Assembly (NCBI GenBank): GCA_018830645.1
Contig: JAHJSA010000072.1
Span: forward strand, 1-32,069
Source: Actinomycetota bacterium
GTDB lineage: Bacteria > Actinomycetota > Thermoleophilia > RBG-16-64-13
DNA length: 32,069 nt
Direction: 5' to 3'
Below the pieces are notes generated by a model. The model saw only the letters and a list, made by a program, of their open reading frames with translations. It was not told the origin of the DNA and searched no databases. This document shows, one piece after another, positions 1 through 32,069 of the stretch. A program made the position numbers and the translations under genes. Numbering within the stretch: position 1 is the first letter of the stretch; every line of letters begins with the position of its first letter.

Positions 1-130
1 CGAGGCCGTCCGTGAGGCCGAGCGCGTCGGCCGCCCCGGTGAGCAGGGCAGTGCCGGCGCGCGAGGTCAGGCCCGGCATGTCGCAGAAGACTTTCAGCGG
101 CGGGAGAGACGTAGTAGCATTCACCTGCAC
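1..130 (-). CDS. IS1380-family transposase, N-terminal fragment
   Basis: This minus-strand frame runs off the left edge. GTG at 130 is the chosen start because AGGGGGA sits 5 nt upstream; a second in-frame GTG lies at 124. The visible 43 residues include LTSRAGTALLTGAADALGL. This matches the conserved N-terminal 'AG-x-ALL-x-x-x-A-D-x-x-GLT' region of IS1380 transposases, which precedes the DDE catalytic domain. The catalytic domain is not in the window, so I cannot tell whether the gene is intact. The frame is also open upstream to 334 without a stop, so it would read through from the small ORF next to ddl. The family call is from remembered motif similarity. Confidence 0.65.
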   Translation of the reverse strand, partial: MQVNATTSLPPLKVFCDMPGLTSRAGTALLTGAADALGLTDGL

Positions 131-249
131 GGTGATCCCCCTGAGCGGGGTTAGCGCGTCCTGACAAGCCGTATTATCCCTGCTCGGGAGGATCTTTGAT
201 AGCCCAATCGGCGTCGCTGTGAGGGTGCTCGTGAAGATTCCGGGGTAGG
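1..249 (-). mobile_element. 5' end of an IS1380-family-like insertion sequence (cut by window edge)
   Basis: The element is inferred from the partial transposase at 1-130 and a candidate terminal end at 228-249. Read on the minus strand, that end begins CCTACCCCGGAATCTTCACG, about 120 bp before the transposase start. This layout (CC-starting inverted repeat, short leader, transposase) fits the IS1380 family. The other end and the target duplication lie outside the window, so the boundary at 249 is an estimate from one end only. Confidence 0.5.
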
Positions 250-334
250 CGTTGTGCACCACGAGCCCGTCGCGCGGCACCTCGAGCGTGTCACACAGGG
301 GGCCACACGTGCCGAGCAGCAGGAACGTCACCAT
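250..334 (-). pseudogene. Possible 5' remnant of a gene interrupted by the IS
   Basis: An ATG at 334 lies 15 nt after the ddl stop and opens a frame beginning MVTFLLLGTCGPLCDTLEV. It continues without a stop into the putative IS and then into the transposase frame. The 28 codons before the IS end resemble no family I know. They could be the beginning of a gene that followed ddl and was split by the insertion, or chance open frame in GC-rich DNA. There is a G-rich stretch upstream but no clear ribosome binding site at good spacing. Confidence 0.25.
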
Positions 335-349
335 TCCGCGAAGCGCCCC

Positions 350-1294
350 CTAGCGGAAGGCGGACTCCATGATCACGGCGACCAGATCCTCGAAGGAGAG
401 GCCGGCAGCCTCGGCGGCGAGGGGCATGGTGGACGTCTCGGTGAGTCCCGGTATGGTGTTCAGCTCGAGCACCCAGGGCACGCCCGCCTCGTCGAGGATG
501 ATGTCCACCCGCGCGAAGCCGCGGCAGCCGAGCGCCTCGAAGGTGCCGAGCGCCACCTGTTCCACCTGTTCGGTCACTTCGGGAGCCAGCTCGGCCGGCA
601 CCGTGAAGTCGGTCTCGCCGGCGGTGTAGCGGGACTCCGTGTCGTAGAACGCGTGACCGGACCGAGGCTTCGCCTCCACGATCGGGAGTACCCGGGGGGC
701 TCCGTCGTCGATGACGCTCACGGCCAACTCGCGGCCGGCCACGAACCTCTCGAGCAATACCTTCCTGTCGAAGGAGAGTGCCGACACCATCGCTCTGGGG
801 AGATCGCGCGCCTCAGCAGCGAAGTTGATGCCGAGCGCGGAGCCCTGAGCCGCCGGTTTCACCACGACCGGCAGGCCGAGTTCGGCCGCGATGAGGTCGA
901 GGGTGTCTTTGGCGCCCATCTCGCGGAAGGCCGCATCGTTGAAGGCATAGAACGCCGGGGTCGGGATGCCGGCGGCCTCGAGGATGTGCTTCGCGAGCAC
1001 TTTGTCCATGGCTCGGATGCTGCTGAGCACGTCGGAACCCGTGTAGGGGATGCGGAGTATCTCGAGAAGCTCCTGAACCGTGCCGTCCTCCCCGCCCTTG
1101 CCGTGCATGGCGATGAACACGCCCGCAGGCTTGATGTCGAGCAGACGCTGCACCAGAGTCTCGTCGACGTCGATCGGGGTGACCGCGTAGCCCCTTGCCT
1201 CGAGGGCTCGGATCACGCGGTGTCCCGTGCTGAGTGACACATCGCGTTCGAGAGAACGTCCTCCATACAGGACACACACGTTCTTGCCGCTCAC
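350..1294 (-). CDS. ddl: D-alanine--D-alanine ligase
   Basis: An ATP-grasp ligase that joins two D-alanines for the peptidoglycan stem peptide, in the cytoplasm. The N-terminus carries the family pattern VLYGGRSLERDVSLSTGH. The ATP-grasp core follows (LPVVVKPAAQGSALGI, then LLERFVAGRELAVSVID). Near the C-terminus, the metal- and substrate-binding region reads ARVDIILDE and ELNTIPGLTETS. I chose GTG at 1294 (314 residues) because GGGAGGT sits just upstream of it. An in-frame ATG at 1318 would add eight residues but lacks such a site. The gene follows the aminotransferase (stop at 1332) on the same strand and may be cotranscribed. An IS1380-like element lies right after the stop. Confidence 0.93.
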   Translation of the reverse strand: MSGKNVCVLYGGRSLERDVSLSTGHRVIRALEARGYAVTPIDVDETLVQRLLDIKPAGVFIAMHGKGGEDGTVQELLEILRIPYTGSDVLSSIRAMDKVLAKHILEAAGIPTPAFYAFNDAAFREMGAKDTLDLIAAELGLPVVVKPAAQGSALGINFAAEARDLPRAMVSALSFDRKVLLERFVAGRELAVSVIDDGAPRVLPIVEAKPRSGHAFYDTESRYTAGETDFTVPAELAPEVTEQVEQVALGTFEALGCRGFARVDIILDEAGVPWVLELNTIPGLTETSTMPLAAEAAGLSFEDLVAVIMESAFR

Positions 1295-1331
1295 TGCCGC
1301 ACCTCCCTGCCTGCCCATCCGGATCCGGCGC

Positions 1332-2570
1332 TCACAACCCCAGAGCCCGATACAGCTCCATCTGGTCGCTGATCACGGCGCCCAACCTGCGGACGCCCTC
1401 CTTGATGCGCTCCTCGTTCACGAAGCTGAACGACAGCCTCATGCTGTCGGTGCCGCTGCCGTCCTGATAGAAGGCGTCGCCCCGCACGAACGCCACGTTC
1501 TCGTCGATGGCCTTCGCCAGCAGATCGCCGGTGTGGATGCCGGGGATGGTGGCCCACACGAAGAATCCGCCCTCGGGGCGGGTCCAGGTGGCCTCGGAGG
1601 GGAACTCCGACTTCAGAGCCTTCAGCATCGCGTCACGGCGCGAGCGGTAGATGTCGCAGAGGCGCGTGATGTACTCCCGCCACACGCCGCTCGCGATCAA
1701 CCCGTGCACGAACAGCTGGTTGAACGGGCTGGAGCACAGGTCTGTGGCCTGCTTGCCGAACACGATCTTCTGATAGATGGCCTGGGGCGCGACGATCCAG
1801 CCCGAGCGGATACCCGGCGAGATGATCTTCGAGAACGATCCCAGATACACCACGTTGCCCGCGGTGTCGAGGGACAGCAGCGTGGGGAGCGGTTCGCCTT
1901 CGTAGCGCAGGAGCCCGTAGGGGTTGTCCTCCACCACCAACAGCTCGCGCTCGGCGGCCACCTGCGTGAGACGGCGACGACGTTCGAGCGTCAGCGTCGT
2001 GCCGCCGGGGTTGCTGAAGTTCGGCACCGTGTAGAGGAACTTGGGGCGCCGCCCGTCCGTCTCGAGCCGGTCGAGCAGGGCCTCGAGCTCGTCCACGACG
2101 AGGCCGCCTGCATCCATGGGGATGTGGCGCACGTCGGCCTGATAGGTGGAGAACGTGGTGAGGGCGCCCGCGTAGGCCGGGCCCTCGGCCACGACGATGT
2201 CGCCCGGGTCGATGAAGGTCTTGGTGACCAGGTCGATGGCCTGCTGACCCCCGGTGGTGATCATCACGTGGGCGGGGTCGACCGTGGTGCCCTCGGCGTC
2301 CATGACGAGGGCGATATCCTCTTTGAGGAAGTCGAAGCCCTCGGTGGGGCCGTATTGGAGCGAGAGCGCGCGCTGGGTATCGGAGATCTCCTGGTTGATC
2401 CGCTCGAAGACATCCTGCGGGAAGCTGTCGGTGGCGGGGAGACCTCCGGCCAGAGAGATCACTTCGGGACGGGCGGTGAGGCTCATGAGGTCGCGCATGG
2501 CCGAGGACCGCATCACCTTGGTGCGCGACGCGTAACGGCCTTCGTACTTATCTGTCTTGCGAGTGCTCAT
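1332..2570 (-). CDS. PLP-dependent class I/II aminotransferase (2-aminoadipate aminotransferase-like)
   Basis: A fold-type I PLP enzyme of 412 residues from ATG 2570; the frame is open further upstream, but homology begins near this start. The substrate-loop motif is ISLAGGLPATDSFP (about 39-51). The cofactor region includes TVPNFSNPGG (Asn187), VVEDNPYGLLRY (Asp215, Tyr218) and the Schiff-base lysine in LGSFSKIISPGIRSGW (Lys248). C-terminal Arg in SMRLSFSF would bind the substrate carboxylate. The pattern matches the LysN / 2-aminoadipate and MocR-like aminotransferase group, which has broad specificity for aromatic, branched and aminoadipate substrates. There is no N-terminal HTH, so this is an enzyme rather than a MocR regulator. 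The exact substrate cannot be read from sequence. It is divergent from the DUF4126 gene, with 101 bp between the starts that must hold both promoters. Confidence 0.88.
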   Translation of the reverse strand: MSTRKTDKYEGRYASRTKVMRSSAMRDLMSLTARPEVISLAGGLPATDSFPQDVFERINQEISDTQRALSLQYGPTEGFDFLKEDIALVMDAEGTTVDPAHVMITTGGQQAIDLVTKTFIDPGDIVVAEGPAYAGALTTFSTYQADVRHIPMDAGGLVVDELEALLDRLETDGRRPKFLYTVPNFSNPGGTTLTLERRRRLTQVAAERELLVVEDNPYGLLRYEGEPLPTLLSLDTAGNVVYLGSFSKIISPGIRSGWIVAPQAIYQKIVFGKQATDLCSSPFNQLFVHGLIASGVWREYITRLCDIYRSRRDAMLKALKSEFPSEATWTRPEGGFFVWATIPGIHTGDLLAKAIDENVAFVRGDAFYQDGSGTDSMRLSFSFVNEERIKEGVRRLGAVISDQMELYRALGL

Positions 2571-2671
2571 GGGTCGGGCCAGTATAGGGGCAGCGGACCG
2601 CCCGGGCAACCAGGCGGGCGGGTCCGCGCACGCCGTGCGGCCTGCCGAAGCCGTGCTACCATGGGCCGCAC

Positions 2672-3277
2672 ATGGATGTGATGTTCGAAGGTCTGCTCGC
2701 AAGCATCGGTCTGGGCGCCGGGCTCTCCAGCCTCTCCGGGCTGCGGGCCTTCCTGCCCATCGGCCTCGTGGGCCTGATATCCCGCTTCGGCTGGTTCGGA
2801 GCGTTCAACCTGGCGGATACCCGCTTCGCGATCCTCGAGAACCCCTGGGTGATAGGCGCTCTGCTCTTCCTGGCCTTGGCCGAGATCGTGGGAGACAAGG
2901 TGCCGGTGCTCGACTCCGCTCTCGACCTGATCGCGACGCCCGTGCGCATCCTCGCCGGGGTGCTGGTGTTCGGAGCGGCGCTCGCCCAAGAAGACACGGC
3001 CATCACCGCCGCGGGCATGGTGGGCGGGGGTGCCATCGCCTTCGCGTCCTCGGCGGTCAAGAGTGTGGTCCGGCCGGGCGCCACGGCCACCACGGGCGGC
3101 GCCCTCAACCCCTTCATCAGCTTCTTCGAAGACGTGGCGGCCTTCGTGGGCACGGCCGCGGTCGTGCTCCTGCCCGTGCTCGGTTTCCTGTTGATCGCCT
3201 TCACGCTCTTCTTCATCTACCGGTTACGCACGATCAAGAACCGCAAGTTCAAGGGCCTTCGTATTCTCAAAGAGTAG
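2672..3277 (+). CDS. DUF4126 family membrane protein
   Basis: A 201-residue hydrophobic protein with the DUF4126 pattern. The N-terminus reads GLGAGLSSLSGLRAFLPIGL, followed by a conserved acidic segment LAEIVGDKVPVLDSALD. Glycine-rich helices follow (ATPVRILAGVLVFGAAL and the 110-140 region), then a last helix near 170-190 and a basic tail. I predict about five membrane-spanning segments. No biochemical role is established for the family that I can state. It stands alone between a divergent aminotransferase and the pcm fusion gene 72 bp downstream, with which it could be cotranscribed. Confidence 0.85.
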   Translation: MDVMFEGLLASIGLGAGLSSLSGLRAFLPIGLVGLISRFGWFGAFNLADTRFAILENPWVIGALLFLALAEIVGDKVPVLDSALDLIATPVRILAGVLVFGAALAQEDTAITAAGMVGGGAIAFASSAVKSVVRPGATATTGGALNPFISFFEDVAAFVGTAAVVLLPVLGFLLIAFTLFFIYRLRTIKNRKFKGLRILKE

Positions 3278-3349
3278 TCGGTTCATCACCCCCGCCGGTC
3301 TACCCGCGAGGGTCCACCCCGCTCCGCGTCGATTGGAGCATTCCGCACC

Positions 3350-4288
3350 ATGAGCCCCGAGGAGTTCGACGATAGCCGGTTCGAGCGGTCCCGCCGGCAG
3401 ATGGTGGAGGGCCAGCTGCGCCACCGCGGGATCGCCGACGAGCGCGTGCTCGCCGCCATGGGGCGCGTGCCCCGGCATCTCTTCGTGGGTGGGCCGGTGC
3501 GCTGGGCCGCCTACGAGGACGAACCCCTGCCCATCGGCTCCGGACAGACCATCTCCCAACCATACATGGTAGCCCGCATGACCGAACTCCTGGAGCTCGA
3601 GCGCGACTCCCGGGTGCTCGAGGTGGGCACCGGCTCGGGATACCAGGCCGCGGTACTGGCGGAGATCGCGGGTGAGGTCTGGACTGTGGAACGCCACCCC
3701 GAACTCGCCGAACGAGCGCGCCGCCTGCTGGAAGATCTCGGGTACCACAACGTGCACGTGGAGCAGGGGGACGGCTCGATGGGACTGCCGCGCCAGGCTC
3801 CCTACGACGCCATCGTGGTCACCGCCGCCTCCCCCGGCGTGCCCCCATCTCTGACGGACCAGTTGGTCGTGGGCGGACGCATGGTGATCCCCGTAGGTGG
3901 CCAGGTGAACCAGCGTCTGCGTCTGATCAGGCGCCGGCCGGACGGCCTTCGAGAGACCGACGTGCTGGGGTGCCGTTTCGTGCCCCTGATCGGCGCCCAA
4001 GGCCACCCGTCGGCGGAATCGCGCCGGGTGCGCGTGCTTGTCGAGGGCCGGGTGCAGGGTGTGTGGTTCCGCGAGTCCACGCGCGAGGAAGCCGAGCGCC
4101 GTGGGGTGCGTGGGTGGGTGCGCAATCTCGCCGACGGGCGGGTGGAAGCCGTGTTCGAGGGCGAGCCCGCCGGTGTCGATGCACTGGTCGAGTGGGTCCG
4201 CCGGGGTCCCGAGCGCGCCGTGGTCACCGGGGTCACCGCGAGCAGCGAGCCACCGCAGGGCGAGCGGGGGTTCCGCGTGAAGGGTTGA
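3350..4288 (+). CDS. pcm: Protein-L-isoaspartate O-methyltransferase fused to acylphosphatase
   Basis: A two-domain protein of 312 residues. Residues 1 to about 215 are a PCMT domain that methylates isoaspartyl residues with S-adenosylmethionine as a repair step. It shows LPIGSGQTISQPYMVARM (60-77), the SAM motif LEVGTGSGYQAAVL (90-103) and the acidic VERHPE. Residues 226-312 are a full acylphosphatase domain, a small enzyme that hydrolyses acyl-phosphates. It reads VEGRVQGVWFRESTREEAE, with catalytic Arg241, and GWVRNLADGRVEAVFEG, with Asn259. The 18-residue spacing of Arg and Asn is that of classical acylphosphatases (Arg23/Asn41). The two domains are in one uninterrupted frame, with a linker of about ten residues. 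PCMT domains are usually about 210 residues and stand alone. The purpose of the fusion is unknown; acyl-phosphate damage products are a possible link. Confidence 0.93.
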   Translation: MSPEEFDDSRFERSRRQMVEGQLRHRGIADERVLAAMGRVPRHLFVGGPVRWAAYEDEPLPIGSGQTISQPYMVARMTELLELERDSRVLEVGTGSGYQAAVLAEIAGEVWTVERHPELAERARRLLEDLGYHNVHVEQGDGSMGLPRQAPYDAIVVTAASPGVPPSLTDQLVVGGRMVIPVGGQVNQRLRLIRRRPDGLRETDVLGCRFVPLIGAQGHPSAESRRVRVLVEGRVQGVWFRESTREEAERRGVRGWVRNLADGRVEAVFEGEPAGVDALVEWVRRGPERAVVTGVTASSEPPQGERGFRVKG

Positions 4289-4316
4289 AGCGCCGGCCGC
4301 GCCGGCCGCCGGCGCT
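4289..4316. terminator. Bidirectional hairpin between convergent genes
   Basis: A perfect 9-bp inverted repeat (AGCGCCGGC / GCCGGCGCT) with a 10-nt loop begins one base after the pcm stop and precedes the end of the convergent htrA-like gene. There is no T-tract, as is common in GC-rich genomes. It may stop transcription from both sides. Confidence 0.5.
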
Positions 4317-4352
4317 ACTCCGGCGCTACTCCGGCGCTACTCAGGCGCTACT
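4309..4352. repeat. 11-bp tandem repeat, four copies
   Basis: Units starting at 4309, 4320, 4331 and 4342 read CCGGCGCTACT three times, then CAGGCGCTACT. The last unit contains the stop codon (TAG, minus strand) of the HtrA-like gene. Every unit carries the same TAG in the same orientation. The array overlaps the downstream arm of the preceding hairpin. Confidence 0.85.
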
Positions 4353-5619
4353 CAGGCCGTTCGCCCAGGGTCACGTCGAAGCTGAGTTCCGCCCCTTCGC
4401 GATCCACGACGAGTGAGACGGTGTCACCGGGCTTCATGCGCCGGAGGATCGAGTAGAGGTCGGAGTCACTGTGGATGGTCTGGCCGTCGAACTCGATGAT
4501 GATGTCTCCCTGCTGCAATCCAGCGCGTTCCGCCGGCGCCCCGGGCTCCGCTCCCGCCACGAGGACGCCCTTCGAACGAGTCAGGGCGAAGCGCTCACGC
4601 AGCGCCTCCGTCACCGACACGTTGCTGATACCCAAGTACGCGTGCGTCGCGCGACCCGTAGCCATGATCTGGCGGGCCACGTCGATCGCAAGGTCAGCCG
4701 GTATCGCGAAGCCCACGTTCTGAGCGCCGGTCTGGCTCGGAGGAAGGTAGGCCACGTTGATGCCGATCACCCGGCCGCGCGCATCGACCAGAGCCCCTCC
4801 TGAGTTCCCGGGACTGATGGCGGCGTCGGTCTGGATCAGATCGACCAGCGAGAACTGGGAGATGCCGGGCTGAACGTCGAGGCCGCGGTGCACCCCACTG
4901 ATGATGCCGAGGGTCACGGAGTTCTCAAACCCCAAGGGGCTACCGATCGCCACGGCATACTGCCCGATGAGCACCTCGTCGAAGCTCTCGATGAAGGTCG
5001 CGGCCGGGAGACCGGAGGCCTGCACCTCGAGGACCGCCAGATCGGTGAGTGGATCGCGGCCGACGATGCGCGCCGCGAGTTCCTCACCGGTAGCCAGGGT
5101 AACGGTGACCTTATCGGCCACGTACTCCTGGCCTCCGGATTCCTGGGAGACCACGTGATTGTTGGTGATGATCATGCCGTCCGCCGTCAGGATCACGCCC
5201 GACCCCTCCGAAGAGTAGGTCTGCAGGCCGGCGAACCCGGGCACGGAGCCTTCCACGGCAACGTTCACCACACTCGGCCCCACCGCCGCGGCCACGGCGA
5301 TCGCCGGGCTTGTGAGGGGATCGCCGGCGAGAGCCGATTCGGGGAGCGTGGTGGAGGCGCCCAGCCTGGTGAGAGTCGTAGTGTCGCCCGCCTGCTGACC
5401 GACGGTGGTGGTCGTGCGGCCGACCTCGCCGATCTCGGCGCACCCTGCGAACACTACCGAGGCGCCGAGGAGCACGAACAGCGCGACCTGGGCCCGGGCG
5501 AAGGTCCATCTCTTCCACGCAGCACCACGTGAAGGGTGACGCCGTGACGCGTGACGCTGCGAAGGGTAGCGCCGTGACGCGTGACGCTGCGCCACGTGAG
5601 GCTCGTGCCTGCGGATCAT
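4348..5619 (-). CDS. HtrA/DegP-like S1C serine protease, PDZ-containing lipoprotein
   Basis: An envelope protease for damaged proteins, 423 residues from ATG 5619. AGGAGGG lies 9 nt upstream; an upstream extension to 5709 is open but has no such site. The N-terminus is Arg/His-rich. It is followed by a hydrophobic segment ending in a lipobox, VVFAGC, so Cys60 is a likely lipid anchor on the outer face of the membrane. A Thr-rich linker follows. The trypsin-like domain has the triad His155 (ITNNHVV), Asp193 (DPLTDLAVLEV) and Ser273 (SPGNSGGALVD). One PDZ domain covers about 345-420 (GAPAERAGLQQGDIIIEFDG). The unusually long, basic N-terminus contains a duplicated ten-residue block from a 30-bp DNA repeat. 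The gene is convergent with pcm; 217 bp upstream to uppP should hold its promoter. Confidence 0.92.
   Translation of the reverse strand: MIRRHEPHVAQRHASRRYPSQRHASRRHPSRGAAWKRWTFARAQVALFVLLGASVVFAGCAEIGEVGRTTTTVGQQAGDTTTLTRLGASTTLPESALAGDPLTSPAIAVAAAVGPSVVNVAVEGSVPGFAGLQTYSSEGSGVILTADGMIITNNHVVSQESGGQEYVADKVTVTLATGEELAARIVGRDPLTDLAVLEVQASGLPAATFIESFDEVLIGQYAVAIGSPLGFENSVTLGIISGVHRGLDVQPGISQFSLVDLIQTDAAISPGNSGGALVDARGRVIGINVAYLPPSQTGAQNVGFAIPADLAIDVARQIMATGRATHAYLGISNVSVTEALRERFALTRSKGVLVAGAEPGAPAERAGLQQGDIIIEFDGQTIHSDSDLYSILRRMKPGDTVSLVVDREGAELSFDVTLGERPE
5531..5590. repeat. 30-bp tandem duplication inside the HtrA-like N-terminus
   Basis: Two units (5531-5560 and 5561-5590), differing at two positions, encode QRHASRRYPS and QRHASRRHPS before the membrane segment. 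Thirty bases keep the frame, so copy number could vary without breaking the gene. Confidence 0.85.
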
Positions 5620-5790
5620 GCCGTTCGCCCTCCTCATGACGGGAGGCGCCGAGCGCCTCACGGTTCGTTCCAAACAGCACTGTACCCGTTCCAGGTCAAC
5701 TGGATGCAAGGGTACTGTGAGGGAAGTGTGAGGAACGAAAAGTCTGCAAGCGGCCGCGGCGGGGCGGCGAAGGGGGGGTGGGTGGGGTGG

Positions 5791-5814
5791 GCGCGCCCGG
5801 GCTAGGAGGCGCGC
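5791..5814. terminator. Possible uppP terminator hairpin
   Basis: Inverted repeat GCGCGCC / GGCGCGC with a 10-nt loop, 22 bp past the uppP stop. A 7-bp all-GC stem with no T-tract; suggestive only. Confidence 0.35.
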
Positions 5815-5836
5815 GGGCCGAGTCGTACGATCGCGA

Positions 5837-6649
5837 TCAGAGAAGACTGAGGATGATCACGAAGACTCCGAGCACGGCGGTGTAGATGGAGAAGACCCGC
5901 AGCCGATGGCTTCTGAGGAAGCGAAGCATGAAATGCACGGCGAACAGGCCGGAGAGGATCGCAGCCACCGCACCCGCGACGTAGGCCGCCGTCCCGTCGG
6001 TGAAGCCGGCGGAGATCTCCCCGATGTTAAGCAGGCCCGCCCCGCCGATGGCGGGCACGCTGAGCAGGAAAGAGAAGCGCGCCGCCGCCGCCCGGTCGAG
6101 CCCCAGGAACATGCCTCCGGAGATCGTCGCACCGGAGCGGCTCAGGCCGGGAGCGATGGCGAGGGCCTGGAAACACCCCACGATCAAGGCGTCGACCAGA
6201 CCCATGTCGTCAACAGAGCGAGTGGCCACAGCCCTCCCCGCAACGTAGTCGGCGATAACCATGAGGATCGAGGTCACCAGCAGGAAGGCGCCCACCGCGA
6301 GCGTGCTCTCGAACAGCGACTCGAAGAAATCACCCAGGAACACCCCGGCGAGACCGGCGGGCACCGTGCCGATCACCAGCCACAGCCCGAGGCGCCGCCA
6401 CTGCTTCACCGAGCCCGGCGCGAGCCGCTTCGGCCAGAGGAAGGCTCCCGCCATCGAGTAGATGTCCCGGGCGAAATACCCGCCGACGGCGACCACGGTC
6501 GCCAGGTGGAGCATCACATCGAACGCCAGAGACGGCTTCGGGATGCCCAGGATTTCCGGAGTCAACACGAGGTGCCCGGAACTCGATACGGGAAGGAACT
6601 CGGTGAGCCCCTGCACGAGGCCGAGCACGATCGCCTGGAACACGGTCAC
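5837..6649 (-). CDS. uppP: Undecaprenyl-diphosphatase
   Basis: An integral membrane enzyme of the BacA/UppP family. It removes a phosphate from undecaprenyl diphosphate so the lipid carrier can be reused for cell-wall precursor export. Both active-site motifs are present: LVQGLTEFLPVSSSGHLVL near the N-terminus and PGLSRSGATISGGMFLGL near residue 170. About eight hydrophobic helices follow the usual layout. GTG at 6649 gives 270 residues, the normal family length; a second GTG lies two codons later. The open frame to 6835 is not conserved-looking. The gene is divergent from the UPF0173 gene, with 100 bp between starts. Confidence 0.93.
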   Translation of the reverse strand: MTVFQAIVLGLVQGLTEFLPVSSSGHLVLTPEILGIPKPSLAFDVMLHLATVVAVGGYFARDIYSMAGAFLWPKRLAPGSVKQWRRLGLWLVIGTVPAGLAGVFLGDFFESLFESTLAVGAFLLVTSILMVIADYVAGRAVATRSVDDMGLVDALIVGCFQALAIAPGLSRSGATISGGMFLGLDRAAAARFSFLLSVPAIGGAGLLNIGEISAGFTDGTAAYVAGAVAAILSGLFAVHFMLRFLRSHRLRVFSIYTAVLGVFVIILSLL

Positions 6650-6749
6650 GAGGACTCTCGACCCCCTCTGATGGTTGCCTGAACAGCGATGGACCGCTAA
6701 GCTTCTTGGGCGGCCACGAGCCGCAGGATACCAGGAGAAGGGGGCAGGA

Positions 6750-7445
6750 GTGAAACTCACGTTCCACGGACACGCCGCCTGGGAAGTCGAGACCGGGGGC
6801 GCCCGGGTGTGGATCGACCCGTTCCTCAGCGGCAATCCGCTCGCCGATGTGTCGGCCGACGAGGTGAATGCGGACTACGTGATCCTCTCGCACGCGCACG
6901 CCGACCATCTGGGCGACACCGAGGCGATAGCGGCCCGCACCGGTGCTGTGGTCATCGCCATGAACGAGCTGGCCAACCATCTCGCGTCCAGGGGACTGCG
7001 GACCGAGGTACTGCAGATAGGCGGCGGCCAATCGTTCTCATTCGGACGAGTGAAGCTCGTGCCGGCGTATCACTCGTCGTCGGTGGACGGGCTCTACATG
7101 GGGAAGGAAGCGGGCATCCTGCTTCGCGACATCGAGGGCACCGTGATCTACCACGCCGGCGACACCGGGCTGTTCTCCGACATGGCGCTCATCGGGAGGG
7201 CCGGCCTCGACGCGGCCTTGCTCCCCATCGGAGACAAGTTCACCATGGGCCCGGAAGACGCACTCGCGGCCGTCGAGCTGCTCAAGCCCCGGTTGGCCAT
7301 GCCGATGCACTACGACACGTTCGACCCCATCAAACAGGACGCCCGCGCCTGGAAGGTTGCCGTGGAGGCACGCACCGGCGTGCCGGTGCTCGTGTTGAAG
7401 CCCGGGGAATCGTGCATCGTGGCGGCGGGCGGCGGGACCGCCTGA
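6750..7445 (+). CDS. UPF0173 metal-dependent hydrolase (metallo-beta-lactamase fold)
   Basis: A 231-residue UlaG/UPF0173-type hydrolase from GTG 6750, with AGGAGAAGGGGG just upstream. The N-terminus MKLTFHGHAAWEVE is the family hallmark. The metal-binding motif is SHAHADHLGD (His48, His50, Asp52, His53). Further ligands come from YHAGDTGLFSDM and the C-terminal AMPMHYDTFD. The family is conserved in bacteria and archaea, but its physiological substrate is unknown. It is convergent with bioY with only 3 bp between the stop codons, so transcription from the two sides must overlap. Confidence 0.9.
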   Translation: MKLTFHGHAAWEVETGGARVWIDPFLSGNPLADVSADEVNADYVILSHAHADHLGDTEAIAARTGAVVIAMNELANHLASRGLRTEVLQIGGGQSFSFGRVKLVPAYHSSSVDGLYMGKEAGILLRDIEGTVIYHAGDTGLFSDMALIGRAGLDAALLPIGDKFTMGPEDALAAVELLKPRLAMPMHYDTFDPIKQDARAWKVAVEARTGVPVLVLKPGESCIVAAGGGTA

Positions 7446-7448
7446 AGC

Positions 7449-8108
7449 CTAGCGCAGGCCCTGTGCCTCGAGGGCGGCTCCCACGGCACGCACGAGGACC
7501 ACGGCCACGATGGCCTTCAGCGCATCGCCCACCAGGAACGGCACCAGGCCGGCAGCGAGGGCCGCGACCGGGGTCATACCGGTGACGACCATCAGCCACG
7601 GCACACCCACCGCGTAGATGGCGGCACTCCCGACCAGGACGCCGACACCGAGGGCCACCGTCACCCGACGTCCTCGCCATCCCCGCGAGCGGGCCATGTC
7701 GGCGGCGGCACCCACTATGAACGCCGCGACGATGAAGCCCACCAGATAGCCGCCCGTGGGCCCAAGCAGCACACCGACCCCGCCGCTGCCGTTGGAGAAC
7801 ACCGGGACACCCGCGACGCCCACCAGCACGTACACGCCAACACTCACCGGGCCCCAGATCCGGCCGAGAAGGCCGCCCGCCACCAAGACGGTGAGGGTCT
7901 GCAGGGTCAACGGCACCGGGTGGAAGGGGATGCTCACCCACGCAGAGACGGCGAGGACCGCGGCGAACACACCGGCGAGCGCGAGCTTGGTCACCCGAGC
8001 GGAGTCGGAGGGGGCTCGGCCTACGGCCGCCCCTGCTGGAGCCGCCCCGACGGACGCTCCCACAAGAACCGACGCATCCACTCCCGTTGCATCAGAAGAC
8101 TCGGGCAC
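7449..8108 (-). CDS. bioY: Biotin transporter, BioY family
   Basis: The S component of an ECF-type biotin importer, an integral membrane protein of 219 residues with about six helices. It shows the BioY signatures VPLTLQTLTVLVAGGLLG, then GPTGGYLVGFIVAAFIVG, and the C-terminal LVPFLVGDALKAIVA. An unusual Ala/Gly/Ser-rich hydrophilic stretch of about 37 residues precedes the first helix. The GTG start at 8108 has AAAGGGAGA upstream. No EcfA/EcfT energising genes are in the window, so it must use shared ones or work alone. A BirA-type operator upstream and birA itself next door indicate biotin-controlled expression. Confidence 0.92.
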   Translation of the reverse strand: MPESSDATGVDASVLVGASVGAAPAGAAVGRAPSDSARVTKLALAGVFAAVLAVSAWVSIPFHPVPLTLQTLTVLVAGGLLGRIWGPVSVGVYVLVGVAGVPVFSNGSGGVGVLLGPTGGYLVGFIVAAFIVGAAADMARSRGWRGRRVTVALGVGVLVGSAAIYAVGVPWLMVVTGMTPVAALAAGLVPFLVGDALKAIVAVVLVRAVGAALEAQGLR

Positions 8109-8165
8109 GTTCGATCTCCCTTTCGAAGACGGTAGAGGAGCGGAGCTTATCGCAGAGAGGGGAGT

Positions 8166-8197
8166 CTGTCTACCCAGATTGTCCGTGGGGTTTACAA
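8166..8197 (-). promoter_or_regulatory. BirA operator upstream of bioY
   Basis: On the plus strand the site reads CTGTCTACC, 14 nt, GGTTTACAA. The right half is a perfect match to the conserved BirA half-site, and the left half matches TTGTAAACC at six of nine positions. The 14-nt spacer fits the reported BirA signal. The site lies 58 bp upstream of the bioY start, and birA encodes an N-terminal HTH, so biotin-loaded BirA probably represses bioY here. Confidence 0.68.
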
Positions 8198-8239
8198 TGC
8201 TGCGGCAGGTTCACGGTGCTGGATCCCCCGATGGGTCCG

Positions 8240-8259
8240 CGGTAGCGGCGGAGCTACCG
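8240..8259 (-). terminator. Hairpin at the end of birA
   Basis: Perfect 7-bp stem CGGTAGC / GCTACCG with a 6-nt loop that includes the birA stop codon (TAG, 8256-8254). No T-tract. It lies between birA and the bioY promoter and may insulate bioY. Confidence 0.4.
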
Positions 8260-9408
8260 GGAGGTGGGCCGCAGGGTGACATCACCCGAGATCACCTCGT
8301 GCACGGCGCCGGAGTCGTCTTTCACCAGCAGGCTCCCGTCGGCAGCGAGTCCGTGGGCGACGCCGGACAGCACCGGATCGCCGCCGCCGGTGCCCGCACG
8401 CACATCCACCCGTTGCCCTCGCAGCGCATCGAGTGCTCGAAGCCGGCCGAGCACCCTGCCCCAGCCTTCGCCCTCTACGGAAGCGAAGACCGAGCCGAGA
8501 GCCTCGACCAGCTCCACCAGCAGCGGGGTTCGCGGAGTGAAAGAGCCTCGAGCCTCACGCAACGAGATGGGCGATGGCGCACCCGGCGGGAGATCGCGGG
8601 GAGCGACGCCCGACGCAGGAGTGCCGTTCACGTTCAGGCCGACGCCCACCACCACCCAATGGAGCCGATCCATGTCGAGCGCCGCTTCCGACAAGATGCC
8701 GCAGACCTTCCGCCCATCGACCAGCACATCGTTCGGCCACTTGACCGAGACACGACCGTCCAGATCGCCGAGGGTGAGTATCGTGTCGGCGACCGCGACG
8801 CTGGCGGCCAGGGTCAGACGCGAGACCGACTGCGGCCCGAGCTCAGGACGAAGCACCACCGAGAAGGTGAGATCGAGTCCGGGTTCGCTCGTCCAGCCCC
8901 GCCCCAGTCGGCCCCGGCCCGAAGACTGGAAATCGGTGACCGCCACGGCACCGTGCGGAGCGCCGCTGCGAGCGGCTTCCTGTGCGACGACGTTGGTGGA
9001 GCCCACTTCAGCCCGGTAGAGGAAGGGAGCGCCGAAGGGCGTCGCGCGGGACGCGAGGAGTGGGAGCACGATCTCCGGGGCGAGGATGTCAAGGGGAGAC
9101 GACAGCTCGTAGCCGGCGCCCGGGATCGAGGAAAGCCGCACACCAAGCCCCCTGAGGACGTCGACGTGTTTGTGCACCGCCGCCCGGGATACCCTCAGCT
9201 CGTCTGCCAGCCGTTGACCCGAGACCCTTCCTCCAGCGAGCAGGCGCGCGACGATGCGGGCCCTCTGGACGACCCCGACTTCGAACGTGCCGTGATGCTC
9301 CGAGAGCCACGCGTCGGCCCGCTGAGGCAGCGTCGGGTCGAAGAATCCGAGGACGACTGATCCTGGGCCATTGTAGTCGCGGCCGCGATCTTGTGGCATC
9401 CTCTTCAC
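8254..9408 (-). CDS. birA: Bifunctional biotin-protein ligase / biotin operon repressor
   Basis: Attaches biotin to carboxylase carrier proteins through biotinyl-AMP and, in class II forms such as this, binds DNA. An N-terminal winged HTH covers about 46-102 (VSGQRLADELRVSRAAVHKH). The catalytic domain has GSTN (136-139), the ATP/biotin loop GRGRLGRGW (164-172), KWPNDV (223-228) and GVGLNV (255-260). A small SH3-like C-terminal domain follows. About 45 residues precede the HTH, longer than usual. No start codon lies between residue 4 and the HTH, so the extension appears real. GTG 9408 has GAGGAGA upstream. Starts of birA and the divergent VanW gene are only about 40 bp apart. Confidence 0.93.
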   Translation of the reverse strand: MKRMPQDRGRDYNGPGSVVLGFFDPTLPQRADAWLSEHHGTFEVGVVQRARIVARLLAGGRVSGQRLADELRVSRAAVHKHVDVLRGLGVRLSSIPGAGYELSSPLDILAPEIVLPLLASRATPFGAPFLYRAEVGSTNVVAQEAARSGAPHGAVAVTDFQSSGRGRLGRGWTSEPGLDLTFSVVLRPELGPQSVSRLTLAASVAVADTILTLGDLDGRVSVKWPNDVLVDGRKVCGILSEAALDMDRLHWVVVGVGLNVNGTPASGVAPRDLPPGAPSPISLREARGSFTPRTPLLVELVEALGSVFASVEGEGWGRVLGRLRALDALRGQRVDVRAGTGGGDPVLSGVAHGLAADGSLLVKDDSGAVHEVISGDVTLRPTSR

Positions 9409-9451
9409 GTACGGTTATCTCCTCTTTTCCTGGAAGGTGTGTAACGGCACT

Positions 9452-11314
9452 ATGGCCGTAGAATTCTTCGACCGGATACTTCGTGGCGGGTGGAGAGCCC
9501 GCCTCATCGCGGCGTTCGCGGCTCTCGTGGCCGTGGTCGTGCTAGCGATTCTAGTGGATGCGGGCATCTCCTACAATCGCGTGCACCCCGGGGTGTCGGT
9601 GGCGGGCGTCGGTATGGGCCGCATGACCCCCGAAGCCGCGGAGGAAGCGCTCACCCGCAAGGTGGAGCGCGCGCGGAACAACAGTGTCACGCTGACCGCC
9701 GATACCGGCCGAGAGTGGTACCTGTTGCCTTCGGACGTCGATGTCCAGGTGGATGCAGCGGCCACGGCGAAGGAAGCCATGGCGGTCACGCGCACCGGGA
9801 GCTTCTTCGCAGACCTGCGGACCAAGTTCCGCCTCTACTTCTCCGGCACCGACGTGCCGCTCAGCGCGACGCTCGACACAGCACTCCTCGATGAGGTGCT
9901 CCTCGAGGTCACCAACACGCTCGACGTGGCGCCGGTGAACGCGGGCCTCGTGATCCGCGGCGACGACATCGAGATCGTCGACGGCAAAGACGGCCTCGTC
10001 GTCGATGAAGACGCGCTCCGCGACGGCGTGAAGGAGCTTCTGTTCACCCTCAGTGCGGGGCGGATCGATATCGCCATGGTGACCGAAGCCCCGGCTATCC
10101 AGGCGGCGGATACCAGCGAAGCGGTAGCCAAGGCCCGCACGATGCTCCACGGCAGCGTGGGACTCTCGTTCGAAGACGTGGTGTGGGCCCTCTCGCCTTC
10201 CGAGATCGCTTCCGCCATGGATTTCACCACCGAAGGCGAGGGCCCGCAATCGAAGCTGGTGCCGTACCTCTCGCACGACAAGTTGGCGGGCTTCCTTGAG
10301 ACGGTGGCGGTAGCGGTCGCGCGTGAGCCCAAGAAGGCCACGTGGGAGACCAACGGCGAGACCGCGACCCTCATCGCCGGGTCCCCCGGGCTCGCACTCG
10401 ACCCCGAGAAGACGGCGCAGGAGCTCACGCTCGCCGCGCTCTCCCCCGATTCCCGCGTCGCAAAGGTGCAGGCGGTCGAGACGCAGCCTTCGCGCACCAC
10501 CGAGCAGGCCAAGGCCATGGGCATCGTCTCCAAACTCGCCGGATACACCACGGAGTTCGGTGGGTCTGATGGGCGCCGGAAGAACGTGCAGCGAGCGGCT
10601 GAACTGATCAACGGCACGCTTCTGGCTCCGGGCGAGGAGTTCGATTTCGACAGGGTTGTCGGGCAACGGACCACCGCGAACGGTTTCACCACGGCTCCGG
10701 CGATCATCGCCGGCAAGCTCGAGGATTCGCTCGGCGGGGGCATCTGCCAGGTCTCCACCACCCTCTTCAACGCGGTGTTCTTCGCGGGTCTCGACGTGAC
10801 GGCACGCACCAACCACTCCCTCTACATAAGCCACTACCCCACGGGGCGCGACGCCACGGTGAGCTGGGGCGGCCCGGCCTTCCGCTTCAAGAACGACACC
10901 TCGAACTGGGTGCTGATCAAGTCGGCGGCGAGTTGGAGCAGTCTCACCTTCGTGGTCTACGGCACACCGGTGGGCCGCTCGGTCACCTACACCACGGGCG
11001 ACTGGTACGGCATCACCTCGCCCACCGAGAAGCGGGTGAAGACCGCCGAGCTGTTCGAAGGCGCGACGAGGGTCGTCGACGACGGTCAAACCGGCCGCAA
11101 GATCAAGGTCACCCGTACCGTGGTCGAGAACGGCACGACCGTACACTCCGACTCGTTCGTGAGCAGCTACCCTATGAAGCCGAAGGTCATCGAGGAAGGC
11201 ACCAAGCCCACCACCACGACCACCGTGGCGCCTCCTTCGACCATGACGACGAAGCCACCCGCTTCCTCCACGACGACCACCTCCACAACGACGTCCACGA
11301 CGACCACCCCCTAG
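9452..11314 (+). CDS. VanW family envelope protein with Thr-rich C-terminal tail
   Basis: A membrane-anchored wall-associated protein of about 620 residues. A basic N-terminus and one membrane helix (about 20-40) are followed by a long extracellular part. This contains probable peptidoglycan-binding repeats (PG_binding_4-like: VSVAGVGMGRMTPEAAEEAL and a second copy around 200-330). The VanW domain lies at about 370-500 (INGTLLAPGEEFDFD, then GGGICQVSTTLFNAVFFAGL and SHYPTGRDATVSW). The last 35 residues are almost only Thr, Ser and Pro. VanW was named from vancomycin resistance clusters, but its function is unclear, and this gene is no evidence of resistance. An in-frame GTG at 9437 is the other possible start; GGAAGG lies at 9432-9437. 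Confidence 0.87.
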   Translation: MAVEFFDRILRGGWRARLIAAFAALVAVVVLAILVDAGISYNRVHPGVSVAGVGMGRMTPEAAEEALTRKVERARNNSVTLTADTGREWYLLPSDVDVQVDAAATAKEAMAVTRTGSFFADLRTKFRLYFSGTDVPLSATLDTALLDEVLLEVTNTLDVAPVNAGLVIRGDDIEIVDGKDGLVVDEDALRDGVKELLFTLSAGRIDIAMVTEAPAIQAADTSEAVAKARTMLHGSVGLSFEDVVWALSPSEIASAMDFTTEGEGPQSKLVPYLSHDKLAGFLETVAVAVAREPKKATWETNGETATLIAGSPGLALDPEKTAQELTLAALSPDSRVAKVQAVETQPSRTTEQAKAMGIVSKLAGYTTEFGGSDGRRKNVQRAAELINGTLLAPGEEFDFDRVVGQRTTANGFTTAPAIIAGKLEDSLGGGICQVSTTLFNAVFFAGLDVTARTNHSLYISHYPTGRDATVSWGGPAFRFKNDTSNWVLIKSAASWSSLTFVVYGTPVGRSVTYTTGDWYGITSPTEKRVKTAELFEGATRVVDDGQTGRKIKVTRTVVENGTTVHSDSFVSSYPMKPKVIEEGTKPTTTTTVAPPSTMTTKPPASSTTTTSTTTSTTTTP

Positions 11315-11326
11315 CCTCCGCGTGAG

Positions 11327-11354
11327 ATCGGCCGGCTCCGCCCCGCCGGCCGAT
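11327..11354 (+). terminator. Hairpin after the VanW gene
   Basis: Perfect 10-bp inverted repeat ATCGGCCGGC / GCCGGCCGAT with an 8-nt loop, 12 bp after the stop codon. It is followed by GGACCCCCC rather than a T-tract. A likely terminator separating the VanW gene from the sigma factor. Confidence 0.6.
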
Positions 11355-11468
11355 GGACCCCCCAGCCAGGCCCCCGCCTGACATCGACCCGCCCGATGCT
11401 CAAGAGGTCGACGCGCGCGGCCGATACTCCATAGCGACGTCGCCGTACAAACAAGGGTGGGCTCCGGC

Positions 11469-12074
11469 ATGTTGCTACCGCTCCCAACGGCTGTTCAGGA
11501 TACGCCGGCCCGGGACATCTCAGAGGATGAGATCAAGCAGATAGCGGTGCAGGCGTCCCGCAACGACCCCGACGCCTTCTCCCGTCTCTACCGCCTGTAC
11601 TTCCCCCAGGTGTTCACCTTCATCAACTTCCGGGTGAGTTCGCGCGAAGACGCTGAGGATCTCGCGAACATCGTGTTCGAGAAGGCACTGTGCGCGATCG
11701 ATCGCTACCGGCCCAAACCAGCGCAGTTCTCCACCTGGCTCTACACGATCGCGAAGAACTCCATCATCGACCACTACCGGCGCCGCAGACTGCCCGTGGA
11801 CGACGAGGCCGAAGCCTCCGCCATCGCCTCGACGGACTGCAGCGCCGACCCGGTCGCCTGCCTACTCGACCAAGAGCGCAAGCGGACGCTTCGCGAGGCG
11901 CTCCACGCGCTCACCGACGAGCAGCGTGAGGTCGTGGAGTGCCGGTTCTTCTTCGAGCTGTCGATCCAGGAGACGGCGCAGGCGATGGACAAGACCGAGG
12001 GTGCGGTCAAGGCGATGCAGTTCCGCGCACTCGACAACCTGCATCGGCTCCTCACCGAGGACATCATCAGCTGA
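11469..12074 (+). CDS. ECF-type RNA polymerase sigma factor
   Basis: A sigma-70 family factor with only regions 2 and 4, 201 residues from ATG 11469, with AAGGGTGGG upstream. GTG 11457 is an alternative start. Region 2 spans about 30-110 (DAFSRLYRLYFPQVFTFI, then EDAEDLANIVFEKAL and FSTWLYTIAKNSIIDHYRRR). Region 4 spans about 140-195 (LTDEQREVVECRFFFELS, then IQETAQAMDKTEGAVKAMQ). No anti-sigma factor sits beside it: the upstream gene is the VanW protein and the downstream gene is convergent. The trigger is unknown. Envelope neighbours on both sides suggest, without proving, a cell-surface stimulus. Confidence 0.9.
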   Translation: MLLPLPTAVQDTPARDISEDEIKQIAVQASRNDPDAFSRLYRLYFPQVFTFINFRVSSREDAEDLANIVFEKALCAIDRYRPKPAQFSTWLYTIAKNSIIDHYRRRRLPVDDEAEASAIASTDCSADPVACLLDQERKRTLREALHALTDEQREVVECRFFFELSIQETAQAMDKTEGAVKAMQFRALDNLHRLLTEDIIS

Positions 12075-12168
12075 CCTGCGGCGCACAGGAGGAAGGCGCC
12101 CGACCGAGCCCCGGCGCGGCGGATCTCAGGGACGGCACAGCATGGGCGGAACAGAACCGGGGACCGAG

Positions 12169-12194
12169 CGGCGGCCTAGATCATCGGGCCGCCG
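12169..12194. terminator. Hairpin between the sigma factor and the convergent zinc-ribbon gene
   Basis: An 8-bp inverted repeat CGGCGGCC / GGCCGCCG with a 10-nt loop overlaps the stop codon (12178-12176) of the minus-strand gene. It could end the seven-gene operon. No T-tract. Confidence 0.35.
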
Positions 12195-12871
12195 GGCGGC
12201 TTCGGACCAGGCAGCGGCTCGACCGTTGGTGGCGGGGCGGCCGCGGGTGGCGGCGGAGTCGCCGCAGCCGGCGGTTCTGCCGGTGGCGGAGGGGCTGCCG
12301 CAGGTGGTGACTGAGCAGGCGGTGGCGGTTCGGCCGCGATCGGAGGAGTCTGAGCGACGGCTGCCGGCCCGCCAGGCGCCGGCCCCGAAAGGTAGGTCTC
12401 GGCGCCGCAGAAGGGGCACTTCACGAGCCCTTTGCCCGCGAGTTCCACGGCTCCGCCACAGCTGGGGCAGCTACCCTCTGTGATGTTCGCCGCCTCGGCC
12501 GAGACCAGCTCACCCCCGTCCCAGTCGACGTACCCGGTGAAGAGTCCCTTGCCGATCAGATCGTAGATGTAGGCCCGCACCTCGTCGCGGCTGGCGTCGT
12601 TCTCGATGGCCAAGTCCGCAACCCCCACACGACCACGAGTGGTCACCGCGTCGAGTATGGAGCGCTGCTTGTCCACCTTGGTCTGCTGCTTGATCTCGCC
12701 ACCCGAACGCATGAGGAAATAGGCCCCCACGGCGAAGAACGGCAGCGAGAAGAGCACGAAGCCGAGGGCTGCGCCGGTGACGGAGCTCCCCGTCGCCACA
12801 CCGGCTCCCAGCCACACGGCTACGCCCGCCCCCACGATCATCAATACGATGCCCATCGTACGGCTCTGCAT
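12176..12871 (-). CDS. Membrane protein with winged-helix-like region, zinc ribbon and Pro/Ala tail (last gene of SPFH locus)
   Basis: A 231-residue protein of unknown function. Two membrane helices (about 7-27 and 31-53) are followed by a soluble part. Residues 65-120 look like a PCI/winged-helix fold (SILDAVTTRGRVGVADLAIE, then SRDEVRAYIYDLIGKGLFTG). A CxxC...CxxC zinc ribbon has Cys135, Cys138, Cys152 and Cys155. The last 65 residues are almost only Pro, Ala and Gly, probably disordered. ATG 12871 has AAGGAGG 4 nt upstream. It is the last gene of the minus-strand run from 19320 and lies 72 bp after the DUF2207 gene. The helices plus zinc ribbon recur across this locus, suggesting its products assemble together at the membrane. 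Confidence 0.8.
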   Translation of the reverse strand: MQSRTMGIVLMIVGAGVAVWLGAGVATGSSVTGAALGFVLFSLPFFAVGAYFLMRSGGEIKQQTKVDKQRSILDAVTTRGRVGVADLAIENDASRDEVRAYIYDLIGKGLFTGYVDWDGGELVSAEAANITEGSCPSCGGAVELAGKGLVKCPFCGAETYLSGPAPGGPAAVAQTPPIAAEPPPPAQSPPAAAPPPPAEPPAAATPPPPAAAPPPTVEPLPGPKPPGGPMI

Positions 12872-12943
12872 CGCGCCTCCTTGCGCTCGCCCCCGTCACG
12901 CCCCCGCGGTGTCACGCCCCGCAGCCTGGTTACGCTTCCCGGC

Positions 12944-14776
12944 CTACCCGGCCCGGAAGCCGCCTCCACCTCCGCCTCCAGAGAATCCTCCGCCGAATCC
13001 TCCCCCGGACCCCCCGCTGCTCGACCCCGAACCCGAAGGCGACGAGGTCAACACGCTCGACATGCTGTTCAGGCTACTGAACAAACCATCGGAGATGCTG
13101 TCGAGGCTGGGAACGCCGCCCCCACCGGGGATGCCCGACGGCAGCCCCGTGGACGCGCCGCCCGTGTCGGCCCACACCGGGCCGGGCTGATTCTGGGCGA
13201 TGATCACCGGCCGATACCAGGTGGGAGCCGGCAGCTGCATGTCTTCGAACCGGCGCACCCAGGAACGCTCCACCCCGAAGGCGATGGCATACGGCAGGTA
13301 CTTCTCGAACGTGTCGCGCGCCGTCTGCATGTCCTGATACCTGGTGAGATCCTTCAGGTAGTTGCGGAACGCCTCCCACTTGCGCTGCTCCGTGGCTCCG
13401 GCGGACGTCCTCTGGGGCATGAATCGAGAGAACCCGAGCACGGTGGCCCCCGAGATGAGGCCGCCCGCGAACAGCCAGCCCCACCCCGGCACGTCGCCCA
13501 TCGCCAGCAGGAAGGAGAGCCCGATCCAGGCGACGAGCACCAGAGCGCCGATCACCCCCCAGCGAGTACGGGTGCTCTTCGGGTTCCGGTCGAAGTACCC
13601 GAGCGTGGTGACCTCCTCGTAGATCTTCTTGGTGATGGGCTCCAAGCTCTTGTAGAACTCGTCTTTGAGATCACTGGTGTCAACCACTACCTTGCCGCCG
13701 AAGATCGCCGTGGCGACCTCCTTCTCGTAGCCCCTCAACTCCTCGATCGACTTGAGTCGCTTGAAGGTGGTGCTGGTCTTCCTGAAGAGCCAGAAACCAT
13801 CGCTCTCATCGGTCATCTCGAGATAGCCACGCCTCGCCAGGTCGACGATGGTGGCGAGCACTTCGCGCACTTCCACCCGCTCGTCGACGAGCGCTCCCGC
13901 CACGGCCGGGCGAAGGCCGGACGGAGGTTCGGTCACGAACGAGGCGTGCACGGCCGCGGGATCGTCACGACCGCGACGCGCCCAGATCACCAGCATGCCC
14001 AGGAACGTCAAGATGGGCAGCATGAAGCCGAGCCTGGGGAGCACGTACCCCGCGACCCTGCGGGCCGTCCAGGTGAACTTCACCACGTCCTTGGGGAATC
14101 CGGCCACCAGCCAGAACCGGGTGTAGGGCGCGAAATCGGAGCCCTGGTAGAAGAGCACGCCCGGCTCGGGACTCGTCACCGCCTCGGACGTGGCGAAACC
14201 GGTGTCTACCGCAGTGGTCATCTGCTCCATGGGGAGGGCGGCGGGGAGACGCACCGTGGCAGAGGCGTGTTCGATGGGCACCGGGGTGTCCGCGTCGAAC
14301 ACGTACCAGCGCAGCTCGTCTCCCTCGTCGAAGAAATGGATCGCACCCTGGGCTAGGTACTTGAAGGTCCAGGTGGCCGAAGTATCTTGCAGAGCGAAAT
14401 TCACCTGGATCACCAGGTCGGAGCCCTCGTAGAACGTGCTGTACGTGCCGGCGGCGTCCCCGCGCGGCAGTTCCCGGCCGTCCTGGAACACCTGGATGTC
14501 GTCGATGTCGTCGAGGTTACCTGTGGGGATCACCCTCCCCACGAAGGTGTAGGAGCCCTCGAAGGCGAAGGTGACGGTCTCTTCCACGACTACGTCACCC
14601 TTCTCCTGCACGTCGAGCACCACGTCCATGCGCTCGATGCGCCACTCCTTGGCCTCAGCGGCAGCCGGGAACCCGAGGAACACGGCGAAGGCGAGTGTGG
14701 CGGCCGCCAGGAAGGCGGCCGCCAAGACGGCGGCCGGTGCCGCCGTTCGCGTCCGCACCAACACCGAAGAACTCAT
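12944..14776 (-). CDS. DUF2207 domain membrane protein
   Basis: About 610 residues. A signal peptide or N-terminal helix (about 10-40, ending AEAKEW) leads to the extracellular DUF2207 domain (RIERMDVVLDVQEKGDVVVE, then VTFAFEGSYTFVGRVIP). One helix (about 250-270) is followed by a cytoplasmic winged-helix-like section (EVLATIVDLARRGYLEM), two further helices near 430-475 and a Gly/Ser-rich C-terminus ending GGGGFRAG. This order, including the glycine tail, is typical of DUF2207 proteins, whose function is unknown. ATG 14776 has AGGGGGTG upstream; GTG 14782 is also possible. It begins about 10 nt after the SPFH gene stop, so the two are probably translated together. Confidence 0.88.
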   Translation of the reverse strand: MSSSVLVRTRTAAPAAVLAAAFLAAATLAFAVFLGFPAAAEAKEWRIERMDVVLDVQEKGDVVVEETVTFAFEGSYTFVGRVIPTGNLDDIDDIQVFQDGRELPRGDAAGTYSTFYEGSDLVIQVNFALQDTSATWTFKYLAQGAIHFFDEGDELRWYVFDADTPVPIEHASATVRLPAALPMEQMTTAVDTGFATSEAVTSPEPGVLFYQGSDFAPYTRFWLVAGFPKDVVKFTWTARRVAGYVLPRLGFMLPILTFLGMLVIWARRGRDDPAAVHASFVTEPPSGLRPAVAGALVDERVEVREVLATIVDLARRGYLEMTDESDGFWLFRKTSTTFKRLKSIEELRGYEKEVATAIFGGKVVVDTSDLKDEFYKSLEPITKKIYEEVTTLGYFDRNPKSTRTRWGVIGALVLVAWIGLSFLLAMGDVPGWGWLFAGGLISGATVLGFSRFMPQRTSAGATEQRKWEAFRNYLKDLTRYQDMQTARDTFEKYLPYAIAFGVERSWVRRFEDMQLPAPTWYRPVIIAQNQPGPVWADTGGASTGLPSGIPGGGGVPSLDSISDGLFSSLNSMSSVLTSSPSGSGSSSGGSGGGFGGGFSGGGGGGGFRAG

Positions 14777-14785
14777 ACGCACCCC

Positions 14786-15967
14786 CTACGACGCGGGAGT
14801 GGGTGTGTCCTCGCCGCCTTGCGTCGTCGCGGCGCCTTCTGCCGCGCCGCCCTCAGGGGCGGCGGGCGGCGCGGCGGCGGCGACCGGAGCCGGCGCCCCG
14901 AGCTGCTGACCGCAGTTGGGGCAGAACTTCGAGCCCACCGCGAGCTTGGCCTGGCATTGCGGACAATCGACCGTGGCCTCCAGGTTGGTGCCGCACTCGG
15001 GGCAGAACTTGCTGTCGAAGGCGATATCCTTGGTGCAGCTGGGGCAGCGCATCTTCGGCTGGGTTCCCGATTGCATGGCCTGCTGCATCATGCCCGGGAT
15101 CATGAAGCCGAGGCCGGCGCCAACGCCCAGCCCCACGCCCGAGGCCGCCGCGTCTGCGATGCCACCGCCGCCACCACCGCCACCACCGACACCGCCGGCA
15201 CCACCGGCGCCGCCACCTTGGGCGATATCACCGATCGCCTGCGCGGCCTTGAATTGGAAGTAACGATCCATGCCGCCGATCGCCTCCATACCGGAGCGCT
15301 CGTCGATGGCCTTGAGCACTGCTTCCGGCGGTGTGATCGCGTTCACCACGAAGTCGACGAGCGCGAGGCCGTACTGGTAGAAGTCGTCCTTCACGCGAGC
15401 CTTGAGACCCGCGCCGAGCTCGTCGTAGTAGCGGGGCAGGTCGAGCACCGAGTCGAGACTCTCACCGAGCAGGTCAGACAGGCGCCCCACGATGATGCCG
15501 CGCAGGAAGTCTTCGATCTGCCTCATCGTATAGATGGATCGAGTCCCCACGAGCTTCAGCACGAGCAGCTTCGGGTCGACCACCTGGATACTGTAGATAC
15601 CGTTGGCCCGCAGGCGCACCATCTTGAACTCGGAGTCGCGGAACAGGACGGGCTCCGTCGTCCCCCACTTCTGGTCGGTGTAGACGCTGCGGTTGACGTA
15701 GTACACCTCGGCCCGGAACGGCGTGTCGCCGAAGAGCGGCGTGGTGATCAGCGCGGTGAGGAACGGGATGTTCTGCGTAGAAAGGGTGTGCCTGCCGACG
15801 CCGAACGTATCGAGCGCCTTGCCGTCTCGGAAGAACACCCCCCACTGGTTCTCGCGTACGATGAGCTGCGACCCCATCTTGAATTCGCCGGACCCCACCT
15901 CAGGAATGCGGTGGACGATCTCCTTCCCCGCCTGGTCGACAAACTCGATGATCTCCATCAAGGCCAT
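14786..15967 (-). CDS. SPFH domain protein (YdjI-like) with glycine-rich linker and two zinc ribbons
   Basis: A 393-residue protein of the SPFH/band-7 group related to B. subtilis YdjI. The SPFH domain spans about 30-230 (QLIVRENQWGVFFRDGKALD, then GVGRHTLSTQNIPFL and KWGTTEPVLFRD). Helices near 235-250 precede a glycine run (251-269) and a hydrophobic GLGVGAGLGFMIPGMM segment. Two zinc ribbons follow: Cys308/311/322/325 and Cys335/338/349/352. The tail is Ala/Pro/Gly-rich. In B. subtilis, YdjI is brought to the membrane by YdjG/YdjH and in turn recruits PspA. Here the partners would be neighbouring zinc-ribbon membrane proteins. ATG 15967 lies 6 nt after the stop of the upstream gene, with GGGAGGT in that gene's end: a tightly coupled pair. 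Confidence 0.92.
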   Translation of the reverse strand: MALMEIIEFVDQAGKEIVHRIPEVGSGEFKMGSQLIVRENQWGVFFRDGKALDTFGVGRHTLSTQNIPFLTALITTPLFGDTPFRAEVYYVNRSVYTDQKWGTTEPVLFRDSEFKMVRLRANGIYSIQVVDPKLLVLKLVGTRSIYTMRQIEDFLRGIIVGRLSDLLGESLDSVLDLPRYYDELGAGLKARVKDDFYQYGLALVDFVVNAITPPEAVLKAIDERSGMEAIGGMDRYFQFKAAQAIGDIAQGGGAGGAGGVGGGGGGGGGIADAAASGVGLGVGAGLGFMIPGMMQQAMQSGTQPKMRCPSCTKDIAFDSKFCPECGTNLEATVDCPQCQAKLAVGSKFCPNCGQQLGAPAPVAAAAPPAAPEGGAAEGAATTQGGEDTPTPAS

Positions 15968-15973
15968 ATCGCG

Positions 15974-16636
15974 TTACCTCCCCACGCCTGTGATCAGATG
16001 CTCCCGCTCGTTGAAACTCAGGTCGAGCGCCGTGACCCGTTCATCGAGGATCTCGAGGTCGCTGCGCACCGACGGGCTGTCCGCCGACAGCGTGCCGACC
16101 AACTCCTCGAGGTGACGCGCGTACTCCTGGCTCTGCACGTCGAACCGATAGAGGAGGTCGAGCACCTCGTCTCCCACCTTCACCGTGTCGAAGATGCCGG
16201 CGTAGCCGTAGTCGGCATAGAGATAGCGATCTTTCACCGTACGAAGCTTCCGCCCTATGCGATCGATGCCCGAGAGCAGCTGCAGATCGCCTCGATCGGT
16301 CATCTCCAAGGCGACTGACTCAAGGCCGCGGCGGGCCGTCTCGAGACGTTCGACCACGTAGTCGCGCTGGAGCTTGTCGGCCTCGCGGCGGAGTTCCTTC
16401 TGCTTGTAGCCTTTGTATCCGGGAATATGCTCGGCCGCCCGCTCGAACCAGTTCTTGCTCTCCTCGATGCGCTGCTCCACCCCGTCGATAGGGGGAGCGC
16501 CGATGGGAGGAGCGTCCATCGGAGGAGCGTCGACCGGGAGCATCTCCCGCGGCGCGCCACCCTCCGGTGCGGGCTGCCCGCTTTGGCCCTCGAAACCGCC
16601 CTCGGTGGCGGCGCCGTTCGTGATCTCGTCCGTCAC
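15974..16636 (-). CDS. Conserved-looking helical protein of the SPFH locus, function unknown
   Basis: A 220-residue hydrophilic protein without membrane segments or signal peptide. GTG 16636 is the start because GGAAGGAGA lies 5 nt upstream. The first 75 residues are low-complexity and include a Pro repeat (VDAPPMDAPPIGAPPIDG). The rest is charged and mostly helical (about 80-220). It begins with WFERAAEHIPGYKGYKQKEL, then ELRREADKLQRDYVVERLET, and is likely coiled-coil in part. Its stop overlaps the ribosome binding site of the SPFH gene, so the products are probably made in fixed ratio and may bind each other. A helical partner of an SPFH protein recalls PspA in the Bacillus system, but I see no PspA signature. 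Treat that as an idea only. Confidence 0.8.
   Translation of the reverse strand: MTDEITNGAATEGGFEGQSGQPAPEGGAPREMLPVDAPPMDAPPIGAPPIDGVEQRIEESKNWFERAAEHIPGYKGYKQKELRREADKLQRDYVVERLETARRGLESVALEMTDRGDLQLLSGIDRIGRKLRTVKDRYLYADYGYAGIFDTVKVGDEVLDLLYRFDVQSQEYARHLEELVGTLSADSPSVRSDLEILDERVTALDLSFNEREHLITGVGR
16484..16528. repeat. 15-bp tandem repeat, three copies, coding
   Basis: Units at 16484, 16499 and 16514 share the pattern G-x-C-x-AT-x-GG-x-GGAGC and encode the repeated APPxxG/D peptide in the unknown helical protein. Copies are diverged at several positions. Confidence 0.6.
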
Positions 16637-16756
16637 GTCAGTCTCCTTCCCGGGAGCGCCACGCCCAGTCGCGGCGAGCATCCCCTTCGATTCGTCCGTG
16701 CCTCAGAGTACCCTTCCCACGCAGTCGGCCCCTTACTCGTCTTCGCGGCCGCCCCC

Positions 16757-17455
16757 TCATGCCACCATCCCGTCAAACTCGCGAAGCAGTAGACGCCAGC
16801 CCGAGTCGCGCACGTAGCGCGGATCGAAGGCCGCGGGCAGAAAGAGTAACTCTCCGCCCGTGAGGCTCAGGTCGTAGTCGATGGAGCGGAGCCCCCGCGT
16901 CGTGCGTGATTCCAGCGCCAGGTAGACGAAGTGCGCCACCACTTCCGCGTCGGCGCGGCCCACCAGCACCGGGGAGAGCGTCCTGTCGTCGGGATCGTGC
17001 GCCCACCCTTCAGCGGTCACACTCGCCGCCTCGGACACCGCCAGTGGTCGCGTCGGACCTTCGTCCGGAAGGCCGTCGCGCAACTCCAGCTGCGGCTGGG
17101 CCTGGACCAATCCCAGCCCGAGCTGCTGCACGAGACCCCGAGCCAGAGTGAAGGCGGGGGCGAAGAGGAAGGGGGGGTCCGGCGCCGCGACACGTCGGAT
17201 CTGCTCCCACGCGCTCTCGGGTGGCGAGCCGCCGGCCGACCGCTTCTCGACGACCTCGACAGCAGCAAGGAAGCGCCAGACAGCCAGGTAGCGAACATCG
17301 GGGGGGATCGCCAACTCGGATGTCACGGCAGCGGTGCGAGGCCTTCCCTCAACGAGCGCTTCACCCTGTACCTCGAACGTGCGACCGCACGACCGGCACG
17401 GGAACACCCTTGCACCCTCCAGCACCTCCAAGGCAAGACCGCACGACGAGCACAC
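16757..17455 (-). CDS. Zinc-ribbon protein of the SPFH locus, unknown function
   Basis: A soluble-looking protein of about 232 residues. The N-terminal zinc ribbon is CSSCG...FPCRSCG (Cys2, Cys5, Cys20, Cys23 from the chosen start). The remainder is mixed alpha/beta and includes GLVQQLGLGLVQAQPQLEL and a C-terminal SIDYDLSLTGGELLFLPAAF. No membrane helix is evident, unlike the two genes upstream. GTG 17455, 13 nt after the stop of the previous gene, is the best start that keeps the first Cys pair, but it has no good ribosome binding site. The frame is open much further upstream, overlapping the previous gene, and that part does not look like real protein. The start is therefore uncertain. Confidence 0.72.
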   Translation of the reverse strand: MCSSCGLALEVLEGARVFPCRSCGRTFEVQGEALVEGRPRTAAVTSELAIPPDVRYLAVWRFLAAVEVVEKRSAGGSPPESAWEQIRRVAAPDPPFLFAPAFTLARGLVQQLGLGLVQAQPQLELRDGLPDEGPTRPLAVSEAASVTAEGWAHDPDDRTLSPVLVGRADAEVVAHFVYLALESRTTRGLRSIDYDLSLTGGELLFLPAAFDPRYVRDSGWRLLLREFDGMVA

Positions 17456-17468
17456 GAGGGCCAGCAGG

Positions 17469-18554
17469 TCAGGCGGAGAAGGGCTCGTGGTACTCGACCT
17501 CCCTAACGAGTCTGAAGCGCCAATACACACCGGAAGCGACCGCCAACACCAGCAGCGCCGCGTAGAGCGCAGGTTCCCTGAACCCCTCCAAAGACTCCCA
17601 CGCCGAGACCGCCAGAGCAAGCAGCAAAGCGAGTGCGGCATACGACGCGAGCAACGCGGCGAGGCGACCGCGGTTGTCGGCGGGAGCGCGGGCCGAGTGG
17701 ATCACGCCGTTGCGCCCGTCTACCGCCATCTCGTACACCCGGCCGCGATACCGGTAATGCAGCGACCAGATGGGATAGTAGATGAGCGCGTCGGACTGCC
17801 GAATGAGGAAGAGCTTGGTCTGCCGGGCGACCGTGCCGGTGGGTGGGCGAAGGAACGACTCGTGTGCCCGGACGCGCACCACCTCCAGGTCGCGATCGGC
17901 CTCGAGCACCACGGCTTCCCGCTCCAACTCGCCCACCAGGTACGGCAACGTGAGGTCCCGCCCGGTCATGAGGGGCCGGCTCATCCCCAACACCGAGATA
18001 TCCGCAGCCTCTTGATACATGCGACGCTCACCCAGGAACCCGGCTTCCACCCCCTCTTCCACCAGCCGGGTCTGGACGACCTCCTGATCACCCACGCGGA
18101 CCACCTCCGCCTTGTTGCGCAACTTCTTACCGAACTCCCAACCCACCACGTGGGCCCGCACTTCCCAGATGGGCACGTAGAGCAGGGTGGCGTCGGTGAA
18201 GGCCGATTCGGCGATATCGGAGGGCGTGCCGGGATGCTCGCGAAGCCAGCGCGACGCCCGCCCGACGGCGCTCAGCTTCTCTATGCGCGCGGGGTAGAAG
18301 CGACGTTCGAAGCCGCCTCGGGCCGGAGCGAGGAAGGGCGTGCCGCAATGAGAGCAGCGGATCATGTGGTCGCCGTCACGAACGGCGAGTGCGCCCGAGC
18401 ACCGGGGGCATGGCACCGACCTCAGCGTGGCGGAGCGCCGAGGCGACCGGTCAGCCGCTACCTCAGCAAGGACGCCGGTGGGGGCTTGGGGAGCGCCGAC
18501 CGCGGAGGGCGCGCCGGCCCGGGTGAGGGCGGCGGCGGTGAGAGGATCAGCCAT
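17469..18554 (-). CDS. Zinc-ribbon membrane protein (YdjG-like architecture)
   Basis: A 361-residue protein with an Ala-rich lead and one zinc ribbon (CPRCSGALAV...IRCSHCG; Cys49, Cys52, Cys67, Cys70). A long soluble region contains two copies of a motif around pairs of aromatic residues (ATLLYVPIWEVRAHV near 123-137 and ALIYYPIWSLHYRYRGRVYE near 255-274). Two membrane helices near the C-terminus (about 297-318 and 328-346) are followed by a short charged tail. Zinc ribbon, a 'YxPxW...YRGxxY' region and C-terminal helices also describe the gene upstream, so the two are probably diverged duplicates. The start ATG overlaps the end of that gene by 8 bp. Confidence 0.82.
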   Translation of the reverse strand: MADPLTAAALTRAGAPSAVGAPQAPTGVLAEVAADRSPRRSATLRSVPCPRCSGALAVRDGDHMIRCSHCGTPFLAPARGGFERRFYPARIEKLSAVGRASRWLREHPGTPSDIAESAFTDATLLYVPIWEVRAHVVGWEFGKKLRNKAEVVRVGDQEVVQTRLVEEGVEAGFLGERRMYQEAADISVLGMSRPLMTGRDLTLPYLVGELEREAVVLEADRDLEVVRVRAHESFLRPPTGTVARQTKLFLIRQSDALIYYPIWSLHYRYRGRVYEMAVDGRNGVIHSARAPADNRGRLAALLASYAALALLLALAVSAWESLEGFREPALYAALLVLAVASGVYWRFRLVREVEYHEPFSA

Positions 18555-19320
18555 GGCGCGCCACCGCCCAGCGCAACATCGGGTAGAGGCCCGCGGCAGT
18601 CACCACGATCACCACCACGCGGGCCGCCAGACCCGGCACCACGACGGCTTCGGCAAAGAGCAGGAGCAGCGCGCCCGCCGCTACGCCACGCTCTCCAAGC
18701 ACCTCGCGCCGAGCGGGTCTCCGCTCAGCGAGCACTCGACCCGACCCCGCTTCCACCACGGCGGTATAGCGGTCGCCTCGATACGAGTAGCGCACGGGGT
18801 AGTAGGCGCGGCGCTCCACCAGTACGTCGTCGACCTCGGGATCGGCCGCCGCGCGGCGGAGCTCCTCCTTCAGAAGGTCCTCGTCGATGGCGATGACCCG
18901 GGCGCCGGCCTCTTCGCCTTCCGCGGGAGGCTCGCCATCAAGCTGGGCGGGCACACCTCCCAAGTCGAGCACCTCTGGAGTGGGCAGGGGAGCCAGCGGC
19001 ACGACCACGTCGGCTCCGGTTCGCCGGAGCCGAAGGAAGTGGACGTAATGTAGCCCATCCACCTCGGAGATGGCTTCCTTTTCCAGGTCGTTCGGCCCCG
19101 CCGGGCTCGCGAACCACCCCCGCAGGAATCCGGCGGCTGCTTCCCGGGTAATGCGCGGCCGCTCGAACAGCCGATGCACGCGAAGACCTGTCCCCCTGCG
19201 CAACGACGAACGGCAGTGGGTGCAGGCGAACGTGTCCACCTGGTGCGGCACGGCCAGCAGGGCGCCGCACTGGGGGCAGGCCGTCTCCGATGTGACCAAC
19301 TCGCGATCGCGCACGTTCAT
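18547..19320 (-). CDS. Zinc-ribbon membrane protein, first gene of the SPFH locus
   Basis: A 257-residue protein. The N-terminal zinc ribbon is CPQCGALLAV...FACTHCRSS (Cys15, Cys18, Cys33, Cys36). A soluble domain includes VDGLHYVHFLRLRRTGADVV and RRAYYPVRYSYRGDRYTAVV. Two C-terminal membrane helices lie at about 208-228 and 230-250. It shares its plan with the next gene and overlaps it (stop TGA inside the following start region), which suggests translational coupling. There is no ribosome binding site before ATG 19320, but a TAGCAT hexamer ends 6 nt upstream, so the message may be leaderless. Function is unknown; the general layout resembles zinc-ribbon membrane partners of SPFH proteins. 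Confidence 0.82.
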   Translation of the reverse strand: MNVRDRELVTSETACPQCGALLAVPHQVDTFACTHCRSSLRRGTGLRVHRLFERPRITREAAAGFLRGWFASPAGPNDLEKEAISEVDGLHYVHFLRLRRTGADVVVPLAPLPTPEVLDLGGVPAQLDGEPPAEGEEAGARVIAIDEDLLKEELRRAAADPEVDDVLVERRAYYPVRYSYRGDRYTAVVEAGSGRVLAERRPARREVLGERGVAAGALLLLFAEAVVVPGLAARVVVIVVTAAGLYPMLRWAVARHG

Positions 19321-19332
19321 CCCGCTATGCTA
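19321..19332 (-). promoter_or_regulatory. Possible leaderless promoter of the SPFH locus
   Basis: On the minus strand a TAGCAT hexamer (19332-19327) ends 6 nt before ATG 19320, the spacing of a -10 box for a transcript beginning at the start codon. No convincing -35 is visible. The 62-bp gap to the GT39 gene also allows read-through from upstream. Confidence 0.25.
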
Positions 19333-19382
19333 TCGGCCACAGGCGGGAAAGACCTGAACCGCTGCGGGTCCGCGCCGGCCAC

Positions 19383-20924
19383 TCACGGAGCGGGAAGCCA
19401 GATCACGTAGGCCGCCGGGGCTTCGTACTCCTCGATTCCGAACGCGAACGGCCCTTTGATACTCTCGACTTCCAGCGAATTCAGCGTGAACCCGTGGGTC
19501 CAATCGGCACGTGCATAGAAGGCCGTGCCGAACAGCACCGCGCGCACCCCGGTGCGAGGTAGCTTCAACTGGGGCCGGTTCATCTGGAGGCCCCAATCGT
19601 CCCAGTAGTCGACGACCACCGCGTCGGGCCGGGTGTCCACGAGACCTCCCGGGGAGCTCAGCTCGAGGCGACCGATCTCCCGCCTGGATACGAACACCAA
19701 CGCGGGCCCGGTGTTGTCGAGTAGGTCCGAAGTAGCCAGGACGGCGGCATCAGGCGCCGTCACGTCGAGCACTTCGTCGAGGCGGTCCAGTCCGGAGTCA
19801 CCGTACTTGAGGGCGGCCATGGTCGCAAACGATAGGGTGAGGAGCACGGCGGCCATCGGCACGCCCACGACGAGCACACGCTTCCACGAATGCACGCCCA
19901 GATCCACCAGCGTGCGTCCAGTCAACACCGCCACCACTGGCGTGAGGGTCAGCAGGTAGTAGGTGTGGTAGTGGTAGACGAGGTAGAAGGCCACGTTCAC
20001 GAACAGCAGGAGCCAGACCAGAAGGTCGCCCTTCCCCCGCCGCGACACCGAGGACGCGAGGAACACGAGAAAGAGCGCGAACAGCACCGGGGAGACCATC
20101 CACATGGACTCGATGAGGAAGTACGTGGTGAGGAACGTGAGATCCGGCGGGTCGATGGTGCCGGCGAGACCGCGCTGAGAGGCGAGGAACTCGTCCGCCG
20201 ACGAGATCATGCGCAGCACGTACCAGGGCGCCGCAACCGCGACGAAGGCGACGAGAGCCGCGACGCCGCGGCGCACGGCAGGCCCGATGCGGCCACGCTC
20301 GCTGTATGCGACCCACACGGCGAGTGCCGGAAGGGCAAGAACAGCGGTGATCTTCGTAAGAACGCCGACCCCCAAGAGCGCGCCGGCGGCGGCGGCCGTA
20401 GCGGTACTCGACATGCGGACGGCACGCACGAAGAGGAAGACAGCCCCGGTGGAGAATGTCACCATCGTCGCATCCACCTGGACGTTGTGGCCGAGAAGAA
20501 CCGAGCCTGGCATCAAGGTGAAGGCGAGGGCCGCCATGACTCCGGCCTTCTTCTCGTACAGTTCAGTGGTCAGCCCGTACACGAACACGGTCCCCAGTGC
20601 CGAGAAGGCCGCCGAGACCGCCCGGGCCGCGACGACACTCGGCTCGAACACCTGGAACGCGATCGCCACCATCACCGAGAACAGCGGAGGGTTGTTCTGG
20701 TCGCCGGGCGCGAGAAGGGCGGACGCCAGGCCACGCTCCACGTATCCTTGGGCCTGGGCCAGATAGAAGCCCTCGTTGAAGGCGTGGAACCCCCCGAGGG
20801 AATCGCCGGCCCTGTAGACACGGAGGGCGAACGCCACCAGGGTCAATGCCCCAACCGCGAACAACGGCCAGTGACTTCGGACTCGGGGTGGGAACACGAA
20901 CCGCTCCTTGTGAACGAACGCCAT
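19383..20924 (-). CDS. GT39-type (ArnT/PMT-like) membrane glycosyltransferase
   Basis: A multispanning membrane protein of 513 residues from ATG 20924, 19 nt after the preceding stop; the open frame extends to 20969. About 11-12 hydrophobic helices are visible. The first extracellular loop carries the family's acidic motif region (GFHAFNEGFYLAQAQGYVER, then LLAPGDQNNPPLFSVM). A long run of helices ends near residue 370, and a soluble C-terminal domain of about 140 residues follows. GT39/ArnT-type enzymes transfer a sugar from a polyprenyl-phosphate donor to a protein or lipid acceptor outside the cytoplasm. The upstream genes supply a matching synthase and flippase. The sugar and acceptor are unknown. 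Confidence 0.85.
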   Translation of the reverse strand: MAFVHKERFVFPPRVRSHWPLFAVGALTLVAFALRVYRAGDSLGGFHAFNEGFYLAQAQGYVERGLASALLAPGDQNNPPLFSVMVAIAFQVFEPSVVAARAVSAAFSALGTVFVYGLTTELYEKKAGVMAALAFTLMPGSVLLGHNVQVDATMVTFSTGAVFLFVRAVRMSSTATAAAAGALLGVGVLTKITAVLALPALAVWVAYSERGRIGPAVRRGVAALVAFVAVAAPWYVLRMISSADEFLASQRGLAGTIDPPDLTFLTTYFLIESMWMVSPVLFALFLVFLASSVSRRGKGDLLVWLLLFVNVAFYLVYHYHTYYLLTLTPVVAVLTGRTLVDLGVHSWKRVLVVGVPMAAVLLTLSFATMAALKYGDSGLDRLDEVLDVTAPDAAVLATSDLLDNTGPALVFVSRREIGRLELSSPGGLVDTRPDAVVVDYWDDWGLQMNRPQLKLPRTGVRAVLFGTAFYARADWTHGFTLNSLEVESIKGPFAFGIEEYEAPAAYVIWLPAP

Positions 20925-20943
20925 GAGACCCGGCAGCGGAACC

Positions 20944-21327
20944 CTAACCCGCGGTGCCGGTGAGCACAACCGTGACGACCCCGACGATCACAAGGGCGAG
21001 CCCCAGAAGCTGCAACCGCGAGAACGGCTCCCCGAGCAGCACTACGCCCACGAAGGGGACGAAACCGTAGGCCAACCCCATGAACGGGTACGCGAACGAC
21101 AGATCCGAGCGCGAGAGCACCACCATCCACCCCGCGGCCGACAGCACGTACAGCGAGACGCCGACGGAGAGTTCGACCGTGCGCACCATCGTCGACACCA
21201 GCGGTAGTGGGCTCAGCATGCGAGAACGATCGATGGGGCCGACCTTCAGCATGCCGAGTTTGAGGAACGTCTGCCCCGCCGCGACACCGGCGACGACGGC
21301 GAGGATGAGCAGGAGGTCACGCCCCAT
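20944..21327 (-). CDS. SMR/EamA-like four-helix half-transporter (ArnE/ArnF-like), second copy
   Basis: A 127-residue protein of four membrane helices. It starts MGRDLLLILAVVAGVAAGQT and contains LSAAGWMVVLSRSDLSFAYP and FVGVVLLGEPFSRLQLLGL. Its ATG overlaps the last 11 bases of the preceding gene, a close paralogue, so the two are made together and probably pair. ArnE/ArnF, which flip an undecaprenyl-phosphate sugar, are a pair of small proteins of this type. The flanking GT2 and GT39 genes support the same job here. A drug-efflux SMR role is a less likely alternative. Confidence 0.8.
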   Translation of the reverse strand: MGRDLLLILAVVAGVAAGQTFLKLGMLKVGPIDRSRMLSPLPLVSTMVRTVELSVGVSLYVLSAAGWMVVLSRSDLSFAYPFMGLAYGFVPFVGVVLLGEPFSRLQLLGLALVIVGVVTVVLTGTAG

Positions 21328-21778
21328 CGCGCGACTCCTCCCGCGGACCGGCGGGACCAGAGAGGCCGGCGGAGCCGGCGGCGGCCGAGTCATCGTCGCG
21401 CGCAAGGTCTCCGCCCCCCACCAACACTACCCCCAGGGCGACGAGCAGAACGCCGGCCCACCGCCATGCGGACACCTGCTCCCCCATGAACACTCCGGCG
21501 CCCACAACGAACAGGTACGACAGCGCGCCGAAGGGATACACCGCCGACAACCTCAACCGCGACAGAACGACCAGCCATACGGCCGAGGAGAGACCGAACA
21601 GGACGATGCCACCCAGCGCTTCCGGACTGCGGGCGGCCGTCGCGAGCACGGCACCCGCTCCCCGACCCGTCGCCGCACCCACGCCCGCCTTGAGCAGCAT
21701 CTGAGCCGAGGCGCCCAGAGCTACGCTCAGCAAGGCCAGCACGTAGGGGCCCGACCCTCGCCCCCGCGCCCTCGTCAC
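21317..21778 (-). CDS. SMR/EamA-like four-helix half-transporter (ArnE/ArnF-like), first copy
   Basis: A 153-residue protein from GTG 21778 with four membrane helices (about 15-37, 52-75, 80-100 and 108-126) and a 25-residue hydrophilic tail. It shares WLVVLSRLRLSAVYPFGALS and VFMGEQVSAWRWAGVLLVAL with its neighbour. The Trp-x-VVLSR...YPF pattern is the SMR/EamA core. It begins 38 bp after the GT2 stop and its end overlaps the start of the second copy. A TTG upstream is an alternative start. Together the two copies make up one EamA-sized transporter, probably a polyprenyl-phosphate sugar flippase. Confidence 0.78.
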   Translation of the reverse strand: MTRARGRGSGPYVLALLSVALGASAQMLLKAGVGAATGRGAGAVLATAARSPEALGGIVLFGLSSAVWLVVLSRLRLSAVYPFGALSYLFVVGAGVFMGEQVSAWRWAGVLLVALGVVLVGGGDLARDDDSAAAGSAGLSGPAGPREESRDGA

Positions 21779-21816
21779 TGGAGAAGACGCGTCGACCCTC
21801 TCCTCGGCTGCGCGGG

Positions 21817-22653
21817 TCAAGGCCGCCGGCTCCGCCCATACCCAGGGCTCCGCCCATACCGCCGGTTCCGCCCAAACCTCGGGCTCCGCCCATACCGCCG
21901 GTGTCGCCAAGCGATCTCCGCGTACGACTTGACCGTGGGTATGATCCGGATGGCGCTGCCTTTCCGTTTGACGTCGTATCGGAGCACGAAGGGTATCTCG
22001 GAAAAGCAGGCCCATTCCTTGAGACCCAGAAGAACCTCGAACGTGTAGCCGAAGCCGCGTTCGGTGATCAAGCCGGGGCGGACGCCGTCCATCGCCGCCG
22101 CCAAGACCCTCACGTCGTACAGCCGGTAGCCGCAACTGTAGTCGCGCACCCCATCCACAGGTGCCAAGAGAAACGCCGCCGCCCTGACCCCGAGGCTCAG
22201 CACGCGCCGGTGGGCGGGCACCCCCACCACCTCCGATCCCCTGCGAAAGCGCGAGGCTATGACCACGTCCGACCCGGCCGAGTAGGCGTCGAGAAGCCGC
22301 GGGATGTAGACGGGGTCGTGAGTGAGGTCGGCGTCCAGGGTCACGATCACATCGCCCGCCCGCCCGAGGTCCACGGCTCGGCGCAGGCCCCGCGACATAG
22401 CTCCCCCGAGCCCGAGGTTGCGCTCGTTGACCAGTATCTCCGGCCACGTACGGTCGCTCGCCGACCTCACGACATCCGCGGTACCGTCGGTGCTGCCGTC
22501 ATCGACCACGATGATGTGATGCACGACACCGACCTCGTCGAGCACTTCGGCGATCGATCCGATCAGCTCCCCTATGCTCGACGCCTCGTTGAACGCCGGC
22601 AGGACGACGAATACGCGCCCAACCGGTCGGCGGCGGCCGCCGGAGCAGGTCAC
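21817..22653 (-). CDS. GT2 polyprenyl-phosphate glycosyltransferase (DPM1/ArnC-like) with basic repeat tail
   Basis: A family-2 glycosyltransferase that would place a sugar from a nucleotide donor onto polyprenyl phosphate on the inner face of the membrane. It has VFVVLPAFNEASSIGELIGS, the acidic IIVVDDGSTDGTADV, NLGLGGAMSRGLRRA and the DxD motif VTLDADLTHDP. FVLRYDVKRKGSAIRI follows near the end of the domain. It is 278 residues from GTG 22653, chosen for GGAGG 5 nt upstream; ATG 22722 is an alternative. There are no C-terminal membrane helices, so it is the soluble DPM1-like type. The last 25 residues are a basic repeat (YGRSPR/FGRNRR units) encoded by an 18-bp tandem repeat. Confidence 0.88.
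   Translation of the reverse strand: MTCSGGRRRPVGRVFVVLPAFNEASSIGELIGSIAEVLDEVGVVHHIIVVDDGSTDGTADVVRSASDRTWPEILVNERNLGLGGAMSRGLRRAVDLGRAGDVIVTLDADLTHDPVYIPRLLDAYSAGSDVVIASRFRRGSEVVGVPAHRRVLSLGVRAAAFLLAPVDGVRDYSCGYRLYDVRVLAAAMDGVRPGLITERGFGYTFEVLLGLKEWACFSEIPFVLRYDVKRKGSAIRIIPTVKSYAEIAWRHRRYGRSPRFGRNRRYGRSPGYGRSRRP
21828..21899. repeat. 18-bp tandem repeat, four copies, coding
   Basis: Units start at 21828, 21846, 21864 and 21882, with consensus GGCTCCGCCCATACCGCC; the second and fourth copies are identical. They encode the six-residue repeats ending the GT2 protein, just before its stop codon at 21817. Confidence 0.9.
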
Positions 22654-22794
22654 GGTCCCCTCCGGGTTCGGCGATGCGCGGGGTGCGCCGCCTCTCCGGC
22701 GGGCGATCGGGGCGGCCGGCATCCTGGATGGCAGGCGCTCATAGGCGAGTAGTATAGCCCCCGCGGGCGCGGGCCTCACGCGACGACGCGGGCC

Positions 22795-23925
22795 TCACGC
22801 GTAGCGCAGAAGCCCACCTATCCCGCCCATCGCCTCGAGCTCCAACACCTCTTCCGCCACCTCGATGAAGGCGCCTTGCAGCACGGCCGTGCGCACGGCC
22901 TCGCCCACGGCGTCCACCACGGGAACCATGGCTCCCCCACACACCGGGCACTTCTCCGCCGGCGCCAATACCACGTGGCCGCAGCCTGCGCAGCGCCACC
23001 CTGGGGGACGATAGGCCCGGTCCACCAGCAGGGTCTGCACCTGACCGCGCCGCAGGGCGGCGAGAGTGTCGTCGAAACCGGCTGCACCCATTCCATTGGA
23101 GCCAAGACCTTCGCTGATGCGGTGGGCGATCTCCTCCATGGCCGACCGGCGGGCGTCCTCCAAAGCGGCACGCGCTCCTACGAGGAGTTGCGCGATGGAG
23201 GCCGCGGCATCGACGGAGGTCTCGGCAGCCACCATGGCCGCCGCGCGGGCGCTCAGGGCCTTCTTGAAATGCGCCACGATATCGTGCTGACCAGAGAGCA
23301 CGATGCGGCCGGCAGCCGTCTCGTCGAGGGTCTTGTCGACTGCGGCCGATACGTCTTTGAAGTGCAGGTCGACGAGTGCCTCCTGGCGGGCGGCTGCATA
23401 GTACTCCTTCACGGGAACGTCGCCGGTCTCCCGATCGGTGGACTTGAGGTAGGGCCCGCTATGCCCCTCGACCCCAACGAGGCGCCACTCGTCGATGCTG
23501 TACACGGTTGACTCGTCGCGGCTCACACGCACGAAGACGAACGGCTCAAGAAGCGACAGGGCGTGTATCAGTGGTCGCACGTACGGGGTGGGTTCCACGA
23601 CGAGCCTGTTCTCGAGGCGGAACGGCAACTCGAAGCGTTCGAAGCTCCCGCTCTCGGCGTCGGCGAAGACGGCCAGGCCTTCGGTGCGGGGGCCGACCTC
23701 GTACCGCAGGACCTCACCAATATGGTCGATGTCTTCCTGCAGCCTGCGGCGCGGCTCCTTCTCCAGCGACCGCTCCTTGAGCACCCGCCCCGATTCGCTG
23801 TTGAGGAAGGTGGGCGCCGTCTGACGCCAGTCGTCGAGCCGGCTCGTCGAGATGAAGGCCGAGACCAGGACACCATCGGCGCTATAGCCCGAAGCGAGAT
23901 TCTTGAGGCTGTTCCTATCGATCAT
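22795..23925 (-). CDS. eRF1-like protein of the bacterial baeRF group, zinc-ribbon type
   Basis: A 376-residue protein from ATG 23925, with AAGGGAG upstream. It has the overall plan of archaeal/eukaryotic release factor 1 relatives found in bacteria (baeRF/Vms1-like). An N-terminal domain (SRLDDWRQTAPTFLNSESGR, then EGLAVFADAESGSFERFELP) is followed by a middle domain (RPLIHALSLLEPFVFVRVSR, then GRIVLSGQHDIVAHFKKALS). A C-terminal domain contains VQTLLVDRAYRPPGWRC and a zinc ribbon (Cys312, Cys315, Cys326, Cys329), and ends GGIGGLLRYA, as do archaeal eRF1 proteins. No GGQ or GxxQ motif is visible where peptidyl-tRNA hydrolysis would be expected. Its activity is therefore uncertain; a ribosome-rescue or stress role is inferred from the family. 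Confidence 0.75.
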   Translation of the reverse strand: MIDRNSLKNLASGYSADGVLVSAFISTSRLDDWRQTAPTFLNSESGRVLKERSLEKEPRRRLQEDIDHIGEVLRYEVGPRTEGLAVFADAESGSFERFELPFRLENRLVVEPTPYVRPLIHALSLLEPFVFVRVSRDESTVYSIDEWRLVGVEGHSGPYLKSTDRETGDVPVKEYYAAARQEALVDLHFKDVSAAVDKTLDETAAGRIVLSGQHDIVAHFKKALSARAAAMVAAETSVDAAASIAQLLVGARAALEDARRSAMEEIAHRISEGLGSNGMGAAGFDDTLAALRRGQVQTLLVDRAYRPPGWRCAGCGHVVLAPAEKCPVCGGAMVPVVDAVGEAVRTAVLQGAFIEVAEEVLELEAMGGIGGLLRYA

Positions 23926-24024
23926 ATCGACTCCCTTGGAGGTAGGGATCCCGCGCCCCCCGATGCAGCGAAGGCGGCGCCCATGCACTCGCGCCGGGGC
24001 TCGACGCCCCGCTCGAGGGCCCTC

Positions 24025-24309
24025 CTAGGGAGTCTCCTCTACTTCGTCACCCTCCTCGGCAGAGGCCTCGGCCTCACCCGGGCGTGCTGACGACTGAGTC
24101 GCCTTGTCGCTCATCGATTGCGCCAACCGGAATCGCTCATCTCGCTCGCGGAACCGGTCGAGCAGCGCGCCCTTGCCCCGATCGTGCGCAGCCTCCGCCA
24201 CATTCAGCGTGCCGCCGTCGGAGAGCGCGCCGGTCATCTTCTGGGTAGGAGTCGAGGGGCGATCCTGATCCGACGACCGTACGTTTCGCTCGACCTTCTT
24301 GTCCGCCAT
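24025..24309 (-). CDS. Small acidic, hydrophilic protein of unknown function
   Basis: 94 residues from ATG 24309, with AAGGAGGG 4-5 nt upstream, a strong site that fixes the start. The composition is highly charged (KKVERN, DRGKGALLDRFRERDERFRL). The C-terminus is acidic and probably disordered (EAEASAEEGDEVEETP). No cysteines, membrane segment or known domain. It lies 99 bp upstream of the eRF1-like gene on the same strand and may be cotranscribed. It could be a small stress or binding protein; nothing in the sequence decides this. Confidence 0.6.
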   Translation of the reverse strand: MADKKVERNVRSSDQDRPSTPTQKMTGALSDGGTLNVAEAAHDRGKGALLDRFRERDERFRLAQSMSDKATQSSARPGEAEASAEEGDEVEETP

Positions 24310-24806
24310 AGTGCCCTCCTTGGCCGACGTGCCCGACGCGAAGATCAGCCGGGCCGTCGTTCGGATGATGTCGGATTCGGAGTATCCTGGTACCCGTTGA
24401 ACGAACGCCACAAACGGCCGGAGACGCCATGGGAACATCGCCCACCAGTTAGCCGCCCACGAATATGGCTCTCGCCGGCATGGATGTCTCGGGCAGCTCA
24501 ACCGGTGAAACAAGGTAGCTACAACCACCGTAGAGGATAGTGAACTGCAGCGTGGAGGAAGGATAGCGATGGACGAGACACAAGACGCCAACGTGAGTTC
24601 GGTGTCGATCGAGCTGTACTGAGGTTCGGCGGCAAGAGCTGCACCCGCACCCGAACCTCGAGTACATCATCCCGTTTCAATCCCCACCCTCCCGTCGACG
24701 CTGCTACATCGCCACGGCTCCGCGCGACGGACGGACTACTGCTTGGTGTATTCCATCAGTATCCTGCTATCCTGAAGACGAGGTCCGTACGGGTAGAGAG
24801 AGGATC
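24310..24806. other. About 500-bp intergenic region with one possible micro-ORF
   Basis: The longest stretch without a confident gene. It must hold the promoter of the minus-strand small acidic gene and that of vapB. A possible 17-codon plus-strand ORF at 24569-24622 (MDETQDANVSSVSIELY) has GGAGGAAGG upstream; it could be a leader peptide or the remnant of a gene. Before vapB, TTGGTG (24743) and TATCCT (24768) sit 19 bp apart, a weak promoter candidate. The duplicated TATCCTG (24760 and 24768) could be part of a VapB operator. No RNA gene or array was found. Confidence 0.4.
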
Positions 24807-25079
24807 ATGGCGCTGACGATCAAGAACCCGGAGGTCGAGCGACTGGCCGAAGAGGTCGCCCGGCTGAGCGGCCAGAACAAGACCCAAGCGATCCGCCAGG
24901 CGTTGGAGGAGAGACGAGATCGACTCACGCTCCGCCCGTCTCGGGCTGCGCGCGCGGCCCAGCGGCGGCGCTTCTTGGAGCGGGAGATATGGGCCGACAT
25001 CCCCGATGAACTGCTCGACACACCGCACGACGACGCGCTCGACGACGAGATCCTGGGCTACGGCCCCGACGGCGTATGA
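24807..25079 (+). CDS. vapB: VapB-type antitoxin (PSK/Rv0623 family)
   Basis: A 90-residue antitoxin. The N-terminal DNA-binding part MALTIKNPEVERLAEEVARL, then SGQNKTQAIRQALEERRDRL, is the hallmark of the Rv0623-like/PSK VapB family. A basic middle leads to an acidic C-terminus (DIPDELLDTPHDDALDDE) that would wrap and block the toxin. It overlaps vapC by four bases (ATGA), the usual arrangement that keeps antitoxin made first. The complex normally represses its own promoter. Confidence 0.93.
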   Translation: MALTIKNPEVERLAEEVARLSGQNKTQAIRQALEERRDRLTLRPSRAARAAQRRRFLEREIWADIPDELLDTPHDDALDDEILGYGPDGV

Positions 25080-25471
25080 TCGTCGATACCTCGGCCATAG
25101 TCGCCGTTGTCCTGCGGGAGCCGGGCTTCCAGGCCCTGGTCGACTGCCTCGAGGGCGACGAGTCCCTGGCCGTGGGGGCTCCCACGTTGACGGAGGCGAC
25201 GCTGGTTCTGTCGGCCCGCCTCGATCGTGACGCCCGCCCCAAGCTCGCCCGCCTCCTTCAAGAGTACGAGATCGCAATCGTGCCCTTCGCCGCCGCACAT
25301 TGGGACGAGGCGACCGAGGCGTTTCTGCGCTTTGGGAAGGGCAGGCATCCAGCTGCGCTGAACTACGGGGACTGCATGAGCTACGCCGTGGCCAAGCTGG
25401 CCGACCAGCCCCTGCTCTGCCTGGGACGGGACTTCGCTCAGACCGACCTCGCCCTCGTGCCGCTCTCGTAG
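25076..25471 (+). CDS. vapC: VapC-type PIN-domain ribonuclease toxin
   Basis: A 131-residue PIN nuclease, the usual VapC length. The acidic metal-binding residues are in place: Asp4 (MIVDTSAIVAVVL), Glu40 (PTLTEATLVLSARL), Asp99 (LNYGDCMSYAVAK) and Asp119 near LCLGRDFAQTD. With all four present, the toxin should be active. VapC toxins cleave structured RNAs, often tRNA or the sarcin-ricin loop; the target here cannot be read from sequence. Its start overlaps vapB. The next gene downstream is convergent. Confidence 0.94.
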   Translation: MIVDTSAIVAVVLREPGFQALVDCLEGDESLAVGAPTLTEATLVLSARLDRDARPKLARLLQEYEIAIVPFAAAHWDEATEAFLRFGKGRHPAALNYGDCMSYAVAKLADQPLLCLGRDFAQTDLALVPLS

Positions 25472-25553
25472 CTTCGGCAGCCACCTTCACTCTCGACCGG
25501 TGGTGGCGCCGCCCGGCCTCCTCGTTTGGAGCGGTCGACAGTCCGCCGCCGCC

Positions 25554-25889
25554 TCAGCGCTCGAACGTGCCCCCGGCGTTCTTCATCTCCTGGTATCGCT
25601 CGCAGAGATCGCGGTAGGCCTGCTTCACGGCCTTCTGGGCGCCGCCTCCGTAGTTCACCCGCAGCTCCTCGAGGATGCGCTCCTGGTCGGCCGTGAGGCT
25701 CGAACCCACGAGAAGCGACTCCACGAAGGAGCGGGCCACCGGCGTGATCAGGGTGACCGAGGCCTCGAGGATGGTGTCCGTGGTCTTGTCCACCAGGGTC
25801 ACGATGGTGAGCATCTGATACACCTGGGCCGCCGCCGTCTGCTGGGGGAGCTTCGCATACCCGCACGCGACGCAGCGATCGCCGGTCAT
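25554..25889 (-). CDS. Small protein of unknown function, coupled to the thioesterase
   Basis: 111 residues from ATG 25889, which overlaps the thioesterase stop by ATGA. The frame extends to 25970 but that part lies inside the thioesterase gene. The N-terminus has a single CxxC pair (RCVACGYAKL), insufficient alone for a zinc ribbon. The middle is hydrophobic (QMLTIVTLVDKTTDTILEAS, then VTLITPVARSFVESLLVG) and may be membrane-associated. The C-terminus is charged and helical (AVKQAYRDLCERYQEMKNAG). I do not recognise a family. It is the last gene of the acyl-CoA operon. Confidence 0.65.
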   Translation of the reverse strand: MTGDRCVACGYAKLPQQTAAAQVYQMLTIVTLVDKTTDTILEASVTLITPVARSFVESLLVGSSLTADQERILEELRVNYGGGAQKAVKQAYRDLCERYQEMKNAGGTFER

Positions 25890-26386
25890 GAAGACGTCCC
25901 CGCGTCGCCGACGGACCGACTGTCGCCGCCGGTGAGGGCCGCCGCGCCGGTGAGCGCTTCGCGCACCCACGCGGGCACGTCCACGGGCTTGAAGCCGTCA
26001 TCCACGCACACGTGGGTCGTCTCGCCGGTGACCAGGAGGCGGCCGGACTCCTCGTGCTCGATGCGGTACTCGAAAGTGGCGAACTTGCCCCGCACCTCAC
26101 GGACTCGGGTGCGCACCACCAGTGGGTCGTCGTAGCGGGCCGAGGCCTTGTACTTGAGCTCCGCCCGGGCCACCAGCAGGTTCACGCCCCGGGCCTCAAG
26201 TTCGCTGTAGGGGAGGCCGCCCTTCCGGGCGAGCGTGCCGCGGCCAACCTCCATGAACACGAGATAGTTCGCGTGGTACACCACCCCTTGGGCGTCGGTC
26301 TCGGCGTATCGTACGCGCAGATGGGTGTCCACCCAGTCGGCTGCGGCGGCCGCGTCAGGGGGGCGTTGTGTGAGCGGAGGCGTCAC
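25886..26386 (-). CDS. Acyl-CoA thioesterase, YbgC/4HBT family (hot-dog fold)
   Basis: A 166-residue single hot-dog domain enzyme that hydrolyses acyl-CoA to free acid and CoA. The active-site region is RVRYAETDAQGVVYHANYLV (catalytic Asp31), the YbgC/FadM signature. It is followed by NLLVARAELKYKASARYDDP and a C-terminal ETTHVCVDDGFKPVDVP. The GTG start at 26386 lies 7 nt after the crotonase stop, without a strong ribosome binding site, so coupling is likely. In this operon it could release butyrate or isobutyrate, or free CoA from dead-end thioesters. The chain-length preference is unknown. Confidence 0.88.
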   Translation of the reverse strand: MTPPLTQRPPDAAAAADWVDTHLRVRYAETDAQGVVYHANYLVFMEVGRGTLARKGGLPYSELEARGVNLLVARAELKYKASARYDDPLVVRTRVREVRGKFATFEYRIEHEESGRLLVTGETTHVCVDDGFKPVDVPAWVREALTGAAALTGGDSRSVGDAGTSS

Positions 26387-26393
26387 CCGGCGG

Positions 26394-27170
26394 TCAGCGA
26401 TGCTTGAACTCGGCGGGCCGCTTCTCGAGGAAGGCGGTCATGCCTTCCTTCTGATCTTCCGTGGCGAAGCACAGGCCGAAGAACCCCGCCTCCAGACGCA
26501 AACCCCCGGCCAGATCTTGGTCGAAAGCCCGGTTCATGCAGGCCTTGGCATACTGGATCATCACGCCGCTCTTCCCCGCGATGCTGGAGGCCAATTCCCC
26601 GGCCTTGCCCATCAACTCGTCCTGCGGATACACGGCGTTCACCAGACCCCAGCGCAGAGCCTCCTCGGCGTCGACCATGCGCCCCGTGTAGATCAGCTCG
26701 CGGGCGAAGCCCGAGCCACAGAGCCGCACGAGCCGCTGGCTGCCGCCCCACCCCGGGATGATGCCCAGGTTGATCTCGAGTTGGCCGAACCGGGCGTTCT
26801 CAGAGCAGATGCGAATATCGCATGCCAGAGCCATCTCGCACCCACCACCGAGCGCGTAGCCGTTCACGGCCGCGATCACCGGTTGGGGGATACGCTCGAT
26901 CGTGGTCGTGACCATCTGGCCGAGTTCCGCGAAGGAGCGGCCCTCGTCGGGAGACTTGTCGCGCATCTCGGCGATGTCGGCGCCGGCCGCGAAGGCCTTC
27001 CTGCCCGAGCCGGTCAGGATCACGGCGCCCACGTCCGTGCGATGACCTATCGTCATGAACTCCTGCAGCAGCTCGCGTAGAACCTCAGTGTTGAAGGCGT
27101 TGAGCGCATCCGGCCGGTCGATGGTGATGGTGGCGACGCGATCCTCGACGGTAGTCACGATGAAGGCCAT
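26394..27170 (-). CDS. Enoyl-CoA hydratase (crotonase family)
   Basis: A 258-residue crotonase from ATG 27170, with GGAGGGAG upstream. It adds water across trans-2-enoyl-CoA to give 3-hydroxyacyl-CoA. The oxyanion-hole regions are AFAAGADIAEM (59-69) and NGYALGGGCEMALACD. Both catalytic glutamates are present: Glu112 (GGCEMA) and Glu132 (FGQLEINLGIIPGWGG), as in true hydratases. The length and motifs fit short-chain (crotonyl-CoA) hydratases of butyrate and beta-oxidation pathways. No 3-hydroxyacyl-CoA dehydrogenase is in the window, so that step must be encoded elsewhere. Confidence 0.92.
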   Translation of the reverse strand: MAFIVTTVEDRVATITIDRPDALNAFNTEVLRELLQEFMTIGHRTDVGAVILTGSGRKAFAAGADIAEMRDKSPDEGRSFAELGQMVTTTIERIPQPVIAAVNGYALGGGCEMALACDIRICSENARFGQLEINLGIIPGWGGSQRLVRLCGSGFARELIYTGRMVDAEEALRWGLVNAVYPQDELMGKAGELASSIAGKSGVMIQYAKACMNRAFDQDLAGGLRLEAGFFGLCFATEDQKEGMTAFLEKRPAEFKHR

Positions 27171-27270
27171 ATGCGGCTCCCTCCACGTTGGTCCGGCGTG
27201 CGGCCGGAGATGATGTCTCTGCTGCATCGTGTCCGTGCGACGCGGAGGCACGGCACGGCCGCGGGCGTAC

Positions 27271-27675
27271 TTAGGCGGCCGCTCCGGCGACGCTCGACTT
27301 GATGAATGCCACTATGTCGGTGGTGGTGGCGCCGGGCGTGAAGACGGCCAAGACGCCTTCCCTCTTCAGCTCCTCGTGATCCTCCTCGGGGATGGTCCCC
27401 CCGGCGAGCACCAGCACGTCTTCCACACCCTGCTCCCGCAGGAGTCGGGCCACTTTCGGCACCAAGGTCATGTGGGCGCCCGAGAGGACGGAAAGCCCCA
27501 CGACGTCGGCGTCTTCCTGGATGGCCGTCTCGACGATCTGTTCCGCGGTCTGGTGGAGCCCCGTGTAGATGACCTCCATGCCCGCGTCGCGGAGGGCCCG
27601 CGCGATGACCTTCGCGCCTCGATCGTGGCCGTCCAAACCGGGCTTGGCTACGACCACGCGGATCTTCCCTGTCAC
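27271..27675 (-). CDS. icmB: Acyl-CoA mutase small subunit, B12-binding (isobutyryl-CoA mutase type)
   Basis: 134 residues forming one cobalamin-binding domain. The base-off/His-on motif is present: [19 protein letters not shown], with His17 as the cobalt ligand. GLSVLSGAH (Ser62) and [15 protein letters not shown] (Gly92-Gly93) line the nucleotide tail. The length equals that of IcmB (about 136). GTG 27675 has AGGAGGGAAG upstream. It follows the large subunit by 46 bp. Separate 550- and 135-residue subunits also occur in archaeal-type methylmalonyl-CoA mutase and 2-hydroxyisobutyryl-CoA mutase, so the type must be decided from the large subunit. Confidence 0.88.
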
Positions 27676-27721
27676 GTCTTCCCTCCTCCGATGCGTGCGG
27701 TGGCACGACAGGCCGTTGATT

Positions 27722-29380
<1,659 letters not shown>

Positions 29381-29444
29381 GGGGTCTCCTCCGGCCGGGA
29401 CGCTACGTACCCGGCAACTCTCGCTAGACGTCCGGCGACTCCCG

Positions 29445-30590
29445 TTACGCGCCCAGCAACTCCCGGCTGATGACGATGCGCTGCACCTCCGAGGTGCCCT
29501 CGTAGATCTCGGTGATCTTCGCGTCGCGGTAGAAGCGCTCGGCGGGGAACTCCTTGGTGTAGCCGTAGCCGCCCAGCACCTGCACCGCTTCGGCCGTGTG
29601 CCGGCGCGCCATCTCGCTGGCGAAGAGTTTCGCCTTGGCTCCCGCCGCCGTCACCGGCCGCCCCATCATCTTCAGCCAGGCGGCGCGATAGGTGAGCAGG
29701 CGCGCCGCGTCGATGTCCCTGTCCATGTCGGCCAGCTTCCAGCGGATCCCCTGGAACTCGGCGATCGACTGTCCGAACTGCCGGCGCTCCTTGGCGTACG
29801 CCACGGCGGTCTCCATAGCCGCCTGCGCGATGCCGACCGCCTGCGCTGCGATGCCGATGCGACCGCCGTCCAGGGTGGCCATGGCTATGCCGAACCCCTC
29901 GCCTTCGGAGCCGAGAACCGCAGAGCCAGGCACCCGCGCGTCCTCGAAGGTGAGGCCTCGCGTCGACGAACTGTTGATGCCGAGCTTCTCCTCTTCCCGC
30001 CCGAGCGTGAGCCCCTCCGTCTTCGCGTCGACGATGAAGGCCGTGATGCCCTTCGAGCCGCCCCCCGGCTCGCCGGTGCGCGCCATCACGATGAAGACGC
30101 CGGCGATGCCCGCGTTGGTGACGAACTGCTTCGCTCCGTTCAGGCGGTACCCGTCGCCGTCGCGGCGGGCGGTGGTCGCGATGGAGGCGGCGTCGGAGCC
30201 CGCCCCGGGTTCGGTGAGAGCGTAGGCGCCGATCACCTCCCCGGTCGCCAGCCTCGGCACCCACTCCAGCTTCTGTTCCTCGGTGCCGTAGTCGAGGATC
30301 GGCAGCGTCGCCAGCGAGGTGTTCACCGCGACGGTCACGCCCAGGCCCGCGTCACCACGACTCAGCTCTTCGAGCACGATGATGAAGCTCAGGTAGTCGG
30401 CCCCCGCTCCCCCGTACTCCTCAGGCACGCACACGCCCCACAGTCCGAGCGCGCCGAGCTCCGCGAAGACCTCGGCAGGGATGCCGTGCTCCCGGTCCCA
30501 CTCGCGGGCCCGAGGGGCGATCCTCTCGTTGGTGAACTCCCGCGTCATGCGCATGATGTCGCGCTGCTCGTCACTCAGGCCAAAATCCAC
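29445..30590 (-). CDS. Acyl-CoA dehydrogenase (short-chain type)
   Basis: A 381-residue FAD enzyme that forms the 2,3-double bond in acyl-CoA and passes electrons to ETF. Motifs include [15 protein letters not shown] and [15 protein letters not shown] around the flavin, [20 protein letters not shown], and the C-terminal [16 protein letters not shown]. The catalytic base Glu364 is at the position used by short-chain and butyryl-CoA dehydrogenases. The GTG start at 30590 has GGAGGCG upstream. With isobutyryl-/butyryl-CoA mutase and crotonase downstream, butyryl-CoA or isobutyryl-CoA is the likely substrate. No ETF genes are in the window. Confidence 0.92.
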
Positions 30591-30600
30591 GTCGCCTCCG

Positions 30601-30680
30601 CACAGTCGCCGTCAAGTCGGCGCACGATTCGCCGGACAAGTCGCCGCACAAGCGGCGGCGCAAGTCGGCGCCCAAGTCGT
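30601..30680. repeat. Degenerate CAAGTCGGCG-type repeats between thiolase and acyl-CoA dehydrogenase
   Basis: At least five imperfect copies of a CAAGTCG(G/C)CGC-like unit fill the gap between the two genes. Spacing is irregular (about 12-18 bp). Coding in neither strand is evident. Confidence 0.5.
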
Positions 30681-30681
30681 C

Positions 30682-31863
30682 TCATACCTCCACCACCATC
30701 GCGTCACCTTGGGCGGTGCCGCTGCAGATGGCAGCCACGCCCACGCCCCCGCCACGGCGACGCAGCTCCATGATCAGCGTGAGGAGTATGCGGGCCCCGC
30801 TGGCCCCGATGGGGTGACCCAACGCCACCGCGCCTCCGTTCACGTTCACGAGGTCGGGGTCGATGTCGAGCATGCGCACGGTGTTCACGGCGACCGCCGC
30901 AAAGGCCTCGTTGATCTCCCACAGTGCCACGTCTGCCTGGGTCAGCCCCGTCTTCGCGAGCGCGGCGAGCGCGGCGCGCGCGGGCACCCGGGCCAGATAG
31001 GGGGGCTCGTCCGCGACCGTGGCCCAACTGCGGATCGCCGCCATGGGCCGGTAACCTCGGGTCGCGGCGCGCTCCCGTGAGGTCACCACCAGCGCGGCCG
31101 CCCCGTCGTTCACCCCGGGGGCGTTCCCTGCCGTGGTGGTGCCACCCTCGCGGAAGATCGGGCGGAGCGCGGCGAGCGACTCCGCACTGGTGTCGCGGCG
31201 CGGCGCCTCATCCGCGTCCACCCGCTCGACCGCGCCCTTCCGTCCGAGCACCTCCACCGCCACGATCTCCTCGGCCAGGAGGCCCGCGTCGATGGCGGCG
31301 ATCGCTCGACGGTGGCTGCGCAGGGCCCAGGCGTCCTGCTCTTCGCGCGAGATGCCGAACTCCTTCGAGACATCCGAGTTGTGAACGCCCATGTGGACGC
31401 CTCGGATCGGGTCGAGGAGCCCGTCGTGCACCATGGCGTCGAGCACCTCGCCGTCGCCCATGCGGTACCCGAAGCGGGCGCGGTCGAGCAGGAACGGGGC
31501 GCCCGACATGCTCTCCATGCCGCCGGCCACGATCACGTGCGCGTCGCCGCACCGGATCGCCTGGTCCGCGAGCGAGACGGCGCGCAGGCCCGAGGCGCAC
31601 ACCTTGTTCACGGTCTCGGAGGTCAACCCGATAGGCAGTCCCGCCAGGACGGTGGCCTGACGCGAGGGCACCTGGCCCACACCGGCCCCCACCACCAGGC
31701 CCATGATCGCGTGGTCCACGTCGGAGCCGGCCACGCCGGAACGCTCGAGTGCCCCCCCGATGGCGGCGGCGCCGAGCGTTGGAGCGCTCACCGTTGAGAG
31801 TCCGCCGCCCAGACGCCCGAAGGGAGTGCGGGCACCACCAATGATCACCGAAGCAGACTCCAC
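30682..31863 (-). CDS. Acetyl-CoA C-acetyltransferase (thiolase)
   Basis: A thiolase-fold enzyme of 393 residues, the family's usual size, from GTG 31863 (AGGGGGA upstream); the frame is open to 31929. It condenses or cleaves acetoacetyl-CoA and related 3-ketoacyl-CoAs. The nucleophile Cys lies in VNKVCASGLRAVSL. The catalytic His is in NGGAVALGHPIGASGARI and the second Cys in AAICSGTAQGDAM. The last motif is usually CxGGGxG, but here it is CSGTAQG, which keeps the Cys. WEINEAFAAVAVNT is also conserved. First visible gene of the acyl-CoA operon. Confidence 0.92.
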   Translation of the reverse strand: MESASVIIGGARTPFGRLGGGLSTVSAPTLGAAAIGGALERSGVAGSDVDHAIMGLVVGAGVGQVPSRQATVLAGLPIGLTSETVNKVCASGLRAVSLADQAIRCGDAHVIVAGGMESMSGAPFLLDRARFGYRMGDGEVLDAMVHDGLLDPIRGVHMGVHNSDVSKEFGISREEQDAWALRSHRRAIAAIDAGLLAEEIVAVEVLGRKGAVERVDADEAPRRDTSAESLAALRPIFREGGTTTAGNAPGVNDGAAALVVTSRERAATRGYRPMAAIRSWATVADEPPYLARVPARAALAALAKTGLTQADVALWEINEAFAAVAVNTVRMLDIDPDLVNVNGGAVALGHPIGASGARILLTLIMELRRRGGGVGVAAICSGTAQGDAMVVEV

Positions 31864-31925
31864 CGCGTCCCCCTGACTCAGCGGTACTGGGATAGCCGAG
31901 ACCATACCCACGCACCGCCGGTACG

Positions 31926-32069
31926 TCAAACCTCTGCGGCTCGCTCCGTGGATCGGTCTGCGGGTCGCTCCGTGGATCGGTCGTTGCCGGGGGCGGAGCG
32001 GGCGGGGGGCTGGTTGTCGCCGAGGACGCCGCGGCCGCCGTGCTCCGCGGGACCGCCGTCGTGCTCCGC
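31926..32069 (-). CDS. C-terminal end of a gene cut by the right edge
   Basis: A minus-strand frame enters from the edge and ends at TGA (31928-31926), giving 47 residues rich in Pro, Ala, Gly, Arg and Glu (for example RSTERPADRSTERAAEV at the end). It looks like a disordered tail. Position and strand suit a gene upstream of the thiolase. Because GC-rich DNA is often open by chance, and no domain is visible, this is tentative. Confidence 0.35.
   Translation of the reverse strand, partial: AEHDGGPAEHGGRGVLGDNQPPARSAPGNDRSTERPADRSTERAAEV
31935..31982. repeat. 24-bp tandem duplication
   Basis: TGCGGCTCGCTCCGTGGATC... occurs twice in a row (31935-31958 and 31959-31982) with one mismatch. It encodes a repeated RSTER peptide in the partial gene at the right edge. 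Confidence 0.85.

Follow-up and report, generated by a model that had tools for sequence, protein, structure and literature searches.

A conserved gene pair for a four-helix protein and a zinc-ribbon SPFH protein within a seven-gene membrane locus of Actinomycetota

Introduction

SPFH proteins are found in all domains of life. According to the literature that we found, the membrane delivery and the partners of the soluble, zinc-ribbon kind have been studied in Bacillus only, with PspA and YdjGH. In B. subtilis, the membrane recruitment of YdjI and PspA is the work of YdjG and YdjH; the example shows that an SPFH-zinc-ribbon protein which is itself soluble may depend on two membrane proteins for its localization, and that it then recruits PspA (PMC8581546).

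The window analyzed here, by which we mean the whole 32,069-nucleotide stretch of DNA from an Actinomycetota bacterium, carries an SPFH gene in a row with genes for membrane and zinc-ribbon proteins. Which of these genes belong together, and which of them encodes the partner of the SPFH protein? A sequence-only reading had proposed a common complex of seven proteins. We compared the locus with related and distant genomes and find its interpretation partly supported.

Results

Seven minus-strand genes with six zinc ribbons

An ORF check of the window confirmed seven open reading frames on the minus strand at 12176-19320, in the order g1 to g7 from upstream to downstream (Table 1), and the Pfam domains attributed to them beforehand were found. 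The remark that several of the genes overlap or lie within 15 bp of each other is true of g1-g2 (-8 nt, an overlap), g2-g3 (13 nt), g4-g5 (6 nt) and g5-g6 (9 nt); g3-g4 (120 nt) and g6-g7 (72 nt) are wider gaps. We corrected the start of g3 to a GTG near 17455. The start of g4 is probably the GTG at 16636, with GGAAGGAG before it. The gap upstream of g4 could provide room for a separate promoter; a scan of the locus matched no sigma-70 promoter, and its terminator-like matches were no better than chance.

Table 1. Genes of the locus and the neighboring sigma factor gene
Gene	Position	Strand	Features
g1	18547..19320	-	Zinc ribbon, PepSY/YpeB-like region, C-terminal membrane helix; g2 paralogue
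g2	17469..18554	-	Zinc ribbon, repeated YxPxW alpha/beta region (YpeB-like), C-terminal membrane helices
g3	16757..17455	-	N-terminal zinc ribbon, no membrane helix; GTG start inferred
g4	15974..16636	-	Four-helix protein; PGYxGYKxKE-RREAD and ADYGYAG motifs; variable Pro-rich N-terminal tail
g5	14786..15967	-	Soluble SPFH protein (Band_7_1, PF13421), Gly-rich linker, two C-terminal zinc ribbons
g6	12944..14776	-	DUF2207 membrane protein: signal/anchor helix, further membrane helices, Gly-rich tail ending GGGGGGGFRAG
g7	12176..12871	-	Two N-terminal membrane helices, possible winged-helix-like region, zinc ribbon, variable Pro-rich tail
sigma-70-family (ECF-like) gene	11457..12074	+	Convergent to the cluster; near it in many family genomes

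The count of CxxC...CxxC motifs agrees with the earlier one, six zinc ribbons over five proteins: two in g5 and one apiece in g1, g2, g3 and g7. The ribbons of the latter four score weakly in Pfam, yet their CxxC pairs are intact and are invariant in family alignments. The hydrophobic helices also lie where the sequence-only reading had placed them, since a hydropathy scan detected them C-terminally in g1 and g2 and N-terminally in g7.

The SPFH protein g5 is of the YdjI kind. It has a Band_7_1 domain (E 1.8e-56, 191.6 bits against a cut-off of 24), a C-terminal double zinc ribbon (DZR, 43 bits) and, by hydropathy, no transmembrane helix, and the likeness to YdjI that had been noted fits at the family level. 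In g6 both DUF2207 (PF09972; 9.1e-16, 59.0 bits, cut-off 24.4) and DUF2207_C (PF20990; 3.8e-47, 161.5 bits, cut-off 33) pass their thresholds, and g6 is therefore a member of the DUF2207 family. A weak match to FeoC (0.007) was obtained for g7, which has a mean column identity of 61% in its family alignment. The Pfam search identified no TPM domain in the seven proteins and no PspA among the seven genes; the absence of PspA noted earlier is thus right for the locus, while PspA is encoded elsewhere in the genome, on contig C64.

A second DUF2207 protein is encoded in the same genome (G000:C97:46522-47043, L001); it is 48% identical to g6 and has the same Gly-rich C-terminus. A sister genome (L050) has an extra DUF2207 copy immediately after g7.

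On the far side of the sigma factor gene, and likewise convergent to the cluster, is a gene for a VanW/peptidoglycan-binding/G5 protein (9437-11314, plus strand) that stays near in many family genomes. A regulatory tie of these two genes to the cluster is possible. Upstream of the cluster, at 19383-22779 on the minus strand, are genes for a PMT_2-type and a family 2 glycosyltransferase and for two membrane proteins that by eye look like small multidrug-resistance proteins; this gene set resembles a lipid-linked sugar locus.

The gene order is kept within one family

We searched 99 related genomes, mostly metagenome assemblies like the others compared in this study, for relatives of the SPFH protein and retrieved all 16 matching neighborhoods. 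Outside the genome of the window, close relatives turned up in 16 genomes, all of its own family; the other families of the class that were sampled had none. Across these 16 genomes the gene order was invariant, down to about 35% identity. The genes g3, g4 and SPFH were together in every locus; 15 loci had g2, 14 had g6 and g7, and 9 had g1, counts that are affected by some loci running into contig ends. Two genomes (L063 and L065) lacked g6 and g7 after the SPFH gene, and in L063 the sigma factor gene comes next. The seven-gene set is more than a chance arrangement, since 16 further family members share its order. The SPFH gene was found in 17 of 18 family genomes and a clear PspA gene in only 7 of the 18.

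Conserved co-occurrence was the test that the sequence-only reading had named for its proposal. The g1-g7 order holds family-wide, and beyond the family a smaller unit, g4 with SPFH, recurs in several phyla of bacteria and among archaea.

The four-helix family of g4 is almost undescribed

The protein encoded just upstream of the SPFH gene had been described as Pro-rich and helical. The second half of that description stands: a structure model gave helices at residues 77-115, 121-139, 156-181 and 190-216 with high confidence, preceded by a disordered N-terminus. The Pro-rich part, roughly residues 1-65, is modeled as disordered, is missing from most orthologues and is incidental. By alignment and model, the conserved part is the four-helix domain with its two motifs (Table 1), of which ADYGYAG lies in the loop that joins helix two to helix three.

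No Pfam family covers g4, and searches of Pfam, PHROGs, PADLOC and PDB sequences gave nothing credible; a literature search, largely confined to papers outside subscription, found none on this protein. The nearest named relative is NCBIfam NF047596 (the LIMLP_15305 family, after a Leptospira gene), which was matched at E <=0.01 by 22 of 24 aligned g4 relatives, with 4e-16 for an acidobacterial g4 as the best match seen. Each of them falls far short of the NF047596 cut-off of 210 bits (13 for the g4 domain of the window, 59.5 for the best relative). Judged by these scores, g4 is distant kin of NF047596 and not a member. NF047596 has no assigned function, and our literature search on NF047596/LIMLP_15305 returned no function and no SPFH link; the one paper found that names the gene mentions it only as the neighbor of a non-coding RNA. 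We consider g4 an almost undescribed family.

An HMM of g4 matched 153 of 300 genomes in Thermoproteota, 44 of 297 in Acidobacteriota, 21 of 294 in Planctomycetota and 13 of 14 in Coatesbacteria. Actinomycetota yielded 8 matches in 296 genomes, one of them doubtful. Among 195 genomes from the phylum to which an Erysipelotrichaceae genome belongs, a weak search, run with no positive control, found no g4. A match in genome G146 (E 2.6e-6) was dismissed as spurious.

Could g4 be a distant membrane remodeler of the PspA/ESCRT-III type, and the locus a divergent PspA-YdjGHI or ESCRT-like operon? Genes for PspA and ESCRT-III do adjoin SPFH-zinc-ribbon genes, in Firmicutes and in the archaeal Meth_adaptin loci (PMC8581546, PMC10936438), and CdvB, an ESCRT-III protein, tops the Foldseek list for g4. 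That match is not significant (E 0.16, TM 0.25). Helical bundles have a high background, and our fold searches gave only generic helical bundles, including IncA, whose Z of 13.9 is near the stated background for such folds. A profile comparison of g4 with PspA of related genomes by hhalign gave a probability of 0.15%, and on this comparison we rejected homology to PspA. The g4 model has four mid-length helices rather than the long ESCRT hairpin, and none of the seven genes encodes a Vps4-type ATPase. We therefore regard this explanation as very unlikely.

g4 and the SPFH gene are linked in bacteria and archaea

We scored a g4 gene as linked when an SPFH gene lay on the same strand no more than 200 nt downstream. 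We examined 112 loci from five phylum-level groups; in 95 an SPFH gene directly followed g4 by this measure, and the median gaps ranged from a few to some tens of nucleotides. Linkage was complete in the family (16/16), in other Actinomycetota (3/3), in Planctomycetota (10/10), in the best-scoring Thermoproteota (30/30) and in one further set of g4 loci (5/5). It reached 8 of 10 loci in Acidobacteriota, 6 of 13 in Coatesbacteria and 17 of 25 in a lower-scoring Thermoproteota set that was deliberately chosen among weaker matches. One locus labeled Zixibacteria (L018) looks like its Bathyarchaeota relatives and may be misbinned. Unlinked g4 genes were found in six Coatesbacteria (L111-L116), where they have another gene context, and in a few Thermoproteota and Acidobacteriota. 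Five of those six Coatesbacteria genomes have an SPFH gene of the g5 kind elsewhere.

Trees of g4 and of SPFH from 87 linked pairs each set bacteria apart from archaea with zero misplaced rows. The pairwise distances of the two proteins were correlated (r=0.77 overall, permutations <=0.12; r=0.87 within archaea), a correlation that can also arise from shared species history. In a separate SPFH tree that included weaker rows and rows without g4, 51 of 54 archaeal rows fell on one side with full support, and the other three, all long-branched, fell among bacteria. Within Actinomycetota, the SPFH genes nearest to g5 were from genomes that have g4, and remoter ones (E 1e-20 to 5e-80) were from genomes that lack it. 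On a proteobacterial plasmid from Comamonas (L222), an SPFH gene that has no g4 with it adjoins a gene for a TFIIB-type zinc ribbon protein.

SPFH and zinc-ribbon proteins are known from some conflict systems, and PADLOC reported weak matches to the zinc ribbons of the locus. None of these was credible, however; g4 was not found in plasmids and was confirmed in no viral contig, which disfavors a mobile-element origin, and its steady co-inheritance with SPFH also speaks against a mobile island. That the locus is a mobile defense island is therefore extremely improbable.

That g4 and SPFH are neighbors in many archaea and bacteria suggests a membrane-organizing unit that is old and has hardly been studied; as a cross-domain gene pair it appears to be previously undescribed. 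In its fullest form, this interpretation would make g4-SPFH an ancient two-gene membrane-organizing unit, possibly predating the split of bacteria and archaea, in which a zinc-ribbon SPFH scaffold has the PspA-unrelated four-helix g4 as its obligate partner and to which individual lineages later added DUF2207 and YdjG-like anchors. We put this forward tentatively, as a possibility with somewhat less than even chances.

Membrane and zinc-ribbon partners differ between lineages

The remaining genes vary more. By hhalign, g1 is a paralogue of g2 (98.4%, E 5e-15), and g3 aligns with g2 over the ribbon and the following strand (93.9%). An AlphaFold model of g2 (pLDDT 79.7) has a confident alpha/beta core, built from two helix-plus-sheet units and followed by C-terminal membrane helices. 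Its best informative fold match was YpeB (5boi; Z 6.7, rmsd 2.0 over 65 residues), below the level that proves homology, and YycI scored lower. The match agrees with the YpeB-like domain published for YdjG and falls short of proof.

The arrangement g4-SPFH-DUF2207-g7, lacking g1-g3, occurs in two other actinobacterial families, and g6 was present in all three loci sampled from other actinobacterial families. In archaea a g2-like zinc-ribbon gene often adjoins g4-SPFH, upstream or downstream (21 loci). The genes g1-g3 were missing beside g4-SPFH in the sampled other actinobacterial families, Acidobacteriota and Planctomycetota. Because they are missing there while g4-SPFH persists, the best description of the cluster is a core of g4 and SPFH with lineage-specific membrane and zinc-ribbon partners. 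The seven genes form a conserved cluster in the family, and the common complex of seven proposed from sequence stays a conjecture.

One could go further and take the seven genes as co-localized with separate functions, g4-SPFH being the only functional unit and g1-g3, g6 and g7 neighbors by descent. The absence of g1-g3 from those lineages and the two family genomes without g6 and g7 next to SPFH are consistent with this. On the other hand, g2-like genes recur at the archaeal loci and g6-g7 in other actinobacterial families, so descent within one family is an insufficient explanation, and we hold such independence to be distinctly unlikely.

Several other proteins are encoded at archaeal g4-SPFH loci. 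Three of these loci encode a coiled-coil protein with a C-terminal zinc ribbon (L015:1743-2882, L017:5090-6229, L018:4731-5786), whose middle looks like PH/GRAM by eye and gives weak Pfam matches only. A thermoproteote has a small multi-helix membrane protein gene after SPFH (L121:2471-2893; no Pfam match), and a similar membrane protein is encoded near g4 in L123 (6917-7339). A 545-aa membrane protein of L015 resembles DUF2207 by eye; Pfam does not confirm this, and it was left uncounted.

At two Bathyarchaeota loci the gene right after SPFH encodes an M48 (HtpX-type) protease (L015:4583-5623, confirmed by Pfam; L017:8004-9029, assigned by sequence likeness). SPFH rings are known to surround proteases, as HflKC does with FtsH. 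The g5 protein might similarly act with a protease or as a quality-control chaperone, like HflKC and stomatins, and g4 would then be a regulator or client adaptor and not a structural partner. The seven-gene set contains no protease gene, however, and we judge this alternative unlikely.

Discussion

We propose that the locus encodes a chromosomal SPFH membrane scaffold that protects membrane proteins under envelope stress, a model to which we give roughly even odds. Like other SPFH proteins, the soluble g5 would form large rings on the inner side of the membrane. g4, encoded a few bases upstream and presumably made in step with g5, would bind it as a dedicated partner or adaptor, replacing PspA as the conserved soluble partner. 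In the lineage of the window, g6, g7, g1 and g2 would anchor and instruct the scaffold, and the zinc ribbons could serve as protein-docking modules. The assembly would probably organize or protect membrane proteins in envelope stress, like PspA-YdjGHI in Bacillus. A role in maintaining the membrane or its proteins under stress is the likeliest one, plausible by this analogy and because a DUF2207 mutant of S. mutans is sensitive to acid and peroxide (PMC10457818).

A partner gene just upstream of SPFH in about half of the sampled Thermoproteota and in several bacterial phyla offers a testable second answer, next to that from Bacillus, to how such proteins reach the membrane and with whom they act. 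The partnership would give a function to the unnamed g4 family and a context to DUF2207.

Comparison with known systems

The archaeal Meth_adaptin ESCRT loci likewise place an SPFH gene with a zinc ribbon beside genes for other zinc-ribbon proteins. They carry Vps4, ESCRT-III and adaptin-appendage proteins, none of which is encoded by the seven genes of the window, and we found no g4-like gene described for them (PMC10936438). The SPFH8 and SPFH9 groups of a 2009 survey of prokaryotic SPFH proteins are, like g5, predicted to be soluble and free of membrane helices; the survey lists for them no documented members, no zinc ribbons and no partners (PMC2636767).

A close parallel is with pspA-ydjGHI of Bacillus, from which the locus differs in several respects. 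It has no PspA, and it has DUF2207 where Bacillus has YdjH. The two are not counterpart families, since YdjH is a TPM-domain protein (PMC11237479). The four-helix g4 is absent from the Bacillus operon, and the window adds the zinc-ribbon genes g1-g3 and g7. Other features are alike. Both systems have an SPFH protein with a C-terminal zinc ribbon and no membrane helix (PMC8581546) and, by prediction for the window, a separate membrane anchor protein. YdjG combines a YpeB-like domain with a zinc ribbon and a membrane helix (PMC11237479); g1 and g2 have the ribbon and the helix, together with a possible YpeB-like region. In both, finally, an ECF sigma factor is in the picture, sigma W in Bacillus and the product of the neighboring sigma gene here.
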